Assembly: GCF_008329965.1 (NCBI RefSeq)
Contig: NZ_CP036150.1
Coordinates: 2,418,001-2,482,000 of the forward strand
DNA length: 64,000 bases
Direction: 5' to 3'
Source of the DNA: Oceanispirochaeta crateris
GTDB taxonomy: Bacteria > Spirochaetota > Spirochaetia > DSM-2461
The position numbers and the translations under genes are program-made. Positions within the stretch are counted from its first letter, which is position 1, and each line of letters begins with the position of its first letter. Positions 1 to 64,000 of the stretch are shown in pieces. The notes under the pieces are model-generated. The model was given only the letters and a program-made list of their open reading frames with translations. It ran no database searches and was not told where the DNA came from.

Positions 1-1228
1 GATTTTTCACAGCTGTCGTTTTTTTCACAGCAGACTTGAGCTTTGAAAGCAGATTCAAAATACCATACCCGAACCCTAGGATAAGAACTGAGATCCCGAC
101 TCTGAAAAACAGCGTTCCTTCTGGAAGACGCGTGAGAATAGGTTGCAACAGCAATGGCGATAGGAATTGTCCTAAGAAAGCAGAGGCCGTCATGTATCCC
201 AGAATCTGCCCCCGTGATTCGGGAATAGAAATATCCTGAAGCCAGACAGAGGTATTTGGAACGACCAAGCCGGTTCCCAGTCCGCAAAGAAGGATTCCTC
301 CAAAAAGGCCTAAAAGACCGGGCTTCAAACCGATGAGAATAAATCCGGCACCCATCAGGACAAAGTAGAGGCCATAGATCATCACTGGCGAAAGTTGCCT
401 TCTGATCTTATGATAAAAGGAGGCGGTGAAAAAACTTGCTAAATTCAGAAGGATCAGAATCCCTCCCATAAGAGAAGTACTGCTCCTGTTCTGCTGCTTT
501 AGAACAAAGGGAAGCTGAGTATGGATCATAAGCAGAAAAATCATACAGAGAAAAACTGAAAGGTATATGAGGAGAATCAAACCAACAGGATTTCTTTTCC
601 TTTTTGACTCTTCCAATACAGCTGGTTTTAATCGAGGTGGTTCCTTGAGAATAGCGGCGGCAGGAAGGATAAGGAATGAAAGAAGATAGACGAGGAATGG
701 CGTTCTCCAGGAAATCTCTGCTAAAAAACCTGCTCCTCCCACAAAGATCATCCCACCCAGGCTGACAAAGGCCCCCTGAAGTCCTAACAATCTCCTTCGC
801 CGATCTCCAGAATAGAAGTCTCCTATCAGAGCAGAGGCCATTGTAAAGGTTGTTCCCAGCCCCAGACCAAGGAGCCCCCGGCCAAGTAGAATCAAACGGA
901 TATCCTGAAGATAAAACCCCGAAGATCCGCCGATCCCGTAAATAATCAGTCCCCAAAAGAGTATTTTTTTTCTTCCCCATAAATCACTGAGTTTTCCAGT
1001 GAGAGGAGAGATAAGCGCTATGAAAAGTGTCGGCAGAGTCAGGGCCAGTTTCACAAGGATTTCCGCAGAGGGCAGACTGCGGAACTCTTCCGCCATCAGG
1101 GGTAGAGAGGATGTAATAACAGCACTGGTCACATAAAGGCTACTGGCAAAGAGAAGGACCACAGCGCCATGTTTTTGAGAATCAAAACCATCAGCCCTGT
1201 CCGAGTCCTGTTTTAAACCCTTATTCAT
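1..1228 (-). CDS. MFS-family drug/metabolite transporter, 3' end beyond window
   Basis: The frame is open from an ATG at 1228 to the left edge, about 409 codons with no stop, so the C-terminal end lies outside the window. The translation is a run of hydrophobic helices. Between the second and third helices is the classic major-facilitator loop GKLSDLWGRKK (GxxSDxxGRK type), and the 12-TM pattern is nearly complete. It would be an inner-membrane proton-coupled efflux or uptake carrier; the substrate cannot be told. The start codon lies inside the end of the response-regulator gene (8-nt overlap, ATGAATAA), which implies translational coupling and co-transcription with the two-component system. 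The two-component system may therefore control this transporter. Confidence 0.85.
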   Translation of the reverse strand, partial: MNKGLKQDSDRADGFDSQKHGAVVLLFASSLYVTSAVITSSLPLMAEEFRSLPSAEILVKLALTLPTLFIALISPLTGKLSDLWGRKKILFWGLIIYGIGGSSGFYLQDIRLILLGRGLLGLGLGTTFTMASALIGDFYSGDRRRRLLGLQGAFVSLGGMIFVGGAGFLAEISWRTPFLVYLLSFLILPAAAILKEPPRLKPAVLEESKRKRNPVGLILLIYLSVFLCMIFLLMIHTQLPFVLKQQNRSSTSLMGGILILLNLASFFTASFYHKIRRQLSPVMIYGLYFVLMGAGFILIGLKPGLLGLFGGILLCGLGTGLVVPNTSVWLQDISIPESRGQILGYMTASAFLGQFLSPLLLQPILTRLPEGTLFFRVGISVLILGFGYGILNLLSKLKSAVKKTTAVKN

Positions 1229-2561
1229 CTAGCCCGTATTCTTTGATCTTATTGATGATGGTTCTCCGAGAAATACCCAGCTCTTTGGCGGCATGACTCC
1301 GGTTTCCTTCCCAACGATGCAAAGCGGCTAGAATAGAGTCCTTTTCCTGTTCTTTTAGAGTCCTTCCGCCATCAGTACTGAATCCCTCCGGGATTTGTGC
1401 TTTGGTGACGTTAATATCGGACAACTCCAACTCTTCTGCGGACAACACATCACCCTCGGCAAAAATCATAGCCCTTTCCAAAAGGTTTTCGAGTTCTCGG
1501 ATATTCCCAGGGAAAGAGTAAGCATTCAGTTTCTCCCAGGCTTCTCGGCTCAGTGTCTCGACATGCATATCCATCTTACGATTCAGTTTTTCAAGCAGGA
1601 ATCCGGTCAGCCTCGGTAAATCGTCCATTCTACTTCTGAGGGGAGGAATGGCAAGGCGGGCTACATTCAGGCGATAATAGAGGTCTTCACGGAATGATCC
1701 ATCCTGGACCATCTCCTCTAGATTTCGGTTTGTGGCAGTAATAATACGGGAGTCAATGGTCAGATCTTTCAGGCCTCCCAGACGGCGGAAGCTTCTATCT
1801 TGAAGAACCCTCAACAGCTTTACCTGAAGATTCAAAGGCATCTCCCCGATTTCATCCAGAAAAAGGGATCCCCCCGAGGCAGTTTCCAACAAGCCCTGCT
1901 TCATCTTGTCTGCACCGGTAAAGGCTCCTTGTTCATACCCGAAAAGTTCACTTTCCAGGAGATTTTCGGGTACTCCTCCCACATTCAGGGCTACAAAGGG
2001 AGCGTCCTTTTGTTCTGACCAATCGTGAATCAGCCGGGCACTCACCTCTTTTCCCACACCGCTTTCCCCCGTGATAAGTACATTGGACTGAGTCCTGGCC
2101 ACCCTTTTCATCCGGGTGTAAAGCTTCTCCGCTTCCGGCCCCTTACCAAGAAAGTAGAAATCATCCTCCAGATTCCTGCCCGACTTAAAGTTGTCTTCAA
2201 GATTGTGCATAGAATCCCAGAGTTTCAATTTTTCAATCAGCAGATCCGGTTCAAAGGGTTTCGTTATATAGTCTTCGGCTCCATTCTTCAGAGCAGAAAC
2301 AGCATCCTCCACCTGACCGAAGGCGGAAATCATGATGACCGGAAGATCAAGGCCTGTCTCTTTCAGCCACTTCAACAACTCCAATCCATCCATTCCAGGC
2401 ATTTTTAGATCAAAAATACCGGCATCATAAGGAGCCACTTCAAGCATCCTCTGAGCGGAAAGACCATTCTCAGCACAGCTGACCTCATATCCTTCCTGCT
2501 CCAGAATCATCTTCAGACTCTCCCGGATATTGATTTCATCATCCACAATCAAAATATGCAT
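1221..2561 (-). CDS. Sigma-54-dependent response regulator (NtrC family)
   Basis: 446 aa with three domains in order. The receiver domain (1-120) has acidic pair D7-D8, phospho-acceptor D51 in FDLKMPGMDG, S79 and K101. The AAA+ domain (about 138-370) has Walker A GESGVGKE at 165-172, the sigma-54 contact loop GAFTGA at 212-217 and Walker B LFLDE ending at 237. A C-terminal Fis-type helix-turn-helix (NRSHAAKELGISRRTI) completes it. It activates sigma-54 RNA polymerase when phosphorylated. Its ATG shares one base with the kinase stop (TAATG), so it is coupled to the sensor kinase. Its stop overlaps the start of the MFS gene. Targets are unknown; no -24/-12 promoter was found next to it. Confidence 0.95.
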   Translation of the reverse strand: MHILIVDDEINIRESLKMILEQEGYEVSCAENGLSAQRMLEVAPYDAGIFDLKMPGMDGLELLKWLKETGLDLPVIMISAFGQVEDAVSALKNGAEDYITKPFEPDLLIEKLKLWDSMHNLEDNFKSGRNLEDDFYFLGKGPEAEKLYTRMKRVARTQSNVLITGESGVGKEVSARLIHDWSEQKDAPFVALNVGGVPENLLESELFGYEQGAFTGADKMKQGLLETASGGSLFLDEIGEMPLNLQVKLLRVLQDRSFRRLGGLKDLTIDSRIITATNRNLEEMVQDGSFREDLYYRLNVARLAIPPLRSRMDDLPRLTGFLLEKLNRKMDMHVETLSREAWEKLNAYSFPGNIRELENLLERAMIFAEGDVLSAEELELSDINVTKAQIPEGFSTDGGRTLKEQEKDSILAALHRWEGNRSHAAKELGISRRTIINKIKEYGLDE

Positions 2562-3814
2562 TATGAACCCTTTTCCAGGGGCAGTGAGACCCTGACCCTG
2601 GTTCCATTCTCAGGAGTAGATTCGATATTGACCGATCCCCCCGCACCCTGAGTATAGGAATGAACGATGGCCAGGCCCACGCCGGAGCCCTTTGATTTTG
2701 TTGTAAAAAAGGGATCAAAGATACGTTTCATATTTTCCCGGGGAATCCCCGCCCCCCCGTCAGACACGGTTATCACAGCATGGGAACCATTTCGTTCCAG
2801 GGTCAAAGAAATATCCGACTCCTCCGAACCGCTTTCCAGGGCGTTATTAAGAAGGTTATCCAGGATGGATTTCAGTCTTTCTGGATCAATCCTGACCATA
2901 AGCACCGGCGCATTCTCAATATCCGGAAGCTGTATTTCTTCTTTCCTCTTATCCAGAATCTGATAGACTTCATTCTTGAGATCCAAGAGGCTGGGAATCC
3001 CTCCAGGATGTCTTAAAAAATCACCGACCCGTTCTGTCATGGCCGCCAGGCGGGAGACCTCCTCATTGATGATCTTCAGAGAGGGGTCATGGAGAGTACA
3101 GCCCGAGCGTTTTATAATCGAGGTCTGCAAACGGATGCTGCTCAGAGGATTTTTCACCTCATGGGTCAATGTTCTGGCGGCTGTTCCCAACATGACCAGC
3201 CGTTCCTGAGACTCAATCTGATTCCGGTACTTCATATTTCTCAAATAGAGATTCCCCATATAAAGGAGGATGATCAGGATGAGTGCAGACACAAGAACAA
3301 TCACAAGATTGTTCTTCCGCCGGAAAAGCATTACCGGGGCATCTGTTATTTCCATGTAGACATAGCGGATCATGGACTGTTTCTCATCTTCCGATTTACT
3401 ACTGACCCTGTTGAACAGATTGGAATGAATGCCATCAATGAAAGCCTCATCACTGAGGACGGGTATAAAGGGATTCAGAAGATCCCGGTTCAGGACTATC
3501 GTATTCCGCTCACCACTGAAGTGAGGGCGGTTCTTCCCCTCATCCAACAATACTTTAGGGGCATTACCATAGAGGTAGAGAGGTTGTTTATAGAAATTAT
3601 ATAAACCTACACTGCTGATATCATCGGGAATATCCACCTTGTCGATTTCCCCTTCATTATAGGTATGATAGAGGTGGTTCAGAACTTTCTCATATTCCAG
3701 CAGATACTCAAACGTTTTCTGACGAGTCTGAGTGATCATAATCATTACAGTCATTGCCGTTAAAACAAGAAAAATCAGAGTGAGGATGAGATAGAGGAAT
3801 CGCCGTTCGTTCAT
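2561..3814 (-). CDS. Membrane sensor histidine kinase (NtrB/AtoS-like)
   Basis: 417 aa from the chosen ATG. TM1 is about residues 6-27, followed by an extracytoplasmic sensor segment of about 140 residues, TM2 at about 169-190, a DHp helix with H218 in RTLTHEVKNPLSSIR, then an HATPase with N box (ILDNLLNNALESG), G1 (DGGAGIP), F box (FDPFFTTKS) and G2 (GSGVGLAIV). The frame is open further upstream to 3913, but that extension would place about 33 unlike residues before TM1 and would run through a good promoter, so 3814 is preferred. No Shine-Dalgarno precedes it (see the promoter entry). It is the cognate kinase of the adjacent sigma-54 regulator. The signal sensed is unknown. Confidence 0.93.
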   Translation of the reverse strand: MNERRFLYLILTLIFLVLTAMTVMIMITQTRQKTFEYLLEYEKVLNHLYHTYNEGEIDKVDIPDDISSVGLYNFYKQPLYLYGNAPKVLLDEGKNRPHFSGERNTIVLNRDLLNPFIPVLSDEAFIDGIHSNLFNRVSSKSEDEKQSMIRYVYMEITDAPVMLFRRKNNLVIVLVSALILIILLYMGNLYLRNMKYRNQIESQERLVMLGTAARTLTHEVKNPLSSIRLQTSIIKRSGCTLHDPSLKIINEEVSRLAAMTERVGDFLRHPGGIPSLLDLKNEVYQILDKRKEEIQLPDIENAPVLMVRIDPERLKSILDNLLNNALESGSEESDISLTLERNGSHAVITVSDGGAGIPRENMKRIFDPFFTTKSKGSGVGLAIVHSYTQGAGGSVNIESTPENGTRVRVSLPLEKGS

Positions 3815-3823
3815 TATTTTTGA

Positions 3824-3853
3824 ATTATACCCTGAACAGAGCTTCTGCATCAA
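3824..3853 (-). promoter_or_regulatory. Sigma-70 promoter of the histidine kinase operon
   Basis: On the minus strand, TTGATG (-35, 3853-3848) and TATAAT (-10, 3829-3824) are separated by 18 nt. Only 9 nt lie between the -10 and the ATG at 3814, so the transcript would start at or within a few bases of the start codon. No ribosome-binding site is present, which fits a leaderless mRNA. Confidence 0.6.
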
Positions 3854-4049
3854 ACAGAAAGGCCAAAACAAGCCAGAAGAGACTGAATAAACCTCAAACA
3901 ATCTAGTTTCCAAAGAACACCAACCTGATTAAACCGGACCGGACATTCAAACAAAAGATCTAAAATTGAGAGATCTACTCTTGCCGTAATTTGATGGACC
4001 ATAAAGGTATACAGAACCAACTATAAATTACTTTCATTTACTATTATCA

Positions 4050-4078
4050 TTGACGTCTTTGTGTTACCATCTTATTAT
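4050..4078 (+). promoter_or_regulatory. Sigma-70 promoter of the lipoprotein gene
   Basis: TTGACG (4050-4055), 17-nt spacer, TATTAT (4073-4078). Transcription would start near 4085, giving a leader of about 50 nt with TAGGAG before the ATG at 4134. This supports 4134 rather than the upstream ATG at 4050, which lies inside the promoter. Confidence 0.65.
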
Positions 4079-4133
4079 AAGATATCGTCCGTTTGTTTTT
4101 AAAGAAAAAAATAGCCATTTTAGGAGATTGTTG

Positions 4134-4862
4134 ATGAAAAAAACACTGTTTCTAATTCTGATTCTTGGTCTTGCTTTGATATCCTGCGATGATGCAACAA
4201 CAGCGGGTGGAGATCTTCATGCCGGAGGAACCATCTCTATTCCGGGGGTAGAAGGAAAAACCGTGATAGTAGGAGTCTTTGAAGAGGGTGCGGATACAAC
4301 AGTGATGGCCCCCATAGCAATGGTTGAATTGGTCATTACAGAAAATACTGCCTCCTACGATCTACCCAATGCAGAAGAAGGCATCTATGATATTTATGCC
4401 GTCATTGATATGGATGAAAGCAGCAGTTTTGATGAACCTGTCCCTGGTGATATGCTTGCTGTATCATTGGCTTATGAAGTGGGTGTTGATCCGGATATCG
4501 ATTTTGTAGAATCTGATTTTACCTTTATAGGCAATGATAGTAGTGAAACTTTCTGTGTGTCAGGAGCTGTTATTCATAGTGGCGATGATGTAGATGGCAA
4601 AGATGTGATAATTTTTGATGAAGAGTCTGAACTCAGCTATAAGACCTATATGTCCGACGGTAAAGCCTATTACTCCTTTGGTACAGTTCCTGGGGAGAAT
4701 TCCTACAATTTTACAGCAATCATCGATATGGATAATACAGCTGAATTTGAGGGAGGTGATTATGGAGACTATATGAATGTAGAGGAAGGAGTATTAGAAA
4801 TTCTTGATACTAATGTGACTATCAACTTCAATAAAGACACTTTTCTTCTAGTGGAAAAATAA
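4134..4862 (+). CDS. Lipoprotein with two tandem repeat domains
   Basis: 242 aa with a type II signal peptide (MKKTLFLILILG...) and lipobox ALISC with C18, so a membrane-anchored lipoprotein. The mature part is very acidic and holds two related halves (about 30-130 and 143-240). Each half contains a G(T/A)-hydrophobic-G strand set and a motif of the form (A)xIDMDxxxxF...GDxxxV, with DMD at 92-94 and 198-200. The paired Asp residues could bind Ca2+, but this is a guess. TAGGAG lies 9 nt before the ATG. It is divergent from the histidine kinase. I do not recognise the family; a beta-sandwich fold is likely from composition. Confidence 0.85.
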   Translation: MKKTLFLILILGLALISCDDATTAGGDLHAGGTISIPGVEGKTVIVGVFEEGADTTVMAPIAMVELVITENTASYDLPNAEEGIYDIYAVIDMDESSSFDEPVPGDMLAVSLAYEVGVDPDIDFVESDFTFIGNDSSETFCVSGAVIHSGDDVDGKDVIIFDEESELSYKTYMSDGKAYYSFGTVPGENSYNFTAIIDMDNTAEFEGGDYGDYMNVEEGVLEILDTNVTINFNKDTFLLVEK

Positions 4863-4900
4863 CAAAACAAACTCAAGTTGCTTTCCATGCATTCCAGGAT

Positions 4901-5143
4901 CTAATCTAGAATGTCCCCGCCACAGCCTCCCGGTGCCGGATGAAAGACGTAAAATCCTATTTCATTTTCTTCATCTGGCCTATGGTAGAACTTATCCATA
5001 ATCGTCCTATCAGCTGGTTCTAAAAGTGGATATATGTACGAAATAAACGACGGACCATCCAATTCCGATCCATTCCTCACACTGTAAAAGTGGGTCCTTT
5101 GCGAGATTGAATCTCCCACAGATTCATAATAGATGAACCACAA
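4901..5143 (-). CDS. Doubtful small ORF or gene remnant
   Basis: An 80-codon open frame between the lipoprotein and the chemoreceptor gene. It would need a TTG start at 5143, has a TGA eight codons upstream, no ATG and no clear ribosome-binding site. The residue composition (aromatic and charged, ending PAPGGCGGDILD) looks like real protein rather than noise, so it could be a decayed gene. No family recognised. The rest of 4863-5315 is AT-rich upstream DNA of the chemoreceptor gene, with nothing else I can support. Confidence 0.25.
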   Translation of the reverse strand: MWFIYYESVGDSISQRTHFYSVRNGSELDGPSFISYIYPLLEPADRTIMDKFYHRPDEENEIGFYVFHPAPGGCGGDILD

Positions 5144-5315
5144 CGAATAAGTAAAATAGGCAGGAGATCAATAGCAAAGAAATTCGAACCATCTATGGAT
5201 AAAAAGCTTTTCCACACAACACATTAGCTTCTTTAAAATGGTTTACATGTTCATTGTATTATATTTTTTAATATGATATTTATTTAACAATATATTTAAA
5301 AACACGGAGAATGTC

Positions 5316-7517
5316 ATGAAACCCAAATCGAAGAAGAACCCGAGAAAGATCTCTTTTGCCACGCCGTTGATTGCCCTTTTTATCATTATTTTATCCACAG
5401 CCTTTGGTCTTCAGTCGTTTGTTGTATCCAACCATATGGAAGAAGAGATCAGATCAATACAAAAAGAAAATTTTATAAATATTACAAAATCACTTAAAGA
5501 TCTTTTGGATATGGAACTAAAAGCAAATGAGAAGCAATTAGAGGCATATGCTACTTCAATAGGCCCAATTCTGTCTAACTCATTGTCTTCGGAAGAAATG
5601 AAGAAATCAATTGATGAACTGCTTGCCAATATCAAGTCGAGCAACCGGTTCTATGAAACCTTATTTATATCCAGTGATATGGGAAATATTGAATATTCTT
5701 CCGACTCATCAATCTTAGGAGCCGATATTACAGATCGTGAGTATTTCCAGGCCACCATATTAGCCGGCATGAATAACTATACGACCAATAAGGCCCTCAA
5801 GTCCAAAGCAACGGGGAATCTGGCAATAGTCCATGCCGTGCCAATTTTTGTTGGGAGCCAGAGAATAGGTCTTTTGGGAGCGTCTCTTAATCTAACAAAA
5901 TTTGGAGATGAAATGATTCTCAAAAAGACCCTTGGTAAAACGGGATATCCCTATGTCATGGATAAACAGGGGATGATCATGATACACCCCGATGTAGCCT
6001 TTGTTGAGACTCAAGCTCAGGATTTGGATCCTGTATTTCAGACGGTAATAGACTCAGGTGATGAACTCATATACGACTCTTATTCACTAAATGGTGCACA
6101 GAAACAGGGGATATTTAGCCGGATGCCTAAGACTGGATGGGTTTTTGCTTTGGCGATTGAGGATTCCGAGGCATTTCAAAGCATCTTAATTCTCCGCCTT
6201 CTTTTAGGGGGTATTAGTGTTATCCTGATCATAGGAACCAGTGCCATTCTATTCTTTTATGTGAAAATTAGACTCATTCGAAAGCTCAATCATATCGAAC
6301 AGATTATGTCTCAGGCATCCAAAGGAAATCTGGTAAAAAGAGGATCAGTAAAAGGAAGGGATGAGGTTGCCGGGATGACCCGTTATTTTAACAACTTCCT
6401 GGACACACTAAGCAACTTCTTCTTGAACCTTAGAGGGAGTTTGCAGGACCTAGATGAGGTGGGAATAGATCTTTCGTCAAATATGGAGGAGGCCGCAGCA
6501 GCTGTCCATCAGATCAAGAGTAATGTAGAAAACTCTCTGGTACAGATAAAAAAGCAGGAGGACAGCGTCTCTACCACGGTCGCAATTACAGAGAAGACGA
6601 CTCAGAATATTGAATGCCTTGACCGCAATATTGAACATCAGGAGCAAACAATCCAACAAGGATCTACAGCGATTGAAGAGATGATCGCCCAGATAAAAAC
6701 TGTATCCAAGTCTACCGAAGAGGCCGAACAGCTTATGTCTGTTCTCAACACATCCTCAAGCAAGGGGCGGAATAACCTCCAGAATGTCTCCAACCAGGTC
6801 AAGGATATTGAAGAACAGTCAAAGGACCTAAAAAAAGCCAATGACCTCATTGCTGGGATTGCTGCCCAGACGAACCTTCTTTCAATGAATGCCTCCATTG
6901 AAGCCGCCCATGCAGGAGATGCAGGTCGTGGTTTTGCTGTTGTTGCTGATGAAATCCGGAAACTGGCTGAGCAATCAACCCTGCAATCTGCTCAGGTAAA
7001 ACAGACGATATCCAATATTTCCGAAAGCATTCAGAATGTTGTCAACGATTCAAACACGTCCAACCATTCCTTTGAAGAAATAATGGAAAATATGAAAAAA
7101 ATGGGAGAGATTACTGTAGAGATAAAGTCTTCCATGCAGGAACAGGTTGCCGGAAGTACGCAGGTCCTTCAGACCCTTGAAGATCTTAAGAATTCGGGCC
7201 AGGAAGTTTCTTTAGGATCCAGAGATATGATGGCAGGCAATAAGGAAATACTGAAGGCTGTAGAAGCCTTGAAGCAGATATCCAGTGAAGTTTCCATGGC
7301 TATTAGGGAGATCGGAAACGGTATGAATGAAATCAACAGCTCTGTCCTAAACGTCACTGATATTGCAGAAAAAAACAGATCCAGTATTAATAATGTGCGC
7401 AATGAAGCAGCCCAATATCACCTGGAAGATCAAATGGATGAGAGTTTGAATGAAGAAGAGCCTCAATCTCATTCTGAGGGGACTGTCGATTTAGAAGAGG
7501 ATACAGAAAAAGAGTAA
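5316..7517 (+). CDS. Methyl-accepting chemotaxis protein (Cache sensor)
   Basis: 733 aa. TM1 is at about 15-38. A double-Cache-like extracytoplasmic domain spans about 40-285 (motifs such as REYFQA and [16 protein letters not shown]). TM2 at about 290-320 ([18 protein letters not shown]) is followed by a HAMP linker to about 375. A long MCP signalling coiled coil has the conserved hairpin tip [20 protein letters not shown] and [18 protein letters not shown] at about 510-560. The C-terminus is an acidic tail without a CheR-docking pentapeptide. GGAG precedes the ATG. It signals through CheA/CheW to the periplasmic flagella; the ligand is unknown. Monocistronic by context: a hairpin follows and the next gene is convergent. 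Confidence 0.95.
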
Positions 7518-7547
7518 AGGACTGCTCCTTTACCCGGCTCAATCATT

Positions 7548-7581
7548 GGAAGGATATCGAATTTCATAACGATATCCTTCC
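7548..7581. terminator. Bidirectional stem-loop between chemoreceptor and glmS
   Basis: Perfect 12-bp inverted repeat GGAAGGATATCG (7548-7559) / CGATATCCTTCC (7570-7581) with a 10-nt loop. It sits between the two convergent stop codons. No long T-run follows on either side, so it would be a weak or factor-assisted terminator. Confidence 0.6.
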
Positions 7582-7601
7582 AATTCTGGTTTATGATAAA
7601 A

Positions 7602-9431
7602 CTAGTCCGTCGTGACCGACTTAGCCAGATTCCGCGGTTGGTCAATATCCCGTCCCAGTGCCAGAGCCGTGTAATAACCCAGAAGCTGGCAGGGAATAAT
7701 GGTCAGCAGGGGAGATAACAACGGATCTGAGTCAGGAACCACAAATAGCTTATCCGCTACCTTTCGCAGGCCGTCGTCTTCATAGTTGGAAATAACCAAG
7801 ACTCTCCCATTACGAGCTCTAACTTCCTGAATATTGCTGATGGTTTTTTCCTGATAATCCCCTTTAGTACAAATGAAAACCGAAGGGATTTCCTCACTGA
7901 TCAGAGCCAGGGGCCCATGTTTGAGGGAGCCCGCACTATAGGCTTCGGCGTGGATATAGCTCACCTCTTTGAGCTTGAGGGCGGCTTCCATGGCCACGGG
8001 AAAATTGATTCCCCGTCCCATATACAACACTGAATGGTGATTTTTGAGTTCATCCGCCATGGATATTATGTCTTCAGCCTTCTCCAGGATAGTTCTAATC
8101 TTATCGGGCAGAGCCAACAGCTCGCTCACCAGTTCCTTTCCTCGGTGCAATGAAATGTCTCTGGTTCTCCCAATCATCAGAGCCAAAAGGGCCAGGACTG
8201 TGACCTGGCTGGTAAAAGCCTTTGTGCTGGCTACGGAAATCTCCGATCCGGCATGAATGTAGGCTCCACCATCTGTCAAACGGGCCAACGTAGATCCTAC
8301 GGCATTGAGAATGCCCAGGACACGGCCTCCCTTCTGTTTTATTTCCTGCACAGCTGCGATGGTATCACGAGTCTCTCCGGACTGGCTGATAGCCACAAAA
8401 ACAGTATGCTTATCCACGATGGGGTTAATACCGCAGAGCTCGGAGGCATCGGAAACTTCCACGGGAATACGGGCTATGTCTTCAATGATATACTTACCGA
8501 TCTCACCGGCATATTGAGCCGTTCCCATGGCAAGAATATGGATTTTGTGGATATCGTAAAAATCCCGCTTATTCATATTGAGACCTCCCAGTAAGGAAGT
8601 CCCATACTCTGTGAGCAAACGCCCTCCCTGCCCCATGGCACGAAAAACGGATTCGGGCTGCTCAAAGATTTCCTTCAAAAGGAAGTGGGAGTATCCCCGT
8701 TTGTCGTGACTGCCGGTATCCAGGTCCAGCTCTTCCACGCTCTTGTTGATCTGAATATTCTGGCGGTTGACAACCCGGTATTCATTCGTATTGAGTACCA
8801 CCATCTCACCGTCTTCTATGAAGATGGCATTCTGGGTATACCCGGCAAAGGCCATGGCATCGGAAGCCAGAAACATTTCATCCTGGCCAACACCCACCAC
8901 GAGGGGACTACCGTTTCGCGCTCCGATGATCATATCCGGAAAGCTCTTGAATAAAATCAGCATCCCATAGGTCCCATCCAAACGGTCCAGGGCCATGGAG
9001 ACGGCTTTTTCGGGACCATGATCCAGGTAGGATTCGACCAGGTGGGCGACAACTTCCGAGTCTGTCTCACTCATAAAGACATTTCCCTTAGCTTCCAGTT
9101 CTTTTTTCAGGAGGGCAAAGTTGTCTATGATGCCGTTATGCACAACAGCGACGAGTCCCAGAGGTCCGCTGTGAGGATGGGCATTCGCCGTAGTCACCCC
9201 ACCATGGGTGGCCCAGCGGGTATGCCCTATTCCGACTGTAGAGGATATCTTTTCGGTGATTTTGGCTTCCAGACGAGCCAGTTTGCCCTCTTCCTTGATT
9301 ACTTTTATTTTTTTTCTATGGACAACCCCGATTCCCGAAGAGTCATACCCCCTGTATTCGAGTTGTTTCAGCCCCTTGAGCAATACAGGAACGGCTTCCC
9401 GGCTTCCCAGATATCCAACGATTCCACACAT
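7602..9431 (-). CDS. glmS: Glutamine-fructose-6-phosphate aminotransferase
   Basis: 609 aa, the normal family length. It makes glucosamine-6-phosphate from fructose-6-phosphate and glutamine, the first step to UDP-GlcNAc and peptidoglycan. The N-terminal Ntn glutaminase begins MCGIVGYLG, with Cys2 as nucleophile after Met removal, followed by GHTRWATHG and HNGIIDN. Two SIS sugar-isomerase domains follow (SQSGETRDT, STKAFTSQ, MGRGINFPVAMEAALKLKEVSYIHAEA). The C-terminus LAKSVTTD matches the conserved LAKSVT tail. GGAG lies 9 nt before the ATG. The leader is short, with no sign of the glmS ribozyme. Confidence 0.98.
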   Translation of the reverse strand: MCGIVGYLGSREAVPVLLKGLKQLEYRGYDSSGIGVVHRKKIKVIKEEGKLARLEAKITEKISSTVGIGHTRWATHGGVTTANAHPHSGPLGLVAVVHNGIIDNFALLKKELEAKGNVFMSETDSEVVAHLVESYLDHGPEKAVSMALDRLDGTYGMLILFKSFPDMIIGARNGSPLVVGVGQDEMFLASDAMAFAGYTQNAIFIEDGEMVVLNTNEYRVVNRQNIQINKSVEELDLDTGSHDKRGYSHFLLKEIFEQPESVFRAMGQGGRLLTEYGTSLLGGLNMNKRDFYDIHKIHILAMGTAQYAGEIGKYIIEDIARIPVEVSDASELCGINPIVDKHTVFVAISQSGETRDTIAAVQEIKQKGGRVLGILNAVGSTLARLTDGGAYIHAGSEISVASTKAFTSQVTVLALLALMIGRTRDISLHRGKELVSELLALPDKIRTILEKAEDIISMADELKNHHSVLYMGRGINFPVAMEAALKLKEVSYIHAEAYSAGSLKHGPLALISEEIPSVFICTKGDYQEKTISNIQEVRARNGRVLVISNYEDDGLRKVADKLFVVPDSDPLLSPLLTIIPCQLLGYYTALALGRDIDQPRNLAKSVTTD

Positions 9432-9519
9432 AATATTTCTCCAATTTCAAGTATTGATACGTACGAGATGACGAGACTCTTCTCGACACAGCCCTTCCCC
9501 CCAAGGCAGTGTCGAAGGG

Positions 9520-9792
9520 TCAGCCATAAATGATTCTTCTGATCTGCCTGATGGACAACTCGGAAGAAGCAAAACGTCGATGCTTCACTTCATCCTGTAT
9601 CAGACTGTAAATTTCACTATTACTGAAACCTTCTTTCTGAAGTTCCCGGTGTCTCATGCCAATAAAATCATGAACTTTGAGGGAAAAATAATCTCCCAGG
9701 TCTTCCAGGAGATGATCCAGCAGGTCGGCACTGACAGGATAACTAGACAAGAGGTGATTTCTAAATTGATCATCCAGATTGATTTTCGCCAT
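9520..9792 (-). CDS. Small conserved-looking protein of unknown function
   Basis: 90 aa from ATG 9792 (MAKINLDDQFRN...). The frame stays open upstream to 9885, but that extension overlaps a palindrome and a promoter-like sequence, so the shorter form is preferred. The protein is mainly helical and charged, with a C-terminal segment SELSIRQIRRIIYG that could be a short helix-turn-helix or docking tail; no family recognised. It lies 88 nt upstream of glmS on the same strand and could be co-transcribed with it. A role linked to cell-wall precursor control is possible but not shown. Confidence 0.6.
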   Translation of the reverse strand: MAKINLDDQFRNHLLSSYPVSADLLDHLLEDLGDYFSLKVHDFIGMRHRELQKEGFSNSEIYSLIQDEVKHRRFASSELSIRQIRRIIYG

Positions 9793-9802
9793 GCAGATCT
9801 CT

Positions 9803-9831
9803 TTTATACTATTCTTTACGTCATTTTCCAA
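9803..9831 (-). promoter_or_regulatory. Promoter-like element before the small gene
   Basis: Minus strand TTGGAA (9831-9826), 17-nt spacer, TATAAA (9808-9803). The -10 ends 10 nt before the ATG at 9792, leaving room for only a very short leader. Confidence 0.45.
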
Positions 9832-9855
9832 TATATTTTCGCCTATAGAGCAGTT

Positions 9856-9877
9856 ATTTGCCCTATATCGGGCAAAT
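9856..9877. promoter_or_regulatory. Perfect inverted repeat, candidate operator
   Basis: ATTTGCCC (9856-9863) and GGGCAAAT (9870-9877) are exact complements separated by 6 nt (TATATC). The repeat lies about 25 nt upstream of the -35 of the small gene and about 80 nt from the HD-GYP promoter on the other strand, so it could serve either gene. The binding protein is unknown. Confidence 0.45.
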
Positions 9878-9955
9878 ATATCCATTTTTAACCAATTAAA
9901 ATCTTTTACAGAGGATCATCTTCTTTTTCATCCGGCCCTTCTGTGAGCCTTCAGA

Positions 9956-9984
9956 TTGACCTCTACTCTTTGACGATATAAAAT
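9956..9984 (+). promoter_or_regulatory. Promoter-like element of the HD-GYP gene
   Basis: TTGACC (9956-9961), 17-nt spacer, TAAAAT (9979-9984). Only 5 nt separate the -10 from the ATG at 9990 and no Shine-Dalgarno is present, again suggesting a leaderless mRNA. An alternative -10 TATAAA starts two bases earlier. Confidence 0.45.
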
Positions 9985-9989
9985 CCAGT

Positions 9990-11105
9990 ATGATTAATAT
10001 TCTCAAGCATTTGAACATTTACTGGGAAAAGCTGGATTCATCCCTGATGATCCAACCTGAAAACAGGGATTTTTGGAATCTATTGGAGCAGGATATGCCC
10101 TCAGGACCAGTATCCATAGAGGACATATTTCCTGAAACCATCGGCGTTGAAGATGAGTTGAGAAACATCGTATCTAGCGGTTCAGGTACTTTTCATCTCC
10201 GTTACATCAAGCGGCAAAAGAATTTCATCCACCTGAACATTACTCCTGGTGAAGCTTCCCGGCATGCTGTCATAGCCATTGAAGATATTACGGAAGACTC
10301 GGTAAAACATCAGAGCATCACACAGAAAAAAAATGAAACATCCCTCTTAAAGCGGCAGCTAGAACTAAAAAATGAGGAGCTCAACAGGGCATACAGCAAA
10401 CTGGATACGCTGATGAATACCATAAGGTCACAGAATCACCACCTGGAAACAGAAGTAAGAAGGCGGACAAAAGAGTTAAACGATTCCAGGTTTACCATTA
10501 TCACCACTCTGGCCCAGGCTGCAGAATTTAGAGACATGGAAACAGGTGGACATATTTTCAGGATTGGCCGGTCCAGCGTCCTTTTGGGCAAGAAATATGG
10601 ATTAACGAGCAAGGATTGTGAATCCCTCTTTTACTCCAGCCTGCTCCATGACCTTGGCAAGATAGGTATCCCCGATTCAATTCTCCTCAAACCGGGGCCA
10701 CTGAATTCCCAGGAATGGGATCTAATGAGACAGCACACCACAATCGGCGCTTCCTTACTTTCCAATAGTGACCATCTTCTATTCTCATCTGCCAGGGATG
10801 TGGCCCTCTATCACCATGAAAAGTGGGACGGATCTGGATACCCGGCCGGACTTTCGGGGGAGCAGATACCTTTGATCGGAAGAATTTGCGCCATTGTTGA
10901 CGTCTTCGATGCACTCATCTCTGCCAGACCATATAAAAAAGCCTTTTCTGTGGAATACGCCCTGAGTATCATTGAAAAAGGCTCCGGCAGTCATTTTGAT
11001 CCCTCGTTGGTCAAGACTTTCAAGCTGGTACTCGATGATATTGTCAATTTACAGAATGATTCCATGGAAGAACTTGAGTTTCTGCTTCCTGATTTTGGTT
11101 CCTAA
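9990..11105 (+). CDS. HD-GYP domain phosphodiesterase (cyclic-di-GMP)
   Basis: 371 aa. Residues 1-110 form a small PAS-like sensory region without a transmembrane segment. A coiled coil spans about 115-172. The HD-GYP domain covers 175-350, with H188, the pair H220-D221 in [17 protein letters not shown] at 275-276 and GSGYP at 281-285. All catalytic landmarks are present, so hydrolysis of c-di-GMP is expected, in the cytoplasm. Its stop codon overlaps the start of the next gene by one base (TAATG), making a two-gene operon. The start has no ribosome-binding site; M20 is a possible but weaker alternative. Confidence 0.92.
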
Positions 11106-11947
11106 TGGATACTAACCGGCTCATGAACCTGGAAGAAAAAATCCTATCCAGAATCAATTCATACAGCCTCATCATGTCTCTTGCCTCACCCGAAGACTCA
11201 CAGACGATAGAAGATGCAAGAATCAAACATACCCAGGCGCTGAAGTATCCGGATTACGAAGGGATAAAGGCTGTGATTTCGCTCATAAAAGCCTATGCCC
11301 TGCTCTATGATGCAGGGGTATTCCCACCAGAAACGAAAAATCAAACAGCAGAACTTGTGGCGTATCTGATCTCTCTCATACCTCCCAAGAGAGAAACGGG
11401 CACCATACGGAAACGAAACATCAGTACATTGGGAGCCTCATTTATCAGGAACGGCTTCGGCATTCCCCTGTTCGGTCCTATGCGCCCCTCATCGCCCCCA
11501 CAGAAAGGAGGTGTGATTCTAAACTGGTCCAGCTATGGAAAGGATGATCTTATTCTGATAACAGCGGCTCAACTGACTGGCAAAACACAGCTGCACTACA
11601 GGAACCTTGGAATTCAAATGGAATCTCAAACCAGATGGGTACTAATGCAGCTCAAGAAGAATACAAAAGAACCTGTATTTCAACCAAAGGAGGCCTGGTT
11701 GTCAGAGGCGGAACACTACTCCTTTAATCGATACAAACTCTCGCTGTCTTCCAAACCCGAGATCTGTCAGGAAATGTCTTCTGTGTTTGATCCCCTCGAG
11801 AACCAGTATGTTTACTATTTTTTACCTGAAGAAAATCTAAGGCTCAAAATGCTCAAGTACCTGAGCCGAACCTTGTCGGGAAGTTTTGGAATCCCATTGA
11901 GGGAGAGTGAAAAGACTGCTCAGGCATTCATTCAAAAATTACATTGA
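11105..11947 (+). CDS. Unknown protein coupled to HD-GYP phosphodiesterase
   Basis: 280 aa, no signal peptide and no transmembrane segment, predicted cytoplasmic. An N-terminal helical part (1-100) is followed by a basic patch RKRN and a more mixed domain. No recognised motif. Translation starts inside the stop of the HD-GYP gene (TAATG), so the two are made together and the product probably acts with it. The last 20 bp overlap the end of the convergent OmpA-domain gene, so the two transcripts are partly antisense at their 3' ends. Confidence 0.75.
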   Translation: MDTNRLMNLEEKILSRINSYSLIMSLASPEDSQTIEDARIKHTQALKYPDYEGIKAVISLIKAYALLYDAGVFPPETKNQTAELVAYLISLIPPKRETGTIRKRNISTLGASFIRNGFGIPLFGPMRPSSPPQKGGVILNWSSYGKDDLILITAAQLTGKTQLHYRNLGIQMESQTRWVLMQLKKNTKEPVFQPKEAWLSEAEHYSFNRYKLSLSSKPEICQEMSSVFDPLENQYVYYFLPEENLRLKMLKYLSRTLSGSFGIPLRESEKTAQAFIQKLH

Positions 11948-13478
11948 ATGTGACACTTCTGTTTTTTAAGCGGTCTTCTTCATTTTTTTCTTCTTCCACA
12001 ACAGGAGACCCGATCCCGACCCCCATAGGCAGGAGTTGTTCCTTAAAATCGGAAAGGTTCTCTTCCAAAAGAGAATAAACCATACCGGCCCGCTCCTGAC
12101 TGACCTGAATACTATCCGCATCCTGAACGGAGCCGGCGCTATGGCCAACGATTTCGATGCGCACCTCAACTCCATGATCTTTAGAGAGTGTGAAAATCTG
12201 TTTGATCAGCTGAACAACACTGCTTAAAAGAGCCTGCTGATCATTGCGGAAAGTCCCGGAATCCTGCTCAAAGAACAGAATATACCCCTGCAGCTCCCGG
12301 GAGAGGTCCATCATTTCCTCAGGAATCCCTGTACCGGCACCCCTATTGATTGCGCCATAAAAAGGAGAGATGAATTCTTCCAGAATCAGATCATAACGGT
12401 TTAAATTGACCCCTTGAGACTGGGCAATACGATCTATAGACCGAGACCTTGAGTCCTGTAGGACTCGGAGTTCGTATCCTCTAAACTTTTTCATCTCTGA
12501 GGCAACAAGAATCCCCGGCTCTCTATTTAGCTCAGCGATGAACCCTCGATGAATCCTGGCAGACTGAAACATAAAAACACCAAGGATTGAAAATACTATA
12601 AATAGGAAAGAGAGAAGGATGATGGCATAGACTGGTTTTTTCTTTTCCGGTCCCATCCTGTTCACAAGACAGGGACGCAGCAAAGCTTCTTCCTCCTCGA
12701 AAGGGCCCGTATCTCCTGCAAAGGATGCGAGCTCTGCCGCAAGTTTCACATGCACGGCTTCTAGGGACGCGAGCATTCTGGAAGGCAAATCGGCATCTAC
12801 CACTCCCTTGACAACAGCAGCAAGGATGGCCTGAGGCCCGTCTTCTATCAAAATTGTATATTCCCCGGTAGAGATGGTATGAACAGTTTCATCCCCCTCC
12901 AGAGCGAGGGAATCCTTAATATAATCCTGCACGGCCCGAAGCATGGACGCCACAATATCACTATCTGTGGGAAAGGAATCATCCATGGAAATATGATGTA
13001 GGAGCAGGCTTGATTTACGATGAATCAAAAGGACATGCTCCACCCTGTAAAGCATGGAATTTTTCATAACAATTTCCATGAAGGGAATGCCTGTTTTGAT
13101 CGATTCAATCCGCCATGCCATCCGATTGTAGGAGAACATATTCTCCATACTGGTATTCAATGCGGTCATCATTTCACTCATCATCCTGTTTATGGCTTTT
13201 TTAATAGCCGTTCCAATGATGGGAAATAGGGCTGTCGAAAGTTTTTCAGGGTCTCTGGCAATGGAAAATGTGATGGCTTTTTCAGTGACTTCTACCATGG
13301 ACTTCGAGACTCGGTTTTGAGGCTTCTCACCCAACATAACCGCTTCGGGAAGGATCTTACCAACGGCCTGAGCATCCAGCTCCGCCTGTTCCAGCTTCCG
13401 GGACAGTTTCTTCAGATTCTGTCTGTCATCGGGAGACAGAGCGTCCAGACGATCCTTGGGTATATCAGAGTATTTCAT
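11928..13478 (-). CDS. OmpA-domain membrane protein of the GTPase-linked family
   Basis: 516 aa. The cytoplasmic N-terminal 280 residues include segments FPIIGTAIKKAINR, WRIESIKTGIPF, YRVEHVLLIHRKSSLLL and an acidic loop. This pattern is known, from memory, in bacterial OmpA-family proteins encoded next to small GTPases. One transmembrane helix follows at about 285-305 (YAIILLSFLFIVFSILGVFMF). The extracytoplasmic part ends in an OmpA/MotB peptidoglycan-binding-like domain (GHSAGS, SQERAGMVYSLL, NRSVTFNVIF). It is separated by 5 nt from the upstream GTPase gene. Expected to link a cytoplasmic GTPase switch to the cell wall; this role is inferred. Confidence 0.85.
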   Translation of the reverse strand: MKYSDIPKDRLDALSPDDRQNLKKLSRKLEQAELDAQAVGKILPEAVMLGEKPQNRVSKSMVEVTEKAITFSIARDPEKLSTALFPIIGTAIKKAINRMMSEMMTALNTSMENMFSYNRMAWRIESIKTGIPFMEIVMKNSMLYRVEHVLLIHRKSSLLLHHISMDDSFPTDSDIVASMLRAVQDYIKDSLALEGDETVHTISTGEYTILIEDGPQAILAAVVKGVVDADLPSRMLASLEAVHVKLAAELASFAGDTGPFEEEEALLRPCLVNRMGPEKKKPVYAIILLSFLFIVFSILGVFMFQSARIHRGFIAELNREPGILVASEMKKFRGYELRVLQDSRSRSIDRIAQSQGVNLNRYDLILEEFISPFYGAINRGAGTGIPEEMMDLSRELQGYILFFEQDSGTFRNDQQALLSSVVQLIKQIFTLSKDHGVEVRIEIVGHSAGSVQDADSIQVSQERAGMVYSLLEENLSDFKEQLLPMGVGIGSPVVEEEKNEEDRLKNRSVTFNVIFE

Positions 13479-13483
13479 ATGTC

Positions 13484-13984
13484 TTATAAACCAGTGACTT
13501 TTTCAGCAAGACTGAGAAACCCGGCCTCGACACCGTCTCCTGTCTTAGCACTCGTTTGAATAACCTCAATTCCATCTTGAATGAAGTCTGAATACTGGGA
13601 TTCATCCAACTGCCATTTTTCGCTGAGATCATTTTTATTGAGGATTAGAATAGATGGAATATCTGAATACTCTCCCGCCAGTGATTGGTAAAGATTTTGA
13701 GCTGTCATTAGTGTTTCTGCCCTGGTGCCATCCGCAACAAGAAAATAGGCCGACATGCCTTTCAGATAGTTTTTTGAAAAATCATGAATCTCATCCTGAC
13801 CTTCCAAATCCCAGATGAGCAGAGAAAGCTCTGTGCCGGAAGGCAAAATGAGTTCCTTCTTACTAATATGAACCCCTATAGTGGAGATATATTCTTCAGA
13901 GTATACATGTGAAACATACTGTCTTATCAGGCTGGTCTTACCGACACCGAAAGATCCCAGCAAACATATTTTTTTCTTAAGCAA
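13484..13984 (-). CDS. Ras/Rab-like small GTPase
   Basis: 166 aa, a single G domain with all motifs: P-loop GSFGVGKT (10-17), switch I T35 in STIGVH, switch II DLEGQ (59-63, with the catalytic-type Gln63), NKND (116-119) and TSAK (144-147). No prenylation tail and no fused domain. This eukaryote-like Rab family occurs in scattered bacteria. The start is TTG at 13984, with AAAGGA 9 nt upstream; no ATG fits. It is the first gene of a two-gene operon with the OmpA-domain protein, 5 nt apart, so that protein is the likely effector. No obvious GAP or exchange factor lies beside it. Confidence 0.92.
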   Translation of the reverse strand: MLKKKICLLGSFGVGKTSLIRQYVSHVYSEEYISTIGVHISKKELILPSGTELSLLIWDLEGQDEIHDFSKNYLKGMSAYFLVADGTRAETLMTAQNLYQSLAGEYSDIPSILILNKNDLSEKWQLDESQYSDFIQDGIEVIQTSAKTGDGVEAGFLSLAEKVTGL

Positions 13985-14098
13985 CGGACCGATCCTTTCA
14001 AGAACAGAATTTCTATCTCACAGCTATTTAATAATAATTCACATGTATTGAAGATTCAACGCCGAATAGAAAAGAGATTTGAATAAATAAGAATAGAA

Positions 14099-14129
14099 GA
14101 GTTGCCCCATGAGTGAAACAGGGCAACTC
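14099..14129 (-). terminator. Terminator after kduI
   Basis: Inverted repeat GAGTTGCCC (14099-14107) / GGGCAACTC (14121-14129), followed on the minus strand by a T-rich stretch (TTCTATTCTTATTT). It lies just past the kduI stop. Confidence 0.6.
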
Positions 14130-14137
14130 CGGAGGAA

Positions 14138-14974
14138 CTATTTAAGGTCTTTCATATCCACAAAATCCATGTCGTTAAAGGTGATATTCTCGCCGCACAT
14201 ACCCCATATAAAGGTATAGTTGCTTGTTCCGACACCAGAATGAATGGACCAACTGGGAGAGATGACGGCCTGCTCGTTGGCCATGACAATATGCCGGGTT
14301 TCAGAAGGCTGTCCCATCAAATGAAAAACCCTGGTATCTTCTTTCATATCAAAATACATATAGGCCTCCATACGGCGTTCATGCGTATGACAGGGCATGG
14401 TATTCCAAACACTGCCCGGTTCCAGGATGGTCATTCCCATGACAAGCTGACAACTCTGACAAACTGCAGGATGAACAAACTGATTGATTGTTCTTTTATT
14501 CAGATTGGCATCGTCTCCCAACTCCACTTTGTTCGCTTTATCAAGATCAATGAGTACCGTTGGATAGCTATGATGAGCAGGAGTACTATTGATATAAAAC
14601 TTAGCAGGGTTCTTCTTATCACTGCTTTTAAAAGAGACTTCCTTGATTCCCATGCCCACATAAGCACCTTCCCGGCTGCCCACACTGTGTTCGGTGCCAT
14701 CTAAAATGAGAATGCCCTCACCTCCAATGTTAATGACACCCATTTCACGACGTTCCAGAAAAAAGTCCACTCCCATTTCCTTGCCGGCTTCTAGGGTCAA
14801 TTTCTTTTTCGCAGGCATAATGCCTCCGACAATAATTCTGTCCACATGGGAATAAGTCAGCTGGACTTCATCTGCTACAAAAAGCGACTCAATGAGGTAG
14901 TGCTTCCTCAGCTCCTCAGTGGTATACTTTTTGGCATCCTCCGGATGATTCGCATACCTGATATCCATTTCCAT
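14138..14974 (-). CDS. kduI: 5-dehydro-4-deoxy-D-glucuronate isomerase
   Basis: 278 aa, the standard length. It converts 5-keto-4-deoxyuronate, the product of polysaccharide lyases acting on pectin and other uronates, to 2,5-diketo-3-deoxygluconate. The protein is a cupin. The zinc site CHTHERRMEAY (two His, one Glu) and the later His in IHSGVG are visible, with TPAHHSYPT earlier. GGGAGG precedes the ATG. It lies downstream of the IclR regulator on the same strand and is probably controlled by it. The partner kduD and the KDG kinase/aldolase are not in this window. Confidence 0.96.
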   Translation of the reverse strand: MEMDIRYANHPEDAKKYTTEELRKHYLIESLFVADEVQLTYSHVDRIIVGGIMPAKKKLTLEAGKEMGVDFFLERREMGVINIGGEGILILDGTEHSVGSREGAYVGMGIKEVSFKSSDKKNPAKFYINSTPAHHSYPTVLIDLDKANKVELGDDANLNKRTINQFVHPAVCQSCQLVMGMTILEPGSVWNTMPCHTHERRMEAYMYFDMKEDTRVFHLMGQPSETRHIVMANEQAVISPSWSIHSGVGTSNYTFIWGMCGENITFNDMDFVDMKDLK

Positions 14975-15059
14975 AAAATCCTCCCCGCCGTTAATACGGC
15001 TAACTAATTACTTGTATTGATGATTTTAAGACTCCTAAGCAAAACTGAAAATGAGCCCT

Positions 15060-15836
15060 TCAACCTCCTGCAGGATGATCACCGGGTTTGTCAAATCCGA
15101 GCAGCCTTGAAAGCCGCAGACCTGCATCCATTAGGATTTCCCCCTCTTTGTTGACATCTCTGTGATCCGAATAGAGACCGGCCGCACTGATCCCGGCAAC
15201 GGCACTACCGGAATGATCAAACACAGGAGCTCCCACACAAAATACAAAATCCAGAACTTCTCTGTCATCCAGAGAATATCCCCTCTGGCGTATAGCCTCC
15301 AAATCAATGATCAAATCTTCTTTATTCATAATAGTCCGCTTCGTTCTCCGCCGGAATTCCAGAGAATCCAGGAGGGGAGAAATTTGATTTTCCGGCAATT
15401 GCGACAGGATGGCCTTACCTAAAGCGGTACAATAAACATCCCCCCGGTTCCCGATGCTGGCAGTATGAATAGGGACATTCTGGGGTTCCTTTTTATAGAG
15501 ATAAATGATCTGATTCCCATCGAGTAAGGCCAGAAAAACGGTCATATTCAAAAGAGTAGACGTCTCATCAATGATTGGGCGGGCCCTGGAAACAAAATCC
15601 ATATTCCGGAGAAAACGGTTGCCGATGACAAAGGCCTGAACCCCCACCTGATACCGTATCTGACGGCCTTCAACAGACTGGATCATCGATTTCTCCAACA
15701 GCATCTGCACAATTTCATAGGCTGTAGTCTTGGGAATAGCCGTCTCATTCACAATCTCTTTGAGAGTAAGCCCTGTCTTTGATTCAGAAAGGAGGGTCAG
15801 TATGTCAACGGCTCTCACCACGCTGCGTTTCGTCAC
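15060..15836 (-). CDS. IclR-family transcriptional regulator (KdgR-like)
   Basis: 258 aa. An N-terminal winged helix-turn-helix (about 5-62, LTLKEIVNETAIPKTTAYEIV) is followed by an IclR effector-binding domain (about 75-250, with the conserved CTALGKAILS and SLDDREV segments). GTG start at 15836; there is no ATG in frame and no strong ribosome-binding site. The only neighbour on its strand is kduI, 85 nt downstream, so it is the likely regulator of uronate catabolism. In that gap a small hairpin GCCG-TATTAA-CGGC lies just before the kduI ribosome-binding site. Confidence 0.92.
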   Translation of the reverse strand: MTKRSVVRAVDILTLLSESKTGLTLKEIVNETAIPKTTAYEIVQMLLEKSMIQSVEGRQIRYQVGVQAFVIGNRFLRNMDFVSRARPIIDETSTLLNMTVFLALLDGNQIIYLYKKEPQNVPIHTASIGNRGDVYCTALGKAILSQLPENQISPLLDSLEFRRRTKRTIMNKEDLIIDLEAIRQRGYSLDDREVLDFVFCVGAPVFDHSGSAVAGISAAGLYSDHRDVNKEGEILMDAGLRLSRLLGFDKPGDHPAGG

Positions 15837-15992
15837 AAGAATAGTTTATTATTCCTATATCTGGAAATCAATTCGTATATACGGTTTTAATTCAATTAAC
15901 CAACTCTTTCCCACAGATCCTCTTAGAAAAAGACTTCTCACCGGATTATTCTTTGAGATCGACCCTTTTAGGATGAAAAAAATTGATTTTCT

Positions 15993-16026
15993 CTACAAAA
16001 CTACACATATACTAGTTTTTCAGTAG
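15993..16026. promoter_or_regulatory. Inverted repeat upstream of aceE
   Basis: AAAACTA (15997-16003) / TAGTTTT (16013-16019), with CTAC and GTAG flanking outside. It lies in the 330-bp region between iclR and aceE, which holds both divergent promoters and no gene. It could be an operator for either unit. AT-richness makes chance repeats easy here. Confidence 0.3.
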
Positions 16027-16166
16027 TACATTCATTATCTTTAATTTGCCTTCTACAAAAAATAATCCAAAATTTGAATAATGGATTAGAATGTATAAGG
16101 ATTAAAGCAAGTTTAAAAATTTGTGATAGCAAGAACTAAAACAACATTACATCGAAAGAGGGAATA

Positions 16167-18821
16167 ATGTCTGAATACTTAGATAATGACCCGGAAGAAA
16201 CCCGGGAATGGTTGGAAGCACTTGAAGGAGTGATAGGAGTTGAGGGTACTGAAAAAGCACACTACCTGATTCAGAATCTCATCGATCAGGCAAGAAAAAG
16301 AGGGATAAAAGTACCCTATAGAGCCACGACACCCTATATCAATACATTGACCCCGGAAGAATCTGAAAAGATGCCGGGAAACACTCTAGTAGCTAGAGAT
16401 GTAGCGTCATATATACGCTGGAACGCCATGGCCATGGTGGTCAAGGCAAATCGAAAAGATACAGGCCTCGGAGGTCACATAGCCAGTTTTGCCTCCAGTG
16501 CAGCTCTCTATGAAGTTGGATTTGACTTTTTCTTCAAAGGACCTAACGCACCAGGAAGAGAAGACCTTATATTCTTCCAGGGACACTCCTCTCCAGGTCT
16601 TTATGCCAGAGCCTTCGTTGAAGGACGCCTGAGCGAAGAACAGTTGGATCACTTTAGAGAAGAAACCGGTGGAAAAGGACTTTCATCCTATCCCCACCCC
16701 TGGCTGATGCCCGATTTCTGGCAATTTCCCACAGTCTCCATGGGTCTGGGTCCCATTCAGGCCATTTATCAGGCGCGGTTTATGAAATATATGGAAGCCA
16801 GAAGTCTGGCAGATCCGGAAGATCGGAAAGTATGGGCCTTCCTTGGAGATGGAGAGACTGACGAGCCCGAATCACAGGGGGCCATCAGCCTGGCAGCCCG
16901 TGAAAAACTGGACAACCTCATCTTTGTCATTAACTGTAACCTGCAGAGACTGGATGGACCGGTTCGGGGTAATGGCAAGATCATCCAGGAACTGGAAGGA
17001 AACTTCCGGGGCGCCGGATGGAATGTCATAAAAGTCATATGGGGAACCGAATGGGATGCCCTGCTGAGCAAAGATAAATCGGGGCTTCTCATAAAACGCA
17101 TGAATGAATGTGTCGACGGAGAATACCAGGCATTCAAGGCACACGATGGAGCCTATATACGAGAGCATTTCTTCGGAAAATACCCAGAGACCCTTGAACT
17201 GGTCAAGGATATGACAGACGAAGAAATCTTCAAACTGAGCCGAGGGGGACACGACCCCAGAAAAATATACGCAGCCTATGCTTCGGCGGTCAAACACAAG
17301 GGTCAGCCCACGGTGATTCTGGCTAAAACAGTCAAGGGATTTGGAATGGGAGGAGCAGGGGAAGCAGCCAATACCTCCCACTCCCAGAAAAAGATGGACC
17401 TTGAATCATTGAAAGTCTTTCGGGACAGATTCAAGATTCCCCTCAAAGATGAGGAACTCTATGATCTGCCTTATCTGAAACCCGATGAAGACAGTAAGGA
17501 GATGAAGTATATCCGACAGACCAGGGAAGGCCTTGGCGGTTATTTACCCTCCAGAAACCAGACAGCAACAGCTCTAAAGTCAATCCCACTAGACAATTTT
17601 GCGGCCATCTTGAAAGGATCGGGAGACAAGGAAATGTCCACAACCATGGCTTTTGTCCGCCTCCTAAGCACCCTGGCCAGGGATAAAGAGATTGGAAAAC
17701 AGATAGTCCCCATTGTTCCTGATGAAGCGAGGACCTTCGGTATGGAGGGTATGTTCCGCCAGTTAGGCATCTATGCACCTTACGGACAGCTCTATGAACC
17801 ACAGGATTCAGACTCTGTGATGTGGTACAAGGAAGATAAAAAAGGACAGATACTGGAAGAAGGCATCAACGAAGCCGGGGCATTTTCCTCCTGGCTGGCC
17901 GCCGGTACAGCCTACTCCCATTATGGCATCAATATGGTTCCCTTCTATATATTCTATTCCATGTTTGGATTTCAAAGGATCGGAGATTTGGCCTGGATGG
18001 CAGGAGATATCAGAGCCAAAGGATTCTTACTGGGGGCAACCTCGGGACGGACCACCCTCAATGGTGAGGGACTGCAGCACCAGGATGGCCACAGCCATAT
18101 TATGGCGGGAACAATACCAAGTTGTATGTCCTATGACCCATCCTTCTCATATGAACTAGCCGTGATCATCCAGGATGGAATGAAAAGGATGTATCAGGAC
18201 GGTGAAAGTATTTTCTACTACATATCACTGATGAATGAGAACTATGTTCAGCCTGCCCTTCCAGAAGGAAGTGAAGAGGGCATACGCAAAGGGATGTACC
18301 TTTTTAAGAAAGCAGAAGGGAATTCCAAAAAAGTTCAACTCATGGGATCAGGCAGCATCTTCCAGGAAGTTATGGCTGCCGCCAAAATCCTCAAAGAGGA
18401 ATGGAAAATCGATTCTGACATTTGGAGTATTCCCGGCATCAACCAACTTCACAGGGAAGGGGCAGATTGTGAACGTTACAATATGAATCATCCTGAAAAG
18501 AAGGCAAAGATTCCCTATGTAACAAAAGTCTTGAAAGGCCATGACGGACCTGTTGTCATAAGTACAGACTATATCCGGGCCTACCCCGAACAGATCCGGC
18601 GGCTCATACCCAACCAGACCATAATTCTGGGTACAGACGGATATGGCCGAAGTGATTCCAGAGAACAGCTGAGACGCTTTTTTGAAGTAGACAGATACTA
18701 CATTGTACTGAATGCCCTGAAGGGGCTGGTCGATCAGGGAGACCTGAAAGCAGAAGTACTGAGCCAGGCCATTAAAAAATATGACCTGGATGCAAACAAA
18801 CCCAACCCGATGTCGGTTTAA
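16167..18821 (+). CDS. aceE: Pyruvate dehydrogenase E1, homodimeric type
   Basis: 884 aa, the usual size for the single-chain E1. It decarboxylates pyruvate with thiamine diphosphate and acetylates the lipoyl group of E2. The TPP/Mg motif begins GDGETDEPE (about residue 227) and ends at FVINCN. SGRTTLNGEGLQHQDGHS is the conserved E1 active-site region. GAGGG lies before the ATG. It is the first gene of the aceE-aceF-lpdA operon, with gaps of 9 nt and about 50 nt. A homodimeric E1 is notable in a lineage where pyruvate:ferredoxin oxidoreductase is common. Confidence 0.98.
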   Translation: MSEYLDNDPEETREWLEALEGVIGVEGTEKAHYLIQNLIDQARKRGIKVPYRATTPYINTLTPEESEKMPGNTLVARDVASYIRWNAMAMVVKANRKDTGLGGHIASFASSAALYEVGFDFFFKGPNAPGREDLIFFQGHSSPGLYARAFVEGRLSEEQLDHFREETGGKGLSSYPHPWLMPDFWQFPTVSMGLGPIQAIYQARFMKYMEARSLADPEDRKVWAFLGDGETDEPESQGAISLAAREKLDNLIFVINCNLQRLDGPVRGNGKIIQELEGNFRGAGWNVIKVIWGTEWDALLSKDKSGLLIKRMNECVDGEYQAFKAHDGAYIREHFFGKYPETLELVKDMTDEEIFKLSRGGHDPRKIYAAYASAVKHKGQPTVILAKTVKGFGMGGAGEAANTSHSQKKMDLESLKVFRDRFKIPLKDEELYDLPYLKPDEDSKEMKYIRQTREGLGGYLPSRNQTATALKSIPLDNFAAILKGSGDKEMSTTMAFVRLLSTLARDKEIGKQIVPIVPDEARTFGMEGMFRQLGIYAPYGQLYEPQDSDSVMWYKEDKKGQILEEGINEAGAFSSWLAAGTAYSHYGINMVPFYIFYSMFGFQRIGDLAWMAGDIRAKGFLLGATSGRTTLNGEGLQHQDGHSHIMAGTIPSCMSYDPSFSYELAVIIQDGMKRMYQDGESIFYYISLMNENYVQPALPEGSEEGIRKGMYLFKKAEGNSKKVQLMGSGSIFQEVMAAAKILKEEWKIDSDIWSIPGINQLHREGADCERYNMNHPEKKAKIPYVTKVLKGHDGPVVISTDYIRAYPEQIRRLIPNQTIILGTDGYGRSDSREQLRRFFEVDRYYIVLNALKGLVDQGDLKAEVLSQAIKKYDLDANKPNPMSV

Positions 18822-18830
18822 GGAAGAACA

Positions 18831-20120
18831 ATGGCAGACTTAAGAGAAATTAAGATTCCCGACCTGGGATCGGATGATCCGGTTCCAGTAGCGGAAGTAT
18901 TCATGACAATTGGCCAGGAGGTTGAAGCCGAAGAGCCCCTGCTGGCAATGGAAAGCGATAAGGCGGTAATGGAGATTCCCTCTCCCTTTGCCGGTGTTAT
19001 CAAAGAGATAAAAGTCAAGGAAGGGGACATGCTGAAAACCGGCGATGTCATTGCCATGGCAGAGACCGCAGGAGAAGAAACACCTGCACCGCCCAGCGAA
19101 AAGCCCGAAGCTCCAGCCACGCCGGAACCCCAGAAGCCCTCTGTCCCGGAACCGCCCAAAGCACCGGTTCAACCAGAGAAATCTCACGAAACACCACCGG
19201 TTGCCGCCGTTGAAGCACCCCTTGGAAAGGTTCCTCATGCTTCTCCATCTATCCGCCGATTTGCCAGAGAACTAGGAGTCAGCCTGGCTTCTGTTCAAGG
19301 TAGCGCCCCCAAAGGCCGGGTGACCAAAGAAGATATCCAAAACTACGTGAAAAACCTGATTAAAACAGGTGGATCTGGAACAGGGACAGGACTCCCTTCT
19401 GCCGCATATGTTGATCCCTCCAAGTTTGGTTCGGTAAGAGAAGAAGAACTCACAAGAATCCAAAAGATTTCGGGTCCTCATCTCCATGCCAGCTGGGTCA
19501 ATATTCCACATGTGACACAGTATGAACAAGCCGATATCACCTACTTGGAAACCTGGCGTAAAGAATTGAATCAGAAAGCTGATCAGGGCGTAAAATTCTC
19601 TGTTCTTGCCTTTGTAATCAAAGCACTTTACAAGGCAGTTGAAGAGTATCCACGGTTCAATTCTGTTTTAGACCCGGGAGGAGAAAAACTCTTCATCCGG
19701 AACTATTACAATATTGGAATTGCCGTAGACACCCCCCAGGGACTTCTCGTTCCGGTCATTCATGATGTAGACAAAATGAACCTGACTGAAATTGTCCTGG
19801 CGATTAAAGATCTGGCACTCAGGGGCCGTGACGGTCAGTTGAAGCCTGCAGATCTCCAGGGGGCTGGCATCTCTATTTCAAACCTGGGGGGTATCGGTGG
19901 AACTTCTTTCACACCGATCATCAATCCGCCGGAAGTAGCCATTTTAGGACTGTCACGGTCAACCATGCAGCCTGTGTGGAATGGAAGTGATTTCGAACCC
20001 CGCCTGATGCTGCCACTCAGTCTATCTTATGATCACAGAGTGATAGATGGGGCCATGGCGGCAAAGTTTATCCGTTACCTGGCAGACCTTCTTGAAGATA
20101 TGAAGAAAATTTTGCTCTAA
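18831..20120 (+). CDS. aceF: Pyruvate dehydrogenase E2, dihydrolipoamide acetyltransferase
   Basis: 429 aa. There is a single lipoyl domain (1-80, lipoylated K44 in MESDKAVMEIP), a Pro/Ala-rich flexible linker (about 82-130), a peripheral-subunit-binding domain (about 134-172, ASPSIRRFARELGV) and a catalytic acetyltransferase domain (about 190-429) with SYDHRVIDG carrying the active-site His near 401. It transfers acetyl to CoA. AGGAA precedes the ATG, 9 nt after the aceE stop. Some other E2 proteins carry two or three lipoyl domains; this one has one. Confidence 0.97.
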   Translation: MADLREIKIPDLGSDDPVPVAEVFMTIGQEVEAEEPLLAMESDKAVMEIPSPFAGVIKEIKVKEGDMLKTGDVIAMAETAGEETPAPPSEKPEAPATPEPQKPSVPEPPKAPVQPEKSHETPPVAAVEAPLGKVPHASPSIRRFARELGVSLASVQGSAPKGRVTKEDIQNYVKNLIKTGGSGTGTGLPSAAYVDPSKFGSVREEELTRIQKISGPHLHASWVNIPHVTQYEQADITYLETWRKELNQKADQGVKFSVLAFVIKALYKAVEEYPRFNSVLDPGGEKLFIRNYYNIGIAVDTPQGLLVPVIHDVDKMNLTEIVLAIKDLALRGRDGQLKPADLQGAGISISNLGGIGGTSFTPIINPPEVAILGLSRSTMQPVWNGSDFEPRLMLPLSLSYDHRVIDGAMAAKFIRYLADLLEDMKKILL

Positions 20121-20141
20121 GGTCTCCCCCTTGGGGGAACC
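20121..20141 (+). other. Intercistronic stem-loop between aceF and lpdA
   Basis: GGTCTCCCCC-TT-GGGGGAACC, immediately after the aceF stop. No T-run follows, so it is more likely an mRNA processing or stability element that sets lpdA level than a full terminator. Confidence 0.45.
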
Positions 20142-20172
20142 AATTATTGAATGAATGAGATTGGAGATAAAA

Positions 20173-21591
20173 ATGTCTGATAAAAAAAATATACAGGTTG
20201 ATACACTTGTCCTGGGCGGCGGCCCGGGTGGTTACACAGCCGCATTTAGAGCGGCAGATCTGGGTCAGTCAGTGGCTCTTGTCGAAAAACGGGGAATCCT
20301 TGGCGGGGTATGCCTGAATGAAGGTTGTATTCCATCCAAGTCTTTCCTTCACCTCGCCCAAATTATAAATGAAGCATCAGAAGCAGATCAATTCGGCATC
20401 AGTTATTCAAAGCCGACCTTGGATCTGGCAGGAATAAGAGGACACAGAGACAGGGTTGTGGGCAACCTGACCAAAGGTCTGGGAGCTCTGGCTAAACAGA
20501 GGAAAGTTCAAGTCCTTTATGGCAGCGGAACATTCACATCCTCTTCAACTCTGGATGTCACAGGGGATGAAACAGCCCAGGTAAGCTTCAAACAGGCAAT
20601 TATCGCCACAGGGTCCCGGGTTGTCCAACTCCCCATGTTTCCCTTTGACGATCCCCGGGTTATGGATTCCACCGATGCTCTGGCACTCGATGAGATTCCC
20701 GGAACCCTTCTGATCGTAGGAGGCGGCATCATCGGGATGGAAATGGCCACCGTATACAGTGCCTTTGGATCTCAGGTATCTGTTGTGGAACTTATGGACC
20801 AGATCATTCCCCCTGCAGACACAGATCTGGTGAAGCCTCTGGCAAGGATGTATAAGAAAAAACTGAAAGCCATCTACACATCGGTCAAGGTCACTAAAGT
20901 TGAAACTAAAAAAGAGGGACTCCTTGTTTCTTTCGAAGGGAAAGGAGCGCCTCAGCCGACTCTCTATGACAGGATACTTGTTAGCATAGGGCGTAGACCC
21001 AACAGTGATGGCATTGGTCTGGAAGCCCTTGGAATAACACCCGATGAGAGGGGATTTATCACTGTCAATGAAAAAAGACAAACGGGAGTTGCCAATATCT
21101 ATGCCATAGGCGACATTACAGGACAACCCATGCTGGCTCATAAAGCCGTTCATGAAGGTCGGGTTGCCGCCGAAGTCATATCAGGAGAACCGGCAGAATT
21201 CTCACCGGCCTGTATTCCCTCTGTCGCATACACAGACCCCGAAATTGCCTGGTCAGGTCTGACCGAAAAAGAAGCAGAAGCCAAGGGTATAGCCTACGAA
21301 AAGGGTGTTTTCCCCTGGGCAGCCAGTGGACGGTCTCTCAGCAATGGTCGGAATGAGGGAACGACAAAGGTTCTCTATGATCCCGAAACTAAAAGGGTAC
21401 TGGGAGCTGGATTTTGCGGCAATAATGCGGGAGAACTGCTGGCGGAAGCCAACCTCGCCATTGAAATGGGTTCCGATCTGGAAGATGTCTCATTAACCAT
21501 TCATGCCCATCCTACCCTCTCGGAGACCTTTGCTCTGGCGGCGGAAATGGCAGAAGGGACCATCACAGACCTGATGCCTCCTAAAAAATAG
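20173..21591 (+). CDS. lpdA: Dihydrolipoamide dehydrogenase (E3)
   Basis: 472 aa from ATG 20173. The upstream ATG at 20155 has no ribosome-binding site, while TTGGAGATAA lies right before 20173. The FAD-binding motif GGGPGGYTAAFRAADLG is at the N-terminus, redox disulfide CLNEGC at about 47-52, the NAD-binding motif is GGGIIGMEMA, and the C-terminal active site is HAHPTLSE. It reoxidises the lipoyl group of E2 with NAD+. Last gene of the PDH operon, followed by a strong terminator. It may also serve other lipoyl complexes. Confidence 0.97.
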   Translation: MSDKKNIQVDTLVLGGGPGGYTAAFRAADLGQSVALVEKRGILGGVCLNEGCIPSKSFLHLAQIINEASEADQFGISYSKPTLDLAGIRGHRDRVVGNLTKGLGALAKQRKVQVLYGSGTFTSSSTLDVTGDETAQVSFKQAIIATGSRVVQLPMFPFDDPRVMDSTDALALDEIPGTLLIVGGGIIGMEMATVYSAFGSQVSVVELMDQIIPPADTDLVKPLARMYKKKLKAIYTSVKVTKVETKKEGLLVSFEGKGAPQPTLYDRILVSIGRRPNSDGIGLEALGITPDERGFITVNEKRQTGVANIYAIGDITGQPMLAHKAVHEGRVAAEVISGEPAEFSPACIPSVAYTDPEIAWSGLTEKEAEAKGIAYEKGVFPWAASGRSLSNGRNEGTTKVLYDPETKRVLGAGFCGNNAGELLAEANLAIEMGSDLEDVSLTIHAHPTLSETFALAAEMAEGTITDLMPPKK

Positions 21592-21620
21592 GGATTCAAT
21601 TGAAAAACATACAGGTTTAA

Positions 21621-21659
21621 AAATACCCCTTGAAGTAAACACGGCTTCAAGGGGTATTT
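21621..21659. terminator. Strong terminator after lpdA, usable both ways
   Basis: 15-bp perfect inverted repeat AAATACCCCTTGAAG (21621-21635) / CTTCAAGGGGTATTT (21645-21659), 9-nt loop, followed by a T-run on the plus strand; the A-run at the left arm gives T residues for the convergent glycosyltransferase transcript. Confidence 0.9.
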
Positions 21660-21699
21660 TTTTAATAGATTAGAGTCATTCAATTAGTATACAAAAAAT

Positions 21700-23097
21700 C
21701 TATTCATGCTGACCCGATTTAAAGGAACGTAACTTTTTGAGGGAAATTGTAGAAATGAAAGACCTGGAACGCAACTGCCTAGACCTGTATTGACAGTTTT
21801 TAAACTCTGGTGTTCTGGTTACGAATGTTCTGGTGGGTCTTATCTTTTTCAGAAAATACCTGAAATCTATTTTAAACTGGGTTGAAAACTTCATGACCGC
21901 ACTGAAATGCAGATAATCCTTTACGGGTAAATTATCTTTGTTATCAATCAGATGCTGGTACAACTCTTCCCATCGATCAATGATACGACTCATTTTATGA
22001 ATATCCACCATTTCTTTAGCGGCCTTTTCCATTGATTCCAGCGCAGCCTTATTATCAAGAATATAAACCATTTTTTCGGCCATTTCTTGATTGTTGCCAG
22101 GTGCTACAAGGTACCCATTCTTACCGTCTTCAATGAGGTTGATAATCCCCCCTTCCCGAACACCGACACAGATGAGACCATTTGCCTGGGCTTCTAACAG
22201 AGTGATTCCCTGAGTCTCCGTCTGGGATGCGGTGGCAAAAAACGAAACAGCCTTAAAAACTCCGGAGACAACCAGCTCATTATGAGGAATGGCCCCAGTA
22301 AATATAATCTGTTTCCCCGAATCTTTTGATGCGGCATATTTCTCAAACTCTTCCATTTGTGGTCCGTCACCAATGATTAGCAGCTGTGCATCAGGATGTT
22401 TTTGGTAGGTAAGATCAAAGGAATCAATCAGATTTCTCAGATTCTTTTCGAAGGCGACCCGTCCTACATACAGGATGACTTTATCACCCAGGCCCCAACG
22501 TTTTTTAAACTCAGGACTGCGGGAGTTATCAAATATATCAAAATCGATACCATTTGAAATGGCTTCCAGAGGGGCCTTACAATGGTTCTCCCGGATGATC
22601 TTAACAGCCTCTTCTGTAGGTGCCGTGACATAATCAGCGCAATCATAGTAAAGATTCAAATACTTCCAGGAGACTTCTTCGGTGATCTTCAGAGGTCCCT
22701 TGAAAAGATGCTCAAAATAGAGCGGATTCGCTATAAATGTATGAAAGGTTGCCACTAAAGGAATTTTCAGTTTCCTGGCAAATTTGATCCCTAGAAGAGA
22801 AATAAAAACCGGAGTCATAAAGTGAATAATATCAACCCCTTCATCCTTAAGTGCTCTATAGACGACATAACTAAATGGATTTGTCCATCTGAAGTCATCA
22901 TAAAATGAAGCAGAAATTGACGTGACCCGGATAACTGTTATCCCCGGATATTCCGGTTCCTGTAGATTTTTGTAACTGGGAGCCACAATGATAACCTGAT
23001 GACCCCGGTCTGCCATATTTTGAGCGATGCTGTTGATGGAAGTGACGACCCCATTGATTTGCGGATAATAAGCATCTGAAAAAATTGCAATCTTCAT
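21700..23097 (-). CDS. GT4-family glycosyltransferase
   Basis: 465 aa. N-terminal Rossmann domain begins MKIAIFSDAYYPQINGVVTS, typical of GT4 glucosyl/mannosyl transferases that act on diacylglycerol or phosphatidyl-inositol acceptors. The donor-binding half has VGRVAFEKN and an E-x7-E motif in ETQGITLLEA (about 290-305). The C-terminal 60 residues are basic (many Arg/Lys), suiting contact with membrane lipid. AGGAG precedes the ATG. A glycolipid synthase is a fair guess; the exact donor and acceptor cannot be told. No operon partner on its strand. Confidence 0.88.
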   Translation of the reverse strand: MKIAIFSDAYYPQINGVVTSINSIAQNMADRGHQVIIVAPSYKNLQEPEYPGITVIRVTSISASFYDDFRWTNPFSYVVYRALKDEGVDIIHFMTPVFISLLGIKFARKLKIPLVATFHTFIANPLYFEHLFKGPLKITEEVSWKYLNLYYDCADYVTAPTEEAVKIIRENHCKAPLEAISNGIDFDIFDNSRSPEFKKRWGLGDKVILYVGRVAFEKNLRNLIDSFDLTYQKHPDAQLLIIGDGPQMEEFEKYAASKDSGKQIIFTGAIPHNELVVSGVFKAVSFFATASQTETQGITLLEAQANGLICVGVREGGIINLIEDGKNGYLVAPGNNQEMAEKMVYILDNKAALESMEKAAKEMVDIHKMSRIIDRWEELYQHLIDNKDNLPVKDYLHFSAVMKFSTQFKIDFRYFLKKIRPTRTFVTRTPEFKNCQYRSRQLRSRSFISTISLKKLRSFKSGQHE

Positions 23098-23365
23098 TCA
23101 ATCTCCTGACCAATCTATTTTAACCCGTTTTCTGAAATTCTATAACTATAAAATTATCAAATTCCTTCGAATTTGCTATAGCCTATATTCACTAATTCCA
23201 GAACTATGATACAGATCGTATCTGCTCTCCTCTCCTTTTAAAACAGGTTGATTTCATACGCATTATAAAGTATAAGTTTACCGCAATATACCGATGAATC
23301 CTCACGAGGATCAAGGGGTATTCCTATCCTGTTTTGTCAGATGAGTTCATAAGAATAAAAAATTT

Positions 23366-23381
23366 TGCATGTTAACATACA
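23366..23381. promoter_or_regulatory. Palindrome between gntK and the glycosyltransferase gene
   Basis: TGCATGTTAACATACA, 16 bp with one mismatched pair, 25 nt past the gntK stop. The 308-bp gap (23098-23405) holds no gene and must contain the promoter of the glycosyltransferase gene. This palindrome is the only regular element I see in it, apart from a small hairpin ATCCTC-AC-GAGGAT near 23300. Confidence 0.25.
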
Positions 23382-23405
23382 TTTTAGGATTTGCGGAAAA
23401 TCTCT

Positions 23406-23900
23406 TTAAATCTTGTCCTTAAAAGTATCCAGCAATATCTGGATTTTCTCTTCAAGGGGGTCCTCTATATTCAGGGTAAGACCATATTCCGGCTCCTCAA
23501 GATCAGCAAACTGACTTCTGAGCATGTCCACCTTAAAATAATGTCCCTTTCTATTGGACATGCGTTTTTCTATGACTTCAAAGTGCCCTTGCAGGTAGAC
23601 CCATTCAATGGGTTCACTGAGTCCCTGGCCGAGGAACTGTCTGTAAGATTCCTTCAACGCAGAACATGAGAACACAGCCGATTTATCCTTAGACTGGTAC
23701 TCGCCTACCTTATCCCGAATCAAATGCAGCCAAGGCCAGCGGTCATCATCATTCAATGGAATCCCAGATGACATTTTCTGAATATTAGCCTCCGGATGAA
23801 AACTATCCGCTTCAAAATACTCAACGCCCAAACCTTCGGCTGTTTTCTCCCCCAGAGTGGTTTTACCACAGCCGCTGACGCCCATAATTATAATGATCAT
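23406..23900 (-). CDS. gntK: Gluconokinase
   Basis: 164 aa, the size of the thermoresistant GntK type. P-loop GVSGCGKTT (7-15), then the conserved ADSFHPEANIQKMSSGIPL and DDRWPWL substrate segments, and CSALKESYR. It phosphorylates D-gluconate to 6-phosphogluconate in the cytoplasm. Its ATG overlaps the stop of the LarA-family gene (ATGA) and GGAGG lies 8 nt upstream, so the two enzymes are co-translated. That pairing suggests the epimerase delivers gluconate to this kinase. Confidence 0.95.
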   Translation of the reverse strand: MIIIIMGVSGCGKTTLGEKTAEGLGVEYFEADSFHPEANIQKMSSGIPLNDDDRWPWLHLIRDKVGEYQSKDKSAVFSCSALKESYRQFLGQGLSEPIEWVYLQGHFEVIEKRMSNRKGHYFKVDMLRSQFADLEEPEYGLTLNIEDPLEEKIQILLDTFKDKI

Positions 23901-25180
23901 ATATGATCCTCCATGAATTTATCTTTGAGAGCCCAGAGTCCCAGGGCAGGGTTTGAAATGTAAAAGATCTCTTCTCCATCGGGCATACTATTCCACCCTT
24001 CCTTCAATGTATGAATATTGTAGAGCTGGGAGTACTCCTTCAAATCACCAAAGGCAAAGCCAGCGTCTTCAACAACGTCTTTTGAAAGACCGCCGGGGCA
24101 ATAGCGAATTTTAAAGCGTCCTTCAGAAGACCCATGAATCAAATGAGCAGCCACAGAGAGATTTTCAGCCACTTCAGGATATTTCTTTACCAGATCAAGG
24201 GTATGATCTGTCCCGTGGTATCCATATTTTCTGATCAAGCCATCCATTTCTTCGCTCTCTCCAAAACAGTGAACACCCGGGGCCAGAACAATCAGCTCTC
24301 CCTCGTCGGCGATGGCCATGCGGGTGCGATAAATACTCTTATTTCCCAACCATGTGCTTCGGAATTCTTCCGGATCCAGATAAACAACAACCTTATGGGG
24401 TGCTTTGTCTAGCAGGACGATATTCAGCTCCTGCGCCAGTGCCGCGGCTTTCTCATAACACTCCTTATCGTCTCCGATATACATACCTTTCATAACAGGA
24501 GCTCCTGCACCATCTGCTGCCACGACTGTTTGAACATACACCAGAGGCAGATCTTTGCAAAATTTATCTGCTCCCAAATTAAACAGTTGGCGTACAGGCG
24601 TATAGGCCCGACCCATGACTTTTTCCATATTAGAAACGGCACCGAGGAAATGACTTTTATCAATGGCTTCTTTCCCTCCCGTTCCAACGAGGATATTCTT
24701 TGTATAATTGGCCATACCCACAACCTCATGTGGAACAACTTGCCCAATGGAGAGGATGAGATCCCAGTCTTCTTCCACTAATATTTTATTGACCTGTACC
24801 GGCCAGTCATAATCCAGACGGCCTCCAGAAAGATTGGACATCTCTTCGCCGCTGATTCTTCCCAGCTCTGTGAGTCCGTTACGCCAGTCATGAGCCTGAA
24901 TGAGCCCAGAGGGCATAGAGCCGAACATCTTCTCAATCTCTTTCTCAGACATAGGGAAATGTGTGCCCAAGGCTGGTAGAACGACCTTTACTTTGTCTCC
25001 CAGAATCTTCCAGGCAATTTCGCAGAGCGTTCCCGCACCGGAATGATACCTGGTAAAATCAGGAGGAATAATCAAAACTTTCTGAATATCAGGAAATGAT
25101 TTCAACAGACTGGTCAGACCTTCAGTCATGATTTTCTGATCAATCACTTCATTCCTGGACTCTCTGGAAAAATACAACAT
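23897..25180 (-). CDS. LarA-family nickel-dependent 2-hydroxyacid racemase/epimerase
   Basis: 427 aa. The family uses a nickel-pincer nucleotide cofactor tethered to a Lys. The landmark residues of lactate racemase LarA (H108, H174, K184, H200) map to H74 (GTHFPM), H151 (VPH), K161 (NYTKN) and H177 (KSHFLG). The 10- and 16-residue spacings of the last three are identical. LarA homologues include a D-gluconate 2-epimerase (established). Co-translation with gluconokinase makes gluconate/mannonate interconversion the best guess here. GGAGGG precedes the ATG. The cofactor makers larB, larC and larE are not in this window and must be elsewhere if the enzyme works. Confidence 0.9.
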   Translation of the reverse strand: MLYFSRESRNEVIDQKIMTEGLTSLLKSFPDIQKVLIIPPDFTRYHSGAGTLCEIAWKILGDKVKVVLPALGTHFPMSEKEIEKMFGSMPSGLIQAHDWRNGLTELGRISGEEMSNLSGGRLDYDWPVQVNKILVEEDWDLILSIGQVVPHEVVGMANYTKNILVGTGGKEAIDKSHFLGAVSNMEKVMGRAYTPVRQLFNLGADKFCKDLPLVYVQTVVAADGAGAPVMKGMYIGDDKECYEKAAALAQELNIVLLDKAPHKVVVYLDPEEFRSTWLGNKSIYRTRMAIADEGELIVLAPGVHCFGESEEMDGLIRKYGYHGTDHTLDLVKKYPEVAENLSVAAHLIHGSSEGRFKIRYCPGGLSKDVVEDAGFAFGDLKEYSQLYNIHTLKEGWNSMPDGEEIFYISNPALGLWALKDKFMEDHI

Positions 25181-25250
25181 AGACTACCCTCCGGGGACAA
25201 AATAAACCCCTGTTTCAATTATTGTACACCAAGAATATCACAGATCAAGT

Positions 25251-25282
25251 TTGAATAGTGAATTTTGTTTTCACTGATTCAA
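25251..25282. promoter_or_regulatory. Inverted repeat in the larA-gntK / GH130 divergent promoter region
   Basis: TTGAATAGTGAA (25251-25262) and TTCACTGATTCAA (25270-25282) form 11 pairs around a 7-nt centre, with one bulged base. It lies about 70 nt upstream of the LarA-family gene and about 100 nt upstream of the GH130 gene, a fitting place for an operator shared by both. Confidence 0.4.
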
Positions 25283-25379
25283 TCTCCAGTTCCAATGAAA
25301 ACTATTTTGTTTCAAAAGCAATCTTTTTCATCCGGAATGTATTATATTTTCTTTTAGCTTCTATTAAAGGATGATCCAA

Positions 25380-26858
25380 ATGGGTATTGCAATTAAACGA
25401 TTGGATACGACTCTCTACCCCGACCCCAAAAGAGTCATTGCCAGGTTTTATCTTCCCGGAGGCGAAGACCGTGGACGGTATATCATTCAGAAAATTATGA
25501 GCTTGTCAGAGGAAAAGGTACAAGAGTTATTGCAGAGGATTCTTGGAAATTATGCTAATCGCCACAGAAATATCACCAATATTTTTGAAAATCATTTTAA
25601 CAATGTATCTAGACTCCTGGCGGCTATAGAGGATGATCCTGAAACAATCACCCAGGAGAGGAAAAGACTGATTGGTGCTTATTTTACCCATGAATACTCC
25701 ATTGAATCTGCCGCTTTTTTCAATCCTTCCATCATAGAAGATCCTGATCAGAGTCATCTGGAAGAGGGACAAAAACGCCTGATTGTCAGCTTCAGAGCCA
25801 CAGGTGAAGGGCATATTTCATCCATAGTCTTCAGAAGCGTCATCATTGATCAGCAAAATAAGCTCAGTTTTCAAAGAACGAATGATCTTGTGGAGCAGCC
25901 GGAAACCATCCGGCTCACCTTTTTCAACAAACAGCGGTATATTAGTAAACTCGATGAGCTGAATATACACAAAGACATCGTCGATCTGATTATGAAAGGC
26001 TTAGGAGATGAGTTCACCTACAAAGAATTAAACGACAGCATACATAACTGCGTTAAAGACATGAATTTATCTCTTTCTAAAAAGAATGTTATCAAGTCGA
26101 TGATATGGCTGGCAGATGCTCATTATGATACAAAGTTCTCAATGGATACGGCTCTGACAGAACGAGTAATCTTTCCCGCTTCAGAATCGGAGAAAAATGG
26201 TATAGAAGATGCCCGCTTCGTAAAGTTTACAGACGATGATGGCAAAAGCACGTACTATGCCACCTATACGGCTTACAATGGTTTTGCCACCATGTCCAAA
26301 CTTCTAGAGACCAAGGATTTCTACCAGTTTACAACCAGACCCCTCCATGGAAAAAGTGCCAATAGCAAAGGAATGGCCCTGTTCCCCAGAAAGATACGCG
26401 GTCAGTATGCCATGATTTCCAGGATTGACGGATTTTGCAACTATGTCATGTACTCTGACAGCCTTACGACCTGGCAGGATGAGATAAAAATTGAAGAACC
26501 TCAGTCGCCATGGGAGTTTGTTCAAATAGGGAATTGTGGATCTCCCATTGAAACAGAATACGGCTGGCTGCTACTGACTCACGGTGTTGGAGCCATGCGT
26601 GAATACTGCCTCGGCATCAGCCTTCTGGATCTGGACCACCCTGAAAAAGTGATCTGTCAATTGGAAGATCCCATCTTAATCCCCAACCAAACTGAGAGAG
26701 AAGGATATGTACCGAATGTGGTCTACTCCTGCGGCTCCATAATCCACAACAATGATATCATAATCCCCTATGGTCTTTCAGATTCGGCCTCATCATTTGC
26801 GGCTCTGCCCTTGGATCTCATCTTTGAAAAAATGCACCTGGGCAGACACCGTTCTTAA
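25380..26858 (+). CDS. GH130-family glycoside phosphorylase/hydrolase
   Basis: 492 aa from ATG 25380. An in-frame ATG at 25371 abuts the AAAGG ribosome-binding site and is rejected. The family works on beta-mannosides, usually by phosphorolysis to mannose-1-phosphate. GIEDARF (about 273-279) matches the conserved GH130 GxEDPR segment. A long helical N-terminal extension (about 45-110 and 190-250) places it in a long subgroup. No signal peptide, so intracellular. The convergent GT4 fusion gene overlaps its last 4 bp. Together they may build and break an intracellular mannoside. Confidence 0.85.
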   Translation: MGIAIKRLDTTLYPDPKRVIARFYLPGGEDRGRYIIQKIMSLSEEKVQELLQRILGNYANRHRNITNIFENHFNNVSRLLAAIEDDPETITQERKRLIGAYFTHEYSIESAAFFNPSIIEDPDQSHLEEGQKRLIVSFRATGEGHISSIVFRSVIIDQQNKLSFQRTNDLVEQPETIRLTFFNKQRYISKLDELNIHKDIVDLIMKGLGDEFTYKELNDSIHNCVKDMNLSLSKKNVIKSMIWLADAHYDTKFSMDTALTERVIFPASESEKNGIEDARFVKFTDDDGKSTYYATYTAYNGFATMSKLLETKDFYQFTTRPLHGKSANSKGMALFPRKIRGQYAMISRIDGFCNYVMYSDSLTTWQDEIKIEEPQSPWEFVQIGNCGSPIETEYGWLLLTHGVGAMREYCLGISLLDLDHPEKVICQLEDPILIPNQTEREGYVPNVVYSCGSIIHNNDIIIPYGLSDSASSFAALPLDLIFEKMHLGRHRS

Positions 26859-29080
26859 TGATTTTGTTCAAATACTGACATAACAGATATATGTGAAATC
26901 AGATAAGCCAGGGTGCTTTCTGCTCCCTGGTTCCTATTGACCCCATAGGGTTTTAAACCATCGTTACAGCCCTTTGTCTCAAAATCATACAGGGGTATAT
27001 GGAGGTCATTATCACCAAGGAACCACATGAAAGACCTAAACATTTTATCAAGGTATTGGGGATCTTTTTCCACCTTATAGGCTTGTCGGAACATAAGAAC
27101 AACGGCCATGGCGTTAAGGGGTTGTTGGTCAAAATTAGCGGCATCTCCCCCTTTATGATACCATCCATCACTTCCCACGATGGAAAGGTTCCCTTCTGAA
27201 AGAACAATAGAACTCAGAAAGTCTATGGATTCAAAGGCGATGGTCTTCGATTCCTCTCTCCCCGTAATTTCATAGGAACAGAGCAGTGAATAGGGAAGAA
27301 TTCCATTATCATAGCTGATAAGCGGCTCATACCAATGCCAGCCTTCTTCACTGTTGGCCGTGTAATAATCTTCCAGTTTTTGAGTCATCGATCTAAGGTG
27401 ATTCATCATTCCCTCATCTGTTGGAAAACGATGCATCCAATTACTCACACCAATGATGGAGTTTGCCAGCCCCCGGATTGAATTTAAATCAGGAAATTTG
27501 ACCATCCCCTTCTGAAAGAGATCCCGAACCTGCTCAAATAGAACATCATTCGGCGGAAAACGAATCAAGGTTCCCAAGGCCCAGATGGTTCGTCCGAAAG
27601 AGTCCTCAGATCCTATTTCATCCAAATAATTCCTGGAATAGGAGAGAAAATTTCTGAAGCTCCCATCATCATTCTGCATATATTGAATAAAACTCAAATA
27701 ATGAAGCATCAGTCTCAATGATTCTGGATCTTTCATCTGCCTGTATGCCATTGTCGTCATAAGGAGTGCCCTGGCATTGTCGTCCAGACAATATCCATCC
27801 TGGAATTTGGGAACAATATACTTTGCATGCTGCAGAATACCCGTAGAATCTGTCATCCGAATGACATGATCAAGACTGAATTGCGGCATGAGACCCGTAT
27901 TAACGACATTATGATCAATTTCAACGGGGACAGGAATTGGACTTTTTCTGGTTTCATCGAATAACTTTAAATACCTCTGACCAATCATAGGCCAACTCGT
28001 CTTTTTTCCAAATTCGAAGGCTCTGGACTGAAGCTGTTTTAACCGGACAGGGTCTTCTAGTAGAGAATTTAGAATCTCAGCAAGTTGCTCCGAATTACCA
28101 AAATCAAACAGGATTCCCCTGTCATTAGCCAGAAGCTCTTTAGCATGCCAGTATGGAGTCGAAATAACAGCGGTTCCCGAGCTGACAGCATAAGCCAAGG
28201 TACCACTGGTAATTTGTGCTTCGTTTAGATATGGGGTCACATACATATCTGCAGCACTCAGGTACCCCAGTAAATCATCAATGGAAAGAAAGCGATCATC
28301 AAAGAAAACGTTATCTGACAAACCCTGTTGATGCACGAGGAGCTTGAGATAATTGCGGTACTCTTCTCCAGAGGATCTGATAACAGCCGGATGGGTTTTT
28401 CCTAAGATAATATACAGAAGGTCCGGATGTTTTTTGACCACTTCCGGAAGGGCGTTTATCACCGTTTCAATGCCCTTATTCCGACTGAGAAGCCCAAAAG
28501 TGATTAGAGTCTTTCGGTTTTCTACCTTAAATTTCTTCTTATGGTACTCAATTCTGGTAAAGTCAAACTCGGGAACACCATGCTCGATAACATGGATCTT
28601 TTCTTTCTCAACACCATAGACCTCTGTTAGAAAATCTATGGCCAGGCTGTTCATAACAACAATTGCCGAGGCTCTCTTGCCAATTTCTATGATGATATTT
28701 TTTTCGTTGTAGGATGGTTCTTTTAAAACTGTATGAAAAATAACTACCAGTGGAATTTTTAATTTATTAATGAGAGGTAATATATACACTCCACTGTTAC
28801 CGCCGTAAATACCGAATTCATGCTGTAGCAGACATATATCGGCGCCGCTGAAATTTATATACTTTGCGGCTTGGAGGTAATCCTGAAGGTAATCTTGACG
28901 TATCGTACTTTCTACTTCTTCAGGATACGCGTACTCTTTATGATTATCATTCATGGCAATTACAAATGCCTGATGAAGAGCACCATCATACTTTTGCCCC
29001 AATGAGTCGATAACATCTTTAGTAAAAGTTGCTATACCACACTCTCTTGGAGGGAAGTTTCCTACACAGGCAATCTTCAT
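26855..29080 (-). CDS. GT4 glycosyltransferase fused to a C-terminal helical-barrel domain
   Basis: 741 aa. Residues 1-380 form a GT4 transferase (N-terminal GNFPPRECGIATFTKDV, then ITFGLLSRNKGIETVI and TSGTLAYAVSSGTAVIS in the donor site). Residues about 400-741 form a second, helix-rich domain with repeated DNARAL, WALGTLIR, GWHWYEP, YDNGILPYSL and GAESTLAYL segments, resembling an (alpha/alpha)6 barrel. This two-domain type is often found near GH130 genes (recollection). GGAG precedes the ATG. It ends 4 bp inside the convergent GH130 gene. The second domain could act on or bind the glycan; its catalysis is unknown. Confidence 0.85.
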   Translation of the reverse strand: MKIACVGNFPPRECGIATFTKDVIDSLGQKYDGALHQAFVIAMNDNHKEYAYPEEVESTIRQDYLQDYLQAAKYINFSGADICLLQHEFGIYGGNSGVYILPLINKLKIPLVVIFHTVLKEPSYNEKNIIIEIGKRASAIVVMNSLAIDFLTEVYGVEKEKIHVIEHGVPEFDFTRIEYHKKKFKVENRKTLITFGLLSRNKGIETVINALPEVVKKHPDLLYIILGKTHPAVIRSSGEEYRNYLKLLVHQQGLSDNVFFDDRFLSIDDLLGYLSAADMYVTPYLNEAQITSGTLAYAVSSGTAVISTPYWHAKELLANDRGILFDFGNSEQLAEILNSLLEDPVRLKQLQSRAFEFGKKTSWPMIGQRYLKLFDETRKSPIPVPVEIDHNVVNTGLMPQFSLDHVIRMTDSTGILQHAKYIVPKFQDGYCLDDNARALLMTTMAYRQMKDPESLRLMLHYLSFIQYMQNDDGSFRNFLSYSRNYLDEIGSEDSFGRTIWALGTLIRFPPNDVLFEQVRDLFQKGMVKFPDLNSIRGLANSIIGVSNWMHRFPTDEGMMNHLRSMTQKLEDYYTANSEEGWHWYEPLISYDNGILPYSLLCSYEITGREESKTIAFESIDFLSSIVLSEGNLSIVGSDGWYHKGGDAANFDQQPLNAMAVVLMFRQAYKVEKDPQYLDKMFRSFMWFLGDNDLHIPLYDFETKGCNDGLKPYGVNRNQGAESTLAYLISHISVMSVFEQNH

Positions 29081-29212
29081 ATCGTTGCTCCTTCTGAAAT
29101 ATAATTTTAAGTCCTGTTAGTCATGAAAAAGAATCATAACCCATCCCTTAAATTGTAATCCAAATGGACCTAGAATAGCAAAGTTGTATAGTAAAATGCT
29201 GATGACGTATTA

Positions 29213-29779
29213 TTATTTTTTGTACTCGTACTCGATGGGTGCATTCTTCAAACGACGAAGAATATTCATCATTTCGCGGACCTCTCCCTTGTGAAAAAAG
29301 ATCATTGAGAAGAGCTCCCAAAAAAGAACCCAACCCCCAATAAAAAAGCCTTCTTCCAAAATCGAAAGGACGGTACTCTCAGGTATAAAATGCTCCATTA
29401 AAGTCGCCAGAGAAATAAAAATCAAACCATAGGCAGCATATAAAACGGCGTTTTTATACATCTTCTTCTTTTTGAATTGCAGTTTCTTTATCCTGTAGGA
29501 AAAATAGTTTTCAAAGCTATTTTTATTCAATAATTCTTTTTGAGTATTTTTGATTGCCTCTGGGAGATGTAGGACAATACAGATGGGAGATTTTGGCGGA
29601 ATTTCTCTGCAGCATTCCTCTAGGTATTCAAATAGATCATCATCCAGATCACGATTCAATTCTGGAGAGAAATCCCAGGAATTATAAATTTCCCGATAGA
29701 AGTCAATGTCTATATCGATTAGAGTTTCTTTTTTCTTTTTTCTATAAAACCCGAGGATTTTCGCTTCGTTCATAGTCAT
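29213..29779 (-). CDS. Membrane protein of unknown function
   Basis: 188 aa. A soluble N-terminal half (1-105), acidic early and basic near the membrane (KKLQFKKKKMYK), is followed by two transmembrane helices (about 108-128 AVLYAAYGLIFISLATLM and 137-160 FFIGGWVLFWELFSMIFF) and a cytoplasmic tail. No family recognised. Two Met codons (29779, 29773) could start it. The end of a possible upstream small frame overlaps its start by 38 nt. Nothing around it indicates its role. Confidence 0.7.
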   Translation of the reverse strand: MTMNEAKILGFYRKKKKETLIDIDIDFYREIYNSWDFSPELNRDLDDDLFEYLEECCREIPPKSPICIVLHLPEAIKNTQKELLNKNSFENYFSYRIKKLQFKKKKMYKNAVLYAAYGLIFISLATLMEHFIPESTVLSILEEGFFIGGWVLFWELFSMIFFHKGEVREMMNILRRLKNAPIEYEYKK

Positions 29780-29933
29780 GGTTATCCACCATGTTTTCTA
29801 CTTGTGCAAGAGTTAAACTGCCTAGTGGACCTGATAAATGAAAAAGAATATATCTTTGGTTCAAAAAATGGAAAGACTTAATCTGCCTCAGCCATAAAAA
29901 ACTGAGTCCTTCTTTATATTTTAACTTGAACAT
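29742..29933 (-). CDS. Possible 63-aa protein overlapping the membrane-protein gene
   Basis: ATG at 29933, stop 38 nt inside the next gene in another frame. The sequence (basic, hydrophobic start, then SLTLAQVENMVDNHDYERSENPRVL) looks protein-like, but there is no ribosome-binding site. It may be a small partner protein, or a sign that the two frames were once one. The rest of 29780-30114 shows no other gene. Confidence 0.35.
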   Translation of the reverse strand: MFKLKYKEGLSFLWLRQIKSFHFLNQRYILFHLSGPLGSLTLAQVENMVDNHDYERSENPRVL

Positions 29934-30114
29934 GGAATAGAACCGACACTTGAATCCAACAGTAGGATGGAGTGAATGAATCTGTTTCTCTTATTAATTT
30001 ACCAACTCAAATAGACAGGAAGAACCGGAGTCATTGAAATGGACATTGTATTAATAGTAAAAATTATTTAAAGTCTTCACCTCATAACAATGACAGAAAT
30101 CCAATAACAAGAAC

Positions 30115-30783
30115 TCAACTCTTAATATGTTCTGTAATCTCTTCCAATAATTTTCCAGTATAATCCAGAGAAACATGAACAGAGCTTTGAAGATCCTGAG
30201 GGAGAAGATCCCTGACCCTAGCCATAGATATCTGTGATAAAAGAATATCGTCATGTTCCTTCAATAATTCAATGATATACTCTACCACAGCGGTATCATG
30301 ACCCTGAACATCCCCTTTCATCAGAGTTTCGAAAGCACCTGGACAAACCTTAATAGGTACAGAGTGATTAAGATCCAATCTTACTCTCATTTCTTCACCC
30401 AGTAGAGCGGCAGGTGTTTTATTGGTAGGATTTGTCATTAAAACAACAGGATTGTTAGAATGACTGAGAACAGAATCAAACATCTTTTCATCAATCCGAA
30501 CAATAGGAATGGAACTGTTCTTTTGAACACTCACAACAGATGGGGAAAGGGAACTACAGCTGACAATGATAGCTTTAGCCTCCCCCTTGATACAACGGTC
30601 AACAAGAGCCTGAAGCCAGGGAACTGTCAATTCAGGAGTGTTTCCATCTTTCATCATCCTGAAAAGAACGGCCTCATCAAGCATATGAAAAAAATCATAA
30701 TCTTGATTGTAAGGTTCCAATGCAGATTGCACTGGCCCAAGGACAAGCGGTGTCGTATGTATCAATGCTATTCTATTCTTCAT
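30115..30783 (-). CDS. Asp/Glu racemase-superfamily enzyme with one catalytic Cys
   Basis: 222 aa. Fold and length match the Asp/Glu/hydantoin racemase superfamily. The first catalytic Cys is present (C76 in IVSCSSLSP). The second position, usually Cys in a (L/G)C motif, reads LLSQISMARV, so Gln replaces Cys near residue 184. One-Cys members are known as decarboxylases or isomerases rather than true racemases. It lies downstream of the split transketolase genes but behind a terminator, so it is expressed by read-through or from its own promoter (TTGCCC and TAGAAT, 16 nt apart, upstream). Substrate unknown. Confidence 0.82.
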   Translation of the reverse strand: MKNRIALIHTTPLVLGPVQSALEPYNQDYDFFHMLDEAVLFRMMKDGNTPELTVPWLQALVDRCIKGEAKAIIVSCSSLSPSVVSVQKNSSIPIVRIDEKMFDSVLSHSNNPVVLMTNPTNKTPAALLGEEMRVRLDLNHSVPIKVCPGAFETLMKGDVQGHDTAVVEYIIELLKEHDDILLSQISMARVRDLLPQDLQSSVHVSLDYTGKLLEEITEHIKS

Positions 30784-30851
30784 AACCAGATTTTCTCCAA
30801 AGACTTATTCTACCTCAGCAAGGCTAAAGGGCAATTCAAAACGAGATCTTA

Positions 30852-30901
30852 AAAAATCAGACGGAGCTAACCGCAAAGGAGGAAAATGATAGCTCCGTCT
30901 G
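30852..30901 (-). terminator. Terminator after the split transketolase genes
   Basis: 12-bp inverted repeat TAGCTCCGTCTG (30890-30901) / CAGACGGAGCTA (30858-30869), with TTTTTT directly after it on the minus strand. The 20-nt loop contains a GGAGG. It separates the transketolase unit from the racemase-family gene. Confidence 0.8.
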
Positions 30902-30912
30902 TAAAAACAAAT

Positions 30913-31848
30913 CTATTGTGAAGTTTTTCCAACAAGTGCTTCAGCTTTAGCTACAATAGCCGTTACAGAAATACCATATTTATCCAACAAATCCACGTAA
31001 GGACCCGATTCAGTAAAACAATCATCAATGCCGACAAAATCCATGGGAACGGGATTAGATTTGACGAGGACTTCCGATACAGCACTTCCAAGTCCACCAT
31101 GAATGGAATGCTCCTCAACAGTCAGAAAACATCCTGTTTTTTTAGCTGAAGTTAGAATAGCATCGATATCCAGAGGTTTGAGGCTTCCCAAATCTAAGAC
31201 ATCTGCTGCAATCCCTTTTTCAGCTAGCAATCCAGCTGCCTCAAGGACCATTGGAATAGTGATACCACAAGCTCCAATAGTCACATTCTTGCCCTCAGCC
31301 AGGATTTCCGCTTTACCGATCATCAATGGTTTTTTATTCAGTACAGGACTAGGGTTCCGGCACATTCTAATGTATACAGGACCATTGATATTTAAAGCTT
31401 GTTCCAATGCAGAAGTAACATCATCTGCATGAGCTGGTACTAAAACAGTCATATTGGGAAAGGCTCTCATAATAGCAAGATCCGTGATGGACTGGTGACT
31501 AGCACCATCAAAAGAGTCGGAAAGTCCTGAGTAACCACCTGCTATGATCACATTCAGATTATTGTAGCAAACTACATTTCTGATTTGATCAGTGGCTTTG
31601 AGAGCCAGGAAAATAGCGAAAGCACTAACTACAGGACGATACCCACATGTGGCCATACCAGCAGCAATATCCACCATATTTGCTTCAGCTACTCCTACAT
31701 TGAAAAATCTATCAGGATAGGCTTTTCCAAAAAGCCCGCTACGAGTGCTGGAAGAAACGTCTGCATCCAGAACCATCAATTTATCATTTGATTTTCCAAT
31801 CTCGACTAAAGCAGCGCCGAAGGCATCTCTCATTCCTTTGGTTTCCAT
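30913..31848 (-). CDS. Split transketolase, C-terminal (pyrimidine-binding) subunit
   Basis: 311 aa. Corresponds to the second half of transketolase: Pyr domain with the conserved VGVAEANMVDIAAGMA (the catalytic-type Glu) and SFDGASHQSITDLAIMRAFP, and a C-terminal domain with VEEHSIHGGLG. It pairs with the N-terminal subunit encoded just upstream (TAATG overlap) to form one TPP enzyme. Split transketolases are often devoted to a special sugar phosphate rather than the pentose cycle. It is the last gene of the leftward operon before the terminator. Confidence 0.93.
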   Translation of the reverse strand: METKGMRDAFGAALVEIGKSNDKLMVLDADVSSSTRSGLFGKAYPDRFFNVGVAEANMVDIAAGMATCGYRPVVSAFAIFLALKATDQIRNVVCYNNLNVIIAGGYSGLSDSFDGASHQSITDLAIMRAFPNMTVLVPAHADDVTSALEQALNINGPVYIRMCRNPSPVLNKKPLMIGKAEILAEGKNVTIGACGITIPMVLEAAGLLAEKGIAADVLDLGSLKPLDIDAILTSAKKTGCFLTVEEHSIHGGLGSAVSEVLVKSNPVPMDFVGIDDCFTESGPYVDLLDKYGISVTAIVAKAEALVGKTSQ

Positions 31849-32699
31849 TATTCATCCTCCCATTTACTTAAGACAGTTTTTAACTGCGGAAGTGCTTTTT
31901 TAAGATGTTCATCACCAACAGGTGAACCATGCCAGATATGCGTATCCTCAGTAAAATCAACACCCTTTCCTTTCGTCGTATCGTAAATAATCACAGAAGG
32001 TCCTGAGATCTGTGTATTAAGCCACTTAAAGGACTTTTCAATTTCATCAATATCATGCCCATTAAAGGATTGGTTTGCAACATTCCAGTTAAAGGCTTTA
32101 AATTTATCAACGAGAGGATCAAGAGGCATAATATCCTTTGAATGTCCATCTAACTGTACCTTGTTGTAATCAACAAGTAGAACTAAGTCTTTGGGTGCAA
32201 ATTTTCCAGCAGCCATAATAGCTTCCCAAGACTGTCCTTCATTCAAGCAACCTTCCCCTACAATCACAAAGGTTTTAAAGGGATGTTCATTACGGGCGGC
32301 CATCAAACTCATGCCTAAACCAACAGAAAGCCCGTGTCCCAGGGCTCCTGTAGACATTTCAACTCCAGAAGTCTTATTCATACAAGGATGTCCCTGAAGT
32401 GAACTGTTTAGATCTCTGAAAGAACTTAAAGTTCCTTTTTTTAGATATCCCTTTTCCTCTAGAATTCGGTACAACATGGGGGAAGCATGCCCCTTGCTGA
32501 GAATCAGTCTATCTCGATCGGACCAGTCAGGCTGCTCCGGCCTGATATTCATCTGTTTGAAATACAGATATGTTAGAATCTCAGCAACAGAAGAAGATCC
32601 TCCCCAATGTCCTGTGCCTTTAGAATGCAGAGTTTCAATGACATCAATTCTGAACTGCTGAGCAAGAGCCTGTAATTGTTTATTCGTATGTGTCTTCAT
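31848..32699 (-). CDS. Split transketolase, N-terminal (TPP-binding) subunit
   Basis: 283 aa. PP domain: DRLILSKGHASPMLY, GALGHGLSVGLGMSL and the TPP/Mg motif GEGCLNEGQSWEA ending at VDYNKVQLDG. GHWGGSSSVAEIL at the N-terminus is typical of this half. AAGGAA lies before the ATG. One-base overlap with the C-terminal subunit gene gives equal synthesis. In this island it is expected to cleave or transfer a two-carbon unit from the ketose or keto acid made by the upstream enzymes. Confidence 0.93.
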   Translation of the reverse strand: MKTHTNKQLQALAQQFRIDVIETLHSKGTGHWGGSSSVAEILTYLYFKQMNIRPEQPDWSDRDRLILSKGHASPMLYRILEEKGYLKKGTLSSFRDLNSSLQGHPCMNKTSGVEMSTGALGHGLSVGLGMSLMAARNEHPFKTFVIVGEGCLNEGQSWEAIMAAGKFAPKDLVLLVDYNKVQLDGHSKDIMPLDPLVDKFKAFNWNVANQSFNGHDIDEIEKSFKWLNTQISGPSVIIYDTTKGKGVDFTEDTHIWHGSPVGDEHLKKALPQLKTVLSKWEDE

Positions 32700-32725
32700 A
32701 ATGTGTTCCTTATTCTTCCACCAGT

Positions 32726-33115
32726 TCAGGACCAGGGAATTTTCTTTCTGTATACCAGGTGAATCCAGTTTCCTTCAGGGTCCTGAAAAAATCGGACTTT
32801 CCCCTCCTGAAAGATGGTAAAACCATCTTCCTTGAAAAGTACTCCTTTGCTTTCCAAATCTTTTACTGCTTTGTCATAATCATCAATTGTTAAGCAAAGA
32901 TGCTGAGCTTTCCGGACCTGATCTTCAGAATGTTTAAATCCCTCAGGCATGGAAAAAAACTCAAGAATATACCCTCCTTGATCTCTGACAAAAACTGGAG
33001 TGTTCTCCTCGGGTGGAATGAAAAGCTGATTAAAACCAAGCACATCCTGATACCATTGAGCTAACTCTAATGGATTTCGGGACATTATACCGATGTGTTC
33101 TATACAGTATTTCAT
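32726..33115 (-). CDS. VOC-superfamily (glyoxalase-like) metalloprotein
   Basis: 129 aa, one pair of beta-alpha-beta-beta-beta modules. Likely metal ligands by position are H7 (EHIGI), E52 (ILEFF), H72 (QHLCL) and H119 (NWIHLVYR). The last is usually Glu in this superfamily. It could be an epimerase, isomerase or dioxygenase-like enzyme; function cannot be assigned. Its ATG overlaps the stop of the epimerase gene (ATGA), so it belongs to the same pathway. Confidence 0.8.
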   Translation of the reverse strand: MKYCIEHIGIMSRNPLELAQWYQDVLGFNQLFIPPEENTPVFVRDQGGYILEFFSMPEGFKHSEDQVRKAQHLCLTIDDYDKAVKDLESKGVLFKEDGFTIFQEGKVRFFQDPEGNWIHLVYRKKIPWS

Positions 33116-33918
33116 ATGAATTTCCTTATTGTATTAATTGCTTCTAATGCTGCCTGGTCTGGTTCAGGAAAGGGTAGAATCTCAAGAGAAATGTAACCAT
33201 TGTATCCAGAGGCCTTCAAAGCGCTAATTATACTCTGGAAATCCAGATGTCCTCGTCCTGGTGCCCAGCGGTTTGAATCGGCAAAATGAACATATGAAAC
33301 CAGATCAGCATATTTCCAGAAACAGCCTTCGATTGATGGATCTTCAATATTCATATGAAAGACATCGGGCATCATCTTCAGACGAGGATGATTTAAACTT
33401 CTGATAATTTCTGCAGTCTGATAACAATTGTTCAAAAAATTGATTTCATATCTATTAACCGGTTCAAGAGCAATTGTAACACCCAGCTCATCAGATCGTT
33501 TTAATGCCTTTTCCATAGATTCTCGAAAGTAATCAATTGATGGCTCGCCTTCAGTGAGAACCCCTCTTAGGCGACCAATATTAATCAGACTACCCAATTC
33601 TGCTGCCACCTCCATAAGGCCAAAAAAATCAGTTAGAGCCTTTTCTCTTTTATTCTTATCCTGATGAGTAAAATTCACACCTGTATCAGCAAAGATTTGC
33701 CCTGTTGAAACCATGGGTATTTCTAGACCGGTTTCTTTCATAATTTTCTTAACTTTAGGAAGATCAACTTGTTTTTTATTCAAAAGAGCCAGTTCAACTC
33801 CGTCATAACCAAGCATTGCTGCTTTCATCATGCTGTTTTCAAGTTTATCCCGGAATACAACAAAAGCAGACATTAATGCATTTTCAGGAGCAACTGCGAG
33901 TGCCAGTTTTATAGACAT
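33112..33918 (-). CDS. Sugar epimerase, TIM-barrel (IolO-like)
   Basis: 268 aa xylose-isomerase-like TIM barrel. Metal and catalytic residues are visible in IALEPVNRYE, MMPDVFHMN, VHFADSNRWAPGRGHLDF and ISLEILPF. The ADSNRWAPGxGHxDF block and the EPxNRYE block strongly recall 5-keto-L-gluconate epimerase (IolO) of Thermotoga, from memory. An epimerase of a keto sugar acid is the best guess. GGGAG precedes the ATG. Second gene of the leftward operon, 11 nt after the PdxA-like gene and overlapping the VOC gene. Confidence 0.88.
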   Translation of the reverse strand: MSIKLALAVAPENALMSAFVVFRDKLENSMMKAAMLGYDGVELALLNKKQVDLPKVKKIMKETGLEIPMVSTGQIFADTGVNFTHQDKNKREKALTDFFGLMEVAAELGSLINIGRLRGVLTEGEPSIDYFRESMEKALKRSDELGVTIALEPVNRYEINFLNNCYQTAEIIRSLNHPRLKMMPDVFHMNIEDPSIEGCFWKYADLVSYVHFADSNRWAPGRGHLDFQSIISALKASGYNGYISLEILPFPEPDQAALEAINTIRKFI

Positions 33919-33929
33919 ATTCAGCTCCC

Positions 33930-34910
33930 TTACTTTAGAGATCCCAGAACAACTTTCAGTGCCTGAATTAATGCAGTAGGCTTGGCAACGCCCTTTCCTG
34001 CTATATCAAAGGCAGTCCCATGAGCACATGTAGCAATGGCAACTGGCATTCCTCCATGAATGGTGACTCCTTTATCAAAACCCAAAAGTTTGGTAGCAAT
34101 TTGTCCTTGATCGTGATACATGGACACAATAGCATCGTATTCACCATTTTTGACTTTTAAAAAAATTGTATCTGCGGGAAATGGACCTGAGGCATCAATT
34201 CCAGCCTCTCGAGCAGCTTTAACAGCAGGTTCGATCTCATCACCTTCTTCTGTTCCAAAAAGTCCCTTTTCTCCCCCATGAGGATTCAAAGCAGCAACAG
34301 CAATCCTTCTTCTTTTTACAGAGAACCTCTTAAGTTCTTCATTGAGAAAAGTTATGGAATCCAGAATTCTTTCTTTTTTAACATAGAGTGGAATATCTTT
34401 TACTGCAATGTGGCTAGACACACGAACTGTCCACATAGGATCAAGAAAATTTATCTCTCCCGTTATATCGGGACGGTTAAAATGATCTTTGAACATATCA
34501 AGTTCAGAAGGAAAAGGACATCCTCCCTTCTTCATGGCTTCTTTATTAAAAGGCGCAAATACAAATCCTTGAATCAATTTAGAATCGATCAATGACATTA
34601 TTTTTTTCAAAGATCGATACACACAGGCTCCTGACTTGGCAGAGACCTCTCCATAAGGGATCATTTCTCCATTCTCTACAGGAATATTCAAAAACATTAG
34701 ATCAGCTTCAGAATTTTTAATCTGATCTTCTGTTATATCCTGAATATTCATTTTGACATCACACACTTTGAGTGCTCTATCAAAACTAGGACGATCTCCC
34801 ACAAGGATTAGCGAAACAGGTCCCCGATTTTTGTATTCGTTTATACAGCGGACTGTTATTTCAGGTCCTATCCCGGCTGGATCTCCTATCATGAAAGCTA
34901 TTTTTTGCAT
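33930..34910 (-). CDS. PdxA-family dehydrogenase with altered substrate motif
   Basis: 326 aa from ATG 34910, with AGGAG 8 nt upstream; an upstream in-frame start at 34979 would lie in the promoter. The fold is that of 4-hydroxythreonine-4-phosphate dehydrogenase: MIGDPAGIGPEI, and metal ligands VSSHIAVKDI, NPHGGEKGLFG and MYHDQGQ are all present. The substrate-side GHTE motif of true PdxA is replaced by FPSELDMF, so the substrate probably differs. PdxA relatives oxidise phospho-tetronates or diol acids. No DUF1537 tetronate kinase lies nearby. First gene of the leftward operon. Confidence 0.88.
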   Translation of the reverse strand: MQKIAFMIGDPAGIGPEITVRCINEYKNRGPVSLILVGDRPSFDRALKVCDVKMNIQDITEDQIKNSEADLMFLNIPVENGEMIPYGEVSAKSGACVYRSLKKIMSLIDSKLIQGFVFAPFNKEAMKKGGCPFPSELDMFKDHFNRPDITGEINFLDPMWTVRVSSHIAVKDIPLYVKKERILDSITFLNEELKRFSVKRRRIAVAALNPHGGEKGLFGTEEGDEIEPAVKAAREAGIDASGPFPADTIFLKVKNGEYDAIVSMYHDQGQIATKLLGFDKGVTIHGGMPVAIATCAHGTAFDIAGKGVAKPTALIQALKVVLGSLK

Positions 34911-34977
34911 GCAGTTTACTCCTGGACTATATAGAGGGAAACAAAAGCCCTCTGCAATTGGTTTATTTATATTGAAC

Positions 34978-35005
34978 ATTGTATACCATCATTTGGAGCT
35001 GTCAA
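34978..35005 (-). promoter_or_regulatory. Leftward island promoter with overlapping operator
   Basis: Minus strand TTGACA (35005-35000), 16-nt spacer, TACAAT (34983-34978). The palindromic operator ATTGTATACCAT (34978-34989) covers the -10, so a bound repressor would block RNA polymerase. The same 12-mer is in the opposite promoter. The rest of 35006-35141 is AT-rich and holds no gene. Confidence 0.7.
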
Positions 35006-35141
35006 GATTTTTTTTCGTGTTACCCCTTTAGTCCAGACTAAAATCCAAAACCTAGTAATGTTATATACTTATGTATAAATATTTTAAAACGATTTCCCTA
35101 CTTTCATCAATTTGATTTTTATAAAAATGAAAATAAAATTG

Positions 35142-35169
35142 TTGACAGCTCTAAGATCTATGATATTCT
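35142..35169 (+). promoter_or_regulatory. Rightward island promoter (tctB)
   Basis: TTGACA (35142-35147), 16-nt spacer, TATTCT (35164-35169). Transcription would start near 35176, just upstream of the operator at 35187. Both divergent promoters begin with TTGACAGCTC. Confidence 0.65.
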
Positions 35170-35186
35170 GAAATAGTTCATGGTGC

Positions 35187-35198
35187 ATTGTATACCAT
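35187..35198. promoter_or_regulatory. Operator of the GntR/FCD regulator, copy 2
   Basis: ATTGTATACCAT, identical to 34978-34989 and close to the copy before the regulator gene (39854-39865). The core fits the T.GT-AC.A pattern bound by FCD-type GntR proteins. It lies about 10 nt after the predicted tctB start of transcription. Confidence 0.65.
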
Positions 35199-35228
35199 TT
35201 ATAAAACTACTTTTATTCTATTGGAGTT

Positions 35229-35684
35229 TTGATGAAAATTTTTAAAACAAATACTCGTATCATTATCCCTTCTATTACATTCTTCCTGGGACTGATATGG
35301 GTCATCTACGGACTTAATAATTATGGCTGGTGGGAAGAAGGACCTGGGAGCGGTTTTTTTCCGTCCATCATAGGCATTCTTTTATCTGGTATTAGTATTA
35401 TTGCTTTTCTAGAAGGTAGAAAACTATCTCCCCCTGAATATATAAAAGCAAGTTACCTCCCTTTTATAGCAGCTATTGCAACTGTTGGATTTGCCTTAAT
35501 CATAGGTTTTTTTCCATCATTATTTCTATTTCTTCAAGGCTGGCTAAAATTGATAGAAAAATATAGTTGGAAAAAATCTCTTCCAGTTTCTACAATCACA
35601 ACAGCATTACTATATGGCGTATTTGCCATGTGGTTGATGGTTCCCTTTCCTGCGGGACTAATACTTAACATGATCAGAGGTTAA
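35229..35684 (+). CDS. tctB: Tripartite tricarboxylate transporter, small membrane subunit
   Basis: 151 aa with four predicted transmembrane helices (IIIPSITFFLGLIWVIYGL near the start; FFPSIIGILLSGISIIAFL; a long hydrophobic stretch at about 75-105; TALLYGVFAMWLMVPFPAGL at the end), as in TctB. It forms the membrane complex with TctA. GGAG lies 7 nt before the ATG. First gene of the rightward arm, 3 nt before tctA. The pattern GGGSGFFPSIIG-like (GPGSGFFPSIIG here) is typical of the family. Confidence 0.88.
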   Translation: MMKIFKTNTRIIIPSITFFLGLIWVIYGLNNYGWWEEGPGSGFFPSIIGILLSGISIIAFLEGRKLSPPEYIKASYLPFIAAIATVGFALIIGFFPSLFLFLQGWLKLIEKYSWKKSLPVSTITTALLYGVFAMWLMVPFPAGLILNMIRG

Positions 35685-35687
35685 TTA

Positions 35688-37196
35688 ATGGAAACAGTCA
35701 CTTTATTATTTCAGGGTTTTGCTACAGCTTTAACTTTTCAGAACCTTCTTGCAGCAAGTGCAGGCGCTATTCTTGGATTGATTGTCGGAGCTATGCCTGG
35801 AATTGGTTCTCTTGCTGGAGTAGCTCTGCTTCTTCCTTTAACTTTTAAATTCAATCCTGTTACTGGGATTATTATGTTATCTGCAATCTATTATGCCAAT
35901 ATGTATGGAGGCTCCTATAGCTCTATCCTGATTAATATTCCAGGAGATGGCCCAGCGGTAATGACAGCTATAGATGGTCATCCTATGGCCAAAAACGGAG
36001 AACCCGGAAAGGCTCTATTCACTTCAAATATATCCTCGTTTATAGGAGGAACCATTGGAATTATCATCTTGACTATTACTGGTCCTGCCCTAGCAAGACT
36101 TGGTCTTAAATTTGGCCCAGTAGAAATGGCTGCACTTCTCATGGTTGCAATGACCTCATTAGGGTGGTTACTTGGTGACAATCCTACAAAGGGTGTTGTA
36201 TCTACATTACTTGGAGTAATGATAGCTACAATTGGTTTTGATATCGTTGTAGGAACGCCCCGTTACGACTTCGGTTCACTATACCTCCTTGGTGGAATAT
36301 CATTTATTCCTCTTGTCATTGGAATGTTCGGTTTTTCTCAAGTTATGGAGATGATGGAACCTCGTCTTGATGGTGATGCTGTCGATATGAAACTATCCTT
36401 AAAAGATAGCATATTAAATAAATCTGAAATGAAACGTCTTTTAGGACCTGCCATTCGTTCAAGTTTTCTAGGAACAATAGTAGGAATACTTCCTGGAGCA
36501 GGTGCAACAACAGGTTCTTTTCTTGGATATATTACTGAAAAGAAAATCGGTAAAAACCGAGAGAAAATGGGAACAGGAATCCTTGAAGGTGTAGCCGCAG
36601 CTGAAGCAGCAAACAACTCTGCAGCAGCTGGGGCATTTGCCCCACTCCTATCACTTGGAATTCCAGGTTCTGGAACTGGTGCAGTACTCCTTGGAGGCCT
36701 TCTGATGTACGGCTTAACACCAGGACCAAGGCTATTCCAGAATGAACCAGAGTTTACATGGGGGTTGATTGCCTCCTTATATGTAGCTAATATTATAACA
36801 CTTTTAATCGCGCTGTCGATCATTCCATTTCTCATCAAGATTCTAAAGGTTCCTGTAAAGATCATGGTTCCCATTATCACAGCTGTATGCATCCTAGGAG
36901 CCTATAGTGCAAGTAATTCGCTATACGGTGTTATGTTGATGTTGGCATCAGGATTCATAGGATTTCACCTAAAAAAGAATAACTATCCAATAGCACCTCT
37001 TCTATTAGCCTTTGTTCTGGCTCCCACATTGGAACGGGATTTTAGAAGATCCTTTCTCATTTCAGATGGAAGCCCTTGGATATTTTTCCAGAAACCGATT
37101 GCTTGCGGACTGATCATTTTTCTAATGCTTACAATTCTATCACCAGTAATCAGAAAAATAATTATCAATTTTAAAAGACTTAAAACAAAAGCATAA
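35688..37196 (+). CDS. tctA: Tripartite tricarboxylate transporter, large membrane subunit
   Basis: 502 aa, about 12 transmembrane helices. The family signatures GLIVGAMPGIGSLAGVALLLP, given here in parts (GAMPGIG near residue 32), YGGSYSSILINIPGD and GILPGAGATTGSFLGY are all present. It is the transport channel of a secondary, ion-driven carboxylate uptake system fed by the periplasmic TctC. GAGG precedes the ATG. Substrates of the family include citrate, tartrate, terephthalate and sulfolactate, so only 'an organic acid' can be claimed here. Confidence 0.95.
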   Translation: METVTLLFQGFATALTFQNLLAASAGAILGLIVGAMPGIGSLAGVALLLPLTFKFNPVTGIIMLSAIYYANMYGGSYSSILINIPGDGPAVMTAIDGHPMAKNGEPGKALFTSNISSFIGGTIGIIILTITGPALARLGLKFGPVEMAALLMVAMTSLGWLLGDNPTKGVVSTLLGVMIATIGFDIVVGTPRYDFGSLYLLGGISFIPLVIGMFGFSQVMEMMEPRLDGDAVDMKLSLKDSILNKSEMKRLLGPAIRSSFLGTIVGILPGAGATTGSFLGYITEKKIGKNREKMGTGILEGVAAAEAANNSAAAGAFAPLLSLGIPGSGTGAVLLGGLLMYGLTPGPRLFQNEPEFTWGLIASLYVANIITLLIALSIIPFLIKILKVPVKIMVPIITAVCILGAYSASNSLYGVMLMLASGFIGFHLKKNNYPIAPLLLAFVLAPTLERDFRRSFLISDGSPWIFFQKPIACGLIIFLMLTILSPVIRKIIINFKRLKTKA

Positions 37197-37220
37197 ACAA
37201 ACAATTCTGGAGACTTTTCA

Positions 37221-38705
37221 ATGAAAGCTATCATGGTAATGTTTGATTCACTAAATAGAGATATGCTCTCCTCATATGGATGCAATTGGACAAAAACAGA
37301 AAACTTCAATCGCCTGAGTAAAAAAACAGTAACTTTTACAAATAGCTTTGCAGGAAGCCTTCCTTGCATGCCAGCGAGAAGAGAACTTCATACAGGTCGC
37401 TATAATTTTCTACACAGATGCTGGGGTCCTATAGAACCTTTTGATGATTCTATGCCATCTATTCTAAAGGAGAATGGTATATATACACATTTGGTAAGTG
37501 ATCATGCACATTACTGGGAAGATGGAGGAGCGACATATCATACTCGATATAACAGCTGGGAAGCATCTAGAGGACAAGAAGGTGATTACTGGAAAGGTGA
37601 GGTAGCAGATCCAGATATCCCATCTGATGCCTTAGGAAGAAAGAAACACTCCTGGAGGCAAGACTGGATCAACAGAAAGTACATGTCCAATGAAGAAGAT
37701 ATGCCCGCTTACAAAACATTTCATTCTGGATTAGAATTTATTGAAAATAATATAAATAGTGATAATTGGTTTCTTCAACTCGAAACATTTGATCCTCATG
37801 AACCTTTTTTTGTACCAGAAAAATATGCTGAGCTGTATGATGATGATTACAAGGGTGTACATTTTGATTGGCCGGCATATCAAGAAGCCACAAATTATAC
37901 AAATGAACAAATTTCACATGTAAGAAAACGTTATGCTGCACTGTTAAGTATGTGTGATGCTTATCTTGGGAAAGTCATAGACATTATGGATGAACACAAT
38001 ATGTGGAAAGACACAATGTTAATTGTCAATACTGATCATGGTTTTTTACTGGGAGAACATGGTTGGTTCGGCAAAAATAGAATGCCTACATATACAGAAA
38101 TTGCTCGAACTCCTTTCTTCGTATGGGACCCAAGAATCGGTAAAAAAAATATAAAAAATCATCAGTTAGTCCAAACAATTGATATTGCACCAACCCTACT
38201 AGATTTTTTTGGTATTAAGATTCCTAAAAATATGCAGGGAAAATGTCTTAATTCACTAGTTAGTAATAATTCTCCTGTAAGAGATGGTGCCCTTTTTGGA
38301 CTTCATGGAGGACATATCAATTACACTGACGGACGTTATGTCTATATGAAGGCACCTGTTAAACCAAATGATAAAAATCTTTACAACTACACACTTCTTC
38401 CGACCCATATCAACAGTTTGTTCTCTCCTGAAGAACTGACTGATATGACTTTGGAAAGCCCATTATCCTTCACCAAAGGTTGTCAGGTATTGAAAATTAG
38501 AGCTCTAAAGCCAGCCCACAATACTTACCAACACACCCTTGGAGATTATTTATTTGATCTTAAGAATGACCCTGATCAGAAAGAACCAATCATAGATACT
38601 GGTTTGATTAAATCTATGCAAGAAAGGATGAGTATTCTGATGAAAGAATCAGATGCACCAGCTGAAGCCTTTATTCGCTATGGACTTAAAAGTCCACAAG
38701 AGTAA
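37221..38705 (+). CDS. Cytoplasmic sulfatase (formylglycine type)
   Basis: 494 aa. The maturation motif CMPAR (C49-R53) followed by TGR at 58-60 fits C-x-P-x-R-x(4)-TGR, so C49 would become formylglycine. Metal-site elements are MFDSLNRD (D9) and VNTDHGFLLGEHG. No signal peptide or TM helix, so it acts in the cytoplasm on an imported sulfate or phosphonate ester. GGAG precedes the ATG, 24 nt after tctA. It lies between the transporter membrane genes and the binding-protein gene. The activating enzyme (FGE or anSME) is not in this window. It resembles a group of unassigned sulfatases common in Rhizobiales (recollection). Confidence 0.92.
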   Translation: MKAIMVMFDSLNRDMLSSYGCNWTKTENFNRLSKKTVTFTNSFAGSLPCMPARRELHTGRYNFLHRCWGPIEPFDDSMPSILKENGIYTHLVSDHAHYWEDGGATYHTRYNSWEASRGQEGDYWKGEVADPDIPSDALGRKKHSWRQDWINRKYMSNEEDMPAYKTFHSGLEFIENNINSDNWFLQLETFDPHEPFFVPEKYAELYDDDYKGVHFDWPAYQEATNYTNEQISHVRKRYAALLSMCDAYLGKVIDIMDEHNMWKDTMLIVNTDHGFLLGEHGWFGKNRMPTYTEIARTPFFVWDPRIGKKNIKNHQLVQTIDIAPTLLDFFGIKIPKNMQGKCLNSLVSNNSPVRDGALFGLHGGHINYTDGRYVYMKAPVKPNDKNLYNYTLLPTHINSLFSPEELTDMTLESPLSFTKGCQVLKIRALKPAHNTYQHTLGDYLFDLKNDPDQKEPIIDTGLIKSMQERMSILMKESDAPAEAFIRYGLKSPQE

Positions 38706-38798
38706 AAAACAGCAGATTTCTATCTGAAAAATAAGGCATTTTAACCCATCTTAACAAGTAGGGTAAAAATATAAAAAGCATTATAAGGAGCTTTAAAA

Positions 38799-39743
38799 AT
38801 GAAAAAACTGTTTAGTGTTTTATTAGTGACAGTTCTCGTATCAGTAGTAGTTTTCGCAGAAGGGCAAAAAGATACTGCAAGTGGTCCTTGGACTCCAACA
38901 AAAGGAGTTGAATGGGTAGTAACATCAAGCGCTGGTGGAGGCTCTTCAATTTTCACTCAAAACATTGTCGAGATTATGAAATCTGAGGGTATTGTAGATA
39001 AGAACATTATCATCAACTACAAAACAGATGGTGGTGGTGCAGTAGGTAGAAGATCTGTTTCTATGATGAAAAATGAATCACATACACTTCTTACTTTTAA
39101 TTCTGGAGACCTCCAACCCTTCGTACAGGCAGAGAAGGGAGATTTGGATGGCTTTACCCCTCTTGCAATCATGGCTTTAGATGGACAAATCCTTCTTGTA
39201 AACTATGACTCACCATATCAGAACATGGAAGAAATCATAGCCGCTCTTAAAGATGGTAAAAGATTGATTATCGGTGGTTCTAAATCTGATGACGAAGCCA
39301 TCTATAATGCAATGGTTTCTAAAATTGGAGGAGATATGGAGTACCTCAGGTCAGATTCAACCGGTGAAGCACTCACGCAACTCTTAGGTGGACATATCGA
39401 TATGGCGATTGCAAAACCAGCAGCTTCTTTTGATCTTGTTTCAAGTGGAGAACTGCGCCCCATGGTAACAGCTTCATCATCACGATTTAGTGGTCCATTT
39501 GATGCTCCGACTTTTGTAGAATTGGGATACGACATTGAATTCCAGATTTTTAGAGGCGTTGTAGGGCCTGCAGATATGCCAGAAGAAGCTGTTGCATACT
39601 GGTCTGACGCACTTTCTAAAGTAGCTAAAACTGAGGCATGGAAAACAAACTATATTGATAAATTTCTACTTGTAGGAAATCATCTCCCAGCAGATCAAGC
39701 TAAAAATTACATGCAAAAATTTGAAAATATGTACACAAAATAA
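38799..39743 (+). CDS. tctC: Tripartite tricarboxylate transporter substrate-binding protein
   Basis: 314 aa. Signal peptide 1-22 (LFSVLLVTVLVSVVVFA) with predicted cleavage before EGQKD, then a Bug/TctC periplasmic binding fold: VEWVVTSSAGGGSSIFTQ, IIINYKTDGGGAVGRR and TEAWKTNYIDKF. It captures the substrate and hands it to TctAB. AAGGAG precedes the ATG. A hairpin terminator follows. The order B-A-sulfatase-C is unusual, since the three transporter genes are normally adjacent. Confidence 0.93.
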   Translation: MKKLFSVLLVTVLVSVVVFAEGQKDTASGPWTPTKGVEWVVTSSAGGGSSIFTQNIVEIMKSEGIVDKNIIINYKTDGGGAVGRRSVSMMKNESHTLLTFNSGDLQPFVQAEKGDLDGFTPLAIMALDGQILLVNYDSPYQNMEEIIAALKDGKRLIIGGSKSDDEAIYNAMVSKIGGDMEYLRSDSTGEALTQLLGGHIDMAIAKPAASFDLVSSGELRPMVTASSSRFSGPFDAPTFVELGYDIEFQIFRGVVGPADMPEEAVAYWSDALSKVAKTEAWKTNYIDKFLLVGNHLPADQAKNYMQKFENMYTK

Positions 39744-39765
39744 CAGTTTGTCGATACTCTAAAAC

Positions 39766-39793
39766 AAAAGGGTCCGTCAATACGGGCCCTTTT
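39766..39793 (+). terminator. Terminator after tctC
   Basis: AAAAGGGTCCGT (39766-39777) / ACGGGCCCTTTT (39782-39793), 12 bp with one G-U pair and a 4-nt loop. The T-run is short. It separates the transport arm from the regulator gene. Confidence 0.75.
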
Positions 39794-39853
39794 AGTGAAA
39801 TCATCAGTGAAGGAATAAAACTATTGAAATTAATAGTTTCATATAAATAGTTT

Positions 39854-39865
39854 TTTGTATACAAT
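39854..39865. promoter_or_regulatory. Operator of the GntR/FCD regulator, copy 3, with gntR promoter
   Basis: TTTGTATACAAT, the best copy of the palindrome. It covers a candidate -10 TACAAT (39860-39865) with TTTCAT (39837-39842) 17 nt upstream. The start codon at 39872 follows after 6 nt. This predicts autorepression and a leaderless mRNA. Confidence 0.6.
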
Positions 39866-39871
39866 AAAAGA

Positions 39872-40507
39872 ATGGAACAGTTGATCACCAGAAAAAATCT
39901 CTCAGACCAAGTACATGATCATATCAAACGCATGATCCTTTCAGGAGAACTCAAGGGCGGTGAACGTGTTCCTGAAGCTTCATTGAGTAAATTATTCGGA
40001 GTAAGCCGCACACCTCTCCGCGAAGCCTTAAAAAAATTGAGTGATTACGGTCTTATTTACCTGAAACCCAGGAGTTATGCCGAAGTCGTCATAATTGATG
40101 AAGAAGAAGCAATGCAAATTGCAGAAGTAAGGCTCTATATAGAGATATTATCAGCAAAATTGTTCAGTAAAAATGCGTCCGCTAAGGATTTTCAGGAAAT
40201 TAGGCTAATATCTGATAAATGTCTTGAACTAAATATCAGTGGCGACAAAGCTGCTGCATTTGAAATGGACAGCCAATTCCATCTCATGATAGCAAAATAC
40301 TGTGGTAACAGATGTCTATATGAGATCTTTGAGAAACTGGATGCCAGAATTCAGCTTGTACGTCTCAACCAGAAACTGAACACTCCACTACTAACTGATT
40401 ATATTAAACAACACAGCATACTAGTTGCTGCTATGGAAAACAAAGAAGAAAACCTCATCGAATCTATTCTCTCTTCCCATATAATGCATGATTTCAATAA
40501 AGATTGA
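39872..40507 (+). CDS. GntR-family regulator, FCD (FadR) subfamily
   Basis: 211 aa. Winged helix-turn-helix (about 8-70, with ASLSKLFGVSRTPLREALKK) and an all-helical FCD effector domain (about 80-205) with likely metal ligands in EMDSQFHLMIA and a C-terminal His (SSHIMHD). Such regulators sense organic acids or sugar acids. It has no Shine-Dalgarno and starts 6 nt past a promoter-like -10 that overlaps its own operator. The same operator in the divergent pdxA/tctB region makes it the island's regulator. Repression relieved by the substrate or an intermediate is inferred. Confidence 0.92.
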   Translation: MEQLITRKNLSDQVHDHIKRMILSGELKGGERVPEASLSKLFGVSRTPLREALKKLSDYGLIYLKPRSYAEVVIIDEEEAMQIAEVRLYIEILSAKLFSKNASAKDFQEIRLISDKCLELNISGDKAAAFEMDSQFHLMIAKYCGNRCLYEIFEKLDARIQLVRLNQKLNTPLLTDYIKQHSILVAAMENKEENLIESILSSHIMHDFNKD

Positions 40508-40520
40508 TAAATCAAATACA

Positions 40521-41408
40521 TTACTCCAAAGGCAAATCTAAATCTTTCTTGTTCATAGAATAATAATTAACATGGGTATTAATCCCTGCTTTATGCAAAT
40601 CTAAAATCAGAGCCGTTCGTATTTCCGCCTTCAATTCCCATGCCTCTGCAGGAGAAGAAGCCCAGGCAGCAATCCAACAGGTAATACTGCTTTCATTGGT
40701 CTCCATGATCCAGAAGGCGGGATCTTCAAAATCCAAGCAATGTTCACTCCTCTTAGCTGTGTCTTCTGCGATCTCTTTGACCAACTGCATATCTGATCCA
40801 TAGGCCACATAAAACTCTACATGGGCCCACAACCATTTATCATGAAGGTTATAGTTTATAAATTCCTGATTTATCATTGAGCTGTTTGGAATGACATAGC
40901 GCCGCCAGTCCCATAACTTAATCACAGTATGAGTAGCTGAAATATCTTCTATTGTTCCATAGTAATCATTTAATTTGATTGTATCCCCAATATTAAGCAT
41001 TCTAGAAGCTGTAATGGCTATCCCAGATAGAAAGTTTTCGATAAAAGGTTTTGCCGCCATACCGGTTATAATGGCAGCAGCACCCACCATGATGGAAATA
41101 AAAGCCTGTGGAAGCTTATCAATAAATGGGAAAGAAACACCAATTATAAAGGCAAAGAAAGCGACAAAAACTGCCACTCTCCTAAAGATAGAAAATCGTG
41201 TAGTAACACTTTCTTTCGCTCTGATTTTGAATGATCTGACTGGCCTATCCAAGGGAGTTGAAGTTTCTATCGATTCTGAATAATTCAAATTTTCAATGAC
41301 GGATTTTCTCTTTTTTAGAGCCATTTTATAGAGGATTTGTATGGTTATAAGTAAGCAAATACCGCCTAGTGTTATCAGAGAAATATATAAGATGAGCTGT
41401 TTATTCAT
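40521..41408 (-). CDS. MscS-family mechanosensitive channel
   Basis: 295 aa. TM helices are at about 6-30 and 75-115, with pore helix TM3 about 110-140 (MVGAAAIITGMAAKPFIENFLSG), then the beta domain with the family motif GDTIKLNDYYGTIEDISATHTVIKLWDWRRYVIPN, seen here in parts, and a C-terminal alpha-beta domain. It opens under membrane tension to release solutes. Convergent with gntR with 13 nt between. No clear Shine-Dalgarno; TATGAT ends 8 nt before the ATG. No sign it belongs to the catabolic island. Confidence 0.9.
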   Translation of the reverse strand: MNKQLILYISLITLGGICLLITIQILYKMALKKRKSVIENLNYSESIETSTPLDRPVRSFKIRAKESVTTRFSIFRRVAVFVAFFAFIIGVSFPFIDKLPQAFISIMVGAAAIITGMAAKPFIENFLSGIAITASRMLNIGDTIKLNDYYGTIEDISATHTVIKLWDWRRYVIPNSSMINQEFINYNLHDKWLWAHVEFYVAYGSDMQLVKEIAEDTAKRSEHCLDFEDPAFWIMETNESSITCWIAAWASSPAEAWELKAEIRTALILDLHKAGINTHVNYYSMNKKDLDLPLE

Positions 41409-41506
41409 ATAGGACTATCATAGCAATCAAACAAGATACAGTCCATGGATTACAGTGATCCCAAGGGTATCTCAGAGGGATAAGACCCTAAAATGTCAAT
41501 AATAAT

Positions 41507-41534
41507 AAAGCCCCAGTCTTAGGACTGGGGCTTT
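41507..41534 (-). terminator. rRNA operon terminator
   Basis: 12-bp perfect stem AAAGCCCCAGTC (41507-41518) / GACTGGGGCTTT (41523-41534) with a 4-nt loop, followed on the minus strand by ATTATTATT, just past 5S rRNA. Confidence 0.85.
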
Positions 41535-41543
41535 GATGTTTAA

Positions 41544-41651
41544 ACCGGCGACGACCTACTCTCCCACCGTAGCAGTACCATCGGCGCGATTGAGCTTGAC
41601 TTCCGTGTTCGGGATGGGAACGGGTATAACCTCAATGCTAAAATCACCGGA
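41544..41651 (-). rRNA. rrf: 5S ribosomal RNA
   Basis: The minus strand reads CCGGTGA...TACCCGTTCCCATCCCGAAC... ending GGTCGTCGCCGG, the conserved 5S core with its CCGGTG/CGCCGG closing helix. Ends are good to a few bases. Confidence 0.93.
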
Positions 41652-41703
41652 TCACTGTGATCACTCACAGCTATATATATAACTTAGAGATAAATAATAA
41701 TAT

Positions 41704-44638
<2,935 letters not shown>

Positions 44639-44753
44639 ATATTATTATTTATCCCTTCGCTATTATCTATATTAAAGAACTAAAAAAAAGAACCTGTCCG
44701 AGACAAACTCTATTTTTATTACCAGATCTGTTAATCACTCAACAAAACTGCTT

Positions 44754-44827
<74 letters not shown>

Positions 44828-45003
44828 TTTAAACTGGGAATTAAAGCTTTATAGGGAAATTAGAAGTATTTAACGAGGGCCAAGCATGTTGCGTACCACA
44901 GACCAAGGGCCGTGAACGCAACACTGATTCATACGAGCATCACTCGTGAAAATGATGACTAACTGCTTGTGTGTACAAAACACAAGACTTAATACCTTTC
45001 TCG

Positions 45004-46547
<1,544 letters not shown>

Positions 46548-47212
46548 TATAGTTTATCCACCGAAGTGGATAATTTTCTATCAATGCCTTAAAACAGATC
46601 CTAGCGAATGTATTCATCCTGATCTGCCCTAAAGTGAGCCAGAGTCCCTTTATACAGTGCGCCTCCCCTTTCGGAAAAACCCACTGTGCTTAAAAGAAAA
46701 CTAACGTTCGGACCGTACCTAAACCATAAGGCTTTTGGCACGATTCTATTTTCGTACTACCAGTGCTTGACTCTCGTCAAATACTTCAATTTCCCTTCTC
46801 TAATTCCTTTGTAAAAGAACATTTAGTTCTGTGCGTTTCTTGGCTTATCGCCCCGAGCGCTCCGTGAATATATAACTTATCCTGCTTTTATGTCAACACT
46901 GTATTTTAGTTTTATTCAAAACTTTTTACTCAGTCCCTCTTACCACAGCACAATTCCAGACTTAAAACATTATACACAAACAAATTAATATAAAACCAAG
47001 CTCTTCATGAAACCAGTGACACTATTACGAATAGAGATTATTAATGAAAAAGAGACTTGTATGTCTAGAATTCTTAGATTTTCCTGCCAGAATTTCGCAC
47101 TTTTTATGATCCTATATATACAAAGGCAGTAGACGTCTATGCAAAGCCTGCCTTAGAGCGCGGTAACAACAAACCAACAGGCTATTTTTTAATATCCGTC
47201 TGATTTTACTTT
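46548..47212. other. rRNA leader and gene-free region
   Basis: 665 bp between 16S and the pyrG terminator. 46548-46868 is the transcribed leader, rich in short inverted segments such as TACAGTG...CACTGTG flanking 46650-46690, probably for RNase processing. 46900-47212 is AT-rich with no convincing gene. Confidence 0.6.
46869..46896 (-). promoter_or_regulatory. rRNA operon promoter
   Basis: Minus strand TTGACA (46896-46891), 16-nt spacer, TATATA (46874-46869), about 320 nt upstream of 16S. A near-consensus -35 as expected of a strong promoter. The sequence after the -10 (TTCACGGAGCGCTCGG) is GC-rich, like a discriminator. Confidence 0.75.
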
Positions 47213-47260
47213 AAAAAAAACACCCGATTCAAACCGCTCATTTGCTGTTTAAACCGGGCG
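47213..47260 (-). terminator. Terminator after pyrG
   Basis: Minus strand CGCCCGGTTTAAAC (47260-47247) pairs with GTTTGAATCGGGTG (47234-47221) over 14 positions including three G-U pairs, followed by eight T residues. Confidence 0.85.
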
Positions 47261-47284
47261 CTCTCATTTCAAAGGATTGAAAAC

Positions 47285-48910
47285 TTATTTTTTACCAGAG
47301 TTTTTCAATGAATGCAGAATAAAGTCCTTAAAGAGGGGTCCTGCTTTAATGGGAGATGATGTGAACTCAGGATGAAACTGCACTCCGACACCCCAGGGAT
47401 GATCAGGCCATTCCACTGACTCGACTAAAGAGCCATCAGGAGTCGTTCCTGAAAGGATCAGCCCGGCTTCGGACAAAGCTTCCCGATAGCTATTGGACAC
47501 TTCATATCGATGTCTATGACGCTCATGAATTGTTGTAGACCCATAAGCTTTAAACATATGTGTGCCTTCATTCACATGTGACTCACTCAAACCCAGTCTC
47601 ATGGTACCACCATAAGCAGTGACATCGACCTGTTCTTCCAGGAGTGAGATGACCGAATTATTCCCCTCAGGTCTGAATTCAGAACTATCAGCATCCTTAA
47701 GTCCCAGAATGGAACGGCTGTACTCAATAACCATGATCTGCAATCCCAGGCAGATACCGAAACAGGGAATTTTCTTTTCTCTAGCGAATCTTGCGGTCTG
47801 AACCATGCCCAGAATCCCTCGGGAACCAAAACCACCCGGAATTAGAATCCCGTCATAGGGTGCAAAGAATTCGTCCAAAGTTTCACCGGCAGCAATCTTT
47901 TGCTCAATGTCTTCTGAATCTACCTTGGTCAACTTCAACCGCACTTCATTTGCGAATGCCCCATGCACAAGTGCTTCATCCACCGACTTATAGGCATCGG
48001 CCAGTTCAATGTACTTCCCGACCATTGCGATATTGACAGTAGTTTTTGAATTTTTATGGATATCAGCCAATCGTCCCCAAGTGTTGGTGATCTTTGATTT
48101 TCTGCTGCGCAGTCCCAATTTACGACAAACAACCTCATCCATTCCCTGATGATGGTAGACAACAGGAATCTCATAAATGGTTGTATCCACATCGTGAGCA
48201 GAAAGAACACAATCATGATCAATGTTTGTAAACTGTGAGATTTTTCTTTTTAAATCTGCGGGCAGCTCTTCCTGACAACGACAGAGCAGCACATCTGGCT
48301 GTATACCGATTTCTCTCATCTCTTTTACAGAGTGCTGGGTCGGTTTGGTCTTAACCTCACCACCTGTCACGGTAGGAACAAGAGTCAGATGAACAGAGAG
48401 GGCAACTCCATGACCCTTCTCATGAATAATCTGACGTACAGCTTCGAGGTAGGGAATGGATTCGATATCTCCAACAGTACCACCAATCTCAACAATAGTT
48501 ATTTCTATCTCGGGTTTTTCACCAAGACTCAGAATACGTCTCTTAATTTCATCTGTGATGTGAGGGACAACCTGTACACACTTGCCTAAAAATTTCCCTT
48601 CTCTTTCCTTACGTATAACTGCATCGTAAATCTGACCGGTAGTGATGGAGTGAGCGGCACTCAGGGGAGAGTGAGTAAATCGCGCATAATTCCCAAGATC
48701 AAGATCTGTCTCTGCACCATCATCGGTGACATAAACTTCACCATGCTGGTAGGGACTCATGGTCCCTGCGTCGACATTGATGTATGGATCAATTTTGATC
48801 ATACATACAGAAAACCCTCTATTCTCAAGGAGGGTACCCAGGGACGCCGAAGCCAACCCCTTTCCAAGGCTGGAACAAACACCGCCAGTAACAAAAATAT
48901 ACTTCTTCAT
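47285..48910 (-). CDS. pyrG: CTP synthase
   Basis: 541 aa, standard length. N-terminal synthase domain begins MKKYIFVTGGVCSSLGKGLA. The C-terminal class I glutamine amidotransferase has the Cys nucleophile in FGICLGLQ and the His-Glu pair in FHPEFTSSP. It converts UTP to CTP with ATP and glutamine. The start has no Shine-Dalgarno; the mRNA may be leaderless. Divergent from ridA, with its own terminator. Confidence 0.98.
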   Translation of the reverse strand: MKKYIFVTGGVCSSLGKGLASASLGTLLENRGFSVCMIKIDPYINVDAGTMSPYQHGEVYVTDDGAETDLDLGNYARFTHSPLSAAHSITTGQIYDAVIRKEREGKFLGKCVQVVPHITDEIKRRILSLGEKPEIEITIVEIGGTVGDIESIPYLEAVRQIIHEKGHGVALSVHLTLVPTVTGGEVKTKPTQHSVKEMREIGIQPDVLLCRCQEELPADLKRKISQFTNIDHDCVLSAHDVDTTIYEIPVVYHHQGMDEVVCRKLGLRSRKSKITNTWGRLADIHKNSKTTVNIAMVGKYIELADAYKSVDEALVHGAFANEVRLKLTKVDSEDIEQKIAAGETLDEFFAPYDGILIPGGFGSRGILGMVQTARFAREKKIPCFGICLGLQIMVIEYSRSILGLKDADSSEFRPEGNNSVISLLEEQVDVTAYGGTMRLGLSESHVNEGTHMFKAYGSTTIHERHRHRYEVSNSYREALSEAGLILSGTTPDGSLVESVEWPDHPWGVGVQFHPEFTSSPIKAGPLFKDFILHSLKNSGKK

Positions 48911-48918
48911 GTGGTAAA

Positions 48919-48948
48919 ATTATTCACCGGATGATCTTCCTCTGTCAA
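48919..48948 (-). promoter_or_regulatory. pyrG promoter close to the start codon
   Basis: Minus strand TTGACA (48948-48943), 18-nt spacer, AATAAT (48924-48919). Only 8 nt separate it from the ATG at 48910. No room is left for a PyrR-type or reiterative-transcription leader. Confidence 0.5.
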
Positions 48949-49034
48949 TTACAGTAATTGCATTTTTAATGAGGAATCATTAGATTATCCAGATAAGGGC
49001 AGTTCAAATCTGCCTTTAACAACAAGGAGAGACA

Positions 49035-49409
49035 ATGAAACCAATACAAACAGATAAAGCACCAGGTGCTGTTGGACCTTATTCACAGGGAATAGACACG
49101 GGTTCTATGGTATTCACCTCTGGTCAGCTTCCCATAGACCCTGCTACAGGCAAGTTGATTACAGGCTCCATCGAAGAGCAGACAAGAAGAGCTCTTCTCA
49201 ACGTAGAAGCAGTATTAAAAGCCGCTGGCAGCGGGCTGGATAAAGTGGTTAAAGTGACAGTATTCGTTAAGGATATGGGTAATTTTTCCAGAATAAATGA
49301 GATTTACAAGGAATTCTTTTCAGTTCACAAGCCAGCCCGTTCACTTGTAGAAGCGGCACGCCTGCCCCTGGATGGCGAGATTGAAATCGAAGCGGTAGCC
49401 CTGAAATAA
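49035..49409 (+). CDS. ridA: RidA-family enamine/imine deaminase
   Basis: 124 aa, standard length. Conserved segments GPYSQGI, SGQLPIDP and KPARSLVEAARLP with the substrate-binding Arg. It hydrolyses reactive 2-aminoacrylate and related imines from amino-acid metabolism. AGGAGA precedes the ATG. Its stop lies 2 nt before dtd, so the two are one operon. Confidence 0.95.
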   Translation: MKPIQTDKAPGAVGPYSQGIDTGSMVFTSGQLPIDPATGKLITGSIEEQTRRALLNVEAVLKAAGSGLDKVVKVTVFVKDMGNFSRINEIYKEFFSVHKPARSLVEAARLPLDGEIEIEAVALK

Positions 49410-49411
49410 AG

Positions 49412-49864
49412 ATGAGAGCTGTCTTACAAAGGGTATCTAGAGCCTCTGTCACCATCAACAAAAAAAAAATCCGGTCTATCGGGCCGGGTTTTCTTGTTTT
49501 CCTGGGAATTTCCCCTGAAGACAGGGATGAAGATATTCAGTGGCTTACAAGCAAGATTTCGGATATGAGGATTTTTTCCGATGAAACAGGAAAAATGAAT
49601 TGCTCTGTCCGGGAAATAGAAGGCGAAATCCTTCTTGTTAGCCAGTTTACTCTCTTTGCCAGCACCAGGAAAGGAAACAGACCGTCTTTCAGCAGGTCTG
49701 CAGATCCCAAGATGGCCCTCCCCCTCTACAATCAATTTATAACTGATCTACGCAGAAAGTCGGACCGACCTGTTAAGACAGGAGAATTCGGGGCACATAT
49801 GGATGTTGAGCTTTGCAATGATGGACCTGTCACCATCATCATAGACTCACAGAACAGAGAATAA
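49412..49864 (+). CDS. dtd: D-aminoacyl-tRNA deacylase
   Basis: 150 aa, standard length. The two catalytic motifs SQFTLFA and GPVTI (both cross-subunit in the dimer) are present. It removes D-amino acids, and glycine mis-charged on tRNA-Ala, from tRNA. It starts 2 nt after ridA; both are small quality-control enzymes. No independent promoter is needed. Confidence 0.96.
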   Translation: MRAVLQRVSRASVTINKKKIRSIGPGFLVFLGISPEDRDEDIQWLTSKISDMRIFSDETGKMNCSVREIEGEILLVSQFTLFASTRKGNRPSFSRSADPKMALPLYNQFITDLRRKSDRPVKTGEFGAHMDVELCNDGPVTIIIDSQNRE

Positions 49865-49901
49865 ATCCGCTACGATTCTAAGTGAGACGAAAACCCTGCG
49901 A

Positions 49902-50795
49902 TCATTTATTATCTGTCAATGCGATCCCTCTCATAAAATGGTCATGCAATAGGATCAATATGATTAAAGGAGGTATCATGGTCATAATGGTCCCGGCCAT
50001 AACCTGCCCCCATTCCACACCTTCCGAATTTCCGATCAGAGCCTTCAACCCCACCTGAACCGCCTGTGCACTTTCATTTCTGATAATAACCCGCGGCCAT
50101 AGATACTGATTCCAGGCATAGATAAATTGAACGACAAATAATGCACCTATAGTATTACGGCTCAGAGGAAATAGAACATGTAAAATAAATCGAAAAGGTC
50201 CTGCCCCATCAATGAGTGAGGCATCCATCAGGGACCCCGGAATATTCCTGAAGTGCTGCCGGAAAAAAAAGACGGCCGTGGCAGAGGCAAGAAAAGGAAT
50301 CACAATAGAAAGAGGCTTATCGGTCCATCCAAAACCATAGCGAATCGGTTCCAATAAAAATGCTTTGGGGTTCAAGATCCATTTCAGAAAGTGTACTGCG
50401 TTCTCAGGCGGCTGCAGAGACACCAGATCAAACATCCCGATGATCAACATTTCTGTCGGCATCATCAATGTCACGAGAATCATCCCAAAAAGGACCTTCT
50501 TACCCTTGAAATTCATAAAAACCAGCGCAAAGGCGGCAAAAAAGGAAAAAAATGTTTTTCCCACCATGATCACAAAAGAGATCTTTAACGAAGTAAACAT
50601 ATATTGATAAAAGTTATAATTGACCCAAACATTCTTGATATTTTCAAAGAACATTGACCCCGGCCATAGAGTGGCGGACATGACTTGTCCTGGGCTCTGA
50701 GTCGCCTTTAGAAGAGCAAAAATCAGGGGAAAGGCTATAAAAAAAGCCGATATGATGAGAATCATATGAATCAAGGTTTTCTTTTTTCTTGTCAT
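49902..50795 (-). CDS. Sugar/glycerol-phosphate ABC transporter permease (UgpE-like)
   Basis: 297 aa, six TM helices, binding-protein-dependent permease of the MalG/UgpE type. The EAA loop is DASLIDGAGPFRFILHVLFPL, seen here in parts around residue 205. The end (VQVGLKALIG, MTMIPPLIILILLHDHFMRGIALTDNK) is close to UgpE. ATG overlaps the stop of the partner permease by 4 nt. Last gene of the operon. No ABC ATPase follows, so a shared one (UgpC/MsmK type) must be supplied from elsewhere. Confidence 0.92.
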   Translation of the reverse strand: MTRKKKTLIHMILIISAFFIAFPLIFALLKATQSPGQVMSATLWPGSMFFENIKNVWVNYNFYQYMFTSLKISFVIMVGKTFFSFFAAFALVFMNFKGKKVLFGMILVTLMMPTEMLIIGMFDLVSLQPPENAVHFLKWILNPKAFLLEPIRYGFGWTDKPLSIVIPFLASATAVFFFRQHFRNIPGSLMDASLIDGAGPFRFILHVLFPLSRNTIGALFVVQFIYAWNQYLWPRVIIRNESAQAVQVGLKALIGNSEGVEWGQVMAGTIMTMIPPLIILILLHDHFMRGIALTDNK

Positions 50796-51727
50796 GAGGA
50801 AGAACCTCCATAATGGACTTTTGTTTCTCCAAACTTAAATTGAAACATTGTCAAAAGGGCTACAAGGACCATAAGGATCACACTCTGTGCTGCAGCAAAG
50901 CCCATATTGCTACTTCCCCCAAAGCCATCCTGAAATACTTTATAAATTAAAAATGTTGTTAATCCTGCGTGATCCACCGGTGGCGAACCGACAGGTCCTC
51001 CCGAGGTTAAAATATCAACAAGAGCAAAGGCTTCAAAAAGGGCATAAGACATATTTGTAAATACCAGAAAATAGGAGACAGGACTGACTAGGGGAATGGT
51101 AATCTTTAGAAATTGTCGAAATGTACCAGCCCCATCCAAAGCGGCAGCCTCGTAATTCTCAGCAGGGATGTTTTGTAGGAAGGCTAAATAAAACACTATA
51201 TTATATCCCAGATTTTTCCAGATACTCCCACTCACGACCAAAAAGAAGACAAGGAGGGGGCTATCAAGCCACCGGGGTTGCCAGGATGTAAAGAGTCCTA
51301 AAAAAGTATTCACAGCACCAGTCTCTGGATTAAACATAAAGGAGAAAATCGTCCCTGCGACTGCAGGAGACAGTGCGTAAGGCCAAATGAGTAATATCCT
51401 GTAAATCTTCCCCTCCTTTCCCAGAGAATTGGTCAAAGTAGCTAAAATAAGACTGATAACAAGACCTGGAAAGATGACAAGAACTGAGAAGACTATAGTT
51501 TGAACAAAGACCTGTCCATAAGCCGGTGCCAAGGGGCCGGTAAATAGGTTCTTGAAATTTTCAAACCCTATAAACTGCCTGGTCCCCAGAAAAAGATTAC
51601 TCCTGAAAAGACTTAGAATCAAAGATTGCCATGCTGGGAAATATAAAAAAACGACAAGAACAAGAACTGTTGGAACAAGAAAAATCCAGTGTAAAAATCT
51701 GGACTTAAATTGACTTTGAATATTCAT
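50792..51727 (-). CDS. Sugar/glycerol-phosphate ABC transporter permease (UgpA-like)
   Basis: 311 aa, six to seven TM helices, MalF/UgpA class. The EAA loop is ENYEAAALDGAGTFRQFLKITIP, seen in parts around residue 205. GGPVGSPPVDHAGLTTFLIYKVFQDGFG near the end matches this class. Forms the pore with the downstream permease. Lies 77 nt after the binding-protein gene and overlaps the next permease by 4 nt. Confidence 0.92.
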   Translation of the reverse strand: MNIQSQFKSRFLHWIFLVPTVLVLVVFLYFPAWQSLILSLFRSNLFLGTRQFIGFENFKNLFTGPLAPAYGQVFVQTIVFSVLVIFPGLVISLILATLTNSLGKEGKIYRILLIWPYALSPAVAGTIFSFMFNPETGAVNTFLGLFTSWQPRWLDSPLLVFFLVVSGSIWKNLGYNIVFYLAFLQNIPAENYEAAALDGAGTFRQFLKITIPLVSPVSYFLVFTNMSYALFEAFALVDILTSGGPVGSPPVDHAGLTTFLIYKVFQDGFGGSSNMGFAAAQSVILMVLVALLTMFQFKFGETKVHYGGSSS

Positions 51728-51804
51728 TTGGAAGGCTCCAGGAGAAAAGAAGAGGTTGCTTCTTCAACCCGAAGCAACCCACATCCATAATTTTAAAATA
51801 TATC

Positions 51805-53145
51805 TTAGAAATTTTTGTTGTATTCACTGAGTTTCAAGTCAGCGAGAGTTTTGGCCTGTTCAATAGAAGCATCAACATCTGCTCCGTTCAGAACTTTCTG
51901 TATGGCCTCTTCAACAATTGTTCTTGTGTCCCCAAAGGTCCCCATCAAACCACCGGCTGTTGCCATGTTAGATTCTGTTTCCAACAACTGTGTAAAAGCA
52001 ATTGTCCTGGTGGGAGCTTCTGTAAACCAGCCTTCTTGTTCAAGTTTTTCGATAGAGCTATTTCTAACAGGATAGTATCCTGTCATTTTATGCCAATCCA
52101 TCATATTTTCAGTATTGGTCAAGAAGAGAATAAAATCCCTGGCCGCTTCCATTTCATCCATGGGGTGTCCCTTGGTAAGCCAAACACTGGCGCCTCCAAT
52201 GACCACACCGTTTCTTTTACTGGAACCAGGAATAGGGAGTCGTCCTGTGCCCATTTGAAAACGATCATCAATGGCTGTGCTTATGTTTCCAAGATCGGCT
52301 GTGGATGTAATGTGAAACATAACCTTTCCTTCCTGAAATATGGCGTCCGAACCACCCCAGTCTTCCAGTTTTCCAGTGTATTTGTAGAATCCTTTATCAT
52401 TCAACTCTTTAATGAAATTGAAGATGATTTTAGACTCTTTGCTGTCCAGCATGGTTTCGGTGGCTCTACCGTCACGGCCATTGCCATTATTGACAATAGG
52501 AGCCCCCTGCTCTGCCAACCACTGTTCATAAAACCAACCGTGAAGATTGAATCCAAGACCAGCTTCGGTAACTCCTGCAGCTTTAGCTTTTTCACAGGCA
52601 GCAATGATTTCTTCAAATGTTTCAGGAGGATTCTTAGGGTCCAATCCTGCTTGAATCATCATGTCTTCATTGATGTATAGGATGGGAGATGAGCTATTAA
52701 AAGGAATGGAATTGACAGTACCATTCAATGTGTAGTAATTCAAAACAGGCTGAATATAATCGCTTGTGTCAAAGGAGCCGATATTTCCAATGGGCTCAAA
52801 TATGCCTGAATCAAAAGCCAACTGGCTTCCAACCTCAAAGACATGAACAAGGTGAGGAGCTACACTCTGGCGGGATGCAAGAACAGCCGCCTGAAGGGTT
52901 TCTCTGTAACTGCCTTTTTGTTCGGCTACGATCTTATACTCTGTATGACTGGCATTCCAATCTGCGGCGAGGTCTTTGATCCATCCGGATCGTTTATCAT
53001 CGCTGAAGGAAAACCAAAATTGAATTTCTTTAGGTTGAGAGGAAGCCGCCATGGAATTTGCGGCAGCATCGGTCTCTTTCTGCCCTCCGGCAAAAAGTGA
53101 TACACAAAGAATCATAAATAAAATTGAACTGAACAATTTTTTCAT
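51805..53145 (-). CDS. ABC transporter solute-binding protein (UgpB-like)
   Basis: 446 aa from ATG 53145, with GGAGA 8 nt upstream; the frame is open to 53178, but the extension would spoil the signal peptide. Signal peptide MKKLFSSILFMILCVSLFA, predicted cut before GGQKE. The mature protein keeps landmarks of E. coli UgpB as I recall it: YEVG/FEVG, PFNSSSPILY(Y/I)N, GGAS(L/V)W and WH(Q/K)(K/M)TGY(L/Y)P. Glycerol-3-phosphate or a glycerophosphodiester is therefore the likely ligand. First gene of the leftward uptake operon; its promoter lies in 53146-53258. Confidence 0.9.
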   Translation of the reverse strand: MKKLFSSILFMILCVSLFAGGQKETDAAANSMAASSQPKEIQFWFSFSDDKRSGWIKDLAADWNASHTEYKIVAEQKGSYRETLQAAVLASRQSVAPHLVHVFEVGSQLAFDSGIFEPIGNIGSFDTSDYIQPVLNYYTLNGTVNSIPFNSSSPILYINEDMMIQAGLDPKNPPETFEEIIAACEKAKAAGVTEAGLGFNLHGWFYEQWLAEQGAPIVNNGNGRDGRATETMLDSKESKIIFNFIKELNDKGFYKYTGKLEDWGGSDAIFQEGKVMFHITSTADLGNISTAIDDRFQMGTGRLPIPGSSKRNGVVIGGASVWLTKGHPMDEMEAARDFILFLTNTENMMDWHKMTGYYPVRNSSIEKLEQEGWFTEAPTRTIAFTQLLETESNMATAGGLMGTFGDTRTIVEEAIQKVLNGADVDASIEQAKTLADLKLSEYNKNF

Positions 53146-53258
53146 TGAGAATTGTCTCCTAATCTTTATTCGCTGCACCTGGCAGCTACCGACAATTATC
53201 AGGAAACAACAGTTACACTTCTGTATGATCTATATTTATTTATTGTTAAAAGTGGAGT

Positions 53259-53942
53259 TTATGAAAACCAGAGTTCTCCAAAATGTTCAGGTCTGTGAAA
53301 ATCAGGGGCTTCAGATTCAATTGGATTCCAGCAGAGGTAATGGGGCGTCTCAAGCTGATCACCGCATTTATATAGATTTCCCCGCATCTTCAAACCGCTG
53401 AAACTGGTATAGGATTCTCTGAAAAAAACAGAGACAGGTATCACGACCATGAGGCTCCAGGAAGGAGCTTCAACAACAAGTCCCTCATGATAATTGTGAT
53501 AAGGGGACCTTCCTAGGGAAGGGATTCGGATAATTTGATCCAGAAGAGTATTTTCTACTGGAACCCGATCATCCCTTTGACTGCCAAGCTGTCCCAAAGC
53601 GCAACCAATACAATTGAATTCAAAATTGTAATACGACTCTTTACCTTCAGGAGAAAGAAACAGTTCTACACAACTATCTTCAAAGACATCACTGCCATCC
53701 TGAGTGTAGGTTCCCAGGATTTCCCGCTCTCGAACATAATATTTCAATAAAAAAGTATCCTGACACCAGGCAATTCTAAATTGAACATCCGGCTTATCTG
53801 GAAACTCGGACCAGGGTGCATTTTGAATGGAGGCAGGCCTTCCTATTTGGTCAAATTCCATTGAAAACTGGGCTTCATTCTCTTTTAATAAATCAAAGTC
53901 TACATCAACTTCGGGAATAATCAACTTGCTGCAATTATCCAT
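53259..53942 (-). CDS. CBM9-like carbohydrate-binding protein
   Basis: 227 aa from ATG 53942; longer TTG start rejected because the ATG lies in the stop of the upstream gene (TAATG). Beta-sandwich family with landmark segments DSCVELFLSP, YYNFEFNCIG, RGNLYKCGD, PHYLCWNPI and DFHRPEHFGELWF, as in family-9-like carbohydrate-binding domains. No signal peptide, so it appears cytoplasmic, which is odd for a glycan-binding module. Third gene of an operon begun by the Ser/Thr kinase. It may act as a sugar-binding or structural partner; no activity can be assigned. Confidence 0.8.
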   Translation of the reverse strand: MDNCSKLIIPEVDVDFDLLKENEAQFSMEFDQIGRPASIQNAPWSEFPDKPDVQFRIAWCQDTFLLKYYVREREILGTYTQDGSDVFEDSCVELFLSPEGKESYYNFEFNCIGCALGQLGSQRDDRVPVENTLLDQIIRIPSLGRSPYHNYHEGLVVEAPSWSLMVVIPVSVFFRESYTSFSGLKMRGNLYKCGDQLETPHYLCWNPIESEAPDFHRPEHFGELWFS

Positions 53943-54292
53943 TAACGCCACCAACTCTTCCGTTCATAAATCTTTGGAAATAAAGGAGTATCCACTTTTT
54001 TGTGGGAGTACTGTTCTATTTTTTTATCAATTAATTCCAGAACATTTCTATTTGAATCATCTTGAGACCTGTTTATCAAATAGATTTCAGACAGGCTCAT
54101 CTCCAGCTTTTTCCTGAGCTCTTTCAGAAGTAGAATCTTATCCTTATTTCCAAGGGGCCGCACATCTTCCAAGAACAGGTTGTCAATCCGAGTCAGGACT
54201 TCACATGTTTTAAAGACGGGGTTAGATGACTCAGAAATCATGCAAGTGTATTCCGGCAGTACCTCAAAGAACATATTTTTTTTAGAAATCAT
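53942..54292 (-). CDS. Small unknown protein between kinase and CBM9-like gene
   Basis: 116 aa, no signal peptide or TM, helical and charged (ILLLKELRKKLEMSLSEIYLINRSQDD). It starts 9 nt after the kinase stop, with GGAGAA lying in the last kinase codons, and its stop overlaps the next start (TAATG). The tight spacing on both sides makes it a real gene. Family not recognised. It could be a kinase substrate or adaptor. Confidence 0.7.
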   Translation of the reverse strand: MISKKNMFFEVLPEYTCMISESSNPVFKTCEVLTRIDNLFLEDVRPLGNKDKILLLKELRKKLEMSLSEIYLINRSQDDSNRNVLELIDKKIEQYSHKKVDTPLFPKIYERKSWWR

Positions 54293-54301
54293 TTTTAATA
54301 T

Positions 54302-56200
54302 CTATTCTCCCAAGCTTTGTTGTTTGCGGTCTATATCGAAACGGGGAAGATCATTCTCATCCTGAGTAATTCGGAATACAACAAGTTCTTCTGATCTGAT
54401 GGTAAGCTTCTGCTTCTCTTTCCACCCAGATCCAGCCCAGGTGAGTTCATAAATCCCGGGAGAAAGAAGCCAGCTGCCGCCTTCCATATTCAGTGAACCA
54501 AAATGCTCTATATCCTCAGACTGATTTCCACCTTTGATTTTTTTTCTATTATTAATTTTTAAACTCAGACTATCCATATTGTGATGAACAATCAACTGAC
54601 CCGGTAAAGGCTTCAAGGCCGCTTCAAGAATCAAAGAATTTTGATAAAATTCCAATACTATATCAAACTCAGCTTCATAATAACCAGGCAAATCGGCTTT
54701 CACAAGATACTCAAGGCCTGATACAACCATGGATTCTTCACTCAGAGGAGAGAACTCACCATTGGGGCTTTGGATAAAAACATGACCATCAGGGTCTAAG
54801 AGCTGTCCCGTCAGACCGTCAGACAGCAGTAAATCTATTTCCAAAAGCTGTGACAAGAGAGGCGGTGCAGAGAGCTCCACCGTCAGGACTTCATCTTGCT
54901 GTTCAGTCATGGGGGGGAGATAAAAGCTTTTCCAAATGACCCGGTTCCCCCAGCTCACCTTTAATCTGTAGAATCCTGTTCTCTTTACAAGCGGTTTTTT
55001 TTCAAAAGCAAATTCATTCCATTGGTCCAGAAGCCTCGGGGAGCCCCCTTCATCACGATAGAGCTCCAAAGTCTCTAGAGGAAAAGAATCTCCCGGAGTA
55101 TCCTGAGTCAACTCCAGGAGAAAACGACCGTATTTGTCCGGCAAAAACCACTGATAAAAACGGCCTGAATACAAGAGACTTCCTCCCAAAAGGAGAATGA
55201 ATACGGAGACTATAACGAGTCCCCCAAGACGTCCACCAGTAGTTTCTTTCACTCCAAGGACCTGAGAGAACCCTTTTTTTCCGACCGATTCTGACTTCCT
55301 CTTTACAGGTCCTGACTTTGATGACAAAGACTGGATTCTGAAAGAGAGATCCTCTTGGGCACTTTCATCATTCATCCTGAATGAACGGAGGGCTCTCAAC
55401 ATCTTCTTAGAAGAAGAGAATCTCAAAATCGGAGCCCTAAAAATGCAGCGTCTGATGATTCTCCAGCTGTTAAATCCATAAGAACGAATCAAAAAGAGCA
55501 GTGAAGGGTGCCGTCCTTTAAGCACAGCCCTCCTCATCTCATCCAGAGTCTCGCCATAAAAGAGTTTCTGTTTTGTCAAAAGTTCAAAATATGTGACCCC
55601 CAGAGCATACAGGTCGGTCCGGGGAGTGATACGACCTTTCCCTGCAAACTGTTCAGGAGCCATATAGGCGGGTGTTCCAACAAGAGGATAGGACTCAGGC
55701 GTATTTTCATTATCCTTATCCAAGGGGCCACCATGCATGGCAATTCCAAAATCCCCCAGTTTGACATCGCCCTTGTTAGAAATAAAAATATTTGATGGTT
55801 TGATATCTCTGTGGATAATTTTACGTTCATGGATATAGATCAGAGCCTTACAACAGCATCTGAGTATATACCGGATGGTATCATGATTCAGAGAATCAGC
55901 CTTCTCCAAGAACTGGTCCAGTGAGACTCCCTCTACAAACTCCATGACCATATAATGACGGCTGCCTTCTTTGAAGTGATCATACACCTTTACAATATGG
56001 TCATGATTCAGATCCATCATGAGAGCGGCTTCCTGCAGGAAGCTTTCATAAAAGGATTTTTTACCCCGGAGATTCAATTTTTTAAGAACAACTTTTCTCT
56101 TGAGGGTTGGATGCATCCCTAAATAGACAATGCTGCTTCCGCCAGATCCAAGATGTGAGAGGATTTTATATTTACCGATTTGATCGGGGATTTTTGCCAT
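54302..56200 (-). CDS. Membrane Ser/Thr protein kinase with extracytoplasmic domain
   Basis: 632 aa. Kinase domain 11-275: Gly loop GSGGSSIVYLG (18-28), K40, HRD at 130-132 with K134 and N137, DFG at 150-152, and GTPAYMAPEQ. A basic linker follows, then one TM helix at about 330-355 (GLVIVSVFILLLGGSLLYSG) and a beta-rich C-terminal part of about 275 residues with no PASTA repeats. All catalytic residues are present, so it is an active Hanks-type kinase. The outer domain probably senses a wall or sugar ligand. No Shine-Dalgarno before the ATG. First of three tightly spaced genes. Confidence 0.93.
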   Translation of the reverse strand: MAKIPDQIGKYKILSHLGSGGSSIVYLGMHPTLKRKVVLKKLNLRGKKSFYESFLQEAALMMDLNHDHIVKVYDHFKEGSRHYMVMEFVEGVSLDQFLEKADSLNHDTIRYILRCCCKALIYIHERKIIHRDIKPSNIFISNKGDVKLGDFGIAMHGGPLDKDNENTPESYPLVGTPAYMAPEQFAGKGRITPRTDLYALGVTYFELLTKQKLFYGETLDEMRRAVLKGRHPSLLFLIRSYGFNSWRIIRRCIFRAPILRFSSSKKMLRALRSFRMNDESAQEDLSFRIQSLSSKSGPVKRKSESVGKKGFSQVLGVKETTGGRLGGLVIVSVFILLLGGSLLYSGRFYQWFLPDKYGRFLLELTQDTPGDSFPLETLELYRDEGGSPRLLDQWNEFAFEKKPLVKRTGFYRLKVSWGNRVIWKSFYLPPMTEQQDEVLTVELSAPPLLSQLLEIDLLLSDGLTGQLLDPDGHVFIQSPNGEFSPLSEESMVVSGLEYLVKADLPGYYEAEFDIVLEFYQNSLILEAALKPLPGQLIVHHNMDSLSLKINNRKKIKGGNQSEDIEHFGSLNMEGGSWLLSPGIYELTWAGSGWKEKQKLTIRSEELVVFRITQDENDLPRFDIDRKQQSLGE

Positions 56201-56231
56201 AGTACATTATCGGATTATTCTCAGCCAGTCA

Positions 56232-56261
56232 TAAAAAAACCTTCCCCGAGAGGAAGGTTTT
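56232..56261 (-). terminator. Terminator after dnaJ
   Basis: AAAACCTTCC (56236-56245) / GGAAGGTTTT (56252-56261), 10 bp, 6-nt loop, then a run of T on the minus strand. Confidence 0.88.
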
Positions 56262-56277
56262 CTATATGGATTCAATC

Positions 56278-57402
56278 TCAGAGTTCTTTCAATCTGATGG
56301 GACTCGGTTCTGTATCTTCTCCATACTCCTCAGAAAAATTCTTCAGTATGTCTTTTTGCTTAGAACTTAATTTTTTGGGTATCTGAATGCTGAGCTTTAC
56401 ATACATATCGCCCTTTCTGCCCGAACCATGAAGAACCGGCACACCTTCATTGCGAATACGAAGCATTTTACCATTCTGCGTTCCCGCAGTAATTTTCAGC
56501 TTGATTTTCTTATCATCCAAAGTTCTCACAAAAATATCGCCACCTAAGGCAGCTTGGGTCATTGAAATTGGAATAACACAGTAGAGGTCATACCCTTCTC
56601 TTTCAAAAGTGATATGTTCTTTTATATGAATATAAACATATAAGTCTCCAGAGGGTCCGCCTTTTGGTCCAGCATCTCCCTGACCTTCGAGTCGGATGCG
56701 TTTTCCGGGAGCAATTCCGGCGGGGATCGTCACCTTCAACTTCTGACGCTCTTTAACAACACCTCTTCCACGACAAGCAGAGCAGGGATTTTCTATAATA
56801 GTCCCCTCCCCCTGACAGGTAGAACATGGCTGGGCGATAGAAAAGAACCCGGAACTACGCCGAACCTGTCCGGATCCACCACAGGTGGGACAGGTTTTAC
56901 TGCCAGTCCCAGACTCTGCACCAGAACCATGACAGACATCACATGAATGCTGCCGGTAATACTCTACATCGACCTTGTCACCGTAAACAGCATCTTTGAA
57001 CTCAACTTCCATGTCATAGCGCAGATCACTTCCTCGAGCAGGACCTCTACGTCCGCCCCCTCGGGACTGACCGCCTGCACCTCCGAAGAAGGAGTCAAAA
57101 ATACTGGAAAAATCGCCTCCAAATATATCTTCAAAACCGGAGAATGCTGAAGCATTGAACCCGGGGCCACCCATGTTATCTACACCAGAAAACCCATATT
57201 GATCATAAGCCTGTTTCTTCTGGGCATCAGAAAGAACTTCATAGGCCTCAGTAGCCTCTTTAAACTTATGTTCAGCCTCGGTGTTGTTCTGATTTCGGTC
57301 TGGATGGTACTTGATCGCAAGTTTTCTGTAAGCTTTTTTGATTTCATCCGGGGCAGCACTTTTTTCGATTCCCAGAACTTCGTAATAATCCCTTTTCGAC
57401 AC
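56278..57402 (-). CDS. dnaJ: Chaperone DnaJ
   Basis: 374 aa. J domain with YHPDRNQN (HPD), a Gly/Phe-rich region (about 75-125), four zinc motifs [24 protein letters not shown] and CSACRGRG, and a C-terminal substrate-binding domain. Class I co-chaperone of DnaK. Third gene of the grpE-dnaK-dnaJ operon, separated from dnaK by a perfect 14-bp hairpin that may lower its expression. Confidence 0.98.
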
Positions 57403-57461
57403 GGGTTTCCACTCTTCCTTTCAAGATGACAACCCCCATATGACCAGGGTTGTGTTCTCAT

Positions 57462-57496
57462 TGTTTTCCCGGAGGAATGAACCCTCCGGGAAAACA
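57462..57496 (-). other. Intercistronic stem-loop between dnaK and dnaJ
   Basis: 14-bp perfect inverted repeat TGTTTTCCCGGAGG (57462-57475) / CCTCCGGGAAAACA (57483-57496), 7-nt loop, directly after the dnaK stop. No T-run follows on the minus strand, so it is more likely an mRNA 3'-end stabiliser or attenuator than a full stop. Confidence 0.7.
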
Positions 57497-57499
57497 GAT

Positions 57500-59428
57500 T
57501 TATTTATCTTCGTCTACGACTTCATAATCCGCATCTTCTGCGTCTGTTTCAGCCTTCTTGGGTTCAGAGGAATCTTCACCTGGAGCAGCGCCTCCCATAT
57601 CGGGACCGGCAGCACCAGGGTCTCCACCCTGTGACTTGTACATTTCTTCGGCAAGTTTATAGGACGCTTGTTTCAGCTCTTCTACTTTAGCCTTGATATT
57701 CTCAATATTATCTGTTTTTATCACCTCTTTCAATGATTCCAAAGAAGCTTCGATCTTGGTTTTGTCTTCTGCCGAAACTTTATCACCAAAATCTTTCAGA
57801 GATTTCTCAGTAGAGTATATCAGATTATCAGCTTCGTTCATGACTTCAGCCTTCTCTTTGATGGCTTTATCCGCTTCTGCATTCAGTTCAGCATCTTTGA
57901 CCATCTTGTCAATTTCAGCTTCGCTCAAGCCTGATGAAGACTCAATTCTGATTTTCTGTTCTTTTCCAGTTCCCAAATCCTTGGCGGAAACATGTACGAT
58001 ACCGTTTGCATCAATATCAAAGGTAACTTCAATCTGTGGAACACCTCTAGGTGCAGGTGGGATTCCTACAAGGTCAAACTTTCCAAGAGTTCTGTTGGCA
58101 CTGGCCATTTCCCGCTCACCCTGAAGAACATGGATGGACACGGCGTTCTGGTTATCCGCAGCAGTAGAGAAAACCTGACTTTTCTTTGTCGGAATCGTAG
58201 TATTACGTTCGATCAGTTTGGTTGAGACACCACCCAAGGTTTCAATACCAAGGGACAATGGAGTTACATCCAAGAGGAGAATATCGTTTACATCTCCGCC
58301 GAGAACTCCACCTTGAATGGAAGCACCCATAGCAACGACTTCATCCGGGTTGACTCCCTTATGAGGTTCCTGCTGGAAGAGTTCTTTAACAATAGCCTGA
58401 ACCGCAGGGATTCTTGTTGAACCACCAACCAGGATAACTTCATCAATATCAGATGCAGAATATCCAGCATCCTTGAGTGCTTTCTGACAGGGGATTTTAG
58501 TTCTTTGAACCAAATCGGATGTCATCTGTTCAAACTTAGCTCTGGTCAAATTATACTGCAGGTGCTTAGGTCCAGAGGCATCCGCCGTAATAAAAGGCAG
58601 GTTAATATCCGTAGCTTGAGAAGAGGAGAGTTCTTTCTTGGCTTTCTCTGCACCCTCTCTCAGTCTCTGAAGTGCCATCTTGTCATTAGATAAATCAACA
58701 CCCTGATCAGATTTAAAACTGCTCACCAGCCATTCAATGATTTTCATATCAAAGTTATCACCACCGAGATGAGTATCTCCATTGGTAGAACGAACTTCAA
58801 ATACACCTTCGGCCATGTCGAGAATGGAGATATCAAAGGTTCCTCCACCAAGGTCATAAACAGCAATTTTCTGTTCTTTGTTTTCTTTACCGAAACCATA
58901 AGACAGGGCAGCGGCTGTGGGCTCATTTACGATTCTCTTTACGTCAAGACCGGCAATACGACCGGCATCTTTAGTTGCCTGTCTCTGCGCATCATTGAAG
59001 TAGGCGGGAACTGTAACAACGGCTTCAGTCACGGCTTCACCAAGGTAGTCTTCTGCAGTCTTCTTCATTTTCTGGAGAATAGCGGCTGAGATCTCGGGAG
59101 GAGACTGGTGCTTGCCATTAACTTTGACCCTGACATCACCATTAGGGCCTTTTTCTACATGGTAAGGTATCATGTGAAGTTCTTCAGTCACCTCGTCATA
59201 ATGCCGTCCCATAAATCTCTTAATTGAATAGATGGTGTTTTCAGGGTTAGTAACCATCTGGTTTTTGGCAGGCTGTCCTACCAGACGTTCATCTTTGTCC
59301 GTGAAAGCAACCATTGAAGGAGTGGTTCTCTGCCCTTCTTCATTCTGAATGACGACTGGTTCTCCTCCTTCCATGACAGCTACGCATGAGTTCGTCGTAC
59401 CAAGGTCAATTCCTATAATTCGTCCCAT
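57500..59428 (-). CDS. dnaK: Chaperone DnaK (Hsp70)
   Basis: 642 aa, standard length. ATPase domain starts [17 protein letters not shown], with [19 protein letters not shown] and [15 protein letters not shown]. The substrate domain and a Gly-rich, acidic C-terminal tail follow. Central folding chaperone. AGGAG lies 8 nt before the ATG. Second gene of the operon. Confidence 0.99.
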
Positions 59429-59574
59429 AATATTTTCTCCTATTCCTTTACTTACTTGTGTTAGGGAGATATTCTTCGTTCAAGCCAAAGGATCTCCAGT
59501 ATCATATCTTCATTTTCCGAATATGACTCTTTTGCATGACTGTTTTAAAGTCATAGTATCCGGATTTCTAATTT

Positions 59575-60222
59575 CTAATCTTCCGATTCTTCTTTCTTAT
59601 CGGCCGCGGGAGCAACTGGCTTTCCCACCTTAACTTTAGCCGGTCTCAAAACTCTGTCATACAGTGTATATCCTGCCTGAAAATCTTCCAGCACAGTAGG
59701 AACTTGAATATCAGAAGATTCCTCCATCATCAATGCTTCATGAGCATTGGGATCATACTCCAATCCTTCGGTTTCCATTTTCTTCAAGGACCACTTGCTT
59801 TCCAGCATACCGGTAAACTGCTGCTCAATCATACTGATTCCTTCTTTGAAGGAGTTAAAATCCTGAGAATCTTTAGACGACTTGATGGCTCTATCAAAAT
59901 TATCAATGACTTCTATCAGATCTTTAAGAAGTTCCTGGTTTCCGTATTTTACAGATTCAGCCTTTTCACGAGCCATCCTCTTTCTGAAATTCTCAAATTC
60001 GGCATGTTTGCGCAGGTACTGATCTTTTAGATCGCTATTCTCCTGAGTCAAAGCATTAACCGCTTCCAACAGGGTCTCTGTTTCACTGCGTTCTTCCGTT
60101 TCATTTTCTTCTACAGCATCCTTCTGATCAGAATCATCAGACTGGTCATCTGAGACCATATCTACAGAGTCAATCTCATCGATCTCTTTTCCCTGCAGAT
60201 CTTCTTTCTCTTTCTTCGTCAC
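59575..60222 (-). CDS. grpE: Nucleotide exchange factor GrpE
   Basis: 215 aa. A long acidic N-terminal tail and coiled coil (1-100) are followed by the GrpE core with RKRMAREKAES and VIDNFDRAI, and a C-terminal beta domain (VPTVLEDFQAGYTLYDRVLRPAKVKV, in parts). It releases ADP from DnaK. GTG start at 60222 with AAGG upstream. First gene of the chaperone operon. The 236-bp upstream gap shows no CIRCE repeat; a TTGACC -35-like site (60297-60292) is the only promoter hint. No hrcA gene precedes it in the window. Confidence 0.97.
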   Translation of the reverse strand: MTKKEKEDLQGKEIDEIDSVDMVSDDQSDDSDQKDAVEENETEERSETETLLEAVNALTQENSDLKDQYLRKHAEFENFRKRMAREKAESVKYGNQELLKDLIEVIDNFDRAIKSSKDSQDFNSFKEGISMIEQQFTGMLESKWSLKKMETEGLEYDPNAHEALMMEESSDIQVPTVLEDFQAGYTLYDRVLRPAKVKVGKPVAPAADKKEESED

Positions 60223-60458
60223 TTCAACCTTCCAGAATCTTTATGAACTTTCACATTTGATGTCTCAAAAATAATAATAGATAGGAATCAAGGTCAAGAA
60301 AAACTGACAATAAATCGGAATAAAGCTCCAGTCCTCAATGGTTTCCTGAATTTCGTACCCCAAAAGGGAAAATAACGGATGTGAAAAGTATGTGTTTTTT
60401 TCCGGAGGTCTAAAAAAGTTTATTGTTTTTCTGAACCATACCTGTTAGGATTCAGCCA

Positions 60459-60791
60459 ATGATAAGAAATGTATTTATAAATGGTACCATAAGCACTCTC
60501 TTCGTAATGGAAGAGGAATCAGGAGTTGAGTACACCCATCCTCTGGTTGAAGCTCTAAAGGAGCAGGCAGACAGGATTGAACTGCTTGAAAAGCAGAACA
60601 ATGAACTCTTAAAACAGGAAAAAATCCTATTGAACCTTTTGGAAATGTCAGCCACCACAGGAGATATCATGGCCAGAAGCCTGAAGGTACTCCAGGACAT
60701 GGAAGACAAGGATAACTCCCCTGTTCTCGAATCTAAAGTATCTCTCAATACAGAATCACCTTCACAAATAGAAGAAACTCTGGAAGACTGA
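60459..60791 (+). CDS. Small coiled-coil protein of unknown function
   Basis: 110 aa with a heptad-like segment (LVEALKEQADRIELLEKQNNEL, in parts, about 29-62) and a low-complexity acidic end. AGGA lies 9 nt before the ATG at 60459; ATG 60507 is possible but has no ribosome-binding site. No family recognised. Divergent from grpE and convergent with the AraC-type gene. Confidence 0.6.
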   Translation: MIRNVFINGTISTLFVMEEESGVEYTHPLVEALKEQADRIELLEKQNNELLKQEKILLNLLEMSATTGDIMARSLKVLQDMEDKDNSPVLESKVSLNTESPSQIEETLED

Positions 60792-60825
60792 GGCCCCTGG
60801 TCTCCATTGTAAAAGCACCCTTTTA

Positions 60826-61629
60826 TCAACGGTAAGTCAAAAATGTGGGAACTGATTCTGTTAATACGACAGTACCTTTTTCCGAATTAACCCATCTCAT
60901 ATAAGGCATTCCAAAAAAATCTTCAAAAAGCCGATCAAGACCGTTTAAACCTGAAATCCCGTTGGCACGGGCTATTTTCTCCAAATCGGCGGGACCTGGT
61001 ATTCTGTCTTCTTTTTCCAGAAAATCAAAAAACCTAATCATTCTGTTATGAAGCAACCAAGTTCTGATATCCATCTCCGTTTCTCTTTTAAAGTCCAGGG
61101 CCAGATCTTCAGGATTCCGATTCAAAGCCCTAGCCACTTCAGAAAGTGTCAGATCTGTCATGGTCAGGATCAATCTGCTCAACACAGAAACTGTCGCTAA
61201 ACCGGTTCTGGGATAGGCCTTACGTCCTGTAAAAACAAAAATAAAAGTCTCCAGCAGCCCTCTGAGATCGGCCAGACTCATGGGTCTCACCGCTGGCTGT
61301 TCTGTATTGATCAATGAGGGATTTTTATCTTGGGAAAGGATAGAAACGGATGCCCCTTTCAAGATTTCAGACTTAAAAAGATGACCCAGTTGAGAATCGG
61401 GATATATAAAGAAGCAGATCTGCCAGTCATCTTCACCGCTGATAAAATGATCAAATCCTTGATCAACCAAACAGATCCTGACATCCTGCCACTCTCCTTT
61501 GAGCCTAATCCGATAGGGTTTATTAACACCGTAAATAAGCTGTAAAGACCTGTGATTTCTAACCTTCCCATCGTTGAGCGGTCCCACTTCCGCCAGGATG
61601 TCATGATAAATATACCCGTGACGGAACAT
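60826..61629 (-). CDS. AraC-family transcriptional regulator
   Basis: 267 aa. N-terminal cupin-like part (1-130). Two diverged helix-turn-helix motifs are at the C-terminus: LTLSEVARALNRNPEDLALDFKRE (in parts) and IARANGISGLNGLDRLFEDFFGMPYMRW. The spacing fits AraC/XylS. It starts 2 nt after the SpiroCoCo-type gene stop, so both are likely in one transcript; a regulator co-transcribed with a cytoskeletal-type protein is odd. Targets unknown. Confidence 0.82.
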   Translation of the reverse strand: MFRHGYIYHDILAEVGPLNDGKVRNHRSLQLIYGVNKPYRIRLKGEWQDVRICLVDQGFDHFISGEDDWQICFFIYPDSQLGHLFKSEILKGASVSILSQDKNPSLINTEQPAVRPMSLADLRGLLETFIFVFTGRKAYPRTGLATVSVLSRLILTMTDLTLSEVARALNRNPEDLALDFKRETEMDIRTWLLHNRMIRFFDFLEKEDRIPGPADLEKIARANGISGLNGLDRLFEDFFGMPYMRWVNSEKGTVVLTESVPTFLTYR

Positions 61630-61631
61630 GG

Positions 61632-64000
61632 CTAACTCCTGGGAGTGATTTCCAAAATTAATTCAACCTCACCCCGGCTGAGCTTGAGAGTTCTGGCAAT
61701 ATCTTCGGTCTTCCATCCTAGACGGGCGAGGCGAAGTACGGTTTCACGAGTGTCCATATCTGGAGAACCACCGGCTCTGGGAGCGCTTCCGTCACGCTCT
61801 GCCAGGCGCCCTAAAAGCTTCACTTGATCCTGAGCCTGCTTAACCACACCATCCATTCTGGTCTCCGTTCTGGCTATCCAATCACGGGCCTGATTGATCT
61901 TCTCGGCCTTCTCATCCAGATCGGCGAGGACCTGATCCAAAGAGGCTATCTTAGAATAGACAGAGTCTGCACTCTCCTTATTCTCAAGAAGAAAGGTGTT
62001 CCTTTGCTCAATATCTTTCAAACGTCCACTTAGAGGGTTCAACTCGTTTTTGAGCATATCAATACTCTTTTGCAGAGTCTCGACTGTGATTGCGTATTCA
62101 TCCACCTGTTCTACAGTCTTATCCACCAGAATCGCTTTGCTTTCCATTCTGAGAAACCGGGAATCAAGGGCATGATGCTGATCTTCCAGTTCTTTCACCC
62201 GGCTTTGATACTGCTGCAGCATATCGTGGAGAGAACTGACCTGATCCAGTTTAAGATCAACCGATTTGGAAAGGCTGACCATGCTTCTGATTTTATCTTC
62301 CAGCTCTTCTACTTTCTGCTTCTCTTCCATAAAACGGTTTATCTGATCCAAGATACCCTGATACTGATCCTGAACCCTATCAAAACCGGCCTGATAATCT
62401 TTAAGTCGATCCATATTTGAATCCACTTTTTGAAGATCTCCTTTCAACTCCAGAATATTCCTGGAGAGAGTCTCTTTCAGGCGATCCGCTTTCTCAAAAA
62501 TATGAGTCTGGGCAATAAAATCCTGCTGTTTCCGTTCGATTTCTTCCAGATTCGAAGTGAGATGACGGGTGTCTTCCTCTACCCTGGTCACAAGCTTTTT
62601 CTGGTAAGCATCCATTTTTTCCCGTGCGTCGCTGACACCCTGGCGCATCTCACGGATCTTCAATTCTGCATCATTTTGTGACTCTCTGAGCTTCTTCTGA
62701 AAATCCAGCATAAACAGATTGTAATCGCTGTTAAAACGCTCCAATGTCGATTCAGATTTATCCTTCAGATCAGTCTGAAGCTGATAAACCTTCTCACTCA
62801 TGGCAGCCAGATCCTGTTTGAGATCCGCTCTTTCTTCATTGCTTGAGAGTATCAATTCTTCTTTTTGAGATTTAAAATCATCTCTAATTTCATTCAGATC
62901 GGAGGTGATACTGGTCTTAAAATCATCATATGACTCACGAATTTGTGCTTCATCATCTTTGATTTGCTGCAGTATTTTCTGTTGCCAACTGGTCACATCG
63001 GATTGAATGGTCTCAGACTGAATGGAGAATTCCCGCCGAGATTGATCCAGATCACTCATAAGAAGATTTAACTTCTGATTGATATCTTTTTCAGAAACTT
63101 CGACCCGTTCATTCAAACCCATGCTGAGCCGTTCCAACTCACGGACCATGAAGTCCATAGATTCATCACGCATGGTGGAGACTTTATTTTGAAGGTCTTC
63201 CCTATAGCTGATAATGAGGGAATTCCCTTCATCCACCCTTGAATCCAGAGACTCTCGAAAAGACACAACCTGAGTCTGAAATTTCTCAAACTGTTGAGAA
63301 ACCCGGGTCTGAAGTTCCCCCAGACGCTTGTTCAGCTCTGCAGAACAGCTGCGTTCCATTTCCACCCTGTCCCGGTTCTGCTGATCCGCAAGATCTGTGA
63401 TTTGCCTATCTAGATTCTCCTGCCAGTCTCTCAGGCTATTTTGGATGCTGTCATCCCGCTTCTTGAGGTCTGTAAAAAAGTCATCTTCGAAGACCTGAAG
63501 TTGAGCAGAAACATTATCATAGGCTCTGCTTTTCAGCTCATCCAGTCCTTGCTCCAGTTCATTCATAGCCATTCTGATCTTTTCTGCCCGTTCATCCGTA
63601 TCCCGCTCTTCGTCTGAGCGGAGATTCTTCATCTTAAGATCAAAAGCAGAAAATTCACTCATGACCCTCTCAGAAACCTCATTCATACTCATGCGGAGGG
63701 AGGATTCCAGAGTATCCATATCGTTCATAAACTGTTCCAGTTTATTGAACCGTGGAAAGAATCCGCTTTCGTACTCTTTAAGTTTCTTTTCAATGGCCTT
63801 CAATGCCTCAATTTGGAGTGTCTCAGCTGTCTCTTCTATGCGTCCTGTGAATGTGTCGGTAAACTCCTGTAATTGGGCATCAACATTTGATTTATGGGCT
63901 CCCAATCGACTGTCCAGCCTCTCCAGTTCCTGCTCAACTTCATCTTTTTGCCTGACCATACCGGTACGGGTTGCAGAGAAGTCTTGCATCATGGATTCCA
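61632..64000 (-). CDS. Long coiled-coil protein (SpiroCoCo type), 5' end beyond window
   Basis: At least 786 aa. A Met codon exists at 63992, but the frame is open to the edge, so the true start is probably outside. Nearly the whole protein is coiled coil rich in E, Q, K, R and S (for example LDSRLGAHKSNVDAQLQEF). The last 30 residues form a compact helix-turn-helix-like end, LARLGWKTEDIARTLKLSRGEVELIL. The length, coil and this C-terminal motif match the spirochaete-specific SpiroCoCo family. A cytoskeletal or cell-shape role is a family-level guess. Confidence 0.85.
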   Translation of the reverse strand, partial: ESMMQDFSATRTGMVRQKDEVEQELERLDSRLGAHKSNVDAQLQEFTDTFTGRIEETAETLQIEALKAIEKKLKEYESGFFPRFNKLEQFMNDMDTLESSLRMSMNEVSERVMSEFSAFDLKMKNLRSDEERDTDERAEKIRMAMNELEQGLDELKSRAYDNVSAQLQVFEDDFFTDLKKRDDSIQNSLRDWQENLDRQITDLADQQNRDRVEMERSCSAELNKRLGELQTRVSQQFEKFQTQVVSFRESLDSRVDEGNSLIISYREDLQNKVSTMRDESMDFMVRELERLSMGLNERVEVSEKDINQKLNLLMSDLDQSRREFSIQSETIQSDVTSWQQKILQQIKDDEAQIRESYDDFKTSITSDLNEIRDDFKSQKEELILSSNEERADLKQDLAAMSEKVYQLQTDLKDKSESTLERFNSDYNLFMLDFQKKLRESQNDAELKIREMRQGVSDAREKMDAYQKKLVTRVEEDTRHLTSNLEEIERKQQDFIAQTHIFEKADRLKETLSRNILELKGDLQKVDSNMDRLKDYQAGFDRVQDQYQGILDQINRFMEEKQKVEELEDKIRSMVSLSKSVDLKLDQVSSLHDMLQQYQSRVKELEDQHHALDSRFLRMESKAILVDKTVEQVDEYAITVETLQKSIDMLKNELNPLSGRLKDIEQRNTFLLENKESADSVYSKIASLDQVLADLDEKAEKINQARDWIARTETRMDGVVKQAQDQVKLLGRLAERDGSAPRAGGSPDMDTRETVLRLARLGWKTEDIARTLKLSRGEVELILEITPRS

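Follow-up and report, generated by a model that had tools for sequence, protein, structure and literature searches.

That homologues of the lactate racemase LarA can act on sugar acids is known from groups 19 and 20 of the family, which epimerise D-mannonate and D-gluconate and need the nickel cofactor NPN (PMC7583248). The structure 4NAR is that of GntE2 of Thermotoga maritima, a group 20 enzyme and D-gluconate 2-epimerase (PMC7583248). Group 18 was placed with groups 19 and 20 by their common features, and a hexonate was hypothesised as its substrate (Desguin 2020; PMC7583248). The idea of a pathway from mannonate through gluconate to 6-phosphogluconate has likewise been put forward before, for T. 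maritima (Rodionova 2012, cited in PMC6978723), and the epimerase has been demonstrated in vitro (PMC7583248). A route described in Lactobacillus suebicus also links uronate breakdown with 6-phosphogluconate and probably employs a kinase of GntK type, but it differs in the order of its steps, the kinase acting first (PMC6978723).

Here, we have analysed a window of 64,000 nucleotides from Oceanispirochaeta crateris in which a group 18 gene, larAH18, overlaps a gluconokinase gene, gntK (Table 1). Our best overall explanation, which we hold with modest confidence, is that the two genes form an operon for a C2 epimerase and a kinase, and that the NPN of the epimerase comes from elsewhere.

Table 1. 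Features of the larAH18-gntK locus, in window positions
Feature	Position	Strand	Basis
larAH18, 427 aa, ATG start, putative NPN-dependent hexonate 2-epimerase	23897-25180	(-)	ORF call, profiles and model
gntK, 164 aa, GntK/IdnK-type gluconokinase	23406-23900	(-)	TIGR01313
ATGA, four bases shared by the end of larAH18 (stop) and the start codon of gntK	23897-23900	(-)	
Ribosome-binding site of larAH18, GGAGG, 7 bases before ATG	25188-25192	(-)	
Ribosome-binding site of gntK, GGAGG, 7 bases before ATG, inside the end of larAH18	23908-23912	(-)	
Codons of D41 and R44 (LarA D72, catalytic; R75, NPN phosphate)	25049-25060	(-)	
Codon of H74 (LarA H108, catalytic)	24959-24961	(-)	
Codon of H151 (LarA H174, catalytic)	24728-24730	(-)	
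Codon of K161 (LarA K184, covalent NPN link)	24698-24700	(-)	
Codon of H177 (LarA H200, nickel ligand)	24650-24652	(-)	
Codon of K281 (LarA K298, catalytic)	24338-24340	(-)	
H349-GSSEG-R355, group-18-specific motif, substrate side of pocket	24116-24136	(-)	Alignment

Family identity and active site of LarAH18

The LarAH18 protein matched Pfam Lar_N (E 4e-13) and, over its full length (residues 11-417 on positions 3-410 of the 411 in the model), the NCBIfam model NF052594, 'nickel-dependent putative hexonate epimerase' (NPN_18_hexonate), with 622.1 bits (E 3.5e-187) against an equivalog cut-off of 500. The equivalog model of LarA lactate racemase gave only 27 bits (cut-off 460). In its AlphaFold2 model (pLDDT 94.8) the predicted fold is closest to 4NAR, with Z 42.1 over 393 residues, followed by lactate and malate racemases (9eia, Z 30.6; 5huq, Z 29.1). 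The first-pass annotation of the window had called the gene a LarA homologue and pointed out that such homologues include a gluconate 2-epimerase; the profile matches and the LarA-family fold bear out the first statement, and the NF052594 score places the protein in the putative hexonate-epimerase subgroup. The protein is almost certainly a member of group 18. It is like the group in score, length and all residues, whereas the tandem gntK of the window is unusual for it.

The annotation had also matched H74, H151, K161 and H177 to LarA. These positions hold, as does the spacing of 10 and 16 residues from H151 to K161 to H177, which is that of H174, K184 and H200 in LarA, and the remaining LarA residues, D72, R75 and K298, have their counterparts in D41, R44 and K281. 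With LarA (5HUQ) the protein shares the fold and the cofactor and catalytic residues, but identity is 14% and the substrate loop reads EV where LarA has FF. With GntE2 it shares the fold, the D/R/H/H/K/H/K set, a glutamate after the second catalytic histidine and a tryptophan in helix 11, while the two are about 25% identical and LarAH18 differs on the substrate side, at V153, N280, R287, H349, S351 and R355. Nearly invariant in LarAH18 and absent from GntE2 are R287, H349, G350-S351 and R355, which the alignment places at or near substrate positions; H349 is kept in 128 of 128 sequences, S351 in 126 and R355 in 125. GntE2 has N348 and no arginine matching R355. The loop at the tethering lysine is group-specific, N158 and N162 being nearly or fully invariant where GntE2 has G and I.

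Gene neighbourhoods of larAH18

We compared 128 loci, with genes taken as mechanical ORFs and clustered by BLAST. Besides the window, 80 loci came from named genomes and 47 from genomes of its phylum, two of the 47 (L171, L172) being under the NF052594 cut-off. A 6-phosphogluconate dehydrogenase gene (gnd; the cluster representative scores 780 bits against TIGR00873) lies within three genes of larAH18 in 72 of the 128, and in 48 a PfkB-family kinase gene of the same strand immediately precedes larAH18. That gnd may follow larAH18, precede it or diverge from it argues for a functional link. Nearby in some loci are a uronate isomerase gene, a recurring gene that we take to be UxaE-like and that matched no NCBIfam model, and an SDR annotated as D-mannonate oxidoreductase, whose wide cluster could bring together more than one function. 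In 49 of the 128 loci Gnd and PfkB are both missing from a span of four genes around larAH18, so group 18 may not be uniform in its substrate.

The pairing with gntK, which the first-pass annotation had wished to see surveyed in other genomes, turned out to be rare: gntK is the immediate partner in two of the 128 loci, the window and that of a close relative, Spirochaeta sp. UBA5339, and a third GntK is encoded 3 kb from larAH18 in L141. The nearest other relatives (L007, L150) carry three upstream genes that are TRAP transporter-like by size and order only.

Two further neighbours recur. PdxB (4-phosphoerythronate dehydrogenase) is encoded directly after larAH18 in 28 loci (L011, L018 and 26 more, many of them Bacteroidales), often overlapping it or a few bases off, and in most cases gnd comes next. 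A HAD-like protein that matched no NCBIfam model is encoded directly upstream, often overlapping, in 12 loci (L008:1798-2733 and 11 more), which are mostly beside gnd and have no obvious kinase.

Predicted pathway and order of steps

Co-translation of larAH18 and gntK, suggested earlier from their overlap, is supported. The partner kinase matched the gluconokinase model TIGR01313 with 178.7 bits (cut-off 113.75, NCBIfam) and has the P-loop GVSGCGKTT. We propose that LarAH18 would invert C2 of a sugar acid, the most likely reaction being the conversion of D-mannonate into D-gluconate. A hydride would pass for a time to an organo-nickel NPN cofactor that K161 tethers and that R44 and H177 hold in place, while H74 and H151 would serve as acid and base. 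GntK would then convert gluconate to 6-phosphogluconate, which an unlinked Gnd would oxidise into the pentose phosphate pathway.

That the substrate lies at the level of mannonate and gluconate, free or phosphorylated, is probable in our judgement. The fold, the E152-V153/W277 motif and the Gnd and kinase neighbours together suggest interconversion of D-mannonate and D-gluconate. Where gluconate is the product, the substrate, being its C2 epimer, is mannonate. A sugar-acid gene context with gluconokinase, as found here, was described for GntE2 (PMC6978723, citing Rodionova 2012).

The O. crateris genome encodes one Gnd over cut-off, not linked to larAH18, and two copies of mannonate dehydratase (UxuA); UxuA is over cut-off in 24 of the 47 genomes tested. 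One of the uxuA copies lies three genes upstream of the gene for a member of the polyol-dehydrogenase family, whose match to fructuronate reductase is weak (134 bits against a cut-off of 603). The first-pass annotation had proposed a short route into 6-phosphogluconate that skips the dehydratase. The route itself gains from the frequent proximity of gnd; the skipping does not stand, since with two uxuA copies the larAH18-gntK pair would add a second exit from mannonate and not replace the dehydratase.

The Gnd and kinase neighbours support this route, or the same route with the kinase first. GntK might phosphorylate mannonate instead of gluconate, and if it or PfkB did so, LarAH18 would be the missing 6-phosphomannonate 2-epimerase yielding 6-phosphogluconate, the compound used by the Gnd that is encoded near larAH18 in 72 of the loci. 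Both activities were measured in extracts of L. suebicus, where the epimerase gene was not assigned, and the mannonate kinase, with an estimated KM of 0.4 mM, was attributed by the authors to a GntK homologue (PMC6978723). R287, H349, G350-S351 and R355 of LarAH18 could hold the phosphate, an argument drawn from the alignment. The L. suebicus activities that want an epimerase gene and the near-invariance of H349, S351 and R355 make this order of steps a serious rival. On the other side, some loci join larAH18 to gnd without an obvious kinase, and we know of no LarA homologue that acts on a phosphorylated sugar acid; a literature search for 6-phosphomannonate epimerase genes returned nothing beyond the papers cited here. 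We regard phosphorylation before epimerisation as rather unlikely, and prefer epimerisation of the free acid.

Cofactor genes and conservation of the cofactor site

T. maritima has LarB, LarC and LarE, whereas profile searches found none of them in O. crateris, with the T. maritima proteins recovered as controls. The genome, assembled into one contig, measures 4.01 Mb and is 95.85% complete. LarC had no match, LarE at best 36 bits (cut-off 150) and LarB at best 40 bits (cut-off 175), and the searches across the phylum gave the same three absences. Divergent forms of LarE and LarB were considered for these sub-threshold matches and rejected, as their sequences resemble PurE and two proteins of TtcA type. 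We are highly confident that the known LarB, LarC and LarE are absent.

This absence is widespread in the group. Among 393 Spirochaetota genomes, in which LarB, LarC and LarE track each other closely (LarE occurs in 106 of the 112 genomes with LarB), LarAH18 is over cut-off in 46, of which 14 have all three larBCE genes, 4 have some and 28 have none. Assembly gaps are ruled out as a general cause, because these 28 genomes are 92-100% complete and larBCE co-occur; the partial sets (G311, G344, G044, G354) may reflect fragmentation or partial loss. LarB and LarC were searched in 50 further LarAH18 genomes of unreported completeness, some few of them perhaps already counted in the Spirochaetota set: 13 had LarC, 11 had LarB (all within the 13) and 37 had neither. 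On a quick tree the LarC status of LarAH18 changes at least 9 (supported branches) and up to 17 times, a change being LarC loss or LarAH18 transfer alike, and 28 Bacteroidales sequences form a single LarC-less clade.

The cofactor site is nevertheless kept. Across an alignment of 98 LarAH18 sequences, 31 of them LarC-positive and 67 LarC-negative, none of the seven positions for cofactor binding and catalysis varies. The LarC-negative sequences have a mean pairwise identity of about 57% (sampled), and 52 of 427 columns are invariant. The first-pass annotation had staked its reading on larBCE being found in the genome, and they were not; as the absence is shared by most LarAH18 genomes and the residues are kept, the enzyme is not refuted, and the source of the cofactor becomes the question. 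Without known NPN synthesis a functional holo-enzyme is not assured in O. crateris. Conservation in the 67 LarC-less sequences argues for an active enzyme, and we tentatively put the chance that LarAH18 is active, with NPN from outside or made by an undiscovered route, at a little below even. NPN, or a relative of it, might be scavenged from neighbouring cells or made by a pathway other than LarB-LarE-LarC.

A decaying or non-functional acquisition, inactive for want of cofactor, would also account for a genome without LarBCE. The frame is intact, the ribosome-binding sites are good and the kinase gene is coupled; all residues are kept in the 28 sequences of the LarC-less Bacteroidales clade, and the supported changes of LarC status occurred without residue loss. 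We consider decay highly improbable.

LarAH18 could instead use another cofactor at the same residues, or catalyse a reaction other than epimerisation. In Spirochaetota the presence of LarAH18 is independent of LarC (odds ratio 1.4, Fisher p 0.31), whereas genomes with only other LarA homologues, detected via the group-18 profile only, are associated with LarC (odds ratio 5.3, Fisher p 6e-9), both tests ignoring relatedness. The group-specific N158 and N162 at the tethering lysine point the same way. Yet the lysine, the histidine, the arginine and both catalytic histidines are the same in LarC-positive and LarC-negative genomes, near relatives occur in LarC-positive genomes, and the related groups 19 and 20 need NPN (PMC7583248). 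Given the conserved residues, a different cofactor or reaction is unlikely, and NPN remains our preferred cofactor.

Beside larAH18 in LarC-less genomes we saw no conserved gene for cofactor supply, PdxB and the HAD-like protein having no obvious link to it. An association of LarC absence with Gnd adjacency was also considered (40 of 67 against 10 of 31 in raw counts) and rejected, as independent pairs give it no support.

Earlier work has stressed genomes with larBCE but without larA (PMC11796402). The reverse case, a larA homologue whose cofactor residues are intact in a genome that has no larBCE, is common in group 18, and our literature search found no paper discussing LarA without LarBCE. 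It is conceivable, with a likelihood just short of one half, that an NPN-needing subfamily has been kept working in many bacteria, among them rumen Bacteroidales and spirochaetes, that lack the known NPN pathway. If so, either the cofactor is exchanged between cells or there is an undiscovered route to NPN, and the larBCE-less LarAH18 makes this choice testable. As for the substrate, group 18 carries the name of putative hexonate epimerase, and the genes found beside larAH18 in different phyla allow a direct test of a sugar acid.

Other genes in the genome and the window

A second LarA homologue of 457 aa (L001:1480-2853, at 3671 kb) is encoded in the same LarBCE-less genome. It scores 236 bits against the LarA equivalog cut-off of 460 and has the LarA motif spacing. 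An iron-type alcohol dehydrogenase-like ORF flanks it on one side and a GntR-like regulator on the other, and transporter-like genes lie upstream.

Divergent from larAH18 in the window is a gene for a GH130-family phosphorylase-like protein (25371-26858, (+); Pfam), and beyond it one for a 741-aa protein (26855-29080, (-)). This protein has a glycosyltransferase at its N terminus, and its final ~390 residues matched no Pfam family. Further on, a run of genes at 30115-34979 (-) encodes an Asp/Glu racemase family protein, a split transketolase, a glyoxalase family protein, an IolO-like epimerase (score under the NCBIfam cut-off) and a PdxA-like dehydrogenase, and looks like another sugar-acid catabolic operon.

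Follow-up and report, generated by a model that had tools for sequence, protein, structure and literature searches.

What compound would be taken up and degraded by a cluster that joins a PdxA relative, a split transketolase, a TctABC-type transporter and a sulfatase? The question is raised by the island at 30115–40507 of the window (the whole 64-kb stretch of Oceanispirochaeta crateris DNA analysed here). All eleven reading frames of the original prediction are present on the strands it gave, and family scans (Pfam, NCBIfam), on which the naming below is based, match its gene names. Three operator-like sites, found by motif match, accompany them.

30115..30783, minus strand: one-Cys Asp/Glu-racemase-fold protein, racem (PF01177, 32.3 bits against a cut-off of 31)
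30913..31848, minus strand: split transketolase C subunit, pyrimidine-binding and C-terminal domains (PF02779, PF02780)
31848..32699, minus strand: split transketolase N subunit, ThDP-binding domain (PF00456)
32726..33115, minus strand: VOC/glyoxalase-fold protein (PF00903)
33112..33918, minus strand: IolO-like keto-sugar-acid epimerase, xylose-isomerase-like barrel (NF041099 the best NCBIfam model)
33930..34979, minus strand: PdxA-family dehydrogenase, non-phosphate type (PF04166)
34979..34988, unstranded: operator-like site TTGTATACCA, ahead of the leftward operon
35188..35197, unstranded: operator-like site TTGTATACCA, ahead of the rightward operon
35229..35684, plus strand: TctB (PF07331)
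35688..37196, plus strand: TctA, large membrane subunit (PF01970, 482.7 bits)
37221..38705, plus strand: predicted cytosolic formylglycine-type sulfatase (PF00884)
38799..39743, plus strand: TctC, periplasmic binding protein (PF03401)
39855..39864, unstranded: operator-like site TTGTATACAA, ahead of the regulator gene
39872..40507, plus strand: GntR/FCD regulator (PF00392 and PF07729)

TctA, TctB and TctC, each above its Pfam cut-off, make up the gene set of a tripartite tricarboxylate transporter. The search for genomes with the same gene set, proposed originally as a check, was run and supports the view of a single conserved catabolic unit: the PdxA clade, tktN and tktC occur together within one fetched stretch in 19 genomes, of which 17 have tctA, tctB and tctC, 18 the IolO relative, 18 the racemase-like gene and eight the VOC/glyoxalase-fold gene. 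Among the 12 more distant clusters, 10 have the PdxA gene immediately before tctB, where it opens that gene run. These 19 genomes were chosen through matching, and the association is measured by a phylum sample alone: in 392 genomes, among the matches listed, 14 genomes have a PdxA-clade match that is strong (E 1.4e-67 or lower), and in 12 of these a strong transketolase match is no more than about 11 kb away. The co-location exceeds chance. Against our reading, at least four weaker PdxA matches (G405 C71, G093, G037 and G039) are likewise no more than 10 kb from a transketolase match, and two genomes of the same genus, G002 and G005, gave no match. One scan of genome contigs returned three loci only.

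The one-unit view can be extended to regulation. The motif TNGTATACNA occurs four times in the 64-kb window, three of the copies being at the two operon starts and upstream of gntR, and is present in six of six orthologous divergent gaps, the window's counted. Co-regulation of the two divergent operons and the regulator gene through a GntR-type operator is supported at the sequence level. When the genome was scanned with a longer operator pattern, 10 places matched, including the site at 35188, against 3 for the reversed control. The motif is missing from the distant clusters L064, L024, L067 and L068, and from L087 and L088, named in connection with off-island alcohol dehydrogenase and LarA genes; both points count against our reading. 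We read the island as a single inducible unit that would support growth on a plain or sulfated sugar acid, and give this reading, with the reactions set out below, an even chance.

The original prediction named phospho-tetronates or similar acids as what PdxA relatives oxidise; the window protein does not resemble a phospho-tetronate enzyme. It scores 257.5 bits with TIGR00557, below the cut-off of 290.35, and 217 bits with the D-threonate-4-phosphate dehydrogenase model (cut-off 583). The true start is probably the second Met, at about 34910, where the orthologues begin. Equivalents of the metal-binding His166, His211 and His266, and of Asp247 and Lys274, are kept; His136, Thr137, Asn283 and Arg292, which we take to be substrate-contact sites of the PdxA/PdxA2 phosphate-ester enzymes, are replaced by Glu, Leu, Thr and Ile. 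All four residues are kept in the four phosphate-ester enzymes compared (E. coli PdxA and three kinase-partnered enzymes) and lost throughout the island clade as well as in TpaC and the pNL1 enzyme, relatives of aromatic dihydrodiol type. The terephthalate dihydrodiol dehydrogenase TphB/TpaC is a PdxA-family enzyme that acts on an unphosphorylated di-acid, although it is only about 31% identical to the island protein and works in a ring-oxygenase context rather than on sugar acids. In 16 other classical PdxA rows His, Thr and Arg are kept and position 283 is Asn, Ser or Ala; Ser or Ala stands there in 10 of the 16, and Asn283 is no strict phosphate mark, which counts against our reading.

One known role of the family was rejected and another discarded as the best reading. 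The PdxA relative is not a vitamin B6 gene, because PdxJ (PF03740) is absent from all 19 island genomes (it was found in 4 of 14 control genomes). Phospho-tetronate catabolism, which uses a DUF1537 kinase with PdxA2, shares with the island the PdxA family and an expected oxidative decarboxylation, but no DUF1537-type kinase matched at any island (14 of the 19 genomes have one elsewhere, five have none) and the four contact residues are lost. Against our reading, the window genome has one such kinase far from the island (C1:2969447) and no second PdxA, so that the enzyme may have a distant kinase partner. Judged by its residues and by these gene absences, the PdxA relative quite probably acts on an unphosphorylated acid. 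With the residue signature, phosphate-ester and free-acid enzymes could be told apart in a testable way; among the listed plasmid PdxA relatives many, TpaC-type included, carry the label 4-hydroxythreonine-4-phosphate dehydrogenase.

The split transketolase was originally predicted to serve a special pathway, and the residues agree with this. The best PDB match of the N subunit is 6yak, the N component of a split-chain transketolase. Equivalents of the TktA ThDP and catalytic residues His26, His66, His100, His261, Glu160, Asn185, Glu411, Asp469 and His473 are kept in 7 of 7 sequences (Asp155 is Glu in 6 of 7), as are Arg358, Ser385 and Arg520 in the island enzyme. His461, in the substrate pocket, is replaced in 31 of 31 rows; the residue at this site depends on the alignment (Asn or Lys in the first, Tyr in the second, a gap in the third, His in none), Tyr being also the ungapped reading counted from Asp469. 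In favour of our reading, an E. coli transketolase altered at Arg358/His461/Arg520 is reported to convert 5-keto-gluconate to tartaric semialdehyde (PMC12016104). Split-transketolase pairs number at least five in the window genome: four adjoin Tct genes (the island, L062, L122 and L123) and one a TRAP importer (L121). Operon L123 encodes TctCBA, an SDR, a split transketolase and a tartronate-semialdehyde reductase (469.9 bits, above the cut-off of 397); its transketolase is only 39% identical, a point against our reading. The known uses of transketolase concern phosphosugars and, more recently, sulfoquinovose; split pairs beside Tct or TRAP importers would add sugar acids to this range.

The closest known system of this kind is not identical with the island. 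In the sulfo-TK pathway for sulfoquinovose (SqwGH, SqwI, SqwF), glyceraldehyde 3-phosphate receives C2 from an acid-ended ketose through a two-subunit transketolase, and the acid-bearing aldehyde that is left is reduced (PMC11659671). A dedicated two-subunit transketolase and the proposed C2 transfer from an acid-ended ketose are common to both. However, the head-group motif is RSFYR (Arg-Ser-Phe-Tyr-Arg) in 31 of 31 island-type rows, compared with RAFDR (Arg-Ala-Phe-Asp-Arg) in SqwGH (PMC11659671); family scans identified no sulfoquinovose isomerase among the 11 island genes; and the island has a PdxA relative and TctABC, and would deal with a sulfate ester rather than a sulfonate. Identity with the sulfo-TK pathway was rejected on the motif and the gene set.

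The IolO relative scores 249.1 bits with NF041099, below the curated cut-off of 300 (249 bits as a keto-gluconate epimerase against 73 as a hydroxypyruvate isomerase), and its best PDB match is 2zvr/TM0416. The Thermotoga 5-keto-L-gluconate epimerase IolO is thus both its best model and its best solved relative, but family scans identified no inositol gene among the 10 other island genes.

Clusters of relatives add an alcohol dehydrogenase (13 of 19), a LarA racemase with a Trp-Gln signature (9 of 19) and sometimes a glycerate kinase (3 of 19); GhrB-like reductases are found in L072 and L073. The window genome has an alcohol dehydrogenase–LarA pair and a glycerate kinase outside the island. 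The lactate/glycerate racemase pattern of LarA is F, F, W, E/Q at the specificity sites, with Trp-Gln as its mark (PMC11770544). Trp-Gln stands in 16 of 16 readable sequences, which disfavours an aldonate 2-epimerase role, the reported pattern of gluconate epimerases being E-V-A-H. Several points count against our reading: the four sites are F-M-W-Q in 13 of the 16 and F-F-W-Q in three; glycerate-preferring LarA favours glycerate over lactate only modestly (PMC11770544); the alcohol dehydrogenase and LarA of G000, G004 and G006 are off-island, and 57–59% and 49–50% identical, respectively, to those of the G003 island; and a LarA relative in G381 adjoins a tetronate kinase and a classical PdxA. 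The LarA of L020 scores 269.5 bits against a curated cut-off of 460. Together, these downstream genes point to a semialdehyde acid and glycerate as products.

From gene content, conservation, the shared motif and residue patterns we infer the following reactions. TctABC would import a sugar acid, in our best reading an aldarate or a similar compound, from which the cytosolic sulfatase, where present, would strip a sulfate ester. The PdxA relative would oxidise the hydroxyl beta to the carboxylate, with loss of CO2, to give a keto-sugar acid, HOCH2-CO-(CHOH)n-COO-, and the IolO relative would set the configuration beside the keto group. A phosphosugar would receive the HOCH2-CO unit through the split transketolase (with glyceraldehyde 3-phosphate as acceptor, for instance, xylulose 5-phosphate would form), and a semialdehyde acid would be left. 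This acid would be converted to a 2-hydroxyacid by the iron-dependent alcohol dehydrogenase and racemised by LarA, and glycerate kinase would feed glycolysis; in the window genome these last three steps would be encoded off-island. We consider the pathway class, a sugar acid led to transketolase cleavage, rather probable, and the semialdehyde/glycerate exit slightly short of even. The most likely concrete case would run from a hexarate through 4-keto-pentonate and tartronate semialdehyde to glycerate; the exact substrate is a guess, and hexarate itself a doubtful one. Galactarate and glucarate are broken down via tartronate semialdehyde by GarD, GarL, GarR and GarK. The proposed pathway would finish in the same way, with tartronate semialdehyde and glycerate, and operon L123 contains a GarR-type gene, but transketolase would replace the dehydratase and aldolase. 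Searches of an open-access paper library found no description of the island's gene combination. An undescribed spirochaete route that starts from an unphosphorylated aldarate, with oxidative decarboxylation by a PdxA-family enzyme followed by cleavage into C2 and tartronate semialdehyde by a dedicated two-part transketolase, some members importing sulfated acids and desulfating them inside, is a tentative proposal and on the unlikely side; if true, it would be the carboxylate counterpart of the sulfo-transketolase route.

The original prediction also made the sulfatase part of this pathway. The pairing of an importer with a cytosolic sulfatase stands; membership of the core does not, with the gene in only 4 of 19 clusters. 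The protein carries CMPAR at residue 49, the C-x-P-x-R of formylglycine (S1) sulfatases (C-[MI]-P-A-R in 17 of 17 sequences, the window's counted), and no signal sequence was seen by eye at its N-terminus. An anaerobic sulfatase maturase is above cut-off elsewhere in the window genome (G000:C1:3841107-3842168), as it is in 9 of 13 genomes without the island sulfatase. The best model is PehA, a phosphoric/sulfuric ester hydrolase (130.3 bits against a cut-off of 900), and the enzyme could instead act on phosphodiesters or phosphonate esters. That the gene is an unrelated sulfur-scavenging module inserted between tctA and tctC, the pathway using no sulfated compounds, is somewhat improbable. It would account for the 15 clusters that lack it, including G003 of the same genus, and for the clade's travelling elsewhere with other transporters, such as NMT1-type and SBP_bac-type ABC systems; yet the window and two other genomes of the genus, at 82–84% identity, keep the sulfatase in one and the same position, and it recurs in the distant G383 cluster in opposite orientation and has more distant counterparts (38–40%) paired with Tct genes in L119 and L120. 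A sulfated sugar acid may plausibly be the substrate, and the chances that the sulfatase acts on the imported acid appear balanced; if it does, the island would offer a way of using sulfated sugar acids once they have been taken up.

Other substrates, or other orders of the reactions, fit less well. With an aldonate substrate, PdxA would make a free pentulose from a hexonate, IolO would be a ketose 3-epimerase, the group to which it belongs, and transketolase, with Arg358, Ser385 and Arg520 retained, would release glyceraldehyde. This is unlikely: the 19 clusters contain no unlabelled frame of more than 400 amino acids, the length expected of an aldehyde dehydrogenase, so that nothing there would take glyceraldehyde to glycerate, and LarA, glycerate kinase and the hydroxyacid dehydrogenases would be idle; Tct importers also hint at a poly-acid, without proving one. 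A start from hexuronate or 5-keto-hexonate, with IolO acting first on its known type of substrate, transketolase giving tartaric semialdehyde, alcohol dehydrogenase a tetronate and PdxA, last, dihydroxyacetone, would use the best model of the epimerase, and the action of transketolase on 5-keto-gluconate is published. The place of PdxA right before tctB in the distant clusters better fits a first step, however, and the glycerate-type genes would be unaccounted for, which makes this order unlikelier still. Least probable is a tartrate or pentarate substrate, converted by PdxA to hydroxypyruvate or a four-carbon keto acid as transketolase donor, which the GhrB-like reductases and a Neorhizobium PdxA-clade gene adjoining an annotated tartrate dehydrogenase favour and the keto-gluconate preference of the IolO scores opposes.

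The preferred pathway, with PdxA acting first, leaves two island proteins with no step, the VOC and one-Cys proteins, and this counts against it. The one-Cys assignment itself holds: all 18 sequences, that of the window among them, share Cys76 as the single invariant Cys, and the expected position of the second Cys, by our own placement, reads Gln-x-Ser, so the catalytic pair of two-Cys Asp/Glu racemases is lacking. The predicted fold (mean pLDDT 94.5) resembles glutamate racemases, and a fold search returned this general fold only, with arylmalonate decarboxylase ranked lower. Plasmid searches found no island in the regions read; on Ruegeria and Paracoccus plasmids, PdxA-clade relatives adjoin genes of sugar-acid-dehydratase type.

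The eleven genes of the island at 30115-40507 were all recovered by family scans, which bore out the names of the original prediction at family level. The genes fall into two divergent operons, one running leftward (pdxA-iolO-voc-tktN-tktC-racemase-like) and one rightward (tctB-tctA-sulfatase-tctC-gntR). In orthologues of the PdxA relative the start corresponds to the second Met of the window frame (~34910), and a search with the island protein found a single PdxA-family gene in the window genome (4.01 Mb, one contig). The gene set, which had been expected to be conserved if it served one pathway, does recur in relatives: 19 genomes, chosen by matching and thus not a random sample, carry PdxA, tktN and tktC within one fetched stretch (hereafter island genomes and island clusters). 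In a family search of 26 genomes, PdxA at ≥64% identity was present in seven, always within an island-type cluster, and G016 has a more distant version; G002 and G005, two members of the window's genus, gave no PdxA match. In a phylum sample of 392 genomes, strong matches to the PdxA clade (E ≤1.4e-67, the next match being at E 3.8e-61) were found in 14, and in 12 of these a strong tktC match (E ≤1e-60) lies within ~11 kb of PdxA. The two exceptions are G352, whose contig stops shortly past PdxA, and G354, without a transketolase in the stretch read. Counting against the specificity of this association, at least four weaker PdxA matches (G405 C71, G093, G037 and G039) also lie ≤10 kb from a transketolase match.

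A tblastn tally of the 19 island clusters found IolO and the racemase-like gene in 18 each, tctA, tctB and tctC together in 17, an iron-dependent alcohol dehydrogenase in 13, LarA in nine, VOC in eight, a second sugar-isomerase-like barrel in seven, the sulfatase in four and glycerate kinase in three. The Tct genes are absent in G012 and G169, on contigs of only 6.2 and 14.4 kb. Its presence in 18/19 clusters suggests that the one-Cys racemase-fold protein matters. In G004 two additional genes are inserted between tctC and gntR, one a second member of the PdxA clade and one with a PCC domain (locus L018, 4528-5975), and in four clusters from a single genus (L063-L066) a DUF362 gene adjoins that for GntR. 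A pathway joining transketolase, PdxA, a Tct transporter and a sulfatase was not found in the literature searched, which covered few subscription papers; none appeared in the literature on tartronate semialdehyde and sugar acids or on apulose, sulfofructose and apionate, nor, for keto-gluconate and tartaric semialdehyde, among the matches listed. We consider the island a real, conserved variant of sugar-acid catabolism that has probably not been described before.

His136, Thr137, Asn283 and Arg292 (E. coli PdxA numbering), which we take to be the substrate-contact positions of PdxA, are kept in an alignment of E. coli PdxA with three enzymes adjoining a four-carbon acid kinase. The window PdxA relative has Glu, Leu, Thr and Ile there, and the island clade as a whole Glu, Leu/His/Asn, Thr and Ile/Val/Phe. 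The four residues are likewise missing from TpaC of a terephthalate-type cluster (Tyr, Pro, Ala, Phe) and from the pNL1 dihydrodiol-type enzyme (a gap at the first two positions, then Val and His). His, Thr and Arg are kept in 16 further classical PdxA rows, in which site 283 varies (Asn in six, Ser in nine, Ala in one), so that the more telling positions are 136, 137 and 292. The island clade retains Asp247 and Lys274 as well as the metal histidines. Because PdxJ was not found in any of the 19 island genomes searched, a part in making vitamin B6 through the PdxA-PdxJ route is ruled out. A DUF1537-type kinase domain (PF07005) occurs in 14 of the 19 island genomes, in every case away from the island and in several beside a classical PdxA; none was found in G004, G010, G012, G013 or G016. 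The window genome (G000) has only one:

G000:C1:2969447-2970154, DUF1537-type kinase domain in a 509-aa frame, half a megabase from the island, no PdxA nearby

A distant kinase partner for the window PdxA relative is thus conceivable; judging from residues and gene neighbourhoods, the substrate of the island PdxA is likely to be unphosphorylated. PdxA-clade relatives carried by plasmids of Ruegeria and Paracoccus adjoin sugar-acid-dehydratase-, DapA- and semialdehyde-dehydrogenase-type genes.

The cofactor and catalytic residues of TktA are kept by the two transketolase subunits in 7/7 joined pairs, as are the phosphate-pocket residues Arg358, Ser385 and Arg520 (TktA numbering), while Asp155 is Glu in six of the seven. 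In a separate alignment His461 is replaced, by Tyr, in all 31 island-type rows, which represent 25 genes, some from clusters without PdxA; three other split transketolases of the window genome have His in two cases (RAFHR, RSYHR) and Ser in one (RSFSR). Sulfoquinovose transketolases are reported to carry RAFDR in place of RSFHR (PMC11659671), and an E. coli transketolase altered at 358, 461 and 520 makes tartaric semialdehyde from 5-keto-gluconate (PMC12016104; further background in PMC7970118 and PMC11066805). The E. coli enzyme offers a precedent for a transketolase cutting a keto-sugar acid, although it lost both arginines (358 and 520), whereas the island enzymes keep both. The window genome contains at least five split transketolase pairs. 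One, at G000:C1:2160001-2180000 (L062, 5776-10223), is a second copy 82-83% identical to that of the island, in the vicinity of a further Tct operon, which has IolO-like, isomerase-like, one-Cys and hydroxyacid dehydrogenase genes; another lies beside a TRAP importer (G000:C1:2033000-2042000, L121).

The genes proposed for the exit of the pathway lie outside the island in the window genome, where alcohol dehydrogenase and LarA are paired at C1:3669949-3672603 (59% and 50% identical to the island copies of G003) and glycerate kinase is at C1:396339-397454; glycerate kinase is present in 16 of 18 island genomes searched. Nine of the 13 island clusters with the alcohol dehydrogenase also have LarA. 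The specificity positions of LarA read F-M-W-Q in 13 and F-F-W-Q in three of 16 readable sequences. PMC11770544 gives F, F, W and E/Q for lactate racemases, and for a member with Q an efficiency somewhat higher on glycerate than on lactate. Since LarA needs a 2-hydroxyacid, and since no unlabelled frame large enough for an aldehyde dehydrogenase (>400 aa) was found inside the 19 clusters, the transketolase product should already bear a carboxylate. Two other operons of the window genome bear on its identity: in L123 (G000:C1:3242000-3251000) a split transketolase (39% identical) is encoded with TctCBA, an SDR and a tartronate semialdehyde (2-hydroxy-3-oxopropionate) reductase that scores above the curated cut-off, and L122 (G000:C1:2008000-2016000) pairs a split transketolase with Tct genes and a GhrB-like reductase. 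In G350 a close alcohol dehydrogenase relative (61%) shares an operon with a galactarate-dehydratase-like gene, which is far under the model cut-off (224 vs 731 bits). Taken together, these findings and the exit genes lead us to favour tartronate semialdehyde and glycerate as products, which would imply a C5 keto-acid donor and, in turn, a hexarate for PdxA to act on, all of these steps being inferred. The glycerate argument is weakened by G381, where a LarA relative adjoins a tetronate kinase and a classical PdxA.

The island sulfatase has a C-x-P-x-R site, and on inspection by eye it lacks a signal sequence. An anaerobic sulfatase maturase is encoded elsewhere in the window genome, and since genomes without the island sulfatase carry maturases too, its presence is no more than permissive. 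The sulfatase is found in the island clusters of G000, G004 and G006, and in the opposite orientation in G383; in G022 it shares a contig with Tct and PdxA but no transketolase, and G003, of the same genus as the window, has no island sulfatase. Relatives at E ≤1e-60 occur in 21 of the 392 phylum genomes, the window's own counted. Among 12 fetched neighbourhoods of such relatives, TctABC was present in two (L119 and L120; sulfatases 38-40% identical), an NMT1-type ABC importer in two (L109, L113) and an SBP_bac-type importer in four (L112, L114, L116, L118), and none was noticed in the other four. Given these neighbours, the sulfatase behaves as a module tied to uptake, and it probably widens the substrate range rather than belonging to the core. 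In L119 (8737-13375) and L120 (5277-9936), where TctABC and the sulfatase are adjacent, no island gene was recognised beside them.

The 64-kb window has four copies of a palindrome-like motif, TNGTATACNA, of which three lie at the island:

34979, copy at an operon start
35188, copy at the other operon start
39855, copy before gntR

The motif is present in 6/6 orthologous divergent gaps, that of the window among them, with a single copy in L018 and two or three elsewhere. By comparison, the mean is 0.005 copies in the shuffled gap, and the background is 49 copies in 954,469 bases (all loci >10 kb). In a survey of loci that leaves out L022, the motif lies at or before gntR in L018, L025, L020 and L021 (not in L026) and near pdxA, tktN or gntR starts in L063, L065, L066, L069, L070, L071, L072 and L077; no copy turned up in L064, L024, L067, L068 or L122, and the L062 copy is away from its operon start. 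Sites of this kind suit FCD-type GntR regulators, and the pattern supports a single putative regulon that would include the sulfatase. Of the stretches with the alcohol dehydrogenase-LarA pair, L087 and L088 have no copy, and L086 has one, far from the pair. A tRNA-Ile (gat), common in ribosomal RNA operons, lies at 44754-44827 in the window.
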